A stretch of 64,000 nt of DNA from Ignavibacteriales bacterium. Lineage in GTDB: Bacteria > Bacteroidota > Ignavibacteria > Ignavibacteriales > SURF-24. The notes under the pieces were generated by a model. The model saw nothing but the letters and a program-made list of their open reading frames with translations. It searched no databases and was not told the origin of the DNA. Location of the stretch: NCBI GenBank assembly GCA_026390815.1, contig JAPLFH010000041.1, positions 62,001 through 126,000 on the forward strand, given 5' to 3'. Shown one piece after another: positions 1 to 64,000 of this stretch. Position 1 is the first letter of the stretch; the number at the start of each line of letters is the position of its first letter. Made by a program: the position numbers and the translations under genes.

Positions 1-2338
1 CAGCTTTTTCTAATGACAAATCCTTTGGTTGAGTAAAGTATAATAAATTCTCAGCAAGAATTTTAATATCAGATTTGACTGACGTGAAAACTATTGTTCT
101 TGATTCATCATTCTTTCCCAACAATTCTTTCTTGTTAATTTTAAGATAGGATTTACTGTTATTTGCTTCTAAAGTCAAAGGAAAAGTTTTATTGAAAATT
201 TCTATTCCGGAAAAATCCAAAACTTTCACTTGCAGTTCCGCTTGAACTGGTTCAAGTTTATCTGAAACAATATAAAAATCAACCACATCATCCTTAAGGA
301 CAGGAGCCACAATAATTTGTTCATAAGCTTTCTTAGAAATATAATGCATTGCCTTCCAGCGTTTGTAATAATCCATACTGCTCCAGGATGCAACAGGCCA
401 ACAGTCATCAATCTGCCAGAATAGCGTTCCCATACAATAAGGTCGGCTTCTGCGGTGTGCTTCAATAGCTTGCTTTGTTCCATATGCCTGGAGAACTTGT
501 CCAACATATAAGAATGATTGAAAATCTTTCGGCGTTTTGTAATACATATTCAGGTAATCACGAATTCTCAAATTGCCAATCCCGCTCCGTTGATGCGACG
601 TCATTACGTCTGATTCGATATCCCAGTCTTCCGGTAACGTGTAAGCTTTAATAGTATTAAATTCCGGGAATGACTGGAATCCATATTCACTTACAAACCT
701 TCCAATCTTAAATTGGAAATTCTCAAAGGGTTCTTTTCCATGCCATACACCCCAGTAATGCAAGTCGCCGGATTCCTGTTTGGATGCTCTGCCATAATCA
801 GAGCTTGGTGAAGAAGGCCAGTAGAATCTTGTTCCGTCATATTCTTTTGTAACAGATGGAATGATGTTGAAGAAAAGTTCTTTATAGGTGTCATAGATTT
901 CCTTCTGCTGTTTTTCTGTAAACAGAGGTCTCCATCCCCAATTTGCCCAGGCATCTTCTATTTCATTATTACCAACCCAAAGAGCAATCGATGGATGGTT
1001 TCTCAACCTCTTCACATTGTCAATTGCTTCCTGTTTTACATTTTCCAAAAACATTTCATCGCCTGGATACATACTGCACGCAAACATAAAATCCTGCCAG
1101 AGTAGAATTCCATATTTGTCGCAAAGATCGTAAAAGATATCATTTTCATAAATGCCGCCTCCCCAAACACGAAGCATATTCATGTTTGCATCAACGGCTG
1201 ACTTTATAATCTTTTCATATTCAACAGGTGTTACTCGGTTTAGAAAAATATCACTTGGAATGTAATTGGCTCCTTTCATAAAAATTGGGATACCGTTTAC
1301 CTTAAAGTAGAAACTTCTGCCAATTGAATCCTGATCCTGAACAACTTGAATAGTTCTCAATCCAAATTTTGTATTCATCTCATCAATTGGTTTATCATTT
1401 TTTGATAATGAAGTATTGAATTCATAAATGTAGTGTTCGCCCAAACCATTCGGCCACCAGAATTTTGGATTTTCAATTTCGAAGGAAGCAGAAATTTTGT
1501 TAATTCCTTTTTTCAGAATTATTGATTTATGAACAAGTTCATTATTATTATTCAAAATTTTTAAGTCAAAGTAATCATCAACATCAGAATTGATTTCCAG
1601 GTACGCTGTTAAAGCAGCAACATCTTTAGTTAAACTTTTTTGAACTAACTGAATATCTTTTAAAGAAGCTGAACTCCAAGCCTTTAAAAAGATTGAGCGC
1701 CAGATTCCTGATGTAACAAATCTTGGTCCCCAGTCCCAGCCATAATGATACGGCGCCTTGCGAGCGAAAACACTTATTCGCTTACTTCCTAATCCTCCAA
1801 TTTCACTCTGATCATTAGCCGCAGGTAAATCATAGCCTAATTTTTCAAGCTTAGGCAAATCTCTTTTAATAGGTGAATGAAAATAAATCCTCAACTTATT
1901 TTCACCTTCTTTAAGATTTCTTTTACAATCAACTTTCCATTCGCGAAACATATTGTCGGCAATCAGAATTCTTTCTCCATTTAGGAAAACATCGGCATAA
2001 GTATCAAGTCCATAAAATTCCAGTACCACATTTTCCTGCTGAATAATATTTTTCCCAAGTTTAAATGTAGACTCATATTCCCAATCGGTTTTATCAATCC
2101 ATTGCAAATCTTTTTCATTAGTACGGTAGAAAGGATCTTTAATTAAAGAATTGTCGAGCAGATCGGTATGAACACATCCAGGTACCTTTGCGGGATACCA
2201 TTCATCTTTTCCAACCTGGTGAAATTTCCAATTTTGATTAAGTTCGCGTGTGATTGGTTGAGGTAATAAATTTGTAAAACTGATTACCAACAAAATAAAT
2301 GCTGAAATAAAAATTTGTTTTATCTTTAAACAGTTCAT
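1..2338 (-). CDS. GH2 beta-mannosidase, exported, 3' end beyond the window
   Basis: The minus-strand frame from ATG 2338 stays open to base 1 with no stop, so about 779 residues are visible and the C-terminus lies outside the window. The start has a hydrophobic signal peptide (about residues 1-27). The GH2 sugar-binding domain follows (WKFHQVG, VPGCVHTDLL, WEYESTF), then a HYGWDWGPRFV block typical of beta-mannosidases. The catalytic acid/base Glu is in WVGNNEIED (E459), and a good candidate nucleophile is the Glu in VSEYGFQSFP (E551). FWQIDDCWPVASW near residue 610 also fits the family. It should remove terminal beta-mannose in the periplasm or outside the cell; the substrate source is unknown. 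The family is usually about 830-870 residues, so only a short tail is missing. The downstream partner is not visible. Confidence 0.9.
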   Translation of the reverse strand, partial: MNCLKIKQIFISAFILLVISFTNLLPQPITRELNQNWKFHQVGKDEWYPAKVPGCVHTDLLDNSLIKDPFYRTNEKDLQWIDKTDWEYESTFKLGKNIIQQENVVLEFYGLDTYADVFLNGERILIADNMFREWKVDCKRNLKEGENKLRIYFHSPIKRDLPKLEKLGYDLPAANDQSEIGGLGSKRISVFARKAPYHYGWDWGPRFVTSGIWRSIFLKAWSSASLKDIQLVQKSLTKDVAALTAYLEINSDVDDYFDLKILNNNNELVHKSIILKKGINKISASFEIENPKFWWPNGLGEHYIYEFNTSLSKNDKPIDEMNTKFGLRTIQVVQDQDSIGRSFYFKVNGIPIFMKGANYIPSDIFLNRVTPVEYEKIIKSAVDANMNMLRVWGGGIYENDIFYDLCDKYGILLWQDFMFACSMYPGDEMFLENVKQEAIDNVKRLRNHPSIALWVGNNEIEDAWANWGWRPLFTEKQQKEIYDTYKELFFNIIPSVTKEYDGTRFYWPSSPSSDYGRASKQESGDLHYWGVWHGKEPFENFQFKIGRFVSEYGFQSFPEFNTIKAYTLPEDWDIESDVMTSHQRSGIGNLRIRDYLNMYYKTPKDFQSFLYVGQVLQAYGTKQAIEAHRRSRPYCMGTLFWQIDDCWPVASWSSMDYYKRWKAMHYISKKAYEQIIVAPVLKDDVVDFYIVSDKLEPVQAELQVKVLDFSGIEIFNKTFPLTLEANNSKSYLKINKKELLGKNDESRTIVFTSVKSDIKILAENLLYFTQPKDLSLEKA

Positions 2339-2375
2339 CTACCCACCGTTAATTTTTCTAAAGAAACATAGCAAA

Positions 2376-2870
2376 CTATTTTTCCAAAATCATTTTTTTT
2401 GTTTGAAAAAAATCGCCATATCTTAACTGATAAAAATAGATTCCACTTTATAATTGATAATTGAAAATGAAAAATTATAAAAACCCGGGGCTTTTTCCTC
2501 CTTCACTAAAGTAGCTGCTTTACAACCAAGTACATTATAAATTCTTGGGAAACATGGCTGGCATTAGAAAGCTGATAATTGATCATTGTATTTGGATTAT
2601 CTGATACTGATTTTTTCGACAGCTAATCCTTTACGATAATTTTTTGTAAATGGACCATCCCAGAAAAGAACTGTTTTATTAATTCACTTATGGACTATAC
2701 GGATGAGGAATTGGTTGTGTGTTATTTCGCGGTTTTCAATTACTTTTAAAGAGAAGTAATGCCTGTCCTCTGTACTCAAATACCAAATACACAAAATATC
2801 TTGCTGATTCCATATTTCTATATTATTTCTTTGTTTACATTATACTATGGCACAATGCGATGTAATAATA
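2376..2870 (-). pseudogene. decayed 3' end of a T9SS-secreted protein
   Basis: Reading the minus strand, three frames in turn give pieces of one type A T9SS sorting domain. These are NPNTMINYQLSNASHVS (about 2560-2610), RIYNVLGCKAATLVKEE (about 2495-2550) and SGIYFYQLRYGDFF...KKMILEK followed by a TAG stop at 2376. Two apparent single-base deletions (near 2555 and 2450) separate the pieces. Upstream to about 2870 a further stretch is protein-like with one internal stop (STEDRHYFSLKVIENRE ... KTVLFWDGPFTKNYRKG) and probably belongs to the same gene. This is a remnant rather than a working gene. The parent domain is not identifiable by eye. The remaining spacer 2871-3088 holds nothing I recognise. 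Confidence 0.7.
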
Positions 2871-3088
2871 CTTGTGCTTAGAATTCTTAGCGATTTGGGT
2901 CTTAATCATACTAATGTAAAATTGGGAACCTGTTACAGGATAATAAAAACCACCAACGCAATCACGTTTTAATCGTATTCTTTATTCGGGAAAATTGTAA
3001 TATTTTTTCTACTTCAGTTTCTACTTCAGTCAATTTTCTTTAAAATATTAAAGCCTTGTAAATTTTTAAATTACAAGGCTTTAAGAAG

Positions 3089-3162
3089 CGGGGTCGACGA
3101 GACTCGAACTCGCGACCTCCTGCGTGACAGGCAGGCGTTCTAACCAACTGAACTACGACCCC
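3089..3162 (-). tRNA. tRNA-Asp (anticodon GTC)
   Basis: On the minus strand the sequence folds as a full cloverleaf: acceptor GGGGTCG/CGACCCC, D-arm GTTC...GAAC, anticodon arm CCTGC-CTGTCAC-GCAGG with anticodon GTC, and T-arm GCGAG-TTCGAGT-CTCGT. The discriminator base is G, as expected for tRNA-Asp. CCA is not encoded. Truncated copies of its 5' half lie immediately beside it at 3163-3330. Confidence 0.97.
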
Positions 3163-3350
3163 AATTTTTTTATGAACAATTTCTTTCTTCCGAACTCGCG
3201 ATCTTCCCGTCAAAACGGGACGTTCTAACCAACTGAACTACGACCCCAATTTTTATGAACAATTTCTTTCTTCAGAACTCACGATCTTCCCGCCAATACG
3301 GGACGTTCTAACCAACTGAACTACGACCCCAATTTTTATGAACAATTTCT
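3163..3350 (-). repeat. tandem truncated tRNA-Asp-derived repeats
   Basis: Two direct repeats (3163-3247 and 3248-3330), plus a 20-base start of a third (3331-3350), follow the tRNA-Asp gene. In minus-strand sense each begins with the exact 5' part of tRNA-Asp (acceptor strand, D-arm). It then has an altered hairpin TCCCG-TTTTGA-CGGGA or TCCCG-TATTGG-CGGGA in place of the anticodon arm, part of the T-arm (GAGTTC), and a shared AT-rich linker reading ATTGTTCATAAAAATT. The 3' acceptor strand is missing, so neither can be a normal tRNA. The two copies differ at a few positions but keep the hairpin. Confidence 0.85.
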
Positions 3351-3409
3351 AAAATTCATACGTAAATAACGGAAATATTTTCCTATTTAGCAAGACTCCT
3401 TTTGATCTT

Positions 3410-4516
3410 TCAAAATCCTTCTGTACCAAAACTAACTCCGACTGCTTTAGCTGATAGCAGTGCCTGTGTAGTTGTAGTAACTAATTTCTGTTTTGAAATT
3501 GCATCTTCTATTTTCACGCTGGTAACTTCATTTCCCTTCAAAGCAACCATCCTGCCAAATTTTCCTTTGGCTACTAATTCTATTGCGTATGTTCCGAATT
3601 TAGTGGAAAGAATTCTATCAAATGGAGTAGGACTTCCGCCTCTTTGAAGATGACCAAGAACCGTTACCCTGGATTCAAGATTTGTATTTTCAGAAATCAT
3701 CTTTGTAACCAACTCGCCAATGCCACCAAGTTGAATTGGATCAGTTCTTTTAACATCCGTGGCTTTAACAACCATCTGTCCATTTTTTGGTTTTGCTCCT
3801 TCAGCAACACAAATAATACTGAATCTTTTCCCCATCATATTTCTTTGAATAACTTTTTGATATACAATATTCCAGGAGAAAGGGAATTCCGGAAGAAGTA
3901 TTATATCAGCACCACCGGCTAAACCTCCGTTCAATGCAATCCACCCGGCATATCTACCCATTACTTCAACAACAATAACTCTGTGGTGTGAAGAAGCTGT
4001 TGTATGTAATCTATCCAACGCTTCAGAAACAACAAATATTGCTGAATCGTGTCCGAAAGTTTGATCGGTAGCTTCAAGATCATTATCAATTGTTTTGGGA
4101 ACGCCAACTATATTCATTCCCATTGCACTCATTTTATTACAAATGTGCATGGTACCATCACCACCAATAGCCACAAGTGCATCCAAATTCCATCCATGAT
4201 AAAACTTCAATGCATAATTTGATCGATCAACTATTTTTATTTTTCCATCAACTTCCTCTGGCCAATGAAACGGATCACCTTTATTGGATGAACCTAATAT
4301 TGTTCCGCCTAAAGATAATATTCCGGAAACATCTTTATTATAAAGTAATCTGGCTCTCCCTTGTACCAATCCTTCAAAACCGTCTTCAATTCCCATAACC
4401 TCCATTCCATAATCGTGGGCCGGTTTAGACACACCTCTAATAACAGCATTTAAACCTGGGCAATCTCCACCACCAGTTAAAATTCCAATTCTTTTAATTT
4501 TTGTCTTTGTATGCAT
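3410..4516 (-). CDS. pfkA: 6-phosphofructokinase
   Basis: 368 residues from ATG 4516 (a GTG lies one codon upstream; GAGGA sits just before). It phosphorylates fructose 6-phosphate in glycolysis, in the cytosol. The N-terminus RIGILTGGGDCPGLNAVIRG is the nucleotide-binding start of the PfkA fold. GGDGTM carries Gly at the position that in the family usually separates ATP (Gly) from pyrophosphate (Asp) users. PKTIDND has Lys where classical bacterial ATP enzymes have Gly. GHLQRGG is the sugar-phosphate region. The combination resembles the group III/mixed-substrate PFKs with an inserted segment around FHWPEEVDGKIKIVD. I infer ATP as donor, with moderate certainty. The gene stands alone; secD is divergent upstream. 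Confidence 0.95.
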   Translation of the reverse strand: MHTKTKIKRIGILTGGGDCPGLNAVIRGVSKPAHDYGMEVMGIEDGFEGLVQGRARLLYNKDVSGILSLGGTILGSSNKGDPFHWPEEVDGKIKIVDRSNYALKFYHGWNLDALVAIGGDGTMHICNKMSAMGMNIVGVPKTIDNDLEATDQTFGHDSAIFVVSEALDRLHTTASSHHRVIVVEVMGRYAGWIALNGGLAGGADIILLPEFPFSWNIVYQKVIQRNMMGKRFSIICVAEGAKPKNGQMVVKATDVKRTDPIQLGGIGELVTKMISENTNLESRVTVLGHLQRGGSPTPFDRILSTKFGTYAIELVAKGKFGRMVALKGNEVTSVKIEDAISKQKLVTTTTQALLSAKAVGVSFGTEGF

Positions 4517-4710
4517 CACTTCCTCGTAAAAAAAATTTGTTTAAATATAGATTTTTTTGTTATTAAAGTGAACATGTTTATATAAATATGCACGGCATTA
4601 TTTTAGTCTAAGTATATGGCAGTCATTTTAATTGATTTTCTATACTTAACCGCCTATATTTAGTGACTTAAAAATTGAAAATAACTCATTTATTAACATT
4701 TAGAAGTGAT

Positions 4711-6651
4711 ATGAAAAAATTCAGATTCAGAATAATAATAATTCTTGGTGCAATTGCGCTAAGTGTTTACCTTCTGCATTACACATATGCAGATTATAGA
4801 AACTCCAAATACCTTGAAGAAATAAGACAAAAAACTAAAAAAGAAGTTCTGCAAAAAGATCCGTCAATTGAAAGAAAAAAACTTGATAAACTTGTTGAAG
4901 GAAAAATTGACAGCATCCGGATGAGCGATAAATCCTATATTAAGGATAGAGAAAAAAGAATAAAACTTGGGCTCGATTTGCAGGGTGGAATGTACATGGT
5001 TATGGAAGTGAACACAGTAAAACTACTGGAAAAATTAGCCCGTGATCCTGATGAAGTTTTTAAACAAGTATTGAAACAAGCGGAGAATGAATCAAAATTA
5101 ACTGATGCGGATGTTGTATCTCTGTTCACTCAAAAATTAAAGCAAAAAGGAATTCGTCTTAGCCGTTACTTTGGAACTATTAGAGATGATGACGATAAAA
5201 TTGTTTCTAAGTTGAAAGAACAATCTGAAGACGCTGTAAAACGTGCTCAGGAAATTATTAGAAACAGAGTTGACCAGTATGGTGTTTCCGAGCCGGGCAT
5301 TACAAGACAAGGATCAAGAAGAATAATTATTGAATTACCGGGTATTGCAAAGGAAGAGGAAGCCAGGCAGTTATTGCAGGGCAGTGCGCTTCTTGAATTC
5401 AAACTTGTTAAAGAACCAGAATTCGCAATTTCTATAATGCAAAAAGTTGATGAAGTGCTTGCTGGTAATGTAACTTCTGATTCACTCGCAGCTGATTCGA
5501 GCAAATTGGCGAAGGACAAAAAAAATCTTGCTGCAGAAAACTCTAAAGCTAAAACAGATACTTCAAAAAAAGAGTTGTCAAAAGAAGAATTTGCAAAGAA
5601 GCATCCTTTCTTTGCAATTGCAATGATAAATCCGCAGGCAAGAACTGCCGAAGCTTATGTAAAAGATGAAGAGCGAGTAAAGCTTGATATGATGTTGAAC
5701 CGTCCTGAAGTGCTAAAGGTAATGCCGAATAACGTTGAGTTCTTGTATTCTGCAAAACCAATACTCGCTCAAGATGGCTCAAAAATGTATACACTTTTTA
5801 TGGTAAACAAAACTCCTGAATTAACTGGTGGAGTAATTACAGACGCTCAGGCAAATATCGACCCCCAAACTTCATCACCGATTGTAACGATGCAAATGAA
5901 TTCTGAAGGTGCAAGAGACTGGGCAAGAATAACCGGTTCAAATATTGGAAAACGAATTGCCATAGTTCTTGATAACGGAGTTTATTCCGCTCCAACAGTT
6001 CAGGGTAAAATCCCAAGTGGAAATTCTCAAATTAGCGGTATGCCAAATCTGGAAGAAGCTAAATTAATTGAAATCGTACTTAAAGCAGGCGCTCTTCCCG
6101 CACCTGTAAATATTATTGAAGAGCGTACAGTTGGACCATCCTTAGGTGAAGATTCCATTTCTCAGGGATTTAATTCTGCTGTTATTGGTTTCTTAATGGT
6201 TGCTTTATTTATGTTTATAATTTACACGAGGGTTGGAATAATAGCTGACATTGCACTTTTCTTTGCAATACTTTTCATCTTCGGATTCCTTGCAGGGTTT
6301 AATGCAACTTTAACTTTGCCTGGTATTGCTGGTATTGTATTAACTATGGGTATGGCAGTAGATGCAAACGTATTGATTTATGAAAGAATAAGAGAAGAGC
6401 TGGCAGTAGGTAAAACTATGAAAGCCGCCATCGATAGCGGATTTAAGTTTTCATTTGCTACAGTAATCGATTCGCACGTTACAACATTGATTACGGGTAT
6501 TATCCTTTATCAATTTGGAACCGGACCTGTTCAAGGATTTGCACTCACTCTTATCATTGGAATTTTTACAAGTCTTTTTGGCGCTCTGGTAATTTCCAGA
6601 GTTATATTAGATTTTATGGTTGAAAAAGGTTATAAAATAAGTTTAGGATAA
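4711..6651 (+). CDS. secD: protein translocase subunit SecD
   Basis: 646 residues from ATG 4711; a TTG-started 12-residue extension (4675) is less likely because the hydrophobic first helix begins right after MKKFRFR. SecD and SecF form the proton-driven RND-type accessory of the Sec translocon in the inner membrane. One N-terminal helix is followed by LGLDLQGGM (the SecD signature), a large periplasmic P1 domain with RVDQYGVSEPGI and ELPGI, and a C-terminal block of five helices containing GMAVDANVLIYERIREE. The periplasmic domain has a charged, low-complexity insert (about residues 262-295) that is probably a flexible linker. secF follows 32 bases downstream in the same orientation, so the two are very likely one operon. 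Confidence 0.97.
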   Translation: MKKFRFRIIIILGAIALSVYLLHYTYADYRNSKYLEEIRQKTKKEVLQKDPSIERKKLDKLVEGKIDSIRMSDKSYIKDREKRIKLGLDLQGGMYMVMEVNTVKLLEKLARDPDEVFKQVLKQAENESKLTDADVVSLFTQKLKQKGIRLSRYFGTIRDDDDKIVSKLKEQSEDAVKRAQEIIRNRVDQYGVSEPGITRQGSRRIIIELPGIAKEEEARQLLQGSALLEFKLVKEPEFAISIMQKVDEVLAGNVTSDSLAADSSKLAKDKKNLAAENSKAKTDTSKKELSKEEFAKKHPFFAIAMINPQARTAEAYVKDEERVKLDMMLNRPEVLKVMPNNVEFLYSAKPILAQDGSKMYTLFMVNKTPELTGGVITDAQANIDPQTSSPIVTMQMNSEGARDWARITGSNIGKRIAIVLDNGVYSAPTVQGKIPSGNSQISGMPNLEEAKLIEIVLKAGALPAPVNIIEERTVGPSLGEDSISQGFNSAVIGFLMVALFMFIIYTRVGIIADIALFFAILFIFGFLAGFNATLTLPGIAGIVLTMGMAVDANVLIYERIREELAVGKTMKAAIDSGFKFSFATVIDSHVTTLITGIILYQFGTGPVQGFALTLIIGIFTSLFGALVISRVILDFMVEKGYKISLG

Positions 6652-6683
6652 ATAACACTTTCTTTTAAGGAGAAATTACTTAA

Positions 6684-7823
6684 ATGCGAATATTTGAAGA
6701 TTTACATGTTGATTTTTTAGGAAAAAGAAAATTTTTCTATATGCTTTCCGGCGGCTTACTTTTGCTGGGATTAATTAATATTATATTCCGTGGTCTTAGC
6801 TTCGGCATCGATTTTAAGGGCGGAACTGAAATAGCACTACAATTTGAAAAACCGGTAGACATCAGCCAGTTGCGTAATTTAATTGATAAATTGGAATTGG
6901 GTGAGGTTGAAATAAAATCTTTTGGAAGCGATAGAGGAATATTAATTAGAACCGAACTACAGGAAATTCCTAAAAACATATATCCAAAGATTTTAAATAA
7001 TTTGGAAAGAGTTGTTGACCAAAAATATCCTGGTCTGCCAAGAAAAATAGTTGATTCAACTATTAATTCAATTGTGTATCAGTTTCCTGGCAAGGATACT
7101 ACTACTGCAATAATAGATGAATTATTTAAAGCTGGATTTCAAACCGGTAAAGTGTCTGAAGATATTACTGGTACTCATATGATTGTCCGTTTTGGTATTT
7201 CTGATTGGATTAAAGTGAACCTGAAAGAAAAGTTACCTGATAATTCTTTCCAGGTTCTTAAAGAAGACAAAGTGGGACCAAAAGTTGGAAAGGAATTGAA
7301 AACGAATTCTGTAATTGCAGTATTTTTATCTTTACTTGGAATACTTGTTTATCTTGCATTCAGGTTTAAATTCATATTCGCCTTTGGAGCTGTTGTTGCA
7401 CTTTTCCATGACGTTCTTCTAACTTTAGGTTTATATGCAATATTGTATGGTTTAATTCCCGGACTTAACCTTGATATTACCATAACTGTTATTTCTGCTT
7501 TTCTTACTTTGATCGGTTACTCAGTTATGGATACAGTAGTTGTATTTGATAGAGTAAGAGAGTATTTAAAGATCTATAAAACACTTCCTATGGAAGAAGC
7601 AATGAACAGGGCAGTAAATAGAACAATGAGCCGTACAATTTTAACTGGCGGAACAACGTTAGTTTCTTGTATTGTACTTTTAATTTTTGGTGGTGAAGTT
7701 CTTAGAGCTTTCGCCTTCACTCTAACCTTTGGTATTATTACAGGAACTTATTCTTCGGTATTTGTTGCAAGTGCAATAGTATTGGATTACACAAGAAAGA
7801 CTGGAAGAAAAATAGAATTTTAA
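6684..7823 (+). CDS. secF: protein translocase subunit SecF
   Basis: 379 residues from ATG 6684, with AAGGAG about 11 bases upstream. It partners SecD in late-stage protein export. The first helix (FFYMLSGGLLLLGLINIIF) is followed by the SecF signature FGIDFKGGTEI. A periplasmic region follows, then five helices from about residue 210 with SVMDTVVVFDRVREYLK and NRTMSRTILTGGTTL, both conserved in SecF. At 379 residues it is somewhat longer than the E. coli protein because of a larger periplasmic domain (residues about 40-195), as is usual in Bacteroidetes/Chlorobi relatives. A clear intrinsic terminator follows at 7839. Confidence 0.97.
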   Translation: MRIFEDLHVDFLGKRKFFYMLSGGLLLLGLINIIFRGLSFGIDFKGGTEIALQFEKPVDISQLRNLIDKLELGEVEIKSFGSDRGILIRTELQEIPKNIYPKILNNLERVVDQKYPGLPRKIVDSTINSIVYQFPGKDTTTAIIDELFKAGFQTGKVSEDITGTHMIVRFGISDWIKVNLKEKLPDNSFQVLKEDKVGPKVGKELKTNSVIAVFLSLLGILVYLAFRFKFIFAFGAVVALFHDVLLTLGLYAILYGLIPGLNLDITITVISAFLTLIGYSVMDTVVVFDRVREYLKIYKTLPMEEAMNRAVNRTMSRTILTGGTTLVSCIVLLIFGGEVLRAFAFTLTFGIITGTYSSVFVASAIVLDYTRKTGRKIEF

Positions 7824-7838
7824 TCTTAAAGAATTCAA

Positions 7839-7877
7839 TAAAAAAGCCGTGGCATAAAAATGCTCGCGGCTTTTTTT
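7839..7877 (+). terminator. rho-independent terminator of secDF
   Basis: AAAAAGCCG pairs with CGGCTTTTT, with an inner GCAT/ATGC pairing and a run of seven T immediately after. It lies 16 bases past the secF stop. The A-run on the other side could let it serve the convergent TPR gene as well. Confidence 0.9.
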
Positions 7878-7904
7878 ATATGAGGGAGTAAAGTAAATAA
7901 AATA

Positions 7905-9065
7905 TTATTTTGGTTTTGCACCCTTTTCTTTTGCTTTAATAAAATCTATTTGAGATTGGCAAGCTTTTTTGTAGGTAGCATCAGTTAAACCTGCAGTAAA
8001 AAATTCCACAGCTTTCTTGTTATCACCCTTATTAAAATAAATCAAGCCCTTATAATAATTTATTGCTCCATCAGTAATCATTTTTTTATAAACAACAACA
8101 CTGTCTAATGATTTCAACGCATTTTCATATTGTTTCTTTTCAATAAAAGATTTGGCTAATCCCAGATACGCACTTTCTGAACTTCCGTTAGCAATTGATT
8201 TATTAAAGTCTTCAATTGATTTATCATATTTCTTCGCTTTATAATCAGCGTTTCCAACCACAATATAAGTTCTTCCAATACCTTCTTTAGCGGCAGCTTT
8301 TAAATTTTCATTTTTAGAAACTTCAATTACTTTTTCATAACTTTTAACTGCATTATCATAAGCACCTTTTTTAGTTTGAAGACCAGCAAGAGCAATGTAA
8401 GCAAGGTCGAATGAATTATCTGTTTCAGTTGCTTTCTTTAGTACGCTTTCTGCTTCATCTTCTTTATTCATCTTTGATAAAGTTAAACCTTTTTGATAAT
8501 ATGTTCTTGCGTCCTTATCGTTAATTGAAAGAGCCATATTATAATTTTTTATTGCTTCATCAAATTTATTTTCTTTGGATAGTTCGTTTCCTTTATTGAA
8601 AAATTCAATCGCTTTAGTATTCTTAACAAAGGCTATTGATTCCTGTGCCTTTTTTTTCATCTCTGCGTTTTGAGACATCTGTAAAACTTTTTCGTAAGTA
8701 GCAATTGCATCATCATATTCTTTTAATAATAACTGAGAATTTGCAAGTCTATTATAAGCAGCTTCATTTTTGTTTAACATCAGGCTTGCATTAAAAGCGT
8801 CCTTTGCTTCAGCATATTTATTAAGTTTAATCAATGCATCACCTTTTAACATGTAGGTTTTGTAATCTTTAGCAATCTGAAGACTGGAATCAGCATAGGC
8901 AACAACTACTTCATATTTTTGATTTTGCAAATTCTGCACGGCATTATTAAAATATGTGGCAGCCTTAGGATCCATTGTTGGAGTGTTTGAAGTATCTTGC
9001 TGTGCTATTACAGATGTAATCAGAATCAGCAGAAAAATATTGGCTGTTAAAATTAACTTTTTCAT
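7905..9065 (-). CDS. exported TPR-repeat protein
   Basis: 386 residues with a signal peptide (about residues 1-21, ending SVIAQQ). Nearly all of the mature part is tetratricopeptide repeats: repeated units such as KYAEAKDAFNASLMLNKNEAAY, EYDDAIATYEKVLQ, KFDEAIKNYNMALSINDKDA, AYDNAVKSYEKVIEVS and KYDKSIEDFNKSIANG show the A/G/Y/A/P-type spacing of TPR helices, about nine copies. TPR arrays are protein-binding scaffolds; in this lineage periplasmic ones are common, but the partner cannot be told from the sequence. It is convergent with secF and faces a large gap upstream, so it is probably monocistronic. The C-terminus (KAKEKGAKPK) is lysine-rich. Confidence 0.85.
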   Translation of the reverse strand: MKKLILTANIFLLILITSVIAQQDTSNTPTMDPKAATYFNNAVQNLQNQKYEVVVAYADSSLQIAKDYKTYMLKGDALIKLNKYAEAKDAFNASLMLNKNEAAYNRLANSQLLLKEYDDAIATYEKVLQMSQNAEMKKKAQESIAFVKNTKAIEFFNKGNELSKENKFDEAIKNYNMALSINDKDARTYYQKGLTLSKMNKEDEAESVLKKATETDNSFDLAYIALAGLQTKKGAYDNAVKSYEKVIEVSKNENLKAAAKEGIGRTYIVVGNADYKAKKYDKSIEDFNKSIANGSSESAYLGLAKSFIEKKQYENALKSLDSVVVYKKMITDGAINYYKGLIYFNKGDNKKAVEFFTAGLTDATYKKACQSQIDFIKAKEKGAKPK

Positions 9066-9951
9066 ATATTCCTTTTATTATTAGTTGAATAAATTTCTAT
9101 TGTTAAAATCAAAACTTAGGATTCTATCTTCTAAACGATTTTATTTTTTAGTTAAAAGAATATCCTCCCTCTAAAACTATACTACGAAAGAAATAAAATC
9201 AACATTTAAATTGTAGTGATAGTAAAAATTTTATATTTGAATGACTTTAAGAAAATCCCAAAAATCATCAAAATATTTCATTTCCATTCCTTGATGGAAA
9301 TTTTTAGAAAATAACTCACATTAATTTCCAAAGTCTTCTGAATACTTGTGATTAACCACCGCTCCGAATTATATATTTTTGACTTGTCTTACTTACAGAT
9401 GAACCTTCATTGCTTTGCTGTGACAAACTCATAAAAATTTCGCTTGTGGCATTATAGTGATGTTTAATCATTTCACCATATTTCATCAAATTCAACTGCT
9501 ATTTGAATTTTTCAGTTCCTGTATTCTACCTTTAACTCAATATTGCAATAATTGGTTCCACCTGCGGTAGTTTCTTGCTATCAATCAATCTACACTTGCA
9601 ATTCTTTTATAAATTATCATTCATGTTCTTACTTAATCCTCAGCTAATAGGAAATAATCTAAACATTGTTGTTTCTTGCCCTTCTCGAATTATCAGAAAT
9701 TTTATACCAATTAACGAGTGCAGGTTCGATAATTAAATCCCAGAAAACATTATTGCCATCAGGCAAACAATATTTTAGCTGCTAACAATCAATAAATTAT
9801 GGTATGAATTTATTGGGTCATAATTCTATTAAATTTTCTTCAAATAGAAATAAAACGCTCCCAAACTATTCTAAAGGCAAAAGAGATAATTTTGTTTTAA
9901 TATTCAAATAATTATATTACAAACAAAAATTGATCTACGTGGAGTAATTAC
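9066..9951. other. 886-base gap, no intact gene
   Basis: All frames are broken by stops. One minus-strand stretch (about 9239-9370) reads VVNHKYSEDFGN, a stop, CELFSKNFHQGMEMKYFDDF, then WDFLKVIQI and a stop. This looks like the tail of a degraded protein that I cannot assign. Nothing else supports a gene or RNA. The last 100 bases before 9952 should carry the promoter of the solute-binding-protein operon, but no clear core motif stands out. Confidence 0.5.
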
Positions 9952-11673
9952 TTGAGAATTTTAATTGAATATAGAGTTATTGCCGCTAAATTAAATTTAC
10001 AGAATTATTCACCGATTCACTCCCCAACCAACTTTCCTTACATCACTTTTCTCTTAGCATTATTTTTTTCATTAGTTATGATGGCTTGCAAGAGCAACCA
10101 AAATGAAACTAAAACACTTTTACATTCAGGTGGTACATTTAAGCTATTGTTAAGCGATCCGGTAGAAAGATTGGACCCAATTAACATAATGTATGATTCC
10201 GATTGGCATATCTCTGCATTGATTTATGAAGGATTGGTGACATATGGAGAAAAATCAGGTGATATAAAACCGTTGATCGCAGAATCGTGGCAGATATTAA
10301 ATGAAGGTAAAAGATATATATTTAAAATCCGAAGTGGCATCAAATTTCACAACGATCCATGTTTTATAAATGGAAAAGGAAGAGAATTAAAAATTGAAGA
10401 TATCATTAAAAATTTTGAGAGGATAGCAGACCCAAAATCTGATAACATTAGCTGGGCACTTTTCCGGGGAAAAATCGAAGGCATCAATGATTTCCATTTA
10501 GCTAAAACCAAAACCATAAGTGGAATAAAAATTATTGATGGGGAAAATCTTGAAATAAATTTGACAAAACCTTACGTATCATTTTTATTATGCCTCGCGT
10601 CCCCTTCTGCATTTATAGTACCACCAGAAGCAATTGAATATTATGGAAGCGACTTTGAAAAACATCCGGTTGGAACTGGACCTTTCCGGTTAGCATTATG
10701 GAAACCGCTTGAAGAAATGCTCTTGGTAAAAAATGAAATTTACTGGGATAAATCAAAAGATGGTCAGCAACTTCCTTTACTTGATGAAATATACGTAAGG
10801 TTTTTAGCTAATTCATCAATTGCTCTATCTGATTTTCTTAAGGAAGAAAACTTTTTATACTTAGTGAATGAGAATGTTTTTCAAAAACTAAAATCAGAAA
10901 AATATTTTTTTGACAAGTACAATTATGAAAAAATAGATTATGGTTTTAGTCTTCGTTTTTTTGGTTTCTCTCTGGATAAAGGCTCACCACTGGTAAAGGA
11001 TGTTAACTTTAGAAGAGCATTAGCTGTAAATATTAAATTAGAATCGATAACTATTGATTCGCTAAATAATTTTGTAATAGCCAGAAGCCTGGTTCCTCCA
11101 AAAATGTTTGGTGATTCAACTCTTACTTTTGGAAAACACAACTTCAAGTCTTTGGAAGATAGCTCAATTTTTATAGATCAAATTAAAAAATATAAAATAG
11201 ATATTTTGAGTACAATTTATTCAAAAGAAATTAAATGCCTTGAAAATTCACTTGCTGAATTAGGAGTAAAATATTCAACCAACATTCAAACTTTGAAATA
11301 TTACGAACAGATTGAAAAAGATCGACCTGATATTTTTCGTGTAGGCATGCTTCCATCTTACCCGGACCCGGAAGAGTACTACAATTTATTTCACTCAAAA
11401 AACATCAACAGTGTTAACTTAACGCATTATAATAATCCTGAATATGATAGAGTACTTGAAAAGGCAATGTTCGAACAAAACAAAACAGTAAGGCTGAAAT
11501 ATTTTTTACAATTAGAAGAAATTCTTAAAGAAGATGTTCCTGCTATTTATATATCACACGAAGGACCAAGATATTATCTTTATCCAAAATTTGTTCGCGG
11601 ATTAAAAATCCAGTATATGATCCCAAATTACAAATGTGTGTGGCTGGAAAGAAAGGATGCCAAAACAAACTAA
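9952..11673 (+). CDS. OppA/DppA-like solute-binding lipoprotein (SBP family 5)
   Basis: 573 residues from TTG 9952, chosen because GTGGAG lies seven bases upstream and no ATG precedes the signal peptide. The hydrophobic segment ITFLLALFFSLVMMAC ends in a lipobox with Cys46, so it should be lipid-anchored; the 29-residue stretch before the helix is unusually long. The mature protein has the family 5 layout: GGTFKLLLSDPVERLDPI, YEGLVTYGEKSGDIKPLIAESW, FHNDPCF, HPVGTGPFRL and a late SYPDPEEYYNLFHSKN. Such proteins bind peptides or other small solutes outside the inner membrane. No ABC permease or ATPase gene is near. Instead its end overlaps a sensor kinase by 17 bases, so I infer it is a sensing subunit. 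The ligand is unknown. Confidence 0.88.
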   Translation: MRILIEYRVIAAKLNLQNYSPIHSPTNFPYITFLLALFFSLVMMACKSNQNETKTLLHSGGTFKLLLSDPVERLDPINIMYDSDWHISALIYEGLVTYGEKSGDIKPLIAESWQILNEGKRYIFKIRSGIKFHNDPCFINGKGRELKIEDIIKNFERIADPKSDNISWALFRGKIEGINDFHLAKTKTISGIKIIDGENLEINLTKPYVSFLLCLASPSAFIVPPEAIEYYGSDFEKHPVGTGPFRLALWKPLEEMLLVKNEIYWDKSKDGQQLPLLDEIYVRFLANSSIALSDFLKEENFLYLVNENVFQKLKSEKYFFDKYNYEKIDYGFSLRFFGFSLDKGSPLVKDVNFRRALAVNIKLESITIDSLNNFVIARSLVPPKMFGDSTLTFGKHNFKSLEDSSIFIDQIKKYKIDILSTIYSKEIKCLENSLAELGVKYSTNIQTLKYYEQIEKDRPDIFRVGMLPSYPDPEEYYNLFHSKNINSVNLTHYNNPEYDRVLEKAMFEQNKTVRLKYFLQLEEILKEDVPAIYISHEGPRYYLYPKFVRGLKIQYMIPNYKCVWLERKDAKTN

Positions 11674-13495
11674 ATTAAAGCACAAAATAATTCTTCTTTT
11701 TACAGTTTTTACTTTTACTATTCTTAGTATTGTAATAATTTATTTTTATTTCACAAATAAAAAATACATTCAAGAACAATCCCAATTTGAAATCAAGTCA
11801 TATTCGAACCAATGTTTTGATGCTATTCAAAAAGAAATTGAATATTCACAATTTGAATTAAACGATTTAACATCACAATTAGAATTTATTGTTAGCGAAT
11901 CCGGAGGGTTATATAATGATGAAGTTACCAATGTTTTCCAAAAGTTTATTGATTCTTTTCCCTTCAAATATTCTAAGGTTATAGTCTTCAACCAAAATCG
12001 TAAGGAATGTATAATTGGGATTCCTACAAGGGTTTTCAGCGGAGAAATTTTAGCGGACATCTCTCAGGCAGATAGTTCTTTTCAAAGAAAAGAATTGCTA
12101 AACCTGAAGGAAATAATGGAGAACAATAAAAGCAAGAATATGGTGTTTAATATTGATAATAAAGAATTGAATTTTTTATTAAAAGATTCACATAAAAACA
12201 ATTTTGTTCTTCTGGCAAAATCCAATATTGATAATTTTATAGAACAAGCTTTAAGTAAAATTAACTTTCCCAACTCAATTTCTGTATTTCTTGCTTCGTA
12301 TGATGGAGTAGTACTTTTTGCTACTGATAAAAAACTACAGAACCAGCAGGTAAATAATATTATCCCGAATGGGCAATATTCCATAAATAAGTTTACCGCC
12401 AATAATGAAAACTATTTCATTGATAATAACAATAGCACTATTAATTGGAAGAATTTTAAGGCGTTGAACTTATTCCTTCAAATCCAAAATGATTACAGCA
12501 ATGAGATTAACAATCTGAATACTATTTTATTGCGGGTGGTTGGATTCACCATATTTTTTATAGCTATTGTATTAATAGTAATAAGCTATCTTAGCAACCG
12601 TTTATCAAATTCATTAAACAGAGTAACAAATGTAGCCAACCTTGTTGCTGCAGGCGACTTTTCACACAAAATAGAAATTGTAAGAAATGATGAAATAGGA
12701 ATTCTAATTAATTCTTTTAATGAGATGGTAAATAAACTGAAAATAAGCTATTCAGAATTAAATGAACTTAACATTGAACTGGAAAATAAAATTAACGAAC
12801 TCATTCAGACAAAAGCCGAACTATCCCAAAAACAAAGATTGGCGTTGGTTGGTGAAACTATTTCGAAAATCTCACACGAAATTCAAAATAAAATTAGCGG
12901 GATAAACATTTGGGTCCAGAATCTGGAATTCCAATTAAAGAATGACGAGACTTCAATAATTTATTTGAATGAAATAAAAGAAGCCTTAAAATCTTTTCAG
13001 GAAAAACTTGTTAACTTTAAAAAATTCTATAGACAGCCGCAACTTAATAAACAGAAGATTGATTTAAATCCATTTGTAGATAATATTTTAGATGGATATT
13101 CGCTGGAAATTTCTTCTAAAGAATTAACCATAAAGAAATGTTTTTGCGAAATGATTCCTTTTATATGCGGAGATAAAGAACAACTTGAAGAAGTATTTAT
13201 CAATCTACTATTAAATGCCTTGTACTTTTCTCCGCAAAAAGGAATTATAGAAATACAAACATTTAAAAATGAAAAGAACATAAGCGTTTCTATTTCCGAT
13301 AATGGACCTGGAATTAAACAGGACGACCTTGATAAAATCCTTCAACCTTTTTATACAACAAAATTAAGTGGAAGCGGACTTGGACTTACCATTGCCAATA
13401 ATATAATTACCGCACATAACGGCGCTCTTAAATTTTTCAACAAAGAAAATGGTGGCGCTTGTTTTGAAATAATTCTTCCTTTTACTGATGAGTAA
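11657..13495 (+). CDS. membrane sensor histidine kinase
   Basis: 612 residues from ATG 11657 (AAAGG just before). A GTG seven codons upstream is possible but less attractive. The order is: helix about 9-31, periplasmic sensor of about 245 residues (probably a Cache-like fold; inferred from size only), second helix near 290-312, HAMP (ANLVAAGDFSHKIEIVRNDEIGIL), a short coiled coil, a HisKA domain with the phosphorylatable His in KISHEIQNKISGI, and an ATPase domain with N-box EEVFINLLLNALYFSP, DNGPGI and SGSGLGLTIANNI. Its start overlaps the upstream solute-binding lipoprotein gene by 17 bases, which suggests translational coupling. The NtrC-type regulator 57 bases downstream is the obvious phosphate acceptor. 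Confidence 0.93.
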   Translation: MPKQTKLKHKIILLFTVFTFTILSIVIIYFYFTNKKYIQEQSQFEIKSYSNQCFDAIQKEIEYSQFELNDLTSQLEFIVSESGGLYNDEVTNVFQKFIDSFPFKYSKVIVFNQNRKECIIGIPTRVFSGEILADISQADSSFQRKELLNLKEIMENNKSKNMVFNIDNKELNFLLKDSHKNNFVLLAKSNIDNFIEQALSKINFPNSISVFLASYDGVVLFATDKKLQNQQVNNIIPNGQYSINKFTANNENYFIDNNNSTINWKNFKALNLFLQIQNDYSNEINNLNTILLRVVGFTIFFIAIVLIVISYLSNRLSNSLNRVTNVANLVAAGDFSHKIEIVRNDEIGILINSFNEMVNKLKISYSELNELNIELENKINELIQTKAELSQKQRLALVGETISKISHEIQNKISGINIWVQNLEFQLKNDETSIIYLNEIKEALKSFQEKLVNFKKFYRQPQLNKQKIDLNPFVDNILDGYSLEISSKELTIKKCFCEMIPFICGDKEQLEEVFINLLLNALYFSPQKGIIEIQTFKNEKNISVSISDNGPGIKQDDLDKILQPFYTTKLSGSGLGLTIANNIITAHNGALKFFNKENGGACFEIILPFTDE

Positions 13496-13552
13496 TTAAA
13501 TATTATGATGATGTATAAAGCAAAATTGTCTTTAGTTATAAGAGGTAGTTAA

Positions 13553-14950
13553 ATGAAAATTCTATTAGTTGATGATGACCGATCAATAAGAAAAGGTATA
13601 GAAACATTTTTAATTTCAGAAAACCATGTTGTTTCTTGTTATGAAAATGGAAAAGACGCTCTTGAAAAATGTAAACAGGAAAAGTTTGATTTAATTGTTT
13701 CAGACATGATGATGCCTGAAATGACTGGTCTCGATTTTCTTATTAACTTAAAGAATGAATCTGACGAAACACCTTTTATTTTAATAACTGCATATGCATC
13801 AATTGAGGATGCTGTAACAGCAATGAAGATTGGGGCTGAGGATTATCTTACCAAACCATTAAACCTGCTTGAGTTAAAACTGAAGATTGATAAAATTAAA
13901 AGTAAAAGAATTCTGGTTGAAGAAAATATAGAATTAAAAGAAAAGCTGAAAAAGATGGAATTCCCGGATTTAATTGGAAACAGCAAAACTATGATTGATG
14001 TGAAAAATAAAATAATAAAAATTGCGGCTGATCCGGATGTGTCTGTTATGATTTATGGTGAAAGCGGAACCGGGAAAGAAATAGTTGCAAGAAATATTCA
14101 TTATAAAAGCAAAAGAGTTGATAAACCATTTATGGCAATAAATTGTGCTGCTCTTTCAGATGAAATTTTGGAAAGTGAATTATTTGGACACGTTAAAGGT
14201 TCTTTTACAAATGCAATAAAAGATAAGATCGGACTTTTTCAAGCTGCTGATAAGGGAACACTGTTTCTTGATGAGGTTAGTCAAATGAGTCCACGACTAC
14301 AGGCAAAGCTACTACGAGTTTTGCAGGAAAGGAATTTTCAACAAGTTGGAAGCACTCAAACGATAAGCGTTGATGTGAGAATAATCGGCGCTTCAAACAA
14401 GGATTTGAAAAAATTGATTGAAGAAGAAAAATTCAGAGAGGACCTATATTACAGATTAAATGTAATTGAAATCTGCCTTCCGACTTTAAGTGAACGAAGC
14501 GATGATATACCTTTGTTAATCAATCATTTTCTACAGAAAGAAAATATTCGTATGCAAAAGCAAATTTTCTTTTCACCAGAATCTGTAGAATTATTACAAA
14601 AGTATTCCTGGAAAGGAAATGTGAGGGAATTGGAAAATTTTATCAGGATGATGTTTGTTACAACCGAAAAGCAAACGATTGAACCAACTGATTTACCGGA
14701 ATCCATTTTTTCTGAAGTGCTAATCTCCTCTTTGAAATGGAAAAATCTTTGGCGGCAAAATAATTTTCAAACTGCATTAAATAGCGCCATTGAAAATTTT
14801 GAAAGAGAGTTCCTGACTTATCACATAAAAAATAATTGTGGAAATATCTCCAAGACTGCTGAAGCAATTGGATTATCAAGAGTATCTTTGCATAAAAAAA
14901 TAAGCCAGTACAAACTTATATCTGATGAGAAAAATGGAGCTAACTTCTAA
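13553..14950 (+). CDS. NtrC-family sigma-54 response regulator
   Basis: 465 residues. A receiver domain (LLVDDD, phosphoacceptor D51 in IVSDMMMPEMTG, K101 in TKPL) is followed by an AAA+ domain with Walker A GESGTGKE (169-176), Walker B GTLFLDE (235-241) and ESELFGH. A C-terminal Fis-type helix-turn-helix (NISKTAEAIGLSRVSLHKKI) completes it. Such proteins open sigma-54 holoenzyme complexes after phosphorylation. The sigma-54-contacting loop reads GSFTNA (216-221) instead of GAFTGA; Phe and Thr are kept but the second Gly is Asn. It follows the kinase gene by 57 bases, and a candidate sigma-54 promoter lies about 215 bases downstream. Confidence 0.94.
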   Translation: MKILLVDDDRSIRKGIETFLISENHVVSCYENGKDALEKCKQEKFDLIVSDMMMPEMTGLDFLINLKNESDETPFILITAYASIEDAVTAMKIGAEDYLTKPLNLLELKLKIDKIKSKRILVEENIELKEKLKKMEFPDLIGNSKTMIDVKNKIIKIAADPDVSVMIYGESGTGKEIVARNIHYKSKRVDKPFMAINCAALSDEILESELFGHVKGSFTNAIKDKIGLFQAADKGTLFLDEVSQMSPRLQAKLLRVLQERNFQQVGSTQTISVDVRIIGASNKDLKKLIEEEKFREDLYYRLNVIEICLPTLSERSDDIPLLINHFLQKENIRMQKQIFFSPESVELLQKYSWKGNVRELENFIRMMFVTTEKQTIEPTDLPESIFSEVLISSLKWKNLWRQNNFQTALNSAIENFEREFLTYHIKNNCGNISKTAEAIGLSRVSLHKKISQYKLISDEKNGANF

Positions 14951-15119
14951 TTCAAAACAATTTTTAAAATATCACTGCTGTAAACTAATTCCCATTTTGT
15001 AAATATTAGTTTACACTAATTCGTTTATTCATTTTACTCCCAAATTAAGTCAATCAATCTTTCCAATAAACTTGTCGTAAACTTCAATTAACAATCAGGA
15101 TATTTTCCATACAGAATTT

Positions 15120-15181
15120 CCTGCCAAATCAATTCAAATAACAAAAAAATTTGCCTTATGGATTTTGGCAGGACGATTGTA
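15120..15181 (+). promoter_or_regulatory. candidate sigma-54 promoter with flanking inverted repeat
   Basis: TGGCAGG-ACGA-TTGTA at 15166-15181 matches the -24/-12 pattern TGGCACG-N4-TTGCA at the GG element with the right 10-base spacing; the -12 element has GT for GC. It lies 27 bases before the gene at 15209 and just after an NtrC-type regulator gene. CCTGCCAAA (15120-15128) and TTTGGCAGG (15164-15172) form a 9-base inverted repeat whose right arm overlaps the -24 element. That could be a binding site or an incidental hairpin. The rest of 14951-15165 shows nothing else clear. Confidence 0.5.
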
Positions 15182-15208
15182 TGATAATATTAAATTCATT
15201 TAATAATT

Positions 15209-15616
15209 ATGACAACAAATTATTTCAACTCTTCCATAACAAAAGATAAACTTGATTCCCTTTTGATAATTGAAAAGGATGAAATTCAGCGAAAAGGATT
15301 AATTGTTGCAATGATGGATTCATTTACTGAAATCCGATTAACCAATAATCCGCACGAGGCGATAGCGATTGCAAAGAAACGCAAATTTTCTGTGATAATT
15401 TCCGAAGCTGGATTTGATGTGATAAGCGGAAGTGAACTTATAAAAAACTTGTACGCCTGTAATCCGGATTCACTTATAATTGTTATATCCTCATACTTAA
15501 ATGAAGAAATAAAAACTGAACTTCAAAATGCTGGTGCGCAGTTAGTATTTGACAAACCTATTGACATTCAAACTTTACTCAAAGAAATATTCATCTTCAA
15601 GAATAAAATCAAATAG
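15209..15616 (+). CDS. stand-alone degenerate receiver (CheY-like) domain
   Basis: 135 residues with the whole receiver fold visible: LLIIEKDEIQRKG (acidic E22, D24), VIISEAGFDVISGSELI, LIIVISSYLNEEI and LVFDKPIDIQTLL with the conserved Lys at 116. The phosphoacceptor position holds Glu (E66) instead of Asp, and the usual MP turn is replaced by FD. It therefore probably cannot be phosphorylated in the standard way and may mimic the phosphorylated state; that is inference. It has no output domain. It is the first gene after the sigma-54-like promoter and sits nine bases before the lipoprotein gene, so the two are surely cotranscribed. Confidence 0.82.
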   Translation: MTTNYFNSSITKDKLDSLLIIEKDEIQRKGLIVAMMDSFTEIRLTNNPHEAIAIAKKRKFSVIISEAGFDVISGSELIKNLYACNPDSLIIVISSYLNEEIKTELQNAGAQLVFDKPIDIQTLLKEIFIFKNKIK

Positions 15617-15624
15617 GAGAAAAA

Positions 15625-16269
15625 ATGAAAAGATCAAAACTATTTTTTTTACTGATTATTTTATTACCTCTTACAATTTTTATAACATTAGAAACAGGTT
15701 GCAAAAAAGATGAAAGCAATCCTGCTAATTCAACTAACAACGGTAATAATCAAACTGATGCTAATCAGGTAAGAGGTGAGAATTGGCTGCTTGGAACCTG
15801 GGAAGGTATTACGCCGGGTGATGCAACTCCACCACTTAACAATAAAAAAGTAAGGATTATTTTTACTGCCGTTAAATTATCAAGTGAAAATAATCCGCAG
15901 AGAACGCAAACAAACAGAATTTATGCTTACACTGGAACGATTACCTGGGATGCCGATGGAAATGGACAGTGGACTATGGCAATTAATGCTAATGATTTTC
16001 CAGCTGAAACCGGCGGAGGTACAGTTATTTGGGAATGCACCACCTTTAAACCTTCAAATCAATTTACAGAACATATTTCTCTTGGGGCACACGATACTGC
16101 AAACACAGCCATAAGACATGGTGTTAGTTTAAACTGGGGTCCAATGATTTCGACTACATCGGCAAGCTATACTTATCTGGATTTTTATGGAGACATTGAA
16201 GTGGACAGTGGTTCGAATGAACGAATAGAATTTTCACCTGACAAAATGCTGCGACTAACTAAAAAGTGA
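15625..16269 (+). CDS. putative lipoprotein of unknown function
   Basis: 214 residues with a strong ribosome site (AGGAG seven bases upstream). A basic start and hydrophobic segment end in LETGC, a plausible lipobox with Cys26, followed by KKDESNPANSTNNGNNQ, an Asn-rich tether. The mature part has NWLLGTWEGITPGD, which recalls small lipocalin-like or META-type beta-barrel lipoproteins. There is also a lone ISLGAHDTANTAIRHG segment. I do not recognise the family. It lies between the degenerate receiver and the repeat-rich T9SS protein, all forward and closely spaced, so it probably shares their regulation. Confidence 0.7.
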   Translation: MKRSKLFFLLIILLPLTIFITLETGCKKDESNPANSTNNGNNQTDANQVRGENWLLGTWEGITPGDATPPLNNKKVRIIFTAVKLSSENNPQRTQTNRIYAYTGTITWDADGNGQWTMAINANDFPAETGGGTVIWECTTFKPSNQFTEHISLGAHDTANTAIRHGVSLNWGPMISTTSASYTYLDFYGDIEVDSGSNERIEFSPDKMLRLTKK

Positions 16270-16310
16270 AATTAAATAAAACCAATTAAAATTATTAAGG
16301 AGAATTGAAA

Positions 16311-17558
16311 ATGAAAAAGTTTTCTGTGATAATAGCTGTTTTAATAATAACTATTTTCCTGCCGGCTCAACAAAAATTTTCTTCAGATTACTTAAAGCAT
16401 AAGTTGAATCTGAAACATCAGGAAAATATATTGAGAGAAAACTATAATCCATTTGAAATTAAATTAGATTCCTGGATTCCAACAGATCTGCTATCTCAAA
16501 TGTGGGATAACAATGATTGGCAGAATATGGCTTATACACAATTCTTTTATGATGCAAATGGAAAATTAACCAGCGATTTGAGTCAAAGTTGGGCAGATGG
16601 TGCATGGGTTAATAACTCTCGGACCACCTATACTTACGAGGGTAATCTACAATCAATTATGGAATCTGATAATTGGGAGAATGAAACATGGGTTCCTGCC
16701 TACAAAACTCAATGGACCTACAATGAAAACAGGAGAGTAACAAACATTTATAACCAGACATGGGTAAATAGTGAATGGGTAACTAATAGTCAGGATACTT
16801 ATACTTACGACGGTGACAATTGTACTCAATTATTGATGGAAAATTGGGTAAATGGTGCTTGGGAAACTTCTCATAAAACGACTTATGAATATGATGCTGA
16901 GGGAAATAATACTGTTTCCATTTCTGAGACTTGGATATTTGGTTTTACAATCACGGGAAAAGAGATTAACACCTTCGATCAGGGTTTACGAATTACATCT
17001 CTTCGTCAAAATCTGGCTGGGACAGATTGGATGGATGCTGGTCGAACAACTTATTCATACAACACAAACAGGCAGCAAACACAATTTGTAGGTGAACAGT
17101 GGACAGGCTCTGAATGGGTAAATACAATGAATGGTCTATTTACTTATGATGCAAATGGGAATAATACGGAATCATTAACACAGAACTGGGAGAATGGTGC
17201 CTGGGTAAACTTTATGAAATTGACATATAATTATCAGCCGTCAACTGATGTAGAGAATAAAGAAATATCAATTAAAGATTTTAGACTATTAAACAATTAT
17301 CCAAATCCGTTTAATCCTTCAACCAAAATTGGATTTCTAATTCCTGCCAGTCCGGCAGGTGGGTCGGAATTCGGATTTGTTTCATTAAAAGTATTCGATG
17401 TTCTTGGAAATGAAATAACCACATTGGTAAATGAAGTAAAACCATCGGGAAAATATCAGGTGGAATTTAACGCTGCAGATTTGCCAAGCGGTATCTATTT
17501 CTATAAACTTCAAGCTGGTAATTTTGTTGAAACTAAAAAAATGTTGATGCTTAAATGA
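16311..17558 (+). CDS. T9SS-secreted Trp/Tyr-repeat protein
   Basis: 415 residues from ATG 16311 (AAGGAG upstream; a TTG two codons earlier is less likely). A signal peptide ends near PAQQ. Residues about 55-310 are about eight imperfect repeats of 28-31 residues of the form W..GAWVN..RTTYTYD.NGN.T.....Q, a strand-turn pattern like YD/RHS-type or similar solvent-exposed beta repeats. The C-terminus is a type A T9SS sorting domain (NYPNPFNPSTKIGF ... LKVFDVLGNEI ... SGIYFYKLQAGNFVETKKM), so the protein should cross the outer membrane and be anchored or released. The sorting domain carries a short palindromic insertion at 17339-17371. It closes the run begun at the sigma-54-like promoter. Function unknown; adhesion is a guess. 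Confidence 0.85.
   Translation: MKKFSVIIAVLIITIFLPAQQKFSSDYLKHKLNLKHQENILRENYNPFEIKLDSWIPTDLLSQMWDNNDWQNMAYTQFFYDANGKLTSDLSQSWADGAWVNNSRTTYTYEGNLQSIMESDNWENETWVPAYKTQWTYNENRRVTNIYNQTWVNSEWVTNSQDTYTYDGDNCTQLLMENWVNGAWETSHKTTYEYDAEGNNTVSISETWIFGFTITGKEINTFDQGLRITSLRQNLAGTDWMDAGRTTYSYNTNRQQTQFVGEQWTGSEWVNTMNGLFTYDANGNNTESLTQNWENGAWVNFMKLTYNYQPSTDVENKEISIKDFRLLNNYPNPFNPSTKIGFLIPASPAGGSEFGFVSLKVFDVLGNEITTLVNEVKPSGKYQVEFNAADLPSGIYFYKLQAGNFVETKKMLMLK
17339..17371 (+). repeat. palindromic insertion inside a T9SS sorting domain
   Basis: AATTCC ... GGAATT encloses CCTGCC-AGTCC-GGCAGG. It is GC-richer than the gene around it and adds about 12 in-frame residues (PASPAGGSEFGF) between two beta strands where sorting domains normally have four to six residues. 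This looks like a small palindromic element tolerated in frame. Confidence 0.55.
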
Positions 17559-17653
17559 CATGGTCATTTAAACTGAAATCCCGATTCTGATCGGGGTTAC
17601 TCCACAAAAAAAAATTTCATATGTCCTTCAGGGTTCGGGGGGAACCTTGAAGG
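17551..17653. terminator. three stacked hairpins between convergent genes
   Basis: TTAAATGAC-ATG-GTCATTTAA (17551-17571, overlapping the stop codon) comes first. CCCGAT-TCTG-ATCGGG (17580-17595) is next. CCTTCAGGGTTC with GAACCTTGAAGG (17625-17653, one wobble) is last. The T9SS gene comes in from the left and the phosphatase gene from the right. T-runs are weak, so this is a likely bidirectional terminator or 3' protection element rather than a classical one. Confidence 0.6.
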
Positions 17654-17665
17654 TACTTTTAATAG

Positions 17666-20218
17666 CTATAACATCTTCATTAAAACAATGGTTATATCAT
17701 CATTCTGTTCTCTTCGCCCACGGAATTTTTCTATTGACAACATAACTTCATTCATAATTTCTTTTACAGGTTTCGCTTTGTTCATTTTTATTACTTCAGC
17801 AAATTCATCCATTCCATAAAGATCGTTATGCTCATTCATCGCTTCGCTAATTCCATCTGAAAAGAAAGTATAAATTTCATTCGGTTGATATTTTAATTCG
17901 ATTTGCTCAAGAGATTCTTCAAATATTATCCCTTCCTCCAAGCCCAATCCAATACCTTTTGATTGATAAATTTTAACCGCTCCATTAATTACCAACAATG
18001 GCGAATGCCCCGCCCGGCAGAATTTAATTGTTTTAGTTTCAGCATCTATTAAAGCAAGGTTAACAGTAATAAACCAATTTCTTTCAATGCTGTCATAAAT
18101 TCTCTTATTAATTTCCACCAAAACTTCTTTTGGTGAAATATTGTTTTGACAGTACAATTGCACCATCGTTTGTAGTTTGCTCATATAAAGGGATGCGGAT
18201 AATCCTTTGCCAGAAACATCACCAACAATTACAAAAAGTTTTGTTGGAGATATTTGAATCAGGTCGTAATAATCTCCGCCAACCTGCATTGCAGGAATCA
18301 TTTTACCGCATAAATCAATCCCGGTAATTTGAGGAATCTGCTTAGGCAGCAATCCTTCCTGAATTTTTCTGGCATTATCCAAATCTCTTTCCATCGTTAA
18401 CTTTTTAGCTTCAGATTCATATAGCCGTGCATTCTCCAGAGACAAACCGGCTTGATTTGCAGCAGCACAAAGTAGTTCCAAATCCTTTCCCGCAAATTGA
18501 GAACCCGATAGTTTTAAACCGAACAACAATAGACCGATCACTTTGGATTTAATAACCATCGGTACAATTGTGTAAATATTTTCCTGGATTAATTGCTCGT
18601 AATTATCCGGAAAAATTTCCCTGAATTGAGATTGCTCAATGTAAGTTCGTCCATTAATTTCCAATTTTTCCTGAATAAAATTTGCAAGCTGATTATTTAA
18701 ATCAGAAATAGTAAGTTCATTTATTGACAAACCAAGATTTCTTCTCAATTCATATTTCAAAGAATTATTTTCTTTAAGCAAAATACCGAAGCGATTAATT
18801 CTAAGTGCGCTAATAAATGTTTCCGTCATAGAATCAAGAATATTTTCCAAACCAACAATGCTAACAACATCATTGCTAAATTTTAGAATAACTCTTTGAT
18901 ATGTAAATTGCTCCGGGTAGAATCTTCGAGTTAAAAGATTTTGAAATTTATCCTTGGTTGATTGAAAGATAAACGCAAATATCACAAACGTGAAAACTGC
19001 TATTGCGCTTTGATAAGGTGTTCCGATTGCTGAACCGATACCTTGTCCCAATCCATAAGTAACTAAATAGTAAATGACTGCTATAGTTGCTGTGGCGGTT
19101 CCATATACAATTGTATTTTTTACAACTACGCTAACATCCATCAATTGATACTTAAAAATTGAGTAACCAAAGGAGATTGGAATTATAGCAACTAAAACAA
19201 TCGGCATAAAGTACTCCGGAGAGTTAAAGATTGTATCTGCAATAATATTTGCAACCATAGTTGAATATATTAAAGCTACAACTCCAAGAGTATATGCAGC
19301 AAGAATTACAATTAAAGGTTTTTTCTCTTCTTTTGTTTTTAATCTATAAAAATTAATGAATAATGAAATCAATCCAATTAAAAGTCCAAGTCCAAGTAAT
19401 ATATTGGTAATTCGTATTACATAGGCATAAAGTAATTGGTCATTCGGAATAAAGACAAAGAACCATCGATATAAATAAGATAAAAGAAACAGAGTAGCGG
19501 ATGAAATTATGAATGCCTTTTTTAGCCATTTCTTTTCAACAATCTTAAATGGTTTGGGAAAACTCCAGAAAAAATATACGATCATAAATGGTAAAGCAAA
19601 CCCTGCCATAGACCAGATAATATCAACTGTAAGAACTATCGGCAGATAGCGTACAATTGGATTATCTCCCCAGGGATTTGTTATAAGAACAATTGACATA
19701 TAAAGAACAAATCCACAACCAATCCGATAAAACAATCTTTGAACTTTACCATCGGGTTTTGCCATAACAACTATAAATCCAACAACCAGCCAAATAAAAC
19801 CGAGTAGTCCAATTCCAAGATTTCCAAAATTTATTAATTTTTTAATATAGACTTTAGTTTCTATGATCTTTCCATTTTTCTTTATAGTATAATTAGCATA
19901 CTCACCTTCTTTATGTTTATTTAAAGTAACCTGAGCGACTAAAGCGTTAGGTAATTTTACATTGTCTATTTTTAAAAGTATATCTCCGTTCCTTACACCA
20001 GCATTCCAGGTTACGCCGTTAACTTTAACACTATTAAAGAAAATCGTAATGCTATCCTTAGCCATTTTTTTTGGAATCCACAAGCATTCATCATTAGAAA
20101 CAACTGTAACAACAAAAACAAAATAAAGATTTGCCAGAGCTACAAAAGCCACAAGCGCAGCTAAAAATATTGTAATGGTTTGCCTGTATTTTAATAATAT
20201 CGTTTTAAGTTTCTTCAT
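17666..20218 (-). CDS. membrane PDZ-GAF-SpoIIE serine phosphatase
   Basis: 850 residues. After a first helix (about 12-36), residues about 45-130 look PDZ-like (VRNGDILLKIDNVKLPN). About seven or eight further helices run to near 425. A GAF domain occupies about 450-605 (FSNDVVSIVGLENILDSM, ENARLYE). A PPM/SpoIIE phosphatase completes it, with metal-binding Asp in QVGGDYYD, GDVSGKG, FSDGISEAMN and QNDDITIV. In partner-switching systems such enzymes dephosphorylate an anti-anti-sigma STAS protein. It is the last gene of a seven-gene minus-strand run, three bases after the stop of the next phosphatase gene. The membrane and PDZ front end suggests an envelope signal; the signal is unknown. Confidence 0.9.
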   Translation of the reverse strand: MKKLKTILLKYRQTITIFLAALVAFVALANLYFVFVVTVVSNDECLWIPKKMAKDSITIFFNSVKVNGVTWNAGVRNGDILLKIDNVKLPNALVAQVTLNKHKEGEYANYTIKKNGKIIETKVYIKKLINFGNLGIGLLGFIWLVVGFIVVMAKPDGKVQRLFYRIGCGFVLYMSIVLITNPWGDNPIVRYLPIVLTVDIIWSMAGFALPFMIVYFFWSFPKPFKIVEKKWLKKAFIISSATLFLLSYLYRWFFVFIPNDQLLYAYVIRITNILLGLGLLIGLISLFINFYRLKTKEEKKPLIVILAAYTLGVVALIYSTMVANIIADTIFNSPEYFMPIVLVAIIPISFGYSIFKYQLMDVSVVVKNTIVYGTATATIAVIYYLVTYGLGQGIGSAIGTPYQSAIAVFTFVIFAFIFQSTKDKFQNLLTRRFYPEQFTYQRVILKFSNDVVSIVGLENILDSMTETFISALRINRFGILLKENNSLKYELRRNLGLSINELTISDLNNQLANFIQEKLEINGRTYIEQSQFREIFPDNYEQLIQENIYTIVPMVIKSKVIGLLLFGLKLSGSQFAGKDLELLCAAANQAGLSLENARLYESEAKKLTMERDLDNARKIQEGLLPKQIPQITGIDLCGKMIPAMQVGGDYYDLIQISPTKLFVIVGDVSGKGLSASLYMSKLQTMVQLYCQNNISPKEVLVEINKRIYDSIERNWFITVNLALIDAETKTIKFCRAGHSPLLVINGAVKIYQSKGIGLGLEEGIIFEESLEQIELKYQPNEIYTFFSDGISEAMNEHNDLYGMDEFAEVIKMNKAKPVKEIMNEVMLSIEKFRGRREQNDDITIVLMKML

Positions 20219-20221
20219 AAG

Positions 20222-21904
20222 TTATTTTACTTTAATGATCATAAGAGTTATATCATCTGACTGTATTGCACCTTCAGTATGTGTTTGAACATCATTCCTG
20301 ATTTCTAAAAGAATTTTTGCGGCTTCTTCCTGATAAATTTGTTTGCTTAATTTTTCCAGGCGTTCATCCGTAAACTCTTCCATCATTTTATTCATTGCTT
20401 CTGTTACACCATCCGTAAAAAGAATTATTGCATCCCCCGATTGCAAACTAATTGTTTCCATTGCATAAGGCTTAAGAGTTTTTAAAATTCCAAGAATCAT
20501 TCCCCCTTTTGTAAATTTTGAAATATTTCCATTTCTAATTAAAAGTGGTGGATTGTGTCCGGCGTTTACATATGTTAAAGTTATAGCTTCATCATTAAGA
20601 ATTCCCCAAAAAAATGTAATAAAATTTTCTCCCATCGTATTTTCAGAAACAAGATCGTTGATCAAGCCGGTTGCATCGCTTAGTTCCATTCCGTGTTTGG
20701 CAATTATTTTTAAAAAAGCCTGCAGGTTTGCCATAAGCAGTGAAGCAGGTACCCCTTTACCGGAAACATCAGCAATTGCAAACAGAATATTATTATCATC
20801 AAGTCTTAGGACATCATAATAATCTCCGCCAACCTGTTTTGATGAAACATTTACAGCCTGTATTTCAAAGTTCTGTAATTTAGGAAGTGATTTGGGAAAA
20901 AGATTTTTCTGAATATTTCGGGCAATCTCAAGATCCTTTTCCATTTTTTGTTTTTCAAGAGTTTCTTTAAATAGACGCGCATTCTCAATCGAAATCATAG
21001 CAAGGCTGCCGATGGAATAAATATATTCTGAATCAGATTCTGAATATTCAATGTTGTTAATTCTTTTTCCAAGTAAAATTAATCCTTTAGTCTCGCGCTG
21101 GATCTGCATTGGAATTAAAAGCTCTACACCAATATTAACTAATTCGCCATATTCTTCTTTCAATTTTTCTTTTCTTAAAGGAGTAATTATTTCGGCTGGA
21201 TTACAATTTTGAAGTATCGCAGAAAGTAACGGTTGTGGGAATTTGGAATCCAGTATTGTCATACCGTTAGGTTCGCAAACAATAACAGCATAGTTAGAAA
21301 TTAATAACTGACCTATAATTGAATAGATAAGAAGTTTTACAACCCGCTGTGTTTCCAGTACACCGCTAAACTCTTTGCTAAGTTCAAACAAGGACGAGAG
21401 CATGGATACTTTTGAATCCAGGCTGCGATTAGCGGTTTTCAGTTTCTCAAAAATTATTGAATTCTCAATTGCTGTTGCGGCAATATTAATAATCAGGTCT
21501 ATAAATTCTTTATCATCAGGTGTGTATTCTTTCTTGCTAAGTTTATCACCAAGAAAAATAATTCCCAAAGTTCCCTGTGATGATTTAATGTGTTGGCAAA
21601 ACTGTAAATTATATTTTTCTTTGAAGTTTGTTAAAACAGGTTTATTGTTTTCAATATCTTCACGATTGATTGAAGGAAATTGTTTAATAACTTCTGCTGT
21701 TAATCCTTTAAATGATTTTACCTTCAACTCACCATAATCATCAAATAAAGCAATTACACCTTTTGTTGTATGAAATTTTCCAAAACAGGTTAGCAAAAGA
21801 TTATTGAGATTGGATTTAAGATCTAAGCTGGAGTTAATAAATTTACCAAAATCTACAAGAGCAGATAAATTTCTTTGTGCACCATCGGTATCAAATAAAC
21901 TCAT
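20222..21904 (-). CDS. cytosolic GAF-GAF-SpoIIE serine phosphatase
   Basis: 560 residues without membrane segments. Two GAF domains (about 20-150 and 185-320; each ends in an AIENSIIFEKL or SIENARLFKETL helix) lead through a linker helix to an RsbU-type phosphatase. Its key motifs are QVGGDYYD, IADVSGKGVPASLL, FTDGVTEAMN and QSDDITLMI. GAF domains usually bind small molecules or redox groups, so this member should sense a cytosolic signal. It starts nine bases after the RsbW-like gene and ends three bases before the membrane phosphatase gene, a tightly packed operon. Expected substrate: the phosphorylated STAS protein encoded at 22351. Confidence 0.9.
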   Translation of the reverse strand: MSLFDTDGAQRNLSALVDFGKFINSSLDLKSNLNNLLLTCFGKFHTTKGVIALFDDYGELKVKSFKGLTAEVIKQFPSINREDIENNKPVLTNFKEKYNLQFCQHIKSSQGTLGIIFLGDKLSKKEYTPDDKEFIDLIINIAATAIENSIIFEKLKTANRSLDSKVSMLSSLFELSKEFSGVLETQRVVKLLIYSIIGQLLISNYAVIVCEPNGMTILDSKFPQPLLSAILQNCNPAEIITPLRKEKLKEEYGELVNIGVELLIPMQIQRETKGLILLGKRINNIEYSESDSEYIYSIGSLAMISIENARLFKETLEKQKMEKDLEIARNIQKNLFPKSLPKLQNFEIQAVNVSSKQVGGDYYDVLRLDDNNILFAIADVSGKGVPASLLMANLQAFLKIIAKHGMELSDATGLINDLVSENTMGENFITFFWGILNDEAITLTYVNAGHNPPLLIRNGNISKFTKGGMILGILKTLKPYAMETISLQSGDAIILFTDGVTEAMNKMMEEFTDERLEKLSKQIYQEEAAKILLEIRNDVQTHTEGAIQSDDITLMIIKVK

Positions 21905-21913
21905 AATACACTT

Positions 21914-22348
21914 TTATGAAAGATATTTTACCAGAACAACTTGATTTTTATTACCTGTGTTCGGATTATACCGGACTTCATCCATCAGCTTCTTCATCAG
22001 GTAAATTCCTAATCCGCCAACTTTATGCTGCTGATAATATTTTTTTATATCTGGAACGGGAATTATGCTGGGATTGAAATCTAAACCATAATCAGTTATA
22101 GAAACAATCATTTTATTTTCAGCAACTTTAATATTAATAAGAATATCACCTTCAGGTGAGAATTTATAAGCATGTTTAATGATGTTTGTACAGGCTTCAT
22201 CAACAGCTAAAGCAATTTTATCAACAACCTCTTCAGTAAAACCGGTTTGAGATGCAATTGACTTTGTAAAGTCTCTAATCATTCCAAGGTTATCTGTTGT
22301 GCTTTTAACCTTAATTTCTTTTTCAATTGATTTAATATTGTTATTCAA
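21914..22348 (-). CDS. RsbW-like anti-sigma serine kinase
   Basis: 144 residues of a GHKL-type kinase: N-box ALAVDEACTNIIKHAYKF, G1 box DYGLDFNP and G2 box GGLGIYLMKKLMDEV. This is the RsbW/SpoIIAB class. Known members phosphorylate a STAS partner on Ser/Thr and, in Gram-positives, bind a sigma-B-type factor. The gene sits two bases after its probable STAS substrate gene. No sigma-B-type factor is encoded in the window; the only sigma gene nearby is an ECF sigma three genes upstream, so the target it sequesters is open. Confidence 0.9.
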   Translation of the reverse strand: MNNNIKSIEKEIKVKSTTDNLGMIRDFTKSIASQTGFTEEVVDKIALAVDEACTNIIKHAYKFSPEGDILINIKVAENKMIVSITDYGLDFNPSIIPVPDIKKYYQQHKVGGLGIYLMKKLMDEVRYNPNTGNKNQVVLVKYLS

Positions 22349-22350
22349 GA

Positions 22351-22704
22351 CTAACTCTTCTCGCTGAACTTTTGAACTGCTTCCTTTTCGTCGTTATAAA
22401 ATTCATAAAGTAATGGAAAACCAAGCAGATCAAAGATGTTATAAACTTTTGGTGTCATATTGGTAAATTTAATATCGCCTTTATTATCCCGCATTGTTTC
22501 TACGTAAGCCATAAAAACACCTAAACCAGCGCTGCTTATATAATTTAAACTTTCAAAATTTACAACTACTCTGTACTTCTGGCTATCAATTAGTTTAGTG
22601 AATATATTCTCCAGCTCTGGTGCTGTGTGTGCATCAAGATAGCCTTGTAAGTTGATTATACTTACCTGATCATCTTCGTGCATTTGCACATTAAAGTCTG
22701 CCAT
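22351..22704 (-). CDS. STAS anti-anti-sigma factor (SpoIIAA/RsbV-like)
   Basis: 117 residues: ISIINLQGYLDAHTAPELENI followed by NFESLNYISSAGLGVFMAYV, where the Ser in the SSAG motif is the expected phosphorylation site, and IFDLLGFPLLYEF at the end. Members cycle between phosphorylated (by RsbW) and dephosphorylated (by SpoIIE phosphatases) forms and release the kinase's target. Its ATG shares one base with the stop codon of the membrane phosphatase gene upstream, which argues for translational coupling. Confidence 0.93.
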   Translation of the reverse strand: MADFNVQMHEDDQVSIINLQGYLDAHTAPELENIFTKLIDSQKYRVVVNFESLNYISSAGLGVFMAYVETMRDNKGDIKFTNMTPKVYNIFDLLGFPLLYEFYNDEKEAVQKFSEKS

Positions 22705-24776
22705 TAAATCTCTCCCGAGTTTTTATTTTTTAATTTCCATTTGAAAATAACTAAAGTAATATCATCATGCTGCGGACTTCCTTGCGAAAATGTAGTTACT
22801 TCCCTCATAATCTGATTTGCAAGTTCATCCAAACTTACTTTACCATTAGTTAGAATTATTTTTTCAAAACGTTCATCACCAAAATCCTCCAGAGATGCAT
22901 TCTTGGATTCTGTAATACCGTCTGTGAACAATACTAATATATCATTTTCTTTTAATTTAATCTCAACTTCTTCAATTGTATTAACAAAATTTGAAGTGTG
23001 GTCGAGCCCTAAACCCATCCCACCCGGTTTATAATGTACAATTTTACTATCCCGCGATAAAAGTAACGGCATATGACCAGCACGGGCAAAAAACATTTTG
23101 GAATTTATTAAATCAAAAACACCATAGATTACAGTAATAAAACTTTTTTTCTCAAGGCTAAATCTTAAAATTTCATTTGCTTTAATTAAAACTTCGCGCG
23201 GGCTTTCTATCAGTTTAGAAAGTGATTCAAAAATTCCTTTAATCTCTGCCATAATAAATGCGGCAGTAATTCCTTTACCGGATACATCTGCAATAACAAA
23301 TCCTAATTTATTATCCGGTAGATGAAAGAAATCATAATAGTCACCACCGACTTCAAAAGCCGGAATAAATACGGCGGAAATATCCAGGCAATCAATTTGC
23401 GGAGTTTTATCAGGAAGAATTTTATACTGAATTTCCCTTGCAACATCAAGTTCCTTTTCCAAGCGTTCTTTTTCTAATGATTCTTCTAACAATCTTGAGT
23501 TCTCAATAGCCAGGGCAGCATATTCTGCAAATGCTCCAATCGATTTCTGGTCATCCTCATCAAACTGATCTTCCGATTTTCTGGCAGCAATAAGGTAACC
23601 ATCAATTTTATTATGAACTTTTAAGGGAGCAATTGCTAAACATTTAATTGTCGCATTATTATCCGCGGTTTCTTCACCTCTTAAATTGCTTAGTCTAACC
23701 GTTTTAACATTTTTTATATTTCTTAAATCATAGTTTGAGGAAAGCTTGCTTACTATTTTATCCGCTTCAACATAACCTATATTTTTTACAGCGCTAACTG
23801 TTAACACTCCTTCTGTTTCTGATACCAACCAGGCTGAGTTTGAATTGCACACTTGAATTGTTATATCAGTTACAGTATCAGCTAATTCCTTAAAATCAAA
23901 AACCTGGGTAATTAATTTGCTAAGATTTATTAATGATGATGCTTCCTGAGCTTTTCTATCGAATGCTGACGCTGTTGGGAGGTGGAACAAGGTTGTAAAG
24001 AAAATTATTCCAAAGAAGATGGTTCCATAAATCATTAAAAGAATTGTAAACTGATGAAGTGATGGCGAAAACTCCAATAATAATTGATTTGAAACATTGC
24101 TGGAAGATGCGAGCGCAATATTAACTCCGAAAAGAATTGAAAGTACAGTTGAAATTATTAATAAATAAATTTTCTCCTTCTTAGTAAGGAAAGCAATCCA
24201 TGGAATTCGGATAGAGTTAATTGATATAAGAAGAATTGTAACTACCATTAGCGCAGGTTGGATATAATCCATGTCTTTTTTTAGAAGAGCAATATTATTA
24301 GAAAGCGAAGTAGCTAATAAAAAAATTGCAAGTGTGTTAAAATAAAATTTTGGACTTTTCTTTTGACGAAGGAAAAACAAAGTTTTAAATACTGAGTATA
24401 TATATGCCAGCGCAGCAATAAATATGAATGAATAAAATGTTGATCCGATAGAGAACATAAAATTTTCGCGGGTCAACCCATCAAAAATTCCCGAAAGAAC
24501 CGGAGCGAGGACGGACAGCACAAAAAATATTACTGCATTCAGGATTCCTGCATTTAGTATTATAGAAAGCGGCGTGTACTTTTTTGTGTTAATAAATTCA
24601 AGCGAATAAATTGATACAAAATAGAAAGTTAAAATAACAAGCGCTTCATTTGGAATTACCCAAAGTACTGAGTTACTATATGGAAAAATTAGTTTGAATA
24701 AAAAAAGTACGACAGAAAGTACCAGAGCATTTTCCAGCTTGTAGGTTCTATCGAATTGGAAGAGTTTAAAATTCAT
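22704..24776 (-). CDS. membrane GAF-SpoIIE serine phosphatase
   Basis: 690 residues. The N-terminal third holds about eight helices (for example ALVLSVVLFLFKLIFPYS and TFYSFIFIAALAYIYSVF), with no obvious extracytoplasmic domain. A GAF domain follows at about 285-425 (INLSKLITQVFDFKELADTV, AALAIENSRLLEE), then an RsbU-type phosphatase with VGGDYYDFFHL, IADVSGKGITAAFI, LFTDGITESKN and QHDDITLVIF. Its membrane block has no PDZ domain, unlike the 850-residue member. It overlaps the STAS gene by one base and begins 38 bases after the unknown 428-residue protein, in the same minus-strand run. Confidence 0.9.
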   Translation of the reverse strand: MNFKLFQFDRTYKLENALVLSVVLFLFKLIFPYSNSVLWVIPNEALVILTFYFVSIYSLEFINTKKYTPLSIILNAGILNAVIFFVLSVLAPVLSGIFDGLTRENFMFSIGSTFYSFIFIAALAYIYSVFKTLFFLRQKKSPKFYFNTLAIFLLATSLSNNIALLKKDMDYIQPALMVVTILLISINSIRIPWIAFLTKKEKIYLLIISTVLSILFGVNIALASSSNVSNQLLLEFSPSLHQFTILLMIYGTIFFGIIFFTTLFHLPTASAFDRKAQEASSLINLSKLITQVFDFKELADTVTDITIQVCNSNSAWLVSETEGVLTVSAVKNIGYVEADKIVSKLSSNYDLRNIKNVKTVRLSNLRGEETADNNATIKCLAIAPLKVHNKIDGYLIAARKSEDQFDEDDQKSIGAFAEYAALAIENSRLLEESLEKERLEKELDVAREIQYKILPDKTPQIDCLDISAVFIPAFEVGGDYYDFFHLPDNKLGFVIADVSGKGITAAFIMAEIKGIFESLSKLIESPREVLIKANEILRFSLEKKSFITVIYGVFDLINSKMFFARAGHMPLLLSRDSKIVHYKPGGMGLGLDHTSNFVNTIEEVEIKLKENDILVLFTDGITESKNASLEDFGDERFEKIILTNGKVSLDELANQIMREVTTFSQGSPQHDDITLVIFKWKLKNKNSGEI

Positions 24777-24814
24777 TAATACTTTAATTTTTGTTTTAGA
24801 TTATGCAGGTAAAT

Positions 24815-26101
24815 TTAATTCACTTTATTTTGCTTTTTCGCTTGTTTCAATTCTTTTTTCAATTGCTCCATTTGTTTCTTAAATGCTTTTTTATCAAAAT
24901 ATTTAGATGAAGAATCCCCCACTTCTGCATGAATTGAATTAACAATTGAATCTATTACTTCTGCTGGAATATTGACATTTTTTAATGCTTCCAGCCCAAT
25001 GGACATGCTTTGTTGAACAATTTCATTCAAATCTGGTAAATCAATATTCAATTCAAAATCCTGAGGTACTTCAGGTGGATTCACTTCAGTAGACGATTCT
25101 GGTTCTGTTATCCTCATATTTTTTGTATGCATTTTGAAGTTAAGTTTTTTTAATTCATTTGTAACTTCATTTAAATCAGCAATAGCCAAGGGTAAATCCG
25201 GAATTTTAATTTCCGGTATTTCTACATTTGGAACTTGAATTCTGCAAAAATTAGGATCGATTTGCATTGTAAAGTTTTGTTTGTTTTTTTCGTTCTGTAA
25301 TTTCATCATTTCTTTTTGGAAAGCGATGCGGACTTTAAAGTCATCCTTCATATCTTTCAATGCATTCTTCTTGTCTGCAATTTCTCTTTTTATATTTTCC
25401 TCATCCATTTTATAGACTGAACTGAATATGGAATCCGGCGTAACGAAAAAATAATTGCTATCCCGTGCATCCCTGGCTTCGGAAACAAATTTGTTTAATC
25501 CAGGATTGTTATAAAAGTTATGGTATAATGGAACTAACTGATTGAATTTTGCACTGTTTGCTTGTGAAGCAAACATAAAAATATCTGCACGGATTGCCTT
25601 GTTGAGATTCCAGAGATTAGAATTAATCGCAATTGTATTCTTATCATTTATTAATACTTGTTTCCTGATTTCGTCCTGGTAAGATTCAAGTAATGAATCC
25701 AATTTTTGCTTTTGTACATTATTAAATTCGAATGATTTTACAAATTGGTTAAGATTATTCTTTCGTTCTCCATCGGAATTCTTAACAAATTCAAAATATT
25801 TATTGCCTTCGGATTCATCCCCAAGTTTTAAATATTGTTTATTGTTTTTATCAAGTGGCAATTCATTATTCATTGCAAAGTTAAAAACGTCGTCGTTCGT
25901 AATTGAAGTTCCAACAAAAAGAGGTTTTAGGTTTTGAGAATAGAATTCAACTAAATTATGCTTCTGTTCATCAACAATTTGACTGATATTTTTATTTTTG
26001 AAAAAGAATATTAAGGCAATGGTTAAAATGATTAACCCAGCAACAGGAACCCATTGCTTTGCACTTAGGTTCCATCCTGATTTTGTTTTTTCATTTCCCA
26101 T
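24815..26101 (-). CDS. membrane-anchored coiled-coil protein of unknown function
   Basis: 428 residues. One helix (about 17-34, WVPVAGLIILTIALIFFF) anchors a large domain outside the cytosol or, with opposite topology, inside it. There is an alpha-helical, charged middle (about 235-290) and a proline-spaced segment IPEIKIPDLPLAIADL near 305. A Lys/Gln-rich C-terminal helix reads QMEQLKKELKQAKKQNK. I recognise no catalytic or zinc motif. It sits between an ECF sigma gene and the partner-switching genes. That is where an anti-sigma factor or a stress sensor would be expected, but neither the ZAS motif nor another anti-sigma signature is visible. Confidence 0.72.
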   Translation of the reverse strand: MGNEKTKSGWNLSAKQWVPVAGLIILTIALIFFFKNKNISQIVDEQKHNLVEFYSQNLKPLFVGTSITNDDVFNFAMNNELPLDKNNKQYLKLGDESEGNKYFEFVKNSDGERKNNLNQFVKSFEFNNVQKQKLDSLLESYQDEIRKQVLINDKNTIAINSNLWNLNKAIRADIFMFASQANSAKFNQLVPLYHNFYNNPGLNKFVSEARDARDSNYFFVTPDSIFSSVYKMDEENIKREIADKKNALKDMKDDFKVRIAFQKEMMKLQNEKNKQNFTMQIDPNFCRIQVPNVEIPEIKIPDLPLAIADLNEVTNELKKLNFKMHTKNMRITEPESSTEVNPPEVPQDFELNIDLPDLNEIVQQSMSIGLEALKNVNIPAEVIDSIVNSIHAEVGDSSSKYFDKKAFKKQMEQLKKELKQAKKQNKVN

Positions 26102-26200
26102 TATTTACCCTTTCAGTTTCATTACATTCTATTAAACAACTCCCGAACACTTACAAACACAGATAGGAGAGGCACTTCGTTTTGCTAAATTATTAAATCA

Positions 26201-26336
26201 TTAAGTCACCTTACGCAGCATTTTGAACTCTACCCCAAATCCCCTTCTCTTTGAAAGAGAAGGGGACTAAGGAGATGAGTTTTTTGGCTCAAATATCTAA
26301 ACGATGCGTAACGTGACTCATTAACACTAAAGTGTT
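26201..26336. repeat. MITE-like element with inverted termini and central palindrome
   Basis: AGTCACCTTACGCA (26204-26217) and TGCGTAACGTGACT (26305-26318) are inverted copies with one mismatch. Between them lies a perfect palindrome, CCCCTTCTCTTT-G-AAAGAGAAGGGG (26241-26265). Just outside is AACACT-AA-AGTGTT (26323-26336). TTAA or ATTAA flanks both termini. No protein is encoded. It lies between the ECF sigma gene and the next gene of the run, so it may also affect readthrough. Confidence 0.65.
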
Positions 26337-26373
26337 AGCAGGAGGTGCAAAGAACATTTTTTGGAATTAAAGT

Positions 26374-26973
26374 TTAAGTAAACAATTCCCCTTCAAATGG
26401 TTGAAGCAGAATTTTAATTGTTTCTCTTGCTCTAAATATCCTGGACTTAATTGTTCCTACTTCACAAAGAAGTTGATCTGCAATTTCTTTATAACTTAAT
26501 CCATCCATTTCACGCATAACCAGGGGAATTCTAAGTTTTTCCGGTAACTTTTCAATTGCCGCCTGAACTACTTCTTTAATATCAACAGTATCGCTTGGTT
26601 TACTATAAACGCCATAATCTTCATCAGAATCTTTTATAGGAACAAAAATGCTTCTTATTTTTATTTTACGCAGATGATCTTTGCACTTATTAACTGTAAT
26701 TCTATACAGCCAGGTTGTAAACTGAGATTCAAAACGAAAAAGACTCATCTTACTAAAAACGCTAATAAAAACTTCCTGAGAAATATCATCAACAAGTTCT
26801 CGGTTACCAACAGTTAAAAAAACCAGGTTTCTAACTTTATCTTTATGTTTCATAACTAAAGTTCTAAACGTAGTTTCATCACCATCCATAAACCGTCTTA
26901 TCAAATCAAAATCTTCATCAGTACTTGGTGATTGTTGAGGAATTATTTCGTTTCCGTTTTTATTTATAACCAT
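26374..26973 (-). CDS. ECF-family RNA polymerase sigma factor
   Basis: 199 residues. Region 2 (FDLIRRFMDGDETTFRTLV ... DDISQEVFISVFSKM, FTTWLYRITVNKC) and region 4 (LPEKLRIPLVMREMDGLSY and KEIADQLL..GTIKSRIFRARE) are both complete, with no extra C-terminal domain. It heads the minus-strand run that continues with the unknown coiled-coil protein and the partner-switching genes, though a 270-base gap with a repeat element lies between. A STAS gene is divergent upstream (27210), with a 236-base shared regulatory region. No dedicated anti-sigma gene is recognisable beside it. Confidence 0.92.
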   Translation of the reverse strand: MVINKNGNEIIPQQSPSTDEDFDLIRRFMDGDETTFRTLVMKHKDKVRNLVFLTVGNRELVDDISQEVFISVFSKMSLFRFESQFTTWLYRITVNKCKDHLRKIKIRSIFVPIKDSDEDYGVYSKPSDTVDIKEVVQAAIEKLPEKLRIPLVMREMDGLSYKEIADQLLCEVGTIKSRIFRARETIKILLQPFEGELFT

Positions 26974-27209
26974 TTGATTAGACGATAAATTGGATTCTTA
27001 GTTCCGTTTATTAAATAGATTGTAGAATTTTTAACCGGATACTGGACAATTAGGTCATTTCTAATATTTTATTGGAATAAAAACATTAAAACTGCTACCG
27101 AATTAAAAATATATTTTAACCACTCATAAATTAACAATAAATTCTTTTAATTTGCTTGCAAAAAATGACTCATCTAATTAAATTGCAGTAGAAAAATAAA
27201 GGAGCATTC

Positions 27210-27548
27210 ATGAAAGTTAAAACTGAAGAGCACTACAATGCTGTTGTAATTGAGCTTAAAGGCAACGTAATGGGAGGCCCAGAAGCTACTGAGCTTAATG
27301 AGTTATTGCACAAACTTATTGATGACAACAAAAAAAATCTTATTATCGACCTGGCAGAAGTAAAATTTATGAACAGCTCTGGATTAGGTATGTTAATCAG
27401 CGCTTTCACAACAATGAAGAGCGGCGGCGGTAATCTAAAATTAGCAAACGCTACTGATAAGATTCAAAGCCTTCTTTTAATTACAAAGCTTGTAACAATT
27501 TTTGAAAACTTTGATTCTGTTGAACAGGCTGTTAAAAGTTACGCTTAA
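27210..27548 (+). CDS. second STAS anti-anti-sigma factor
   Basis: 112 residues: YNAVVIELKGNVMGGPEATEL, then LIIDLAEVKFMNSSGLGMLISAF with the SSG phosphorylation-site serine, then TKLVTIFENFDSVEQAV. It is a separate SpoIIAA/RsbV-type protein, divergent from the ECF sigma gene and so outside the main run, but close enough to belong to the same network. AAGGAG lies just upstream, and a strong terminator follows, so it is transcribed alone. Confidence 0.93.
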   Translation: MKVKTEEHYNAVVIELKGNVMGGPEATELNELLHKLIDDNKKNLIIDLAEVKFMNSSGLGMLISAFTTMKSGGGNLKLANATDKIQSLLLITKLVTIFENFDSVEQAVKSYA

Positions 27549-27583
27549 TAACTTTAAGAAAAATTTAGCAAAATATTCTTTAT

Positions 27584-27613
27584 AACTCCGAGTAGTTTAC
27601 TCGGAGTTTTTTA
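27584..27613 (+). terminator. rho-independent terminator
   Basis: AACTCCGAGTA-GTT-TACTCGGAGTT is a perfect 11-base stem followed by a T-rich tail. It ends the STAS gene before purA. Confidence 0.93.
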
Positions 27614-27641
27614 TTTTTACCATCCTTTGGAATTGCAATAA

Positions 27642-28940
<1,299 letters not shown>

Positions 28941-29111
28941 AAATTGCAGGGTTTTTCAGAATAGTTATTTCCATATTTGGTTAGTGCATCAGCTAATACT
29001 AAACCAAGCTAAAAATGAAAATGAGATTAATTACAATTCGGAATTGCATTTACTTATTTTCGCCAGAATCTTTTTATACCTAAAGATTTCATTTAACAAA
29101 GGATATTATAA

Positions 29112-30317
29112 ATGAAAATGTTTGGTGGACCAACTTCAATAAATTTGAAAATACTTTTACTCTTCCTGGCTTTTGGAATTGCCATTGGAACATTCTTTTA
29201 CACTAATTCTTTGGTTGAAAAACTACAAAAAAAAGACAAGCAAATTGTTGAGCTATATGCAAAAGGATTAGAGTACTTAATTAACGCAGAAGATAATTCT
29301 TCTAACCTTACATTTGTTTTTGAAAATGTAATTAAGCCAATTGATTTCCCTATCATTTTAACTGATCGTAAAGATGAAATAAACTTGAAGGATAAAACGA
29401 GCTACCGGAATTTAGTTATTGACTCAACTTTGTCACCCCCCGAACAATTAAAAATTTTAAAGACAAAAATTAATGAAATGAACGAGATCAATTCACCGAT
29501 AGTTGTTTCATACAAAGATTCCATCATCTTTGGTAAAATACATTATGGCGACTCTGACCTGATAAAACAACTGCGCAACTATCCATACCTTCAAATTTTT
29601 GCAGCGGCAATGTTCATTTTGGCTGGCTATATAAGTTTTAGCAGCATAAAGAAACGGGAGCAAAGTAATATTTGGGTTGGAATGGCAAAGGAAACTGCTC
29701 ATCAACTTGGTACTCCAATTTCCAGCTTAATGGGCTGGTCCGAGATTTTAAGCTTGAATTATAAAAATCCCGATAAAGTTTTAGATATAACTGAAGAAAT
29801 AAAAAACGATTTGATCCGCTTAAATAAAATTGCGCAAAGATTTTCTAAGATCGGCTCTAATCCTGAACTGAAAGAAACAAATCTGCAAGAACAGATAAAT
29901 AAAACGATTAAATATTTCGAACGAAGACTTCCGCAGATTGGTAAGAATGTTTCTCTAACAATTGAAGGATCCGGGAATGTTTATGTCAAATTAAATCCTG
30001 AATTGTTTGAATGGGTATTAGAAAATTTAATTAAGAATGCGCTTGATGCAATTGAAGGGAAAAAAGGAGCAATTACTTTTCAAATATTTGAAAAGAACAG
30101 AACAATAGAAATAGAAGTTACAGACACGGGAAAAGGAATCGAATTAAAAAGAAGAAAAGATGTCTTTCGTCCGGGATACAGTACAAAGAGAAGAGGCTGG
30201 GGATTGGGACTTAGTTTATCTAAAAGAATAATTGAAGGATATCATAAAGGAAAAATTTTCGTTAAGACTTCATCTCCGGAAGGAACAACCTTCAAAATTG
30301 TTTTGAAAAAAGTTTAA
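29112..30317 (+). CDS. sensor histidine kinase (AHQLGTP type)
   Basis: 401 residues. Helix about 10-30, an extracytoplasmic domain of about 125 residues, a second helix (about 158-178), then directly a kinase core. There is no HAMP or PAS. The H-box is MAKETAHQLGTPISSLMGW, the variant common in Bacteroidetes-type kinases. The ATPase domain has ENLIKNALDAIEG, DTGKGI, FRPGYSTKRRGWGLGLSLSKR. No response-regulator gene adjoins it, so it is an orphan here. The spacer 28941-29111 holds only an imperfect TTGGTTAGT/ACTAAACCAA hairpin. Confidence 0.9.
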   Translation: MKMFGGPTSINLKILLLFLAFGIAIGTFFYTNSLVEKLQKKDKQIVELYAKGLEYLINAEDNSSNLTFVFENVIKPIDFPIILTDRKDEINLKDKTSYRNLVIDSTLSPPEQLKILKTKINEMNEINSPIVVSYKDSIIFGKIHYGDSDLIKQLRNYPYLQIFAAAMFILAGYISFSSIKKREQSNIWVGMAKETAHQLGTPISSLMGWSEILSLNYKNPDKVLDITEEIKNDLIRLNKIAQRFSKIGSNPELKETNLQEQINKTIKYFERRLPQIGKNVSLTIEGSGNVYVKLNPELFEWVLENLIKNALDAIEGKKGAITFQIFEKNRTIEIEVTDTGKGIELKRRKDVFRPGYSTKRRGWGLGLSLSKRIIEGYHKGKIFVKTSSPEGTTFKIVLKKV

Positions 30318-30380
30318 CAACTGAAGTTTGATTTCTGTAAAAATATTTTGTTAAAAATTTTCAATTTCAACAATCTGGTT

Positions 30381-31325
30381 TCAACTCATTTCCAGCATTC
30401 GTGTAATTGGTGTTAAAGCTTTCACCCAGACAGATTCTTCCATTTCAATTTGTGGATTTTTATTTTTCATGCACAAATAAAGTTTTTCAAGTGTGTTCTT
30501 TTTCATAAATGGACAATTATTACATGAACAATTTTTTTCCGGTGGAGCAGGAATAAATGTTTTTCCTTTAGTATGGTTTTCCATTTGATGAATTATTCCA
30601 GGCTCAGTTGCAACAATATAAGCGGATGATGAATCAGTCTGGACATAATTCAATAACATACTTGTTGAACCGATAAAATCAGCGTATTTTAGGACGGCTT
30701 CTTCACACTCCGGATGTGCAATTATTTTAGCTTGTGGATTTTTTATTTTAAGTGATATAATTTTCTTCTCGCTAAAAGTTTCGTGAACTATGCAAGTTCC
30801 ATCCCATAATGTCATCTCTCTCCCAGTTTTCTTTTTCAAAAATCCACCAAGATTTCTATCCGGTGAAAATAATATTGGTTTATCTGGAGGAATCTGGTTT
30901 ATTATTTTTTCTGCATTACTGGATGTGCAAATGATGTCACTCAAGGCTTTAACTGCGGCAGTGCAGTTTATATAAGTTATTGCAACATGATCAGGATGTT
31001 TTTCTCTAAAGGATTTGAATAGCGGAGCTGGGCAACTATCTGCTAACGAACAACCAGCTTCTAAATCCGGCAGTAATACTAATTTATTCGGATTTAAAAT
31101 CTTTGCTGTTTCTGCCATAAAATGAACACCTGCAAAAACAATTACATCAGCATTTGTTGCTTTCGCCTTTCTAGCAAGGTCCAGACTATCTCCAATAAAA
31201 TCAGCAATATCTTGTATTTCAGATTCCTGGTAATAATGTGCAAGAATTACTGCATTCAATTCTTTTTTAAGCGCAAGTATTTCCCTGGTATAATCTATTT
31301 CATTATTCATTATAAAATTAGCCAT
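30381..31325 (-). CDS. nadA: quinolinate synthase A
   Basis: 314 residues. It condenses iminoaspartate (from NadB) with dihydroxyacetone phosphate to quinolinate for NAD synthesis, and needs a [4Fe-4S] cluster. The family blocks are clear: [72 protein letters not shown], and HPECEEAV. The C-terminal [21 protein letters not shown] carries candidate cluster Cys. Start 31325 has no clear ribosome site; ATG 31310 (five codons in) is as plausible. nadB and nadC are not adjacent. A possible short leader ORF lies upstream at 31440-31553. Confidence 0.96.
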
Positions 31326-31439
31326 ATAAAAATTCTATGTTTACTACTGTATAAATTTAATCAATAATAAGTCTGGGTTTCAAGGGGAAAAATCGTTTAG
31401 TTGCTTTTCCTATCTTTTAGAAAAACTTTTATTCTTTTC

Positions 31440-31553
31440 TCAAAAACAAAATTTTAATTTTTCTTTACATTGATTCCTGCGGAAATAAAAAGAATTTCTA
31501 TGGCATTTTGTTTGAGTACGTAGTTCCGCTGCTGTGAAGCAGTTGAAAAACAT
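31440..31553 (-). CDS. possible short leader ORF upstream of nadA
   Basis: A 37-codon frame (start MFFNCFTAAELRTQTKCHRN) runs from ATG 31553 to TGA at 31440, with AGGAGG centred 11-16 bases upstream of the ATG. It is Cys-rich (four Cys) and lies about 115 bases before nadA on the same strand. Nothing else supports expression, and the frame may be chance in AT-rich spacer. The remainder of 31326-31664 contains only the hairpins described next. Confidence 0.25.
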   Translation of the reverse strand: MFFNCFTAAELRTQTKCHRNSFYFRRNQCKEKLKFCF

Positions 31554-31586
31554 AGTTTCTCATCCCTCCTTTAAATGACAAACTAT

Positions 31587-31622
31587 CTGCCGTGGTTGTG
31601 CCCTCTTCCACGGCAGTTTTAT
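31587..31622. terminator. strong hairpin between T9SS gene and nadA leader
   Basis: CTGCCGTGG (31587-31595) pairs perfectly with CCACGGCAG (31608-31616), with a T-run on the plus-strand side. The only nearby transcripts are minus-strand, so it probably ends the T9SS gene at 31665 as a hairpin without a U-tail; alternatively it ends an unseen plus-strand RNA. A second pairing, ATAGTTT with AAACTAT, lies next to it (about 31552-31586). Confidence 0.6.
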
Positions 31623-31664
31623 TTTTAAATCATAAAGGAAATAATAGGAGAGATTCAATAATTT

Positions 31665-33680
31665 TTATTTTGAAAGAATCATCTTTAGAATTTTTAATTT
31701 TGATCCAGCTTTCGAATTGAATTCCAATTTGCAGAAATATATACCACTTGGATAATTTTGAGCATTCCATTCAATATTATAATGCCCGGGTTCTTCAATT
31801 TGTTCCTTCAATAGAGTTACCTGTTCACCTAGAATATTGAAAATTCCTATTTTCACAATTCCGGTTTCGGATAAATTATATTCAATGTTAGTGGTTGGAT
31901 TAAACGGATTTGGATAATTTTGTTCTAATATAAAACCATTTGGAAAATTGTTACCAGTAACTTCAACTTGGCTGCTGTATTTATATTTACCGTCATTATC
32001 AATTTGTTTTAAGCGATAAATATAATTTCCGCTTGAAACTGTTCTATCAATATAAGAATATTCTTTAGGCGAGTTGCTGTTTCCATTTCCATTTATAAAA
32101 CCCAAAGTACTCCACTCTTCACTCTTCATTCTTCGTTCTACATTAAACCCATAGTTGTTCACTTCAGTTGCTGTTTTCCAACTCAGTTTTACTTCTTTAC
32201 CAATTAGGTTTGCTGTAAAGGAAGTAAGCTCAACAGGAAGTAAAGAACCGTCTGATTTTAAATTAGTTGCATAAATATCGTAGGTAGCAATGTTTCTATA
32301 ATCATTCCAGCAAATAATAGCACCTTCACTTCCATTGCTTATTAAAACCTGATCTGATTGTGATCTAATTGCCCCACATATTAATTTTCCATTTGAAGTC
32401 CAACCGGAATGAACAGAACCACCAGCATCCATACGTTGGGCATAAATATCCTGGTCTGAACCACGTTGATCGAGCCAGGAAATAATTGCACCACCAATTC
32501 CGTCACTAATTATTTCAGGATTATTTTGGTGCACTAAGGCATTACATACTACATTACCACCTGTTGACCAACCGCTTGGAAAAGTACCGCTTCCGTTAAT
32601 ACGCTGCGCATAAATATCATTATTACTTTCACCCTGAAACCATGTTACAAAAACTCCGCCGCTCCCATCACTTGCAATTTTGGGTAGACACAAATCTTGT
32701 ATCATTGAAACTGATATTCCTTTAGGCCATCCAGTAACTACTGCACCGCTTCCATCAAAATGCGTAGCAGAAACTGAAACATAACTAACATATGACGAAT
32801 TTTCCCACGTAAAAAAAGCGCCTCCGCTTCCGTCACTTATTAATTGTGGATGTCTTTCGTTAAATCCATCCGCATCATTACACACAGCAACACCATCGGT
32901 TGTCCATAATGTACTGCCGGTTGAATTTATACGCTGTGCATAAACATCATGCTTGGTGCCAGATCTATAATCCTCCCAGCAAATAATAGCGCCTCCGTAA
33001 CCATCGCTGGTTATTTTGGGATAGATTTGATCTCTAGAAGCTCCGCATATTTGAATGCCAACATTTACACCTAAAGTTAACCATTGGGGAACTCCAGCCC
33101 CATCAATTCTTTGAGCATAGATATTGTTAGTCGAAGATTCATCCCGTGAATCATACCATGTTATAATAGCGCCATGATTTCCATCTGTCGTTATAACGGG
33201 AGACCAATGTGAACCGATATCACCTACAAAAACTATATTACCGCCTGCTGTCCATTTAATAATTCCATTGGCATCTATCCTTTGCGCATAAATGTCTGTA
33301 TAACTTCCTCTTCGAAAATCTACCCATGTTACTATTGCGCCACCACTGCCATCACTTACAACAGCAGCCTGAGTTTGAACACCTGTTGCAGTGCAAACAG
33401 CAATTCCATTTAATGCCCATTTTACAACACCGCTTGCATCAATTCGTTGTGCATAAATATCCCGTCCAGTAGTGCTTGTATTACGTTCATCAAACCAAAC
33501 AATAATAACTCCTCCGCTGCCATCGCTGCAAATACAAGGAGGATATCCATTATCTTTACCCCAAGCTCCAACACAAACCGGATTATTTACTAAAGGATCC
33601 GGTGACCATTGAGAATAAGTGATAGATAAGAAAGGAATTGATAAAATAAGGAAGACGAACAATATTAGTAGTTTTTTCAT
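31665..33680 (-). CDS. T9SS-secreted beta-repeat protein
   Basis: 671 residues with a signal peptide (about 1-23). Residues about 40-470 contain eight repeats of about 50 residues built on SDGSGGAIVTW.D.R.....DIYAQRIDA.G...W, a pattern seen in large exported proteins of this lineage and suggestive of a beta-propeller (inference). A fibronectin-like stretch (VELTSFTANLIGKEVKLSWK) comes next, then a type A sorting domain (NYPNPFNPTTNIEYNL ... FNILGEQVTLLKEQ ... SGIYFCKLEF ... LKMILSK). It should be exported through T9SS. It is monocistronic by position. Function unknown. Confidence 0.88.
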   Translation of the reverse strand: MKKLLILFVFLILSIPFLSITYSQWSPDPLVNNPVCVGAWGKDNGYPPCICSDGSGGVIIVWFDERNTSTTGRDIYAQRIDASGVVKWALNGIAVCTATGVQTQAAVVSDGSGGAIVTWVDFRRGSYTDIYAQRIDANGIIKWTAGGNIVFVGDIGSHWSPVITTDGNHGAIITWYDSRDESSTNNIYAQRIDGAGVPQWLTLGVNVGIQICGASRDQIYPKITSDGYGGAIICWEDYRSGTKHDVYAQRINSTGSTLWTTDGVAVCNDADGFNERHPQLISDGSGGAFFTWENSSYVSYVSVSATHFDGSGAVVTGWPKGISVSMIQDLCLPKIASDGSGGVFVTWFQGESNNDIYAQRINGSGTFPSGWSTGGNVVCNALVHQNNPEIISDGIGGAIISWLDQRGSDQDIYAQRMDAGGSVHSGWTSNGKLICGAIRSQSDQVLISNGSEGAIICWNDYRNIATYDIYATNLKSDGSLLPVELTSFTANLIGKEVKLSWKTATEVNNYGFNVERRMKSEEWSTLGFINGNGNSNSPKEYSYIDRTVSSGNYIYRLKQIDNDGKYKYSSQVEVTGNNFPNGFILEQNYPNPFNPTTNIEYNLSETGIVKIGIFNILGEQVTLLKEQIEEPGHYNIEWNAQNYPSGIYFCKLEFNSKAGSKLKILKMILSK

Positions 33681-33984
33681 AACCGCCTCTGAAGTAACTT
33701 ATAGAAAAAGAAAAATATATTAAAAAGATATTGTTCGTAATAAAAAGGATATTAAACGGATGTAATTTTATATAAATCGGAGAGTAATGTCAATAATTAA
33801 ATCGATAGTTTTTAATGCTTGTGATTATCAATACCAGATTGGTTTGGGATTTAAATTTAGGATTATTGTATTCTGTAAAACACTCAGTATTAAGTCCTAA
33901 ATTTCACATACCTAATTACTAATTTCAAAATTGATAATTGGCATTTGGAAATTGTTTATTATCTGTCCTTTGTATTTTGGAATT
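33681..33984. other. 304-base spacer with an inverted repeat, no gene
   Basis: Very AT-rich, with no open frame of note. AAATTTAGGA (33853-33862) and TCCTAAATTT (33895-33904) form a perfect 10-base inverted repeat downstream of the amidohydrolase gene, possibly its 3' end hairpin. The left part should carry the promoter of the T9SS gene at 33680. Confidence 0.5.
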
Positions 33985-35637
33985 TCAATTAAAGATTATT
34001 TCTCCATCAAAAACTGTCATTTCAACTTTCACAGTTTTTATCATAACCGGATCGATTGTTAGAATATCTTTATTAAGAATTACGAAATCTGCCAGTTTAC
34101 CAACTTCAATACTGCCTTTAATTTTTTCTTCGAATGACGCATAAGCATTGTTTATTGTATAGCATTTAATTGCATCTTCAATAGAAATTTTTTGCTCAGG
34201 TATCCATCCACCGGGATTTTTATCATCCAAAGTTCTTCTGGTAACGGCAGCATAAATTCCAAGTATTGCATTAAGCGGCGCAACTGACCAATCACTGCCA
34301 AAACATAATTTTACTCCGGCATTAAGAAAGGATTTAAACGGATAAATATCTTTCAATCTTTCTTTGCCAATTCTTTTTTCTGCCCAGCAGCCATCATCTA
34401 TTGCATGGTAAGGTTGAACCGAAGCGATTACCCCAAGTTTTGCAAACCGATCAACATCAGTCCGTATTACATGCTGAGCATGCTCAATTCTAAATCTTCT
34501 ATCCCAAACTGGATTAATCTTTTCAATTTCTTCAAACATATCAAGCATCAACGAGTTTGCGCTATCACCAATTGCATGAATACAAAGCTGAAGTTTATTC
34601 TTATCAGCATTTATGGACCATTTTTTTAAGCTGCCATCTGTAACAATTTCCATCGCTAAACCATTCGTGGTTTTATCCTGAACATATGGCTCAAAAAATA
34701 AAGCTGTGCTGGAACCAAGCGAACCATCTGCAAAAGCTTTAAGCGAACCTAATTTTAATTTGTTGCTGCCAAATCCATATTGTATTCCAAGGTTGCTAAG
34801 ATTTTCATTATCATAAACAGGAAGCCGGGTATAGATGCGGCAGGTTAGTTTGTTTTCACGTTCAAACTTTTGATAAGTTCTCAGATCATTTTGATAAGTA
34901 ATATCCTGTACCGAAGTGAATCCATTTTTCTTTGCTTCATCAAGCGCTGCAGTTAAAGCTGCTTCGTATTCCTTTTCTGAAGGGGTCGGAACCAAACCAT
35001 AAACCAGGTTCATTGCATTATCTTTCAGCATACCAGTTGGCTCACCCGTTTTTAAATCTTTTACAATCACTCCACCATCAGGATTCGGAGTATCTTTTGT
35101 AATTCCAGCAAGTTTAAGTGCACAGGAATTTGCTAATCCCATATGTCCGTCAAATCGGTTTACAAAGATTGGTGTAGTGGGAGAAAAATCATCAATCCAT
35201 TCTTTTGCAGGAAGTTCTTTTACTTCCCAGGCTTCGTGGTCCCAATCGCCTCCGGTTATCCATTTGGATTTATTTTTAGAAACGTAATCTTTAAGAATAG
35301 CTTTAAACTCTTTTGTTGATTTTGCTTTCCGTAAATCAATCCCCAACAATTGAAATCCACCGCTTAGAAAGTGAACATGGTTATCAATAAAACCCGGAAG
35401 CATTAATCTTCCATTAAGATCAGTTACCTGTGTATGTTTATCAATCAGAGTTTTAGCTTCTGCATTGCTGCCAACAAAAATTATTTTATTGCCATCCGTT
35501 ACAACTGCTTCAGCAATCGGTTGTTGATTATTAACCGTATAAATTTTTCCATTGATGAATGCTTTTTTTGTGGTTTGCGAAGTTAGATTTGTATTCATAA
35601 CTATTCCAATCAATATTATGATGATTAATGATTTCAT
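33985..35637 (-). CDS. exported YtcJ-like metal-dependent amidohydrolase
   Basis: 550 residues from ATG 35637, chosen because AGGA lies upstream and the signal peptide (MKSLIIIILIGIVMNTNLTS) begins there; a 23-residue extension to 35706 is possible but lacks a ribosome site. Amidohydrolase superfamily 3 features are clear: AFINGKIYTVNNQQP, LMLPGFIDNHVHFLSGG (metal-binding HxH), GDWDHEAW, AFADGSLGSSTAL, HAIGDSANSLML, RIEHAQHV and CFGSDWSVAPLNAI. Members hydrolyse amide or related bonds of varied compounds; substrate cannot be told. Export to the periplasm is less common for this family. It stands alone. Confidence 0.88.
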   Translation of the reverse strand: MKSLIIIILIGIVMNTNLTSQTTKKAFINGKIYTVNNQQPIAEAVVTDGNKIIFVGSNAEAKTLIDKHTQVTDLNGRLMLPGFIDNHVHFLSGGFQLLGIDLRKAKSTKEFKAILKDYVSKNKSKWITGGDWDHEAWEVKELPAKEWIDDFSPTTPIFVNRFDGHMGLANSCALKLAGITKDTPNPDGGVIVKDLKTGEPTGMLKDNAMNLVYGLVPTPSEKEYEAALTAALDEAKKNGFTSVQDITYQNDLRTYQKFERENKLTCRIYTRLPVYDNENLSNLGIQYGFGSNKLKLGSLKAFADGSLGSSTALFFEPYVQDKTTNGLAMEIVTDGSLKKWSINADKNKLQLCIHAIGDSANSLMLDMFEEIEKINPVWDRRFRIEHAQHVIRTDVDRFAKLGVIASVQPYHAIDDGCWAEKRIGKERLKDIYPFKSFLNAGVKLCFGSDWSVAPLNAILGIYAAVTRRTLDDKNPGGWIPEQKISIEDAIKCYTINNAYASFEEKIKGSIEVGKLADFVILNKDILTIDPVMIKTVKVEMTVFDGEIIFN

Positions 35638-35906
35638 TTTTATTCCTGTGGAAATTCTTTTCCGCAAAATACGAAAAGAAATAATTTCTAGTGAGGTGTT
35701 TTTCAAAAAGATTTCTAAATCTTTATCTTTGAATCGGAAAAGTAAAGTGTTTTGATCGCTTAATAGGTAATTGAAAATTTGAGGGAAATGAATTGTTTGA
35801 TTGTTTAATTGCTAAATTACTGTAAAAATTTAACCATAAAACAATTTTTCAGATTCATTAACTATTTTGAAATTGCTTGATTATTAAACAAAGGAATTAA
35901 ACATAA

Positions 35907-36410
35907 ATGACAAAAGTAAAAGTGCATCGTCCATCGTGGGATAATTATTTTTTAAAACTTGCTATGTTAGTTTCAGAACGTTCAACCTGCCCGCGTATGC
36001 ACTGCGGTTGCGTGCTTGTAAGAGACAAACAAATTTTATCAACTGGTTACAATGGCTCAATCCCAGGTGATGTTCATTGTGAAGATGAAGGTTGTCTAAT
36101 CGTTGATAATCACTGTGTTAGAACTATCCACGCAGAAATGAATGCAATCCTTCAATGTTCCACTAATGGAACAAGTACAATTGGTGCAACCGCATACATA
36201 ACAAATATGCCTTGTACTAATTGCTCTAAAGCTTTAATTGGTGCACAGGTTAGAGAGATAGTGATTTTTTCCGACTATCACGATACCATGGCAGAAGATT
36301 TTTTCAGGAAAGCAGGCGTTGCAATTAAACGACTTGAAATGCCTTCAATTACAATAAATTACGATTTGAAAAGTTATTCATCTGCAAAGAAAACGGTTAG
36401 GAGTAAGTAG
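35907..36410 (+). CDS. dCMP deaminase family protein
   Basis: 167 residues of the zinc-dependent cytidine/dCMP deaminase fold: CPRMHCGCVLVRDKQILSTGYNGS, then HAEMNAI with the zinc-binding His and catalytic Glu, then MPCTNCSKALIGA with the PCxxC zinc ligands. The CEDEGCLIVDNHC insert is typical of dCMP deaminases (ComEB-like), which make dUMP for dTMP synthesis. The gene has AAGGAAT upstream and stands alone before ppk1. The 145-base spacer to ppk1 shows nothing clear. Confidence 0.92.
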   Translation: MTKVKVHRPSWDNYFLKLAMLVSERSTCPRMHCGCVLVRDKQILSTGYNGSIPGDVHCEDEGCLIVDNHCVRTIHAEMNAILQCSTNGTSTIGATAYITNMPCTNCSKALIGAQVREIVIFSDYHDTMAEDFFRKAGVAIKRLEMPSITINYDLKSYSSAKKTVRSK

Positions 36411-36555
36411 GAAAGTAGAAATGGGAAGGGGAAAGGAGCAAGGTTAGGCAGATTAGGGTTAAAATAAATCCAAAAACAGGATTCTGAATACATTCTTATG
36501 GCTCCTTTCTTCTTTTAAAAAGAAAAGTTTTATATTTGTAAAAAAAGTTAGCATA

Positions 36556-38682
36556 ATGCCGTATAAAGAATTATTAAAAAAGTACAATAATCCAAAAAAT
36601 TTCTTTAACCGGGACCTTAGCTGGTTGGAATTTAACAGAAGAGTTTTGGAAGAAGCGCTTAACCCAGAATTGCCGCTTCTTGATAAGATAAAATTTCTTT
36701 CAATCTTTAGCTCCAACCTGGATGAATTTTATATGATCAGAGTTTCTGGTTTAAAAGATCAGGTTGCTGCAAAAGTTAGCGAACCAACTATCGATGGACT
36801 TACTCCAAAGGAGTTGCTCAAAAAGATTGAAAAGGAAGTTCAGGAAATGCTTAAAACAGTAATGGACTTCTGGAAGGATGAAATTTTACCTGCCCTTAAA
36901 AGGAATAATATTCTTATAGTTGAAGCAGATGAACTTTTAGAAAATGAATTAACTTTATTAGATGAGTATTTTAAGAAAGAAATTTATCCGGTATTAACTC
37001 CCTTAGCGTTCGATCCAGGCAGACCATTCCCATATATATCGAACCTTAGTTTAAGTCTTGCAGTATTAGTTAAAAAACCAACAGGTGAAAAACATTTTGC
37101 CCGCGTTAAAGTTCCAAGCATATTGCCAAGGTTGATGCCAGTAAATGATATCGTTAATCCCAATAAAAAGAAAAGCAATGGGAATGAAGCAATAAGATTA
37201 ATTTGGTTGGGAAGCGTGATAAAAAGAAATCTTAACCTGCTTTTTCCGGGAATGGAAATTCTTGAAGCACATCGATTTAGAATTACACGAGATACTGACC
37301 TTGAATTGCAGGAAGATGAAGCCGATGATTTATTGCAGGTGATTGAAGAAACAATTAAACAACGCCGGTTCGGTTCTGTCGTTCGTCTTGAAGTTGAAAA
37401 CGCCATGCCTGAGTTTATGATCGATACTTTGATTGAAAACATGCAAATTACCCGCGATGATGTTGATATTGTTGATGGACCCATTGGGTTAAGTTATGTT
37501 TTGATGCTTTATGACCTTCCCTTTCACGATCTTAAAGAAAAAGTACATTACCCAGTTATCCCCCACATTTTTGAGGAAGCAGAAAATATTTTTAGTTTGA
37601 TTCGTCAACGGGATATTCTTATTCATCATCCGTATCATTCATTTAATCCCGTAATTGATTTTATTAAAGCAGCAACCAAAGATCCTGATGTTATAGCAAT
37701 TAAACAGACTTTGTATAGAGTTGGATCAAATTCCCCAATTATCGAATCCCTGATTGAAGCAGCAGAATTAGGAAAGCAGGTTGCGGTACTTGTGGAATTG
37801 AAAGCAAGATTCGATGAAGAAAATAATATTTATTGGGCAAGAGAACTTGAAAAAGTTGGTGTTCATGTAGTTTATGGTTTACTTGGGTTAAAAACACATG
37901 CCAAAATGACTCTGGTAGTTCGCAAGGAATTTGACGGGCTTAAAAGATATGTTCATCTTGGTACAGGAAATTATAACTCTTCAACTGCAAAGATTTATAC
38001 AGATTTAGGTTTGTTTACAGATGATGAAGATATCTGCTCGGATGTTTCTGAAATTTTCAACTTCCTAACTGGTTATTCCGGACAAAAAGATTTTAAGAAA
38101 TTAATTGTTGCTCCTATAAATATGAAAGAGAGATTTCTGAAATTAATTTATCGAGAAATTGAAAATGTAAAAGCTGGGGGCAAGGGTCACCTTATATTTA
38201 AAATGAATTCACTTGTTGATCCAGAATTAATCTCCGCCATATACGAGGCATCGAATAGTGGTGTTAAAATAGAAATGATTGTTAGAGGAATTTGTTGTTT
38301 AATCCCCGGAGTTGAAGGACTAAGTGAAAACATACAAGTGATAAGTATTGTTGGCAGATATTTGGAACACAGCCGCGTTTATTACTTTTACAATAATGGA
38401 AGTGAAGATATTTATTTAAGCAGTGCTGATTTAATGCAGCGCAATCTTGAAAGAAGAGTTGAAATTTGTTTCCCGATAGAAGATGAGCATATAAAACATA
38501 CTATCATCCGTACGTTGTTGAATGCTTCATTTAAAGATAATGTTAAAGCACGTATACTGCTCCCGAATGGAAAGTATGTTCATAAAATTCCTGAGAATGG
38601 AGCAAAGAAAATTAACTCTCAGGAGTGGTTGATGAATTATGCGATAAAGGAGAACAGTAAAAAACTAAAACAAAATATTTAG
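36556..38682 (+). CDS. ppk1: polyphosphate kinase 1
   Basis: 708 residues, the normal PPK1 length. It reversibly polymerises the gamma-phosphate of ATP into polyphosphate. NFFNRDLSWLEFNRRVLEEA is the N-terminal signature. LTPLAFDPGRPFPYISNLSLSL, IRQRDILIHHPYHSF, VELKARFDEENNIYWARELE, the active-site KTHAKMTLVVRKE and HLGTGNYN follow. HSRVYYFYNNG and SSADLMQRNLERRVE complete the second phospholipase D-like half. No ppx lies next to it. The gene is flanked by spacers on both sides and is probably monocistronic. Confidence 0.97.
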   Translation: MPYKELLKKYNNPKNFFNRDLSWLEFNRRVLEEALNPELPLLDKIKFLSIFSSNLDEFYMIRVSGLKDQVAAKVSEPTIDGLTPKELLKKIEKEVQEMLKTVMDFWKDEILPALKRNNILIVEADELLENELTLLDEYFKKEIYPVLTPLAFDPGRPFPYISNLSLSLAVLVKKPTGEKHFARVKVPSILPRLMPVNDIVNPNKKKSNGNEAIRLIWLGSVIKRNLNLLFPGMEILEAHRFRITRDTDLELQEDEADDLLQVIEETIKQRRFGSVVRLEVENAMPEFMIDTLIENMQITRDDVDIVDGPIGLSYVLMLYDLPFHDLKEKVHYPVIPHIFEEAENIFSLIRQRDILIHHPYHSFNPVIDFIKAATKDPDVIAIKQTLYRVGSNSPIIESLIEAAELGKQVAVLVELKARFDEENNIYWARELEKVGVHVVYGLLGLKTHAKMTLVVRKEFDGLKRYVHLGTGNYNSSTAKIYTDLGLFTDDEDICSDVSEIFNFLTGYSGQKDFKKLIVAPINMKERFLKLIYREIENVKAGGKGHLIFKMNSLVDPELISAIYEASNSGVKIEMIVRGICCLIPGVEGLSENIQVISIVGRYLEHSRVYYFYNNGSEDIYLSSADLMQRNLERRVEICFPIEDEHIKHTIIRTLLNASFKDNVKARILLPNGKYVHKIPENGAKKINSQEWLMNYAIKENSKKLKQNI

Positions 38683-38782
38683 AACCGCAAAATATTGATG
38701 TTAAATTTTGTGAACCTCTCTAATTAAATCAATGTTATAAAATCAAATTCAAGTTTTTAGAAATGAAGTTTTTGGAGGAACG

Positions 38783-39889
38783 ATGCCTGAATTGTCAAAT
38801 GAAAATATTTTGAATTCATTAAGAAAAGTAGATGACCCGGATCTTCGCAAAGATCTGGTAACACTTGGAATGATCAAAGATATTAAAATTAATGGAAATG
38901 ATGTTTCCTTAACGGTAGAACTTACAACCCCAGCCTGTCCACTTAAAGATAAAATAAAGAGTGATTGCATTGAAGCAATTAAAAATGATATCCCAACCGT
39001 TGGCAATATTTCTATTGAAATGTCATCAAATGTGGGAACACACAATGACGATAGAAAATCTGTTATTCTGCCCAATGTTAAAAATACAATTGCTATTGCA
39101 AGCGGTAAAGGTGGAGTTGGAAAAAGCACAGTTGCAGTTAATCTTGCCGTAGCACTTGCAAAAGATGGCGCTAAAGTTGGCTTACTGGATGCAGATATTT
39201 ATGGTCCAAGTATTCCAATAATGCTTGGGATAAATGAAAGACCCAAAGTAATCCAGGAAAATGGAGGTGTTAGAATAATTCCTCTTGAAAAATATGGTTT
39301 AAAAATCATGTCAATCGGCTTTCTGATTGATGAGCAAACCCCGGTAATTTGGCGCGGTCCAATGGCAAGTGGCGCAGTAAAACAATTTATGTCCGATGTA
39401 GATTGGGGCGAACTTGATTACCTTATTTTCGATTTGCCTCCAGGTACCGGCGATATACAACTTACACTGGTTCAAACTATTCCACTAACCGGTGCAGTTA
39501 TAGTAACCACACCGCAGGAAGTATCCCTGGTAGATGCACGAAAAGGACTGTTAATGTTCGGAAGAGTTAATGTTCCTGTGTTTGGTATTGTGGAAAATAT
39601 GAGTTATTTTTTAGCGCCTGATACTGGAATTCGGTATGATATTTTTGGCACCGGTGGCGGTTCAAAACTTGCACTTGAGAATAAAATTGAATTCCTTGGT
39701 GGAATTCCAATAGATCCGAGAATTAGAATCGGTGGTGATAAAGGTGTTCCAATTGTATATGATTTACCCGATACTGAGTATTCGCAGATAATTCAAAAAA
39801 TTTCCAGGGATTTGGCAGCCCAAATTAGTATTAATTTAATCTCACGGGCTTCAAAAAAAGTAGAGATTTTACTTGGTGAAGAGAAATAA
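38783..39889 (+). CDS. mrp: Mrp/ApbC-type iron-sulfur cluster carrier ATPase
   Basis: 368 residues from ATG 38783 (GGAGG upstream). An N-terminal MIP18/DUF59 domain (about 1-85, DDPDLRKDLVTLGMIKDI, TTPACPLKDKI) joins a ParA/MinD-like ATPase with deviant Walker A SGKGGVGKSTVAVNLA, DADIYGPSIPIMLG, WRGPMASGAVKQFMSDVDWG, and LPPGTGDIQL. Such proteins carry [Fe-S] clusters to apo-enzymes. The usual C-terminal CxxC is not obvious: SYFLAPDTGIRYDIFG stands where many members have a cluster-binding pair. A NifU-like gene 24 bases downstream fits a small Fe-S maturation unit. Confidence 0.95.
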   Translation: MPELSNENILNSLRKVDDPDLRKDLVTLGMIKDIKINGNDVSLTVELTTPACPLKDKIKSDCIEAIKNDIPTVGNISIEMSSNVGTHNDDRKSVILPNVKNTIAIASGKGGVGKSTVAVNLAVALAKDGAKVGLLDADIYGPSIPIMLGINERPKVIQENGGVRIIPLEKYGLKIMSIGFLIDEQTPVIWRGPMASGAVKQFMSDVDWGELDYLIFDLPPGTGDIQLTLVQTIPLTGAVIVTTPQEVSLVDARKGLLMFGRVNVPVFGIVENMSYFLAPDTGIRYDIFGTGGGSKLALENKIEFLGGIPIDPRIRIGGDKGVPIVYDLPDTEYSQIIQKISRDLAAQISINLISRASKKVEILLGEEK

Positions 39890-39913
39890 GCATTAAATTA
39901 TCGAGAATCCTTT

Positions 39914-40141
39914 ATGGAAGAAAAAGTATTAAAGGCTTTGGAATCAATACGTCCTTATTTGCAGGCTGATGGCGGAGATGTTGAATTAATCAGAGTAACA
40001 CCGGAAGGAATAGTTGAAGTTAAATTAACAGGTGCATGCGGGCATTGCCCAATGTCTCAAATGACATTACGGGCTGGAGTTGAACGAGCATTGATCCGCG
40101 AAGTGCCTGGTATAAGACGCGTTGAAGCTGTGAACGGTTAG
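39914..40141 (+). CDS. NifU C-terminal-domain Fe-S scaffold protein
   Basis: 75 residues: LESIRPYLQADGGDVELIRV and LTGACGHCPMSQMTLRAGVERAL with C42 and C45 forming the CxxC that holds an Fe-S cluster in the Nfu family. It is only the Nfu core without extra domains. It lies 24 bases after mrp in the same direction, so they are probably cotranscribed and supply clusters together, for instance to NadA (inference). Confidence 0.95.
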   Translation: MEEKVLKALESIRPYLQADGGDVELIRVTPEGIVEVKLTGACGHCPMSQMTLRAGVERALIREVPGIRRVEAVNG

Positions 40142-40302
40142 TAATGTTTTCTATTGCAAAATAAGCAATTTAAGTGATGATTTTGTTTGTTTATTATTCA
40201 AGAGTTTTACTCTTCATAAATTAAGATCCAGATAAAAACCCACAGCTTAAATTTAGAAAAGAATCAAACAACCTGTAATTATAAATTTTTTAGGTGAACA
40301 GA

Positions 40303-41058
40303 ATGCGAAAAAAAATAATCGCCGGAAATTGGAAGATGAACAATGATATTTCGGCAACAAAAAATCTTATTAATGAATTAAAAACAAAATTGCAAAATGA
40401 AAATTTACAAACCGGTATAATTATTTGTCCTCCATTCACTTCACTTGAAACAGCAAGTACTTTGGTATATGGCACAAAAATACTGCTTGGTGCGCAAAAT
40501 ATGCACTTTGAAGACAGTGGTGCATTTACTGGTGAGATTTCCGCTAATATGCTAAAAAACGCTGGCTGTACATTTGTAATTCTTGGGCACTCAGAACGCC
40601 GTACTATATTTAATGAATCCGATGAACTTATAAATAAGAAAATGAAGAAAGCTTTATCCGCAACATTAAAACCTATATTTTGTGTTGGAGAAACATTACA
40701 GCAAAGAGAAGAAGGAATTACCGAAACAATTATAAAAACACAAATTGTTGAAGGTTTGAAAGATATAAAAGAAAATGAATTAGAAAATATTATTATCGCA
40801 TATGAACCGGTTTGGGCAATTGGAACAGGCAGAAACGCAACTCCACAACAAGCTCAGGAAGTTCATCTTTTCATCAGAACTTTAATAAGCAAACTTTACT
40901 CTGATAGTGCTGCTCAAAACATGGTTATCCAATACGGTGGAAGTGTTAAGCCAGATAATGCAAAAGAACTTCTTTCTCAACAGGATGTGGACGGTGCATT
41001 AGTAGGTGGAGCTTGTTTAAAAGCCGACTCATTTATTTCTATTATCAAATCCGCATAA
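40303..41058 (+). CDS. tpiA: triosephosphate isomerase
   Basis: 251 residues from ATG 40303, with AGGTGA upstream; a GTG three codons earlier is less likely because KIIAGNWKMNND is the normal start. The family's catalytic residues are present: Lys in GNWKMN, His in ILGHSERR and Glu in AYEPVWAIGTG; the phosphate loop QYGGSVKPDNAKEL and VDGALVGGACL complete it. It interconverts dihydroxyacetone phosphate and glyceraldehyde 3-phosphate in glycolysis. A T-loop hairpin follows. Confidence 0.98.
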   Translation: MRKKIIAGNWKMNNDISATKNLINELKTKLQNENLQTGIIICPPFTSLETASTLVYGTKILLGAQNMHFEDSGAFTGEISANMLKNAGCTFVILGHSERRTIFNESDELINKKMKKALSATLKPIFCVGETLQQREEGITETIIKTQIVEGLKDIKENELENIIIAYEPVWAIGTGRNATPQQAQEVHLFIRTLISKLYSDSAAQNMVIQYGGSVKPDNAKELLSQQDVDGALVGGACLKADSFISIIKSA

Positions 41059-41066
41059 ATCATTCG

Positions 41067-41103
41067 TTTTAAGCCTTTTCTTTTTTTTTGAAAAGGCTTA
41101 AAA
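41067..41103 (+). terminator. hairpin after tpiA
   Basis: TTTTAAGCCTTTTC pairs with GAAAAGGCTTAAAA across a loop of nine T. There is no U-tail after the stem, so it may be a bidirectional terminator or an mRNA 3' end structure. Confidence 0.65.
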
Positions 41104-41190
41104 ATGCTTTATTTTCCCGCTTTTTATATTGATTTGCCTCCTCAAAAGTAGTATCTTTAGTGTCCTTTTTTTTAACGTTAAACACTAATA

Positions 41191-43773
41191 ATGAAATCAA
41201 AATTTATTGTATACATTCTAATCACATTTCTTGCATTAGCCAACCTTAACCTGGGACAAGTTGTAATAAAAGAACTTGGAAGAAAAGACGTTGAGAACAT
41301 CGATAGCGTTTCTTTTGGTGGCTCCAAACTAAGAAAAACAATCGATCTTAATGGAAGGTGGGATGTATATCTTCCAAATGAATTTGAAAAGAGAAAATCT
41401 GTTACAGTTCCATCAAGCTTTACTGGTGAAGAAGTTCTGGTTTACGAGAAAAATTTGAATCTTGACCCCGTAACAATATCAGAAAATCATTTCAGACTTG
41501 TTTTCAATGGAATTAATTATTCCGCAGAAATTATGCTGAATTATTTTGTAATCTACAAACATTCTGGCGGAGATTACCCAATCAAAATAGATTTGCCTAA
41601 AGACATTTTGAAAACTAAAGGAAAGAATATACTAACGGTTAAAGTATTTCATCAAATTAATTCTGATGAAAGTATACCGGTTGAACAACGTTTACTTTTC
41701 CCGGAAAATTTTGGGGGAATTGCACGAAACGTTTTTCTTGAAGTAATGCCAAAAGTATTTTTATCCGGTTGGGAACATTCTTACAATGTTTCCGGCACAT
41801 CAAGAGCTAACCTAAATATCAATGCAAAATTTATAAATAATAATGGAATTAATAAGAGCGATACTCTTTCCAATTCAAATTCCTTTTCTTGCAGGTTACG
41901 GCTCGTTTCACCAACTGGGGAAGAAGTTATTTCCAATTATGTTCAAAGCTTTATCCTTTTGCCAAGAAAGGAAAAAAATCTTTCGATGTCATTCGATTTG
42001 AATAATCTTCAACTTTGGTCTCCACAAAATCCAAGGATTTATAAGCTTACAATTCAACTTGTACGGAACGATGTAGTAATTGATGAAATAATAAAACCAA
42101 TTTCTTTTTATTCACTTCAGGCTCATAAAGATTCCTTAACATTAAACGGACACAGTTTTACATTAAATGGCGTAACTTATTATGCCTCATATGTAAATAA
42201 TGGTAACCTGGCTTCTTACCAGCAAATGAAAGAAGATGTAAAAATCATTAAGTCTATTGGTTTTAATGCAATCAGGTTTGCAAAGGGAACGCCCGACCCG
42301 GTAATGCTAAATCTTTGTGAGGAATTTGGTTTGCTTGCACTGATAGAATTACCGTTGAATAGTATTCCTACCCAGATATGCTGGAATGCAAATTTTAAGG
42401 AGCGCGTTAAAAGTTTTTTAATTCCTTTTATTAACAGCTATAAAGAATATGGCGCTGTAGCTGCTGTTGGATTAGGTAGTTCATATGTTTCAAATTCTTT
42501 TGAACAGGCAGAATTTTTAAAAGAACTTGGTGCTATTACTAAAATGTATTTTAACAAACTAACATTTGCTTCATTTGTTGGATACAACATTACGCAAATT
42601 GAAAATGTAGATTTCTATGGTATCGAGATTGTTAATAAACAATTGGATGATTTCAAATTAAAACTGGAAAATGTTGAACATGATTTAGGAAAAGGTAAAG
42701 TATTTATAAGTGAAGCAACTTATGCTTCATATTCGGGCAGCACTAATGGTTATCTTAATCCGTTTTCGTATGAAGCTCAGGCAAAATTTTATTCTGATCT
42801 TTTGGATTTTTGTATAGACAATAATCGTTCTGGTTATTTTATCAATTCCATTTTTGATTTCAGGGGAGATTATTCTTCCTTAATATCTGGTTTCAATCAA
42901 AATAACATTTACCGTATTGGAATCCTTGGAGAGGACCGGGAACTAAACCGCATAAGTCAGAAGGTTATTTATTCAAAACTTCATTCAACGGAAAAAGTAA
43001 CCATTCCAATTGGCAGTAAAAAAGATGATGCGCCGATGGTTTTCATTCTATTCGGAATGGCATTGGCACTTCTTTTAGGTTTCCTTATAAATTCAAAACG
43101 GAAATTTCGCGAAGATGCTTCCAGGGCTTTGCTAAGACCATATAACTTCTTTTCAGATGTTCGGGATCAACGGATTCTTTCCGGTTTTCATTCTAACTTT
43201 TTAATGTTAATGTTATCCGGAACATCAGCATTGCTGCTTTCCAATTTACTCTTTTATTTCAGAGGGAATATCTTACTGGAAAAAATTGTACTTGCTTTTG
43301 GAATGCCATCTCTTATTAAAGCAGTTTCTTATTTAGCATGGAATCCTCTTTATGCTATAATCTGGTTAACTGTAATTTCAATTTTCTTTTTAATAATTAC
43401 AACATTGTTAGTTAAGATAGCTTCGTTCTTTGTAAGGAATCAGGTCTTCTTTTCAAGTGTTTACTTTACTGTAACGTGGTCTTTTTTGCCTTTACTTTTA
43501 TTGCTTCCTTTAGGTCTTATACTTTATAAAGTTTTAAATGCGGAATTTGTGACAGTTTACCTTCTTATTGCTTTAGTTGTTTTTACAGTTTGGATTTATT
43601 ATCGTTTGATGAAAGGTATATATGTGATTTTTGATGTGAGTTCCGGAACGGTATATTTTTACAGCATCATTTTTATCGTGGTTACTATTGTAGGTGTTCT
43701 CTTGTATTTTCAAATCAGCAACTCGACTGTTTATTATTTGCTGAATTCATTCAAACAGTATAGCGTGATGTAA
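41191..43773 (+). CDS. GH2-fold protein fused to a multi-pass membrane domain
   Basis: 860 residues with a signal peptide (about 1-22). Residues about 45-190 resemble the GH2 jelly-roll (LNGRWDVYLPNEFEK, VTVPSSFTG, HFRLVFNGINYSAEIMLNYFVIYKHSGG), 200-310 an Ig-like domain (LWSPQNPRIYKLTIQLV) and 315-605 the TIM barrel (IIKSIGFNAIRFAKG). The normal acid/base NE is absent: the site reads AAVGLGSSYV (425-433). A Glu at the nucleophile position remains (FISEAT, E508). From 615 to 860 there are about seven helices, Yip1-like in general look. I infer a membrane-tethered, probably inactive or altered sugar-binding protein. The neighbours do not tell its role. Confidence 0.8.
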   Translation: MKSKFIVYILITFLALANLNLGQVVIKELGRKDVENIDSVSFGGSKLRKTIDLNGRWDVYLPNEFEKRKSVTVPSSFTGEEVLVYEKNLNLDPVTISENHFRLVFNGINYSAEIMLNYFVIYKHSGGDYPIKIDLPKDILKTKGKNILTVKVFHQINSDESIPVEQRLLFPENFGGIARNVFLEVMPKVFLSGWEHSYNVSGTSRANLNINAKFINNNGINKSDTLSNSNSFSCRLRLVSPTGEEVISNYVQSFILLPRKEKNLSMSFDLNNLQLWSPQNPRIYKLTIQLVRNDVVIDEIIKPISFYSLQAHKDSLTLNGHSFTLNGVTYYASYVNNGNLASYQQMKEDVKIIKSIGFNAIRFAKGTPDPVMLNLCEEFGLLALIELPLNSIPTQICWNANFKERVKSFLIPFINSYKEYGAVAAVGLGSSYVSNSFEQAEFLKELGAITKMYFNKLTFASFVGYNITQIENVDFYGIEIVNKQLDDFKLKLENVEHDLGKGKVFISEATYASYSGSTNGYLNPFSYEAQAKFYSDLLDFCIDNNRSGYFINSIFDFRGDYSSLISGFNQNNIYRIGILGEDRELNRISQKVIYSKLHSTEKVTIPIGSKKDDAPMVFILFGMALALLLGFLINSKRKFREDASRALLRPYNFFSDVRDQRILSGFHSNFLMLMLSGTSALLLSNLLFYFRGNILLEKIVLAFGMPSLIKAVSYLAWNPLYAIIWLTVISIFFLIITTLLVKIASFFVRNQVFFSSVYFTVTWSFLPLLLLLPLGLILYKVLNAEFVTVYLLIALVVFTVWIYYRLMKGIYVIFDVSSGTVYFYSIIFIVVTIVGVLLYFQISNSTVYYLLNSFKQYSVM

Positions 43774-43806
43774 CGATGGGAAAAAAATGATTAGATATTC
43801 AAGTGA

Positions 43807-43882
43807 TGGAAAGCAGGAATATTGGAATGATGATTTTATGAATGATTATAATCGTTCTTCATTCCAATATTCCATCTTTCCA
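43807..43882. repeat. long nested inverted repeat before smc
   Basis: TGGAAAG-CA-GGAATATTGGAATGA (43807-43830) is matched by TCATTCCAATATTCC-AT-CTTTCCA (43859-43882): 7 + 15 paired bases with one 2-base mismatch. The 28-base loop itself holds a near-palindrome, GAATGAT-TATA-ATCGTTC. It lies between the GH2 fusion gene and the TTG start of smc, so it may be a terminator for the former, a small mobile repeat, or a control element for smc. Confidence 0.75.
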
Positions 43883-43932
43883 TTCTTAATGCGTGTATTT
43901 GTGGTAAGTTTAACAATGTTTCAGGTTTAGAA

Positions 43933-46900
43933 TTGTATCTATCAAAGTTAGAGATATTCGGATTTAAGTCGTTTGCCCATAAAACCATTATAGATTTTAA
44001 TAAAGGTGTAACAGCAATTGTTGGTCCTAATGGTTGCGGAAAAACAAACATAGTGGATGCAATCCGATGGGCATTGGGCGAGCAACGCACTACTACTCTG
44101 CGTAGCGACAAAATGGAAAATGTAATCTTCAACGGAACACAGAATAGAAAACCGATGGGGATGGCTGAGGTTTCATTAACTATTATAAATGATCTGGGAA
44201 TTTTACCAACCGAGTATACAGAAGTAACTATCACCCGCAGAATTTTCCGCTCGGGTGAAAGCGAATATCTGCTTAACAGAAACATTTGCCGGCTTAAGGA
44301 TATCACCAATCTTTTTATGGATACCGGAATGGGAACAAACGCTTATTCCGTTATTGAGTTAAAGATGGTTGAAACGATACTTAGTAACAAAGCTGATGAG
44401 CGGCGAACTATGTTTGAAGAAGCTGCCGGAGTAAACAAATATAAACTACGCAGAAGATTATCTTTAAAAAAACTTGAAGACATCCGCCGCGATTTAACAA
44501 GAGTTAATGACATCGTCACAGAAGTTGAAAAGCAAGTTAACTCCCTGGAAAGACAGGCTAAGAAAGCGGACAAATATAATCGTGTTTCTACTATTCTAAG
44601 AGAACTTGAACTTGATTTATCAGAAAGAGAATTTTCTCTTTGGAATAAAAAAAGAACTTCGTTCAAAGATGAAAAAGAAGTTTTCTTCAATCAGAAAATT
44701 CAGATTGAATCCGAATTGAGAAATTTGGAAGATGAATTAAATCTACTACGCGAAAAGATTTCCGGAATTGAGAGTACTTTAAATGAAAAGCGGAAAGAAA
44801 TTTCAGGTCAAAACGAAAAGATCCACCGCATTCAAAATGCTCTTTCTGTAGCAGCCGAAAGAAAAAAATCACTTGAAAAAAATCTTGGAAGATATAGGCA
44901 GGAACTTGAAGAACTTCATTTTCAGGATGAAGAATCTAATGATTTTATAACAACTACTCATAAAAAAATAGAAGAATTAATCTTTTCAATTTCCGAAAAA
45001 GCCAAGTACATTGAAAATGAAGAAGTTCAGCTTGATGAAAAAAGGAATCAGCTTGATGAAAAGAAAATTGTACTAAAGAAACAAAACGATGAAGTACAGG
45101 AAAAATCCATTGCACTTACGCGAAAGGAAAATCAACTTGCTAATCTTCAAAAAACTTTAGATGAAACTAATTCTGCAATTGATAAGCTGAATGATAAGAT
45201 TCTTTCAATCACTAACCACATTGCCAAGACAGTTGGCTATCTTGAAGAACTTGAACAGGAAAAAACTGAGACTGAGAAAAAACTTAGTGAATGGGACAAA
45301 CTCTTCCTTCAAAAGCAAAGTGAAAAAGCTGCGCTGGAAAAAAAATTGACCGATTTGAAAGGTAAAGAGATTGAGGAACGAAGCGTAATAAGAGCAGTTA
45401 CTGATAAAATAGATTTTCTGCAAAGTTTAATAAACAACCTGGAAGGTGTTTCTAAAGGAGCAAAAGTTTTAATCGAAAGTGACGGTTGGACTGAAAAGGA
45501 AAAAACTTTGCTTGCTGATGTTGGCGAATCTGAAGATAAATTCAGGTTTGCAATTGAAGCCGCACTTAAAAATGTTCTGAACAATCTTCTTGTGGATACT
45601 TTCGATGATCTGCAAAGGGCAATAGATTATTTACAGAAGAATGATCTGGGCAAAGCTTCATTCCTTGTTCTTGGAATGGATGATAACATTAAAAAAACTT
45701 TATTAGATAAATTTCAAAACTTTTCACTCAACCGAAAAGCAAAGCTGATCCAGAAAGAAAAAGGATTTACCGGGTGGGCAAACGCTTTTGTTCAATCGGA
45801 TGACAGGTGGAAACCATTCTTTAACAAAATATTAATGCGTACTGCAATTGCTGAAGATCTGGAATCTGCATTTGTACTTAGCAAAAAGTATCGTGGATTT
45901 AATTTTACAACTTTGAATGGTGATTTTATTCACGAGAGCGGTTTGATTGAAGCTGGCTCGCTTCCAAAGCTTGATGAAACTCTTTTTGGTAGAAAGAAAC
46001 TTCTTCAGAATTTACGGAATGAATTCCCAAAATATGAAGCAAATCTTGAAAAAATAAAAGCGCAGATTAGGGAAACGGAAGAGAAGATTGAAGAAATTAA
46101 TTTAAAAGAATTATCAGATCAGAACAGAATTCTTTTAAACGATCTTGCCAACATCGAAAAACAAATTGCCCAGTTTGAATTTGAGAAGAAAAAATCTTCT
46201 GATGAAATAGAAAAGCTCAGAACCGAAATTCAGGATCTTGCAAGTAAATCGAATCGTACGGATAACGAAGTTATTTCTCTTACAGAAATATTAAAGGATG
46301 AAACTGCTGAAAAGGAAAGTGTTGAAAAAGTTTTAGTGTCAATCGGTGATGATGTTAAATCTGCTGAAGAAGATTTTAATTCAACATTCACTTTGTATAA
46401 CCAGGCTAAACTGGAATTAGAAAGATTGATTGGTGAAAAGAAAAATCTTGAAAATGCAATCGACCGGTCGAAGCAAACCAAAGAGAATATTAAAAAGTCG
46501 ATTAGTAAAAGAGAGATTGATATTTCCAGTACAGAAGAAGAGTTAATTGCACTTCAATCAATTGCCGAAGACAACCAATTGGAATTGGATGATCTTGAAG
46601 AAACAAAAAGAAAGCTAACTGCGGTTGAAAGTGAGATATTCGAAAATCTAAAAGCAAATAAACTCCTGGCGAGCGAACTGGAAAAGAAACTTTCTGAACT
46701 TAGAAAAGAACGCGATAAACTGCTTGAAGAAATTCATTCCCTGGATATTAGGTTGAATGAAATAAATCTGAAGATTGATAATCTTATTGAACATATAAAA
46801 GAAAATTATTCACTTGCACTTGAATTAAAAGAATTTGAAGACCTTGATGCTTTTAACTTTGAAGAAAGAACTAACGAAGTTCATAATTACAAACAACAGA

Positions 46901-47526
46901 TTAAAAATTTGGGACCAATCAATCTTCTTGCATACTCCGAATATGAAGAAGAAAAGCAACGGTTGGAATTTTTGCACAAACAAAGAAATGATCTGGTCGA
47001 TTCTGAAAAAGATCTGATCAAAACCATTGAAGAGATTAATATCAATGCACAAAATCTTTTCCTGGAAACTTTTGAAAAGATTAAGGAAAATTTTACCAAG
47101 ATTTTCCGTTCGCTTTTTAATCCTGGCGATGAAGCCGATCTGAATTTAGAGGAAAACGTAGACCCGCTTGAAGCAAAGATTGAGATTATAGCTAAGCCAA
47201 AAGGTAAACGCCCAACTTCAATCGAGCTGCTTTCCGGAGGAGAAAAAACGCTAACGGCTATTGCACTTTTATTCTCCATCTATTTAGTTAAACCAAGCCC
47301 CTTCTGCATTCTGGATGAAGTTGATGCTCCGCTTGATGACGCAAACGTTGATAGATTCACAAAAATTATACAAGAGTTTAGTGCAAGCACACAGTTTATT
47401 ATGGTTACCCACAATAAGCGCACTATGGAAGCTGCTGAAACTATGTACGGAGTTACAATGCAGGATGAAGGTATTTCCAGATTAGTAAGTGTTCAATTTA
47501 ATGAGGATTTAAATGTTGTTACTTAA
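43933..47526 (+). CDS. smc: chromosome segregation protein SMC
   Basis: 1197 residues from TTG 43933; no ATG start is available and YLSKLEIFGFKSFA is the normal N-terminus. Walker A is GPNGCGKTN. A long coiled coil follows (about 165-500), then a hinge around 515-670 (SKGAKVLIESDGW, GFTGWANAFVQSDDRW), a second coiled coil (about 675-1030), and the C-terminal head with signature LLSGGEKTLTAIALLF and Walker B FCILDEVDAPLDDANVDRF. SMC compacts and helps separate chromosomes. scpA and scpB are not near. Its last 14 bases overlap the next gene. Confidence 0.97.
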   Translation: MYLSKLEIFGFKSFAHKTIIDFNKGVTAIVGPNGCGKTNIVDAIRWALGEQRTTTLRSDKMENVIFNGTQNRKPMGMAEVSLTIINDLGILPTEYTEVTITRRIFRSGESEYLLNRNICRLKDITNLFMDTGMGTNAYSVIELKMVETILSNKADERRTMFEEAAGVNKYKLRRRLSLKKLEDIRRDLTRVNDIVTEVEKQVNSLERQAKKADKYNRVSTILRELELDLSEREFSLWNKKRTSFKDEKEVFFNQKIQIESELRNLEDELNLLREKISGIESTLNEKRKEISGQNEKIHRIQNALSVAAERKKSLEKNLGRYRQELEELHFQDEESNDFITTTHKKIEELIFSISEKAKYIENEEVQLDEKRNQLDEKKIVLKKQNDEVQEKSIALTRKENQLANLQKTLDETNSAIDKLNDKILSITNHIAKTVGYLEELEQEKTETEKKLSEWDKLFLQKQSEKAALEKKLTDLKGKEIEERSVIRAVTDKIDFLQSLINNLEGVSKGAKVLIESDGWTEKEKTLLADVGESEDKFRFAIEAALKNVLNNLLVDTFDDLQRAIDYLQKNDLGKASFLVLGMDDNIKKTLLDKFQNFSLNRKAKLIQKEKGFTGWANAFVQSDDRWKPFFNKILMRTAIAEDLESAFVLSKKYRGFNFTTLNGDFIHESGLIEAGSLPKLDETLFGRKKLLQNLRNEFPKYEANLEKIKAQIRETEEKIEEINLKELSDQNRILLNDLANIEKQIAQFEFEKKKSSDEIEKLRTEIQDLASKSNRTDNEVISLTEILKDETAEKESVEKVLVSIGDDVKSAEEDFNSTFTLYNQAKLELERLIGEKKNLENAIDRSKQTKENIKKSISKREIDISSTEEELIALQSIAEDNQLELDDLEETKRKLTAVESEIFENLKANKLLASELEKKLSELRKERDKLLEEIHSLDIRLNEINLKIDNLIEHIKENYSLALELKEFEDLDAFNFEERTNEVHNYKQQIKNLGPINLLAYSEYEEEKQRLEFLHKQRNDLVDSEKDLIKTIEEININAQNLFLETFEKIKENFTKIFRSLFNPGDEADLNLEENVDPLEAKIEIIAKPKGKRPTSIELLSGGEKTLTAIALLFSIYLVKPSPFCILDEVDAPLDDANVDRFTKIIQEFSASTQFIMVTHNKRTMEAAETMYGVTMQDEGISRLVSVQFNEDLNVVT

Positions 47527-48076
47527 TGAAAATATAATTGGGACAGTTTCGAATTTAACCGAAGACTCTCATGTTCAATTCGTAGTTCAGTTAATGTTAG
47601 TTGTTATGTGCGTTTTGTTTTTATTTACAAATGCGGAAGCTCATTCAAAAAAGAAAGCTAAAGTAAAACGGCATCACAAGGTTCATACTAAAGTTATCAA
47701 TCATAAAAAAATCAGTCTTGGTCAAATAAATTTTAAGGAATTTGATACTATAAAACCGGAAAATTTTAATTTTTCATTAGAACAAAATTCTCCAAATCCT
47801 TTCAGAGATTCCACATTGATTAAATACCACGTTGCAAGTAAATGCAATGTTACATTGGAAATTTATAATGATAAAATTGAAAGAGTAGCCGAGCTTGTTA
47901 ATAATGTTGAAGAAAACGGTGACTATGCTATTCCATTCAAAACTGAAACTACTAATGGCAGGCTACCAAATGGTATTTATTTTTACCGGTTGCGCGCTGG
48001 CGAATTTGTAGAAGTTAAAAAGATGATAATTATGAATGAAGGATTGGCTTTCTTAGATGAACGAAAAGAACTTTAA
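47513..48076 (+). CDS. small T9SS-sorting-domain protein
   Basis: 187 residues from ATG 47513, which overlaps smc by 14 bases and has GAGGAT upstream. An alternative start at ATG 47594 would put the signal peptide (MLVVMCVLFLFTNAEA) at the very N-terminus and may be the real one. A basic segment (SKKKAKVKRHHKVHTKV, His/Lys-rich) follows. Almost everything after it is a sorting domain: NSPNPFRDSTLIKYHV, LEIYNDKIERVAELV, NGIYFYRLRAGEFVEVKKM. A tail of about 15 residues (MNEGLAFLDERKEL) extends beyond the usual end and overlaps the HAD gene. There is no separate passenger domain, which is unusual. Confidence 0.72.
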   Translation: MLLLNENIIGTVSNLTEDSHVQFVVQLMLVVMCVLFLFTNAEAHSKKKAKVKRHHKVHTKVINHKKISLGQINFKEFDTIKPENFNFSLEQNSPNPFRDSTLIKYHVASKCNVTLEIYNDKIERVAELVNNVEENGDYAIPFKTETTNGRLPNGIYFYRLRAGEFVEVKKMIIMNEGLAFLDERKEL

Positions 48077-48776
48077 AATATTTGTCGATTTTGATGGAAC
48101 GATCACTAAAATTGATGTTGGTGAAGCATTCGTTAATTCTTTTGGTAATTCGGAAAGGAATAGCGAGATAATCCAGCTATGGATTGAAAATAAAATTACT
48201 TCTCCGGAAAGTTGGTTCCTAATGTTCGAACATGTTCGGTTTGATGAAAATGCTTTTGATAAGTTCTTGGATAAAATTGAAATTGATAAAAGTTTTTCCG
48301 GTTTCGTTGCTTATTGCCACCTGAATAGTTTTGAAGTAAGAGTTTTAAGTGATGGCTTTGATCTTTACATAGATAAAATTTTGAAAAGAGAAACGCTTTC
48401 TGATCTGGAAGTGTTTTGTAATAAAGCTAAAATAAATGCAGAAGAACAAATCATTCCAACATTTCCTTATGGTGATGAGGAATGTAAACATTGTGGCAAC
48501 TGCAAACGGAATCACATCCTCTCCAATTGCGGTGATGAAGATTATATAATTTACATAGGCGATGGTTACTCTGATAAATGCCCCATTGAATTTTGTGATT
48601 ATGTGTTTGCGAAAGATTCTCTTTTGAAATTTTGTGAAATAAACCGCATTACTTATTTCCCGTTTCAAAACTTTGATGATGTTATCAAAAAGTTAGAAGA
48701 GTTAAAAAGCAAAAAAAGGTTGAAGAAAAAATTTCAAGCTGAAGTAAAACGCAAAAATGTTTTTATGCAAGGCTAA
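48057..48776 (+). CDS. MtnX/SerB-like HAD phosphatase
   Basis: 239 residues. The HAD motif FVDFDGTITKIDVG gives the nucleophile and the general acid Asp; VLSDGFDLYIDKIL is motif II, and IYIGDGYSDKCPIEFCD is motif IV. CKHCGNCKRN in the cap region is a paired-Cys insertion as in MtnX-like members. MtnX acts on a methylthioribose-salvage intermediate, but no other salvage gene is visible, so the substrate is left open. It overlaps the preceding gene by 20 bases and is followed, 52 bases on, by the ICMT-like gene. Confidence 0.85.
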   Translation: MNEKNFKIFVDFDGTITKIDVGEAFVNSFGNSERNSEIIQLWIENKITSPESWFLMFEHVRFDENAFDKFLDKIEIDKSFSGFVAYCHLNSFEVRVLSDGFDLYIDKILKRETLSDLEVFCNKAKINAEEQIIPTFPYGDEECKHCGNCKRNHILSNCGDEDYIIYIGDGYSDKCPIEFCDYVFAKDSLLKFCEINRITYFPFQNFDDVIKKLEELKSKKRLKKKFQAEVKRKNVFMQG

Positions 48777-48828
48777 TTTACAGGTTATTAGATTTAGTAT
48801 TTATAAATATTTAAAAACATAAAAAAGA

Positions 48829-49416
48829 ATGAGCAATTTTCAATCAAAAATATTTAAATATAGAAGCTATACACCAATCCCGTTCCTTTTGCTGATGTTC
48901 CTTTATCAATGGGTAAATGTCTGGAGTTTTATCTTCGGCTTTATAATTGCATTAGCTGGTGAATGGATGCGACTGTGGGGTGTTAGCTATGCTGGCAGCG
49001 AAACCCGAACAACCGGAAGCGTTGGTGGTACATATTTAGTAATAAGCGGTCCATTCGCACATGTTAGAAATCCGCTTTACGTTGGCAATATGTTAATGTA
49101 CCTGGGGATGGGTGTTATGTCTTTTGCGATTTTTCCATATCTGCAAATTTTGGCTTTGCTGTTCTTCTATTTTCAATATCGATTCATCATCAAAGAAGAA
49201 GAAGAATATTTAAAGAAAGCTTTCGGTAAAGATTATCAAGAGTATTTTAAAAATGTTCCAAGGTTTTTTCCCAGAGCATCCGCATATAAGAATCCAGGAA
49301 TTCCTCAACCTAAATTTAATTTTAAGGCAGGTATAAAATCGGAAAGAAGAACTTTGCAGGCATTTGCATTTGTAACAATAACTTTGTTGTTAATAAGAAT
49401 CATTAGAGGAATTTGA
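48829..49416 (+). CDS. ICMT/PEMT-like membrane methyltransferase
   Basis: 195 residues with about four or five helices. GPFAHVRNPLYVGNMLMYLGMGVM and the terminal IKEEEEYLKKAFGKDYQEYFKNVPRFFP match the isoprenylcysteine carboxyl methyltransferase/phospholipid methyltransferase family, which binds S-adenosylmethionine in its C-terminal half. In bacteria the substrates are lipids or small hydrophobic molecules and are mostly unknown. It overlaps lpxB by four bases (TTGA), so a lipid-envelope role is a reasonable inference. Confidence 0.85.
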   Translation: MSNFQSKIFKYRSYTPIPFLLLMFLYQWVNVWSFIFGFIIALAGEWMRLWGVSYAGSETRTTGSVGGTYLVISGPFAHVRNPLYVGNMLMYLGMGVMSFAIFPYLQILALLFFYFQYRFIIKEEEEYLKKAFGKDYQEYFKNVPRFFPRASAYKNPGIPQPKFNFKAGIKSERRTLQAFAFVTITLLLIRIIRGI

Positions 49417-50552
49417 ACAAGAACCTGTTAATAATTGCAGGGGAATCTTCTGGCGATTTGCACGGAGCATCTCTTGTAAAAGAATTGAAAAAGATGGACA
49501 AAAACATTTCTATTGTTGGCATTGGCGGTAACAAAATGAAAGCTGAAGGAATGGAACTGCTCTACCATATTAACCAAATGTCATTTCTGGGACTTGTGGA
49601 AATTCTAAAGCATATTCCATTTATGAAAAGAGCCCAGGCAAATTTGATTGATGAAGTTAAGAAAAGAAATATTAAAACCGCTGTGCTTATAGATTATCCT
49701 GGGTTTAACTTAAATATTGCCTCACGCTTAAAAGCACTGGATGTAAAGCTGATCTATTTTATTTCCCCACAGGTTTGGGCTTGGGGCGCTGGAAGAATAA
49801 AAAAAATAAAAAGATTAATTGATAAGATGCTCGTTATTCTTCCATTTGAAGAATTGCTGTTTAAGCGCGAAGGAATTGATGCTGAATTTATTGGTCATCC
49901 TTTACTTGAGCAGATTGAGAATTATAAATTTTTAAGTCGGGATGAGTTGTTTGAAAAATGCGGATTGAATAAAAATCAAGAAATGCTTTTAGTGCTTCCG
50001 GGCAGCCGGGTTCAGGAAGTAAAGAAAATTTTCCCGCAAGCAATTTTAGCAGCAAATAAATTAGCCGAGGAATTTAATCTCCAGGTTGTTGTTGCTTGTT
50101 CGGATGATATTGAAGAAAAGATTTTTGCTGAAATATCACCAGTGGAAAATTTTAAGGTAGTTAAAGGATATACTTACGATTTGTATAAACAATCCCAAAT
50201 TGGAATTATAAAATCCGGCACTTCAACACTGGAAGCAGGTTTGTTTGGGCTGCCAATGGTTATTGTATATTCAACCAATCCTTTAACTTTCTTTATTGGT
50301 AAAAAAATAGTCAAGATTGATAGAATTGGTCTGGTAAATATTGTAGCAGAAGAAATGGTTGCACCGGAATTACTTCAGCAGGATGCAAACTCTAAAAAGA
50401 TTTACGAAACAGTAAAATCAATTTTAATTGACAAGAATAGATATGATTCAATCAAACAAAAATTAAGTTTGTTGAAGCATAAGTTGGGAACAGCCGGTGC
50501 CGCCAAACGTGCAGCAGAAGTTGTTTACACTTTTTTAAGTAATTCTGATTGA
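49413..50552 (+). CDS. lpxB: lipid-A-disaccharide synthase
   Basis: 379 residues from TTG 49413, with AGAGGA upstream; no ATG fits the conserved start NLLIIAGESSGDLHGASLVKEL. It joins UDP-diacylglucosamine and lipid X to form the lipid A disaccharide at the inner membrane. YPGFNLNIASRLKAL, FISPQVWAWGAGRIKKIK, EFIGHPLLEQI, VLPGSRVQEVKKIFP and KSGTSTLEAGLFGLPMV are family blocks. Its first bases overlap the stop of the methyltransferase gene; DUF374 and lpxK follow closely. The rest of the lpx pathway is elsewhere. Confidence 0.96.
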   Translation: MNKNLLIIAGESSGDLHGASLVKELKKMDKNISIVGIGGNKMKAEGMELLYHINQMSFLGLVEILKHIPFMKRAQANLIDEVKKRNIKTAVLIDYPGFNLNIASRLKALDVKLIYFISPQVWAWGAGRIKKIKRLIDKMLVILPFEELLFKREGIDAEFIGHPLLEQIENYKFLSRDELFEKCGLNKNQEMLLVLPGSRVQEVKKIFPQAILAANKLAEEFNLQVVVACSDDIEEKIFAEISPVENFKVVKGYTYDLYKQSQIGIIKSGTSTLEAGLFGLPMVIVYSTNPLTFFIGKKIVKIDRIGLVNIVAEEMVAPELLQQDANSKKIYETVKSILIDKNRYDSIKQKLSLLKHKLGTAGAAKRAAEVVYTFLSNSD

Positions 50553-50559
50553 AGAAAAG

Positions 50560-51216
50560 ATGAGTTTCAAAAAACACAAACAGAATTTTTTGCGGTTTAT
50601 CGGCAACCATCTTCTTTTCAGGTTAACGATGCTGCTTTGCAAAACATTAAAGATAAATATTAGAAATAGTGAAGCGATAAATAAATTTTATAATGAAAAG
50701 CAAAACTTTGTACTGGCGTTCTGGCATGGAACAATGTTAGTTCCCTGGTTCATTCATCGTAATAAAAACTTTGCGGCAATTGTAAGCAAAAGTAAAGATG
50801 GCGGCTTATTGGAAAGAGTGCTTAAACCACTCAACTATACCGTCGTGCGGGGCTCTAGCCATACAGGTGGAAGCATTGCTCTTGGAATTTTAGTGGATTA
50901 CGCAAAGAATGAAAAATCCATTGCAATTACCCCGGATGGACCGAAAGGTCCTCCAAGAAAATTGAAAGCCGGAGCAGTTATTGCAGCTAAGAGAGCAAAA
51001 ATTCCATTGGTATTACTTGGTGCCGGTTATCAGAAAAAAAGAGAACTAAGTAGCTGGGATAAATTTCAGGTTCCAATATTTTTCAGTAAGGTAAACCTTA
51101 TTTATTCAGATCCGATTTATATTGATAACGAATTATCATATGAAAAAACTTCTGAAGTAATTGAAGATTGTAATAAGAAATTAAATGAAATTCAGAAAGA
51201 GGCAGAAACTTTTTAA
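50560..51216 (+). CDS. DUF374-type lysophospholipid acyltransferase-like protein
   Basis: 218 residues. FVLAFWHGTMLVPWFIH holds the His of the acyltransferase motif; VSKSKDGGLLERVLKPLNYTVVRGSS and TPDGPKGPPRKLKAGAV are the DUF374 signature blocks, related to LPLAT acyltransferases. Exact substrate is unsettled for this family. Lying between lpxB (seven bases) and lpxK (one base overlap), it is well placed to modify lipid A or its precursor. The start ATG 50560 lies a few bases after the lpxB stop. Confidence 0.9.
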   Translation: MSFKKHKQNFLRFIGNHLLFRLTMLLCKTLKINIRNSEAINKFYNEKQNFVLAFWHGTMLVPWFIHRNKNFAAIVSKSKDGGLLERVLKPLNYTVVRGSSHTGGSIALGILVDYAKNEKSIAITPDGPKGPPRKLKAGAVIAAKRAKIPLVLLGAGYQKKRELSSWDKFQVPIFFSKVNLIYSDPIYIDNELSYEKTSEVIEDCNKKLNEIQKEAETF

Positions 51217-52277
51217 TGCTTTTTTTAAGAATCATATCGTTTCCACTTATTCCAGTTTATAAATGGATTATTTTATTTAGAAATATTTTTTTCGAAAAAG
51301 AAATATTTACATCGCACAAGGTAGAAGCAAAAGTTATTTCAGTTGGCAATATTGTTGTCGGTGGTTCCGGCAAAACACCGGCAGTAATTTACATTACAAA
51401 TCTGCTTAAGATTGCTGGAATTAAAGTTGGAGTTCTAAGCCGTGGATATGGTAGAAAATCAAAAGGCTTTCAACTTGTTTCCGATGGTAAAGATATTTTA
51501 TGTGATGTTACAACTTGCGGAGATGAGTTGATTCTTACGGCTATGGAATGTAAAGTGCCGGCAGCCGCTTGTGAAAGTAGAGTTGAAGGCGCACAGAAAT
51601 TAATAAAACAAACTGGTGTAAATACTATCATACTTGATGATGCATTTCAGCATAGATGGATAAAGCGGGATTTGGATATTCTTATTTTCGATCAAATGTT
51701 TTTAAGTAAACCCGGTGGAATGGATCAGAACCTTCTTCCAACTGGATTAATGCGGGAACCTTTCTCTTCTATCAAACGTGCGGATGCAATTATTATAAAT
51801 AGAAAATTTTCTGATTACTTCCCTATTCCTTCGGTACTTATTCCAGTATTTGGCGGAAAGAAAATTTTCAATGCATACTATAAAACAACCGGCATTGTTG
51901 ATGTAAAAAATCATCAGTTTTATAAAGCAGAGGAATTCCATGGACAAAAAAGTTTGGTTGTAAGTGGTATCGCCCGTCCATCCTCTTTCTTAAATGCGTT
52001 AAAACAATATAATATTGATGTTACAAATCAACTTATTTTCCAGGATCATAAACATTATGCAGAAAAAGAAATTCAGTTGATAAGAAAAAAGTTTTATTCA
52101 ACTAACGCAAATTCAGTTATAACAACTGCCAAAGATGCTGTAAAACTAACTGAGTTTAGCAAAGAGCTTGACGATATTGATATATATTACTTGAAAATTG
52201 AACTTGAGATTGACAACAAAGAAGAATTTGAAAAATTGATTTTAGAAAATATTAACAACTTTACTTCTTCGCAGTAA
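51216..52277 (+). CDS. lpxK: tetraacyldisaccharide 4'-kinase
   Basis: 353 residues. LpxK phosphorylates the 4' position of the lipid A disaccharide with ATP. N-terminal membrane-associating stretch, then Walker A VGNIVVGGSGKTPAVIYI, GVLSRGYGRKSKGF, VEGAQKLI, LDDAFQHRWIKRDLDILIFD, and LMREPFSSIKRADAIIINR. FQDHKHYAEKE and ITTAKDAVKL near the C-terminus are also conserved. Its ATG shares one base with the stop of the DUF374 gene. It ends the smc-to-lpxK forward run; ppdK starts 75 bases later with its own ribosome site. Confidence 0.95.
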   Translation: MLFLRIISFPLIPVYKWIILFRNIFFEKEIFTSHKVEAKVISVGNIVVGGSGKTPAVIYITNLLKIAGIKVGVLSRGYGRKSKGFQLVSDGKDILCDVTTCGDELILTAMECKVPAAACESRVEGAQKLIKQTGVNTIILDDAFQHRWIKRDLDILIFDQMFLSKPGGMDQNLLPTGLMREPFSSIKRADAIIINRKFSDYFPIPSVLIPVFGGKKIFNAYYKTTGIVDVKNHQFYKAEEFHGQKSLVVSGIARPSSFLNALKQYNIDVTNQLIFQDHKHYAEKEIQLIRKKFYSTNANSVITTAKDAVKLTEFSKELDDIDIYYLKIELEIDNKEEFEKLILENINNFTSSQ

Positions 52278-52352
52278 AGAAAAATTACTGCCGGGAATAT
52301 ATAATGAACGAAGAAATTTTATTTTTATTCACTAAATAATTGGAGAAAAAAT

Positions 52353-55139
52353 ATGGCTGACAAAAAACCAAAATATGTTTATTCTTTTCTGCCAGGTAAG
52401 GCAGATGGAAAAGCAGAAATGAAAAATCTACTCGGTGGTAAAGGTGCAAATCTTGCAGAAATGGCAAATATCGGATTGCCCGTTCCGGCAGGTTTTACAA
52501 TTACAACTGAAGTTTGTACTTATTATATGAAATATGGAAAGAAACATCCTAAAGAATTAGAAGCACAGCTAAAAGATGCTCTTTCCAAAGTTGAAAAAGT
52601 AATGGGTGCAAAGTTTGGCGATCCAAATAATCCTTTATTAGTTTCTGTTCGTAGCGGTGCGCGTGCATCAATGCCGGGAATGATGGAAACTATTCTTAAT
52701 GTTGGATTGAATGATGTAACACGTGAAGGATTAATTAAGAGAACCAATAACCCACGTTTCGTTTACGATTCACAACGCCGGTTAATTCAAATGTATTCTG
52801 ATGTTGTTATGGAAAAAGCTTCTGGTGTAGAAGTAGTGGAAGGTATGGGGGTTCGTGCGCAACTTGAAAGAGAATTGGAAAAGATGAAACAATCTCGCGG
52901 AGCTCACAACGATACTGATTTAAGCGCTGATGATTTGAAAGAACTGATCGATATCTACAGAGCAAAAATAAAAGAAGTTCTTGGAAAAACATTTCCTGAA
53001 GATCCAATGCAACAGTTATGGGGTGCAATCAATGCTGTATTCCAAAGTTGGAATGGAAAACGTGCTATCTCTTACAGAAGAATAGAAGGAATTCCTGATG
53101 AGTGGGGAACCGCAGTAAACGTTCAATCAATGGTATTTGGCAATATGGGCGATTCATCTGCAACTGGTGTTGCATTCACAAGAAATCCTGCCACTGGTGA
53201 GAATTATTTTTATGGTGAGTGGCTGGCAAATGCACAGGGTGAAGATGTTGTAGCTGGAATAAGAACTCCAAATCCAATAAACGAAATTGGAAAGAGTGAA
53301 CATACAGAACATCTTTCTTCGCTGGAAACTGCAATGCCAGCAACATATAAACAACTTCATAAAATTCAGCGCTCTCTCGAAAATCATTACCGTGATATGC
53401 TTGATATAGAATTTACAATTCAGGATGGAAAACTTTATATGCTGCAATGCCGCGTAGGAAAACGTAATGGTCCTGCTGCTGTAAAGATGGCTCTTGATAT
53501 GTACAAACAAAAATTGATCACAAAAGAAGAAGCTGTAATGCGTGTTCAACCTGCTCAGTTCGATGAACTTCTTCATCCTATTATTGATCCTGCATTTGAA
53601 TTAAAAGCAAAACCAATTGCAAAAGGATTGCCGGCTGGTCCTGGCGGAGCTTCCGGACAAGTTGTATTCACGGCAAACGATGCTGTTGCATGGGCAAAAG
53701 AAGGTAAGACTGTTATATTAATTCGTGAAGAAACAAATCCAGAAGATATTGAAGGAATGAGAGCAGCACAAGCAATTCTAACCGCACGCGGCGGAATGAC
53801 TTCCCACGCTGCATTGGTAGCACGTGGTTGGGGAAAATGCTGTATTGTTGGAGCTGGAACTGTAAAAGTGAACCTTGAAGAAAAAACATTCGTAGTTAAC
53901 GGTGATACAATAAAAGAAGGCGACTATATAACTCTTAACGGTAGCAAGGGTACTGTTTATCTTGGTCAACTTCCAATGAAGAAGGCTGCTGAAGATAATC
54001 CAGAGTTCGTTGCATTCATGAAAATATGCGATCAGGTTAGAAGATTGAAAGTAAGAACAAACGCAGACACACCGGAAGATGCAGCGAGAGCACGTGCCTT
54101 TGGTGCAGAAGGTATCGGTTTGTTCAGAACGGAACACATGTTTTATGGAAAGCACTCAGAAGAACCGTTATTCAAATTAAGAAAGATGATCGTATCTAAA
54201 ACAGAAGCAGAAAGACGTGCTGCGCTTGATGAATTATTCCCTTATGTTAAAAAAGATATTAAAGGTACACTTGCAGCAATGGATGGATATTCCGTTACTA
54301 TCAGAACGCTCGATCCACCACTTCACGAATTTGTTCCTCAACGTGAAGAAGAAAGAATTAAGTTATCTGAAAGTCTTGGAATTTCATTGGATGATTTGAA
54401 TGAAAGAGCAGAAGCTTTACATGAAAACAATCCGATGATGGGACACCGTGGTGTTCGTTTGGGAATAACTTATCCGGAAGTTACTGAAATGCAGGTAAGA
54501 GCAATTTTTGAATCAACAGCAGAATTGCTTAAGGAAGGTAAGAAGCCTTTTCCGGAAATTATGATTCCTGTTGTTGGTGTTGAAACTGAATTAAAACATC
54601 AATACAAATTGATTGAAAAGATTTACAAAGAAGTCTGTGCCAAATTCAACATAAAGAAAATTCCTCACCTTGTTGGAACAATGATTGAAATACCACGCGC
54701 TTGTCTGACTGCAGATAAGATTGCTGAATATGCACAATTTTTCTCGTTCGGAACAAACGATTTAACTCAAATGGGTTTTGGTTATTCGCGTGATGATATT
54801 GGAGGATTTTTACCTGAATATTTGGATAAAAAAATTCTTCCCGTAGATCCATTCCAGGTTATCGATTTCGAAGGAATTGGTCAACTAATGCAAATGGCTG
54901 TAACTAAAGGAAGAAGCGTTCGCCCTGATTTGAAGATTGGAATTTGCGGAGAGCATGGCGGCGAACCAGCTTCAGTAGAATTCTGTCATCAATTAGGATT
55001 GAACTATGTAAGCTGTTCACCATTTAGAGTTCCTATTGCACGTTTAGCTGCTGCCAGAGCAGTTGTAAATGAAGCGAAAGCTAAAACTGCCGCTAAAAAA
55101 CCAGCAGAAAAAAAAGTTAAAGCTTCTAAGAAAAAATAA
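52353..55139 (+). CDS. ppdK: pyruvate, phosphate dikinase
   Basis: 928 residues. It interconverts pyruvate, ATP and phosphate with phosphoenolpyruvate, AMP and pyrophosphate. The N-terminal ATP-grasp part begins LLGGKGANLAEMANIGLPVPAGFTI. The swivelling domain holds the catalytic His in GGMTSHAALVARGWGKCC, and the C-terminal TIM barrel has EGIGLFRTEHMF, NPMMGHRGVRLG, FFSFGTNDLTQM and ICGEHGGEP. The enzyme normally ends near IARLAAARA; here about 27 Lys/Ala-rich residues follow (EAKAKTAAKKPAEKKVKASK). GGAGA precedes ATG 52353. With pfkA and tpiA it fits a reversible PPi-linked glycolysis (inference). Confidence 0.97.
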   Translation: MADKKPKYVYSFLPGKADGKAEMKNLLGGKGANLAEMANIGLPVPAGFTITTEVCTYYMKYGKKHPKELEAQLKDALSKVEKVMGAKFGDPNNPLLVSVRSGARASMPGMMETILNVGLNDVTREGLIKRTNNPRFVYDSQRRLIQMYSDVVMEKASGVEVVEGMGVRAQLERELEKMKQSRGAHNDTDLSADDLKELIDIYRAKIKEVLGKTFPEDPMQQLWGAINAVFQSWNGKRAISYRRIEGIPDEWGTAVNVQSMVFGNMGDSSATGVAFTRNPATGENYFYGEWLANAQGEDVVAGIRTPNPINEIGKSEHTEHLSSLETAMPATYKQLHKIQRSLENHYRDMLDIEFTIQDGKLYMLQCRVGKRNGPAAVKMALDMYKQKLITKEEAVMRVQPAQFDELLHPIIDPAFELKAKPIAKGLPAGPGGASGQVVFTANDAVAWAKEGKTVILIREETNPEDIEGMRAAQAILTARGGMTSHAALVARGWGKCCIVGAGTVKVNLEEKTFVVNGDTIKEGDYITLNGSKGTVYLGQLPMKKAAEDNPEFVAFMKICDQVRRLKVRTNADTPEDAARARAFGAEGIGLFRTEHMFYGKHSEEPLFKLRKMIVSKTEAERRAALDELFPYVKKDIKGTLAAMDGYSVTIRTLDPPLHEFVPQREEERIKLSESLGISLDDLNERAEALHENNPMMGHRGVRLGITYPEVTEMQVRAIFESTAELLKEGKKPFPEIMIPVVGVETELKHQYKLIEKIYKEVCAKFNIKKIPHLVGTMIEIPRACLTADKIAEYAQFFSFGTNDLTQMGFGYSRDDIGGFLPEYLDKKILPVDPFQVIDFEGIGQLMQMAVTKGRSVRPDLKIGICGEHGGEPASVEFCHQLGLNYVSCSPFRVPIARLAAARAVVNEAKAKTAAKKPAEKKVKASKKK

Positions 55140-55156
55140 AATAAAAACAGCATGCA

Positions 55157-55210
55157 GATGACACAGGTTAAACTAGTACAAAATATTTTACCAGTAAAAT
55201 CTGTGTCATC
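55157..55210 (+). terminator. hairpin after ppdK
   Basis: GATGACACAG (55157-55166) pairs perfectly with CTGTGTCATC (55201-55210), and the loop can pair further around AAAATATTTT. No U-tail follows; an mRNA 3' end structure is likely. Confidence 0.55.
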
Positions 55211-55250
55211 AACTTGCAATTGTTTTAAATGATTGAATGAAGGAGAGCAA

Positions 55251-56285
55251 ATGAAACTATCCGATTTTAAATACAATTATTCTAAAAATGCTATCGCAAA
55301 ATTTCCAGTAGCAAAAAGAGATTCCGCTAAGATGATGGTTTTGAAGCGGGAAAATCAAGCTATAGAAAACAAAAAGTTTAGTGACCTTATTGATTTTATG
55401 GAAAAAGGTGATACACTCGTAATTAATGAAACAAAGGTAATTCAAGCAAGATTATATGGCAAGAAAGAACGAACAAACGCTAAAATTGAAGTCTTTTTAC
55501 TTAGAGAACTAAATAAGGAAGAATGTATTTGGGATGTAATTGTTGACCCTGCAAGAAAAGTAAGGATAGGAAACAGAATCTATTTTAATGATAAACTCTG
55601 GTGCGAAGTTATAGATAATACAACTTCACGCGGAAGAACAGTTCGATTCAATCAGCCAGGCAATATTTTTAAGGCTGTAGAAAAAATTGGTCAAACACCG
55701 CTACCACCATACATTAAAAGAGATCCGGTTCCTGAAGATAAAGAAAACTACCAGACAGTTTTTGCAAAGGTAGATGGCGCAGTTGCAGCACCAACTGCTG
55801 GTTTACATTTTACAAATGAACTGATTGAAAAGATTAAGAAAAAAGGAATAAAGATAGTTCCAATACTTCTTCACATCGGTCTTGGTACATTTCGCCCTGT
55901 GGAAGTAGAAGATTTGACAAAGCATAAAATGGATTCTGAATTCTTCGAAATTTCTGAAGCGACTGCCGAAGCAATAAACAAAACTATTATTTCAAAACAA
56001 AAAGTTTTTGTTGTTGGAACAAGTTCCTGCCGTGCACTTGAAAGCAGTGTAACTGCAGAAGGTTTTGTAAAACCTAATCGTGGCTGGACAGATAAATTCA
56101 TCTTTCCACCTTATGAGTTTAAAATTGCTGATGCGCTGATAACTAATTTCCATGCACCGGAATCAACGTTAATTATGCTTGCTGCTGCATTTGCCGGTTA
56201 CGACTTTTTAATAAAAGCATATAAGAAAGCACTTAAAGATAATTACCGCTTCCTTAGTTATGGCGATGCAATGCTAATAATATAA
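55251..56285 (+). CDS. queA: S-adenosylmethionine:tRNA ribosyltransferase-isomerase
   Basis: 344 residues from ATG 55251 with AGGAG upstream; a TTG six codons earlier is ignored because MKLSDFKYNYSKNAIAKFP is the usual start. QueA transfers the ribosyl part of SAM to preQ1 at tRNA position 34 during queuosine synthesis. DTLVINETKVIQARLYGKK, QTPLPPYIKR, YQTVFAKVDGAVAAPTAGLHFT, VPILLHIGLGTFRPVEVEDLTKHKMDSE and TNFHAPESTLIMLAAAF are the family blocks. The tgt gene is not adjacent. The gene is separated from the next by about 65 bases. Confidence 0.97.
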   Translation: MKLSDFKYNYSKNAIAKFPVAKRDSAKMMVLKRENQAIENKKFSDLIDFMEKGDTLVINETKVIQARLYGKKERTNAKIEVFLLRELNKEECIWDVIVDPARKVRIGNRIYFNDKLWCEVIDNTTSRGRTVRFNQPGNIFKAVEKIGQTPLPPYIKRDPVPEDKENYQTVFAKVDGAVAAPTAGLHFTNELIEKIKKKGIKIVPILLHIGLGTFRPVEVEDLTKHKMDSEFFEISEATAEAINKTIISKQKVFVVGTSSCRALESSVTAEGFVKPNRGWTDKFIFPPYEFKIADALITNFHAPESTLIMLAAAFAGYDFLIKAYKKALKDNYRFLSYGDAMLII

Positions 56286-56350
56286 GTAGTATATAGTTGA
56301 TAGCTTTTAATTATTAACGAAATTTGTTAATTAAACATAAGGGTGGCTTC

Positions 56351-57088
56351 ATGAAAAGTTTACTTTTATTATTATCAATTTTTTATATAATACTTTCACT
56401 CAATTTGTTTTGTGAAGATATTTATCTGAAAGATGGGAAAATTTATAAGAATGTAAAAATTATAAAAGAATTCCAAGGTTCAGTAGTAATACAAATTAAT
56501 GACAAAGAAATAGCAATTGCAAAATCTTTTATTTTAAAAATTGAACAAATTGCATTTAATGATTCATTTAAAAGTACAATTATTGATACAGTTAAAATCA
56601 AAGAAAATGAAAATAACATTATCCAATCAAAGGATAATCCTTGCAATGATAAATTATTTCTGAGTTTACAACAAAAAGAAACCTTGACCAAAGAAGAAGT
56701 ACAAGCCTATGTTGAATTAAAAAAAATGTGCGAGGAATCTAAGAAAAAAAGTTTATTGCAAAATTCAAATAATGAACTATCAAAACAGACTATAAAAGAA
56801 TATCCTCGTTTACCTTTATTGACAGTAGGATGTTTAGGTTTTATTGGTGCTTATCATTTTATAAAAAAGGCAAGTGATAAATCTGATGCAATTAATGCTT
56901 TAAATGGTTTGAAAGGATTGATTCCCAATACAAAAATTGATACTGATGAACTTGAAAATGATAGAGATTGGGCTATTATTGGTGGAGTAGTTTGTGGAGT
57001 TGCAGGTGTAGTTTTTTCAATAGTGGCATTACAATCAGTTGAAGTTAAAATATCTCAAAATCAAATTTCATTAAGTTACAATTTCTAA
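56351..57088 (+). CDS. hypothetical exported or membrane protein
   Basis: 245 residues from ATG 56351, where the signal-like hydrophobic start (SLLLLLSIFYIILSLNLFCED) begins; the ribosome site is poor (AAGGGTGG). DIYLKDGKIYKNVKIIKEFQGSVVIQIND resembles short beta-rich repeats seen in other exported proteins. Two hydrophobic stretches near the C-terminus (LPLLTVGCLGFIGAYHFI and AIIGGVVCGVAGVVFSIVAL) may span the membrane. I do not recognise a family. It looks slightly more AT-rich than its neighbours by eye. It lies between queA and ispD and is unlikely to relate to either. Confidence 0.65.
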   Translation: MKSLLLLLSIFYIILSLNLFCEDIYLKDGKIYKNVKIIKEFQGSVVIQINDKEIAIAKSFILKIEQIAFNDSFKSTIIDTVKIKENENNIIQSKDNPCNDKLFLSLQQKETLTKEEVQAYVELKKMCEESKKKSLLQNSNNELSKQTIKEYPRLPLLTVGCLGFIGAYHFIKKASDKSDAINALNGLKGLIPNTKIDTDELENDRDWAIIGGVVCGVAGVVFSIVALQSVEVKISQNQISLSYNF

Positions 57089-57116
57089 AATTAAGGGATT
57101 TCTAAAAACAAATTTG

Positions 57117-57800
57117 ATGAAAACAGTAGCAATTATTCCGGCGGGTGGACAGGGAAAACGGTTCGGTGAATCCTTGCCAAAACAGTATCATCAAATTAAT
57201 GGAAAAGAAATCCTGATTTATACGCTGGAGATATTTCAGCATTGTTCTTTGGTTGATGAAATCGTTGTTGCTGCGCAGAAAGATTTTTTCAATTTGATAA
57301 AAGAACGCACGGATCAATATCAAATTACTAAAATGAAAAAGATAGTTGAGGGTGGAAAGGAAAGACAGGATTCTGTTTACAATGCTTTAGTTTCCTTTGA
57401 AGCAGATAAAAATGATTTGATAGCAGTGCACGATGCAGCCCGACCTTTACTTTCAAATGAAATTTTAGAAAACGCTTTAAAAGCAGCTAAAATTTTCGAT
57501 AATATTCTGGTCTGCTTAAAAAATAGCGACACTTTAATTAAAGGCAAAGATGTTGTTCATTCTTATATCGATAGAGAAAATATTTTCCATGTACAAACTC
57601 CGCAAATATTTAGATATGAGATATTAAAAAAATCTATGGGGTTAGCATTAAGGGAAAATTTTTATGGTACAGATGAATCGATGCTGGTAGTTAGAGCAGG
57701 ATACAATGTAAAAATAGTAGCGGGTTCTGTTTTAAATTTCAAAATCACTTCACAGGAAGATGTGGAAATGTTTAAAAAAATGATACAAGAAAAATTATAA
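57117..57800 (+). CDS. ispD: 2-C-methyl-D-erythritol 4-phosphate cytidylyltransferase
   Basis: 227 residues from ATG 57117 (a TTG one codon earlier is also possible). IspD couples CTP to methylerythritol 4-phosphate in the non-mevalonate isoprenoid pathway. AIIPAGGQGKRFGESLPKQYHQINGKEIL is the nucleotide-binding start, GGKERQDSVYNAL and AVHDAARPLLS follow, and DTLIKG, VQTPQIFRYEIL, TDESMLV complete the pattern. ispF is not fused or adjacent. plsY starts 77 bases downstream. Confidence 0.95.
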   Translation: MKTVAIIPAGGQGKRFGESLPKQYHQINGKEILIYTLEIFQHCSLVDEIVVAAQKDFFNLIKERTDQYQITKMKKIVEGGKERQDSVYNALVSFEADKNDLIAVHDAARPLLSNEILENALKAAKIFDNILVCLKNSDTLIKGKDVVHSYIDRENIFHVQTPQIFRYEILKKSMGLALRENFYGTDESMLVVRAGYNVKIVAGSVLNFKITSQEDVEMFKKMIQEKL

Positions 57801-57877
57801 TGTTACGAACTAATTATCTTGCAATTTGATCGGTTAATAACTAAAATTCACTTGTAAAAAAAAATAAGAATAGTTTT

Positions 57878-58543
57878 ATGTACTTACTTTCATTAATAAT
57901 AATACTGTCCTACTTAGTTGGTTCAATCCCAACAAGTATAATTCTAAGCAAATTAATTAAAGGAATAGATATTCGCGATTACGGGAGCGGAAACGCAGGT
58001 GGATCAAACGTATTCCGCATAATGGGTTGGAAATACGGCATCCTTACAATTGTTCTTGATGCATTCAAAGGAGCAATTGCGGTTATATTTGTTGCACGTT
58101 TACATTATGGTAATATCCCTTTTCAAAACCTAACTCCTTTTGATGATTTTACCTTAATTCAGATTTTTGCCGGTATAGCAGCAGTGTTAGGACATGTATG
58201 GACGATCTTTGCGGGTTTCCGTGGTGGAAAAGGGATTGCAACTGCTCTTGGATTTCTGTTAACTTTAATTACTGTAGACATGCTTTTTGCTTTAGCTGTA
58301 TTCACGATAGTTGTTGTTATTACAAAATATATTTCACTCGGTTCTATTTTAGCTGCTGTTTCAGTTCCTTTAATTTTGATTGTAAGAGAGAATATTTTTG
58401 GAGTAAATATTCCAGGTTACAATATTATTCTTCCGTTTACAATTGGGATAGTGGGCTTAATTCTTTTTACACATCGTACAAATGTAAAAAGAATTTATCA
58501 AGGTACAGAAAGACAGATCAATCTTTTCAAAAAGAAAAAATAA
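57878..58543 (+). CDS. plsY: acyl-phosphate glycerol-3-phosphate acyltransferase PlsY
   Basis: 221 residues, about five or six helices. PlsY makes lysophosphatidate from acyl-phosphate and glycerol 3-phosphate in the inner membrane. YLVGSIPTSIILSKLIKGIDIRDYGSGNAGGSNVFR is the first signature region (read as short parts), then LGHVWTIFAGFRGGKGIATALG and FTHRTNVKRIYQGTE at the end. A terminator lies between it and gpsA, which makes its substrate. Confidence 0.95.
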   Translation: MYLLSLIIILSYLVGSIPTSIILSKLIKGIDIRDYGSGNAGGSNVFRIMGWKYGILTIVLDAFKGAIAVIFVARLHYGNIPFQNLTPFDDFTLIQIFAGIAAVLGHVWTIFAGFRGGKGIATALGFLLTLITVDMLFALAVFTIVVVITKYISLGSILAAVSVPLILIVRENIFGVNIPGYNIILPFTIGIVGLILFTHRTNVKRIYQGTERQINLFKKKK

Positions 58544-58568
58544 AAACTTAAGTGTTACTAAAAAGTTA

Positions 58569-58600
58569 AAATAAGGCGATGAATTTCGCCTTATTTTTTT
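58569..58600 (+). terminator. rho-independent terminator of plsY
   Basis: AAATAAGGCGA-TGAATT-TCGCCTTATTT is a perfect 11-base stem with a T-run of about eight after it. Confidence 0.94.
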
Positions 58601-58634
58601 TATATTGAAAGCAAACGAAAACAAAGTATTTGCT

Positions 58635-59630
58635 ATGAAAATTTTAGTATTAGGCGCTGGTGGATGGGGAACCACTCTTGCAATTCTGCTTCATTACAAT
58701 GGTCATAAAGTTTCCCTGTGGGAATATAATAGACGTTATGCCAAACAGCTATTAAAAAGCAGAGAAAATAAATTATACCTGCCTGGTATCCAAATTCCAA
58801 AAGAAATAGAAATTACGCATCAGCTTGATGAAGTTTCTGATGATAAGAACTTAATAGTTTTGGCTGTGCCTTCGCAATTTTTGCGAAGTGTTATAAAAAA
58901 ACTACCCTACTCTCAAATAAAAAACTCAATATTTGTTAGTGTTGCAAAAGGAATTGAAACCGGTACTCTTCTAACTATGTCACAAATGATAGCAGAGGAA
59001 ATTCCACAGCTTGCTTATGAACAAATTGGCGTTTTGTCGGGCCCAAGTCATGCAGAGGAAGTTAGCAGAAGAATTCCAACAGCAGTTGTAGCTGCTTCAA
59101 AAACAAGTGATACTTCCAAAATTATACAAGCTGCATTTATTACTTCTTACTTCAGAGTTTACTCTTCCACAGATATTCTTGGTGTTGAATTAGGTGGTGC
59201 AGTAAAAAATGTTATTGCTATTGGCGCTGGAATAATTGACGGTGCAAAATTTGGGGATAATACGAAAGCAGCAATTATGACCCGTGGTATTGCTGAGATT
59301 ACCCGCCTTGGTGTTGCAATGGGTGCAAAGGCAGATACTTTCTGGGGACTTTCCGGTATGGGAGACTTGATTGTAACTTGTATGAGCAAGCATAGCCGCA
59401 ATAGGTTTGTTGGCGAAAAAATCGGGGAAGGGAAAACATTAAAAGAAATTCTGAAATCCATGAATATGGTTGCTGAAGGAATAGATTCTTGCGCATCAGT
59501 TAAACAGCTTGCCGAAAAATATAATGTTGAAACACCAATCGTTAGTGAAGTATACAAAGTACTTTTTGAAGATAAAGATGCAGTTCAAGCTACAACAGAT
59601 TTGATGTCTCGCGATACGAAAAACGAATAA
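58635..59630 (+). CDS. gpsA: NAD(P)-dependent glycerol-3-phosphate dehydrogenase
   Basis: 331 residues from ATG 58635; an upstream GTG/TTG frame would add ten residues without family support. It reduces dihydroxyacetone phosphate to sn-glycerol 3-phosphate for phospholipids. MKILVLGAGGWGTTLAILL is the Rossmann start, then LAVPSQFLRSVI, LSGPSHAEEVSRRIPTAVV, GVELGGAVKNVIAIGAGIIDG, NTKAAIMTRGIAEITRLG and LSGMGDLIVTCMSKHSRNR. Placed after plsY, it completes the glycerolipid entry step although a terminator separates them. Confidence 0.97.
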   Translation: MKILVLGAGGWGTTLAILLHYNGHKVSLWEYNRRYAKQLLKSRENKLYLPGIQIPKEIEITHQLDEVSDDKNLIVLAVPSQFLRSVIKKLPYSQIKNSIFVSVAKGIETGTLLTMSQMIAEEIPQLAYEQIGVLSGPSHAEEVSRRIPTAVVAASKTSDTSKIIQAAFITSYFRVYSSTDILGVELGGAVKNVIAIGAGIIDGAKFGDNTKAAIMTRGIAEITRLGVAMGAKADTFWGLSGMGDLIVTCMSKHSRNRFVGEKIGEGKTLKEILKSMNMVAEGIDSCASVKQLAEKYNVETPIVSEVYKVLFEDKDAVQATTDLMSRDTKNE

Positions 59631-59735
59631 TTTTTTTATCCTGCCTTTATTTTAATTGCATAATTGGTTTCTTATTCCGATTTTCGCAAAAGTTTATTTG
59701 CTAAAATTCATTGTTATAATTAAAGGTATAAAATT

Positions 59736-61235
59736 ATGAACCAACTGTTTGCTAAAAAGCCGCTTGAACTTTGTCTTGAAGAAATGAAAGGTGAAAATCG
59801 GCTAAGAAGAATTCTTGGTCCAGTTGCACTAACAAGTCTTGGCGTTGGAGCAATTATTGGAACAGGAATTTTTGTTCTTACCGGAGTAGCCGCACACGAT
59901 AAAGCTGGTCCTGCAATCATTTTATCATTTGTTGTTGCTGGTCTTGCATGTGTATTTGCAGCGCTCTGCTATTCCGAATTTGCTTCCATGGTTCCAATAG
60001 CTGGTTCGGCTTATACTTATGCATACGCAACTTTAGGTGAATTATTCGCATGGATAATTGGTTGGGATTTAATACTTGAATATGCAGTAGCATCTGCTAC
60101 TGTTGCACATGGCTGGTCTGCTTACTTCCAGGATTTCATTGGCATCATTGGAATAAAACTCCCTTTTGCGATGACGCGGGCGCCCTTCGATTTCAATCCC
60201 GATTCGGGATTGCTTGCTGTAACGGGTACAATAATAGATTTACCAGCAATTCTAATTGCGGCAATTGTTACATTTATTCTTGTAAAAGGAATAAAGGAAA
60301 GCGCAGGATTTAATGCAACGATGGTAATCATTAAACTTATTATAGTTTTGTTTGTAATTGTTGTTGGTGCGTTTTACGTTGATCCTGCAAATTGGAAAAA
60401 CTTTGCTCCGTATGGTTTTTCCGGAATTAGCTTTTTTGGAAAAACAATTTGGGGACAAACAGGATTGGGCGGCGCACCGGTTGGAATGCTTGCCGCGGCT
60501 GCAACTATTTTCTTTGCTTACATCGGCTTCGATTCCATCTCAACCCACGCTGAAGAAGCTAAAAATCCACGGCGGGATGTTCCAATCGCCATCATCACTT
60601 CCCTGTTGCTTTGCACAGTTTTATATATTGCAGTTGCGGCAATTCTAACTGGGATGGTTCCTTATGATAAAATCAATATCGATTCACCAGTATCAAATGC
60701 ATTTGCACAAGTTGGATTGCCATGGGCTCAATTACTAATTTCATTTGGTGCAATTGCAGGTATTACGTCTGTACTCCTTGTTATGATGTTAAGCCAGCCA
60801 AGAATATTTTTAGCAATGGCGCGCGATGGTTTGGTACCACCAAGTATTTTTGGTGCAGTTCACGAAAAATTCAGAACACCATGGAAGTCTACAATACTAA
60901 CTGGAATATTTGTAGCTACCTTAGCCGGACTATTACCGTTAAGAATATTAGCTGAGCTTGTAAATATCGGAACCTTGTTTGCATTTGTAATTGTTTGTTC
61001 TGCAGTTTTGATTATGCGTAAAACTCATCCAAATGCTGAGCGACCATTTAAAGCTCCTTTCTTTCCATTTGTACCAATTGCGGGTATAGCAACCTGTTTA
61101 CTTCTGATGTTCTCTCTACCGGAAGAAAATTGGCTGCGCCTGTTCATCTGGCTTTTGATTGGCGGATTCATTTATGTTTTCTATGGAAGGAAACACAGTG
61201 TTATGCATAAGATCCTAAACAAAGGAAAGAAATAA
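59736..61235 (+). CDS. APC-family amino acid permease (CAT-like)
   Basis: 499 residues with about 12 helices. LTSLGVGAIIGTGIFVLTGVAAH is the APC helix-1 motif, ALCYSEFASMVPIAGSAYTYAYATLGELFAWIIGW helices 2-3 (read in parts), FFAYIGFDSISTHAEEAKNPRRDVP the conserved helix-6/loop region, and RIFLAMARDGLVPP helix 8-9. It most resembles the cationic amino acid transporter branch (YfnA/GltP-free type); substrate uncertain. A palindrome (60194-60212) falls in the loop after helix 3. A terminator follows. Confidence 0.93.
   Translation: MNQLFAKKPLELCLEEMKGENRLRRILGPVALTSLGVGAIIGTGIFVLTGVAAHDKAGPAIILSFVVAGLACVFAALCYSEFASMVPIAGSAYTYAYATLGELFAWIIGWDLILEYAVASATVAHGWSAYFQDFIGIIGIKLPFAMTRAPFDFNPDSGLLAVTGTIIDLPAILIAAIVTFILVKGIKESAGFNATMVIIKLIIVLFVIVVGAFYVDPANWKNFAPYGFSGISFFGKTIWGQTGLGGAPVGMLAAAATIFFAYIGFDSISTHAEEAKNPRRDVPIAIITSLLLCTVLYIAVAAILTGMVPYDKINIDSPVSNAFAQVGLPWAQLLISFGAIAGITSVLLVMMLSQPRIFLAMARDGLVPPSIFGAVHEKFRTPWKSTILTGIFVATLAGLLPLRILAELVNIGTLFAFVIVCSAVLIMRKTHPNAERPFKAPFFPFVPIAGIATCLLLMFSLPEENWLRLFIWLLIGGFIYVFYGRKHSVMHKILNKGKK
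60194..60212 (+). repeat. 19-base palindrome inside permease gene
   Basis: CAATCCCGA-T-TCGGGATTG is a perfect 9-base inverted repeat with a single central base, coding for FNPDSGLL in a loop. The same CCCGAT...ATCGGG core recurs at 17580-17595, so it may be a dispersed palindromic motif. Confidence 0.45.
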
Positions 61236-61286
61236 TAGAATTTAATAGTGCTGTTGAGAGTTTGTTTATTTTGGTAGGCGTTCTTA

Positions 61287-61330
61287 TGGAGAGGATGTGT
61301 TAACTAGTACATCCTTTCCATTTTAATTTT
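61287..61330. terminator. terminator after the permease gene
   Basis: TGGAGAGGATGT (61287-61298) pairs with ACATCCTTTCCA (61309-61320) with one wobble, then a T-rich tail (TTTTAATTTT). It sits between convergent genes, so it may serve both. Confidence 0.8.
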
Positions 61331-61368
61331 GAAAGTTCAACATAGGGGAAGTTGGAAATTAAAGAAAA

Positions 61369-61797
61369 TTAATATCTTCTTCTTCTTGATACTTCAATCC
61401 TATAAGTTTCCTTTTTATTTACCAATTCCCCGTTCTTTATTTTTCTTACTTTCTCGTTTTTAAAACCAAGAAGCAAAATTGTTTCTTTTATTTTGTTAAG
61501 TGTTATTTCATCAACTTCATAATGATTTTTGAACAAATGCAAAGGTGCGCTAAAAAGATATTCCAAAAATAAATTATCCTGATCCAATTCAATGTTAAAT
61601 ATATATTCCTTACTACTCCCAATTTTTAAAATAGTTATTTCATTCTGAAACAAAGCTATTTTAGTTGAAGGAATTTCAAGCTGCAGCCTGTTTGAAATAA
61701 TTCTACAGGCAAACCTTATATCATCAATATCATCTTTTGCAAGCAGGTATTTCAGTTGAGTTGTTTCATCTGCAGAAGTTAAATATTTGTTGTTCAT
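61369..61797 (-). CDS. hypothetical small basic protein
   Basis: 142 residues, no signal peptide or membrane segment. The start TQLKYLLAKDDIDDIRFACRII and the end RKIKNGELVNKKETYRIEVSRRRRY (strongly basic tail) are helical or charged; the middle alternates beta-like stretches (TKIALFQNEITILKIG, EYIFNIELDQ). I recognise no family. It lies alone between a permease gene and a histidine kinase gene on the same strand as the latter, with a 146-base gap, so no function follows. Confidence 0.6.
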   Translation of the reverse strand: MNNKYLTSADETTQLKYLLAKDDIDDIRFACRIISNRLQLEIPSTKIALFQNEITILKIGSSKEYIFNIELDQDNLFLEYLFSAPLHLFKNHYEVDEITLNKIKETILLLGFKNEKVRKIKNGELVNKKETYRIEVSRRRRY

Positions 61798-61943
61798 TAA
61801 ACTAAATCCTTATTTTAAATAACCCATTCTATAACCAAAACCTATTTTGTATAAACTAACTTTTGTCGGAGAATTCATCATTATATTATTAGTTGTTTAA
61901 TATTAATTCAATATTTATTATTCAATAAAAATGCTCGGCTTAA

Positions 61944-63797
61944 TTAAACCGGTATACTAAAGGAAAAATTACTTCCTATACCAATTTCACTCTTCAACCA
62001 AATATTTCCACCCTGGGATAAAACAAATTCTTTTGAAATAGCCAACCCTAATCCTCTTCCTTTAGGATTACTTCCTACTTGAATAAATTTTTTAAATATT
62101 TTTTCCTGATCTTCCGGTGCAATCCCTGCTCCCTTATCTATCACAGAAAATATCACAAAGTTATTTTCTTTCCTACAAACTATTTGAATATCTCCATTTT
62201 CATTGGTGTACCTTATAGCATTATTTATAAGGTTAACAAGCACCCAAACAGTTTTTTCAATATCTGCCTGAATCTTCGGTAAGTTCTCTTCTATCTTAGT
62301 ATTCAACTGGATATTCTTTTCGGCTGATATCATAACCAAAGCTAATACTGCATACTCAATAATATCTTCTGGTTTAACTGTTGTAATATTTAATTTTATA
62401 TTACCCGATTCAGTCTGCGAGAAATCCAGCAGTTCATTTACCATCTTGGATAATCGTACGGTTTGTTGTCTTATCGCCTGCAATATTTTTTTCTGCTCTT
62501 CATTTACTGTTCCGATCTTATCGTTTTCAAGTAGTTTTAGACTAAGATTAATGGATGAAAGCGGCGTCTTTAGTTCGTGGGAAACTGTTGCAATCAGATT
62601 TGTTTTAGCAGTATCGCGTTCTTCGAAACTGGTAATGTTTTTTAATACTAAAACATAACCAATTGAATTTTGCTCAAAACCATTTTCAGCAAGTTTAATT
62701 TCAATTACTTCTTTGGAAAAGAAACTTTCTTTATTATTAATAAAAATTTGAATTGGTTTATTTTCGGCTTGGGTATTACCATCAAACCGGGGAATTATAT
62801 CTTTTATAATTTCCCTTATGAGATCATTATGTGTTGCAACGTCTGGGGCATATTTTCCAATAATTTCATTATCCTTTAATCCAAATAATTCTAATGCAGT
62901 TTTATTGATAGATACTATGATTTTATTTTCATCAATTACAAGCACTGCATCATTCATATTCTGAAGAATAGCTTCAACTCGTTTTTTTTCAATTAGCAAT
63001 TGATGCAGGTTATTTTGCTCATATTCTCTTAATCTTTCAGCCATATGGTTAAACGACTTAGCCAAATCGCCAATTTCATCCAACGATTTTATATTTAACT
63101 GCTGGTTGTAATTTCTTCTTGTAATCTCATTAATTTTTTCAGTGAGTTGATGTATTGGTTTTACAAGATAACCCGGGAAATAAAAGAGCGACAATAAGGA
63201 AATAATTAAACTTACAGTTCCGGTTATTATCATGTATGTTGAAACCCGGTGTGCCGTATTATCTGCTATTAAATTCTTCCTTAGAATCGCTTCCATATTA
63301 ATGTTATAAATACCATTAACCAGATTAATAATATCTTCAAACTTGTCATTGATTTGAGAGTATGTTAATAGATTTTTATTCTTCAGATTAATTTTATTAG
63401 ATATTGCATTAGAAATTTTTATCTGGTCGAAGAGAATCTTAAAATTCATGTAACTTTCATTCAGGTTTCTTACTAATTCTTTTTCACCTGTTTCGGTAAT
63501 GTTTTTAGATTCCAATTCAAAATTCTTTTCGAATTTATTTTTATGTATAATAAATTGTTTTGCAAATTCTGTATCAGGTATTTGATTATTAAAAAGTAAA
63601 AGAGCGTTTTGATACATCATGGAGACTGAATGCTGCATTTCCGTGGCGTACTGTACTGACTTATAATTATCCTGTATTATAGCTTTGGAATCTTTTGCCA
63701 ATTCTCTTATGAAGCTGGAACCAACAAGTCCAAGCAGAAGAATTATAAATGAAAAGAATAATAATATTAAAAGTATTTTCGTTTTAAGTTTTCTCAT
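61944..63797 (-). CDS. HAMP-PAS histidine kinase, likely partner of a split KdpD
   Basis: 617 residues. Helix about 6-27, an extracytoplasmic helical domain (about 28-175, four-helix bundle style), second helix near 180-202, HAMP (KSLDEIGDLAKSFNHMAERLREY), a PAS domain (LQNMNDAVLVIDENKIIVSINKTALELFG), then HisKA with VSHELKTPLSSINLSL and an ATPase domain with NLINNAIRYTNENG, DKGAGI, GRGLGLAISKEF. Its ATG overlaps the end of the next gene, a KdpD-type universal stress domain, by 14 bases. KdpD normally holds both in one chain, so this looks like a two-protein version sensing potassium or osmotic status (inference). Confidence 0.9.
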   Translation of the reverse strand: MRKLKTKILLILLFFSFIILLLGLVGSSFIRELAKDSKAIIQDNYKSVQYATEMQHSVSMMYQNALLLFNNQIPDTEFAKQFIIHKNKFEKNFELESKNITETGEKELVRNLNESYMNFKILFDQIKISNAISNKINLKNKNLLTYSQINDKFEDIINLVNGIYNINMEAILRKNLIADNTAHRVSTYMIITGTVSLIISLLSLFYFPGYLVKPIHQLTEKINEITRRNYNQQLNIKSLDEIGDLAKSFNHMAERLREYEQNNLHQLLIEKKRVEAILQNMNDAVLVIDENKIIVSINKTALELFGLKDNEIIGKYAPDVATHNDLIREIIKDIIPRFDGNTQAENKPIQIFINNKESFFSKEVIEIKLAENGFEQNSIGYVLVLKNITSFEERDTAKTNLIATVSHELKTPLSSINLSLKLLENDKIGTVNEEQKKILQAIRQQTVRLSKMVNELLDFSQTESGNIKLNITTVKPEDIIEYAVLALVMISAEKNIQLNTKIEENLPKIQADIEKTVWVLVNLINNAIRYTNENGDIQIVCRKENNFVIFSVIDKGAGIAPEDQEKIFKKFIQVGSNPKGRGLGLAISKEFVLSQGGNIWLKSEIGIGSNFSFSIPV

Positions 63798-64000
63798 TGT
63801 ACGAAACCATCAGTATATCAATGTTTAACTTTTCTGTTTGTTTAATCAATTCCCCAACAATTTTTTTCCCGAACAATTGCTGGAAAAATGATGAATATGG
63901 TTTACCAATAACAATAACACCTACTTCTTTTTTTTTCGCAAATTCTAAAATTGATTTTGCAACATCAGCGCTTATTTCCTTAACTACTTCCGCATTTAAT
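63784..64000 (-). CDS. KdpD-type universal-stress-domain protein, 5' part beyond the window
   Basis: The last 71 codons are visible, ending with TAA at 63784: VVKEISADVAKSILEFAKKK, VGVIVIGKPYSSFFQQLFGKKIVGELIKQ, LNIDILMVSY. The GKPYSSFFQQ stretch and the following helix correspond to the USP-like end of the KdpD N-terminal (OKCHK) region. The gene stops there instead of continuing into membrane and kinase domains, and it overlaps the downstream HAMP-PAS kinase by 14 bases. kdpFABC is expected further right but cannot be seen. Confidence 0.78.
   Translation of the reverse strand, partial: LNAEVVKEISADVAKSILEFAKKKEVGVIVIGKPYSSFFQQLFGKKIVGELIKQTEKLNIDILMVSYNEKT

Follow-up and report, generated by a model that had tools for sequence, protein, structure and literature searches.

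Proposed takeover of an autoregulated ECF sigma factor by an RsbW-type partner-switching module in Ignavibacteriales

Background

The Bacillus RsbU/V/W-sigma-B and SpoIIE/AA/AB-sigma-F systems consist of a kinase, a STAS protein with its serine and SpoIIE phosphatases with sensory fronts, and their sigma operons are autoregulated. The locus described here shares all of these features. It differs from the Bacillus systems in that its sigma factor is of the ECF type, that three phosphatases are encoded in the operon and that the operon carries an apparent relic of a membrane anti-sigma factor. That relic, here called protein U, connects the locus with a second group of systems, the pairs RseA-sigmaE, RsiW-sigmaW and MucA-AlgU. 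In sister families, the orthologs of U resemble the anti-sigma members of these pairs: they have an anti-sigma domain, one transmembrane helix and a further domain, and are encoded after an autoregulated ECF gene. In contrast to these pairs, no member of the clade to which the window belongs has the sigma-binding domain, and U itself has sometimes been deleted.

PhyR, a response regulator, has a sigma-like domain, and to our knowledge the PhyR-NepR-EcfG core includes neither an RsbW kinase nor a SpoIIE phosphatase. This alphaproteobacterial system, which works with PhyR as the anti-sigma antagonist and with NepR (PMC4598750, PMC4814048), carries out partner switching on an ECF-type factor, as is proposed here for the window. 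In Bordetella, the partner switch BtrU/V/W is found near an ECF factor, BtrS, as in the window; BtrA is the anti-sigma factor of BtrS, and BtrW does not act as a negative regulator (PMC7498569). RsbW-type kinases with targets other than sigma-B include that of Chlamydia, which acts on the housekeeping sigma66 (PMC8256260), and Slr1861/Ssr1600 of Synechocystis, where the target is SigC (PMC12329169); neither target is an ECF factor. STAS outputs from partner switches are reported in Vibrio and Nostoc (PMC8256260, PMC6495340), and a two-hybrid analysis of Rhodobacter RbaW found no sigma partner (PMC3999984). In the open-licence literature we found no description of an ECF factor as the target of an RsbW-type kinase, a novelty that is provisional, and no paper on sigma or anti-sigma factors of Ignavibacteria.

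Results

The window, that is, the whole stretch of 64,000 nucleotides that was analysed, is part of a 4.52-Mb genome. Open reading frames together with Pfam and NCBIfam matches confirm the eight genes, with their coordinates and domains, that an earlier note had described from the sequence alone (Table 1).

Table 1. Features of the partner-switching locus, in window coordinates
Feature	Position	Strand	Evidence
Membrane SpoIIE phosphatase, PDZ-like N-terminal region (input phosphatase 3)	17666..20218	-	SpoIIE 134.7 bits; PDZ_6 19.8 bits (below cut-off)
Cytosolic SpoIIE phosphatase, GAF-like N-terminal region (input phosphatase 2)	20222..21904	-	SpoIIE 152.2 bits
RsbW/SpoIIAB-like serine kinase, proposed ECF anti-sigma	21914..22348	-	HATPase_c_2 105 bits
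STAS antagonist, RsbV-like (STAS1)	22351..22704	-	TIGR00377 71 bits, over cut-off
Membrane SpoIIE phosphatase, GAF-like region (input phosphatase 1)	22704..24776	-	SpoIIE 149.0 bits
Protein U, apparent anti-sigma-factor remnant	24815..26101	-	Orthologs with N-terminal anti-sigma domain; AlphaFold model
Insertion between ECF and U	26102..26373	-	Non-coding; contains a palindrome (about 25 bp) and no anti-sigma domain
ECF sigma factor	26374..26973	-	ECF sigma regions 2 and 4; ortholog adjoins U across the class
ECF-type promoter GGAAC-N16-CGTCTAA	26978..27005	-	4 nt before ECF start codon
Second STAS protein (STAS2), divergent, between ECF and purA	27210..27548	+	STAS domain; conserved FMNSSGLGMLI

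The minus-strand run reads ECF, U, membrane SpoIIE phosphatase, STAS, kinase, GAF phosphatase and PDZ/membrane phosphatase, and purA, like STAS2, is divergent from it. The last six genes are separated by 38, -1, 2, 9 and 3 bp, in agreement with the claim that these gaps are all under 40 bases. The three phosphatases each have a full-length SpoIIE domain in which the GGDYYD, DVSGKG and DD motifs are legible, and several transmembrane segments are predicted in input phosphatase 3. Their GAF and PDZ matches fall below the Pfam cut-offs, yet are consistent. The three enzymes may, as suggested earlier, integrate envelope, membrane and cytosolic signals. The kinase is of the GHKL type, with a conserved N-box (LAVDEActNiIKHAY) and GGLG motif; its best NCBIfam match is RsbW, at 88.7 bits and thus under the equivalog cut-off of 145. 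The two STAS proteins score 58 and 56 bits with the Pfam STAS domain, and the region of the phospho-acceptor serine is kept in both (YISSAGLG in STAS1 and FMNSSGLG in STAS2, about 40 orthologs).

A comparison of gene order in relatives, which had been proposed as a check, shows the block kept in practically every one of 54 relatives belonging to the same order, so that the arrangement is not due to chance. STAS2 is syntenic in nearly all of them. Orthologs of input phosphatase 2 were found in 147 of the 164 genomes of the order (E<=1e-100), several of the misses being contig ends, and orthologs of U in 144 of the 164.

Protein U of the window has no Pfam or NCBIfam match. It consists of a short N-terminal stub, one transmembrane helix (residues about 11-36), a folded domain (about 39-250) and a disordered tail. 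A heavy-metal sensor fold of the CnrX/Spy kind was considered for U on sequence grounds, and its AlphaFold model (mean pLDDT 69.6) has no meaningful PDB match. Comparison of families is more informative: the window's own family (f1), Ignavibacteriaceae (f2) and Melioribacteraceae (f3; Stygiobacter, Melioribacter). In Ignavibacteriaceae, U has about 75 additional amino acids before the transmembrane helix, with the consensus ELLSAYxDGELSxxE. A profile of this region matches RsiW (E 0.0049) and then RseA (E 0.21) best among PDB chains, and in Pfam it reaches zf-HC2 (locus L092, 22.3 bits against a cut-off of 22.2). Its AlphaFold model consists of four helices, and MucA (Z 7.5), RsiW (7.2), RslA (6.8) and RseA (5.4) are among its eight best structural matches, every one of them an anti-sigma domain; Foldseek gives the same ranking with weak E-values. 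As these four lines of evidence agree, this N-terminal region of U in Ignavibacteriaceae can be regarded as an anti-sigma domain.

An anti-sigma-like N-terminal region before the transmembrane helix, in a U that adjoins the ECF gene, is also present at 19 of 20 outgroup loci from other families of the same class (L252 has diverged), four of which are matched by the domain profile itself. The domain is absent from U in all members of the window's family and of Melioribacteraceae. These two families form one clade with support 100 in a concatenated tree, and a single loss of the domain is therefore sufficient. In the window, U still adjoins the ECF gene behind a promoter of the GGAAC-N16/17-CGTC form, as expected of an autoregulated RseA/RsiW-type pair; the cytosolic anti-sigma domain that such a pair has before the transmembrane helix is lacking here and throughout the clade. 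Judged from its orthologs, U is thus what remains of the transmembrane anti-sigma factor that belonged to the ECF factor. The anchored protein that the earlier note had called unknown can now be assigned. An anti-sigma factor dedicated to the ECF factor, which the earlier note had named as evidence against its link to the switch, is present in Ignavibacteriaceae and in nearly all outgroup loci examined; the lineage that leads to the window has lost its domain.

Most domain-less genomes keep U directly after the ECF gene, with conserved motifs in the transmembrane and folded parts and a poorly conserved stub of about 10-20 amino acids. In 12 Melioribacteraceae genomes U is gone entirely, and the ECF gene there abuts the membrane phosphatase gene. 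U was deleted at least twice (in G105 and in a clade of 11), with the ECF factor and the switch kept; the count of changes becomes three with G104, which was left out because its contig ends there. A search with the domain profile found no relocated anti-sigma domain in the window, at the loci of 30 domain-less relatives or at five U-less loci, save at L306. There, in the U-less genome G155, a 65-aa open reading frame (L306:18473-18670), about 5 kb from the ECF gene, gives a weak match (E 0.0012).

The ECF and U genes of the window are 272 bp apart. In other relatives without the anti-sigma domain the two genes usually lie a few bases apart (median 7), which identifies the 272 bp as an insertion. 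A hidden anti-sigma gene was looked for in it and rejected: no open reading frame of more than 22 aa lies within, and no domain matches. The insertion includes a palindromic stretch of some 25 bp (26241-26265, core CCCTTCTCTTTCAAAGAGAAGGG), present in a single copy in the window, which could loosen the coupling of ECF and U in this genome.

Just before the ECF start, 52 of 55 loci have GGAAC (49 loci) or GAAAC (3 loci), a spacer of 16-17 nt and CGTC, and GGAAC-N-CGTCTA[AT] precedes most outgroup ECF genes. In five U-less Melioribacteraceae loci (L258, L260, L263, L265 and L266), the -35 element has apparently changed from GGAAC to (A/C)AAAC or a related sequence, with CGTC kept. The spacing of 4 nt between promoter and ATG (26974-27005, minus strand) is kept in most Ignavibacteriales relatives and is variable in outgroups. 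A promoter ending so close to the start codon, at a conserved distance, suggests that the ECF transcript is leaderless.

The window's genome has the strict motif GGAAC-N16-CGTCTAA a single time, at the ECF gene, and eight relatives have it one to three times each. A wide regulon was considered and rejected, the counts of a relaxed motif being no higher than those of a reversed control. However, each of the five genomes that represent the window's family has a looser copy upstream of a gene for a membrane SpoIIE phosphatase; these genes belong to one subfamily in two genomes and to a second in three. The promoter was not seen before the orthologous genes examined in Melioribacteraceae and Ignavibacteriaceae, and it may therefore be particular to the window's family. 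Its presence links the ECF factor to the class of enzyme that would release it. At another locus (L340, G113:C276), a SpoIIE match with a GntR-like N-terminus has an ECF-type motif 62 nt upstream, which may be a chance occurrence.

No RsbU/V/W switch genes were found within the regions examined around 20 outgroup ECF loci. In Ignavibacteriaceae the module is a unit by itself: U overlaps the ECF gene by 4 bp (median), and the gap from U to the module is 124-374 bp at 19 of 21 loci (about 200 bp), enough to hold a second promoter. This gap has a median of 28 bp in the domain-less clade, a difference from Ignavibacteriaceae with p 1e-8 if kinship is ignored. Moreover, the two units can be found apart in Ignavibacteriaceae: G003 and G047 have ECF-U without the module at that locus, and G064, G066 and G068 have the module without ECF-U. 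In G064, a 54-aa remnant of the ECF gene persists at the locus (L294:14585-14749, flipped orientation) and the switch is retained. No such separation was found in about 44 loci of the domain-less clade (Fisher p about 0.006, with genomes taken as independent). The single operon, the lack of separation in this clade and the shared promoter signals support the view that the ECF factor belongs with the switch. On the other hand, the module coexists with an intact anti-sigma factor in Ignavibacteriaceae and can outlive the ECF factor there, which implies another target in the past and perhaps still today.

As the earlier note had stated for this locus, a sigma-B-type partner is lacking; this applies to the entire genome of the window, in which no sigma-B/F/G-type factor exceeds the curated SigBFG cut-off, a difference from RsbU/V/W-sigma-B systems. 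The genome encodes two closely similar RpoD-like sigma factors, L022 (C56, 286 aa) and L023 (C43, 284 aa), which are matched best by RpoD/RpoS models.

Discussion

Comparative sequence data document an evolutionary series of domain loss, operon fusion, promoter conservation and non-separation. The reading that we favour, and consider fairly probable, is that the restraint on the autoregulated ECF factor has passed from a membrane anti-sigma factor to an RsbW-type kinase. The ancestral state throughout the class would have been an ECF factor paired with U, a transmembrane anti-sigma factor like RseA or RsiW, and driving its own promoter. In Ignavibacteriales, a module of phosphatase, STAS, kinase and two further phosphatases would have come to lie downstream of ECF-U. 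U would then have lost its sigma-binding domain in the common ancestor of Melioribacteraceae and the window's family, where the module would also have become close-packed with the ECF operon. The earlier note had left the target of the kinase open, and evolutionary and promoter evidence now points to the ECF factor.

As to the present state, we infer the kinase-ECF contact, the phosphorylation cycle, the direction of control and the signals as follows. In the off state the RsbW-like kinase would hold the ECF factor and keep STAS phosphorylated. Signals acting through the SpoIIE phosphatases would lead to dephosphorylated STAS, which would capture the kinase. Once freed, the ECF factor would transcribe its own operon, and in the window's family also one more gene for a SpoIIE phosphatase, which would amount to positive feedback. 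The kinase would be the most economical restraint, since a self-driving ECF factor needs one and the kinase is the sole recognisable protein of an anti-sigma family in the domain-less operon.

If this is true, control of a sigma factor can pass between inhibitor classes without loss of the response, and closely related species offer each stage of the takeover for testing. The module would also be a candidate core stress switch for the little-studied Ignavibacteriales, present in most of their genomes.

The kinase could instead have no contact with the ECF factor. The switch would then act on an RpoD-type factor or, through STAS, on a non-sigma output, and the operon would reflect mere co-expression; the ECF factor, devoid of an anti-sigma, would be governed by transcription only or by U in another way. 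We regard this as unlikely, although it deserves serious consideration. The module in G064, G066 and G068 must have had a role independent of the ECF factor in the past, RsbW homologs with other targets are known (PMC8256260, PMC12329169, PMC6495340), and the two RpoD-like factors are available as alternative targets. However, all dissociations are found where U has its anti-sigma domain and none in the domain-less clade, an ECF factor that activates itself should lock on if nothing antagonises it, and the ECF-type promoter found upstream of a SpoIIE gene in five of five family genomes ties the ECF factor to this signalling class.

It is improbable, in our opinion, that U still restrains the ECF factor through its cytosolic stub or a non-canonical contact, with the switch as a second layer, as perhaps in Ignavibacteriaceae. 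The retention of U next to the ECF gene in most domain-less genomes, and its conserved motifs, would fit such a role; the shortness and poor conservation of the stub, the faster evolution of U after domain loss and its repeated deletion with ECF and switch kept argue against it. That the anti-sigma domain was relocated to a separate gene rather than lost appears very improbable, given that anti-sigma genes usually adjoin their sigma gene and that the profile search of the window and of the loci of its domain-less and U-less relatives gave nothing beyond the weak match at L306.

Evolutionary rates and substitutions also bear on the proposed takeover by the kinase. Relative to PurA, evolution in the domain-less clade is slower for STAS1 (0.73), STAS2 (0.68), the membrane phosphatase (0.74) and the ECF factor (0.80), and faster for U (1.23); the ratio for the kinase is 0.83, with an interval (0.68-1.07) that includes 1. 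These shifts are weakly supportive of the takeover. A new kinase-ECF interface might have left more clade-specific substitutions than the single one found, Q to K at position 162 of the ECF factor; the kinase has none. This counts against the takeover.

Two further sets of switch genes are present in the window's own genome. A second STAS-kinase-(response regulator-SpoIIE) cluster lies near a sensor histidine kinase (L117:9599-11552, C59), and a lone RsbW-like kinase is found elsewhere (L116:9839-10309, C7).
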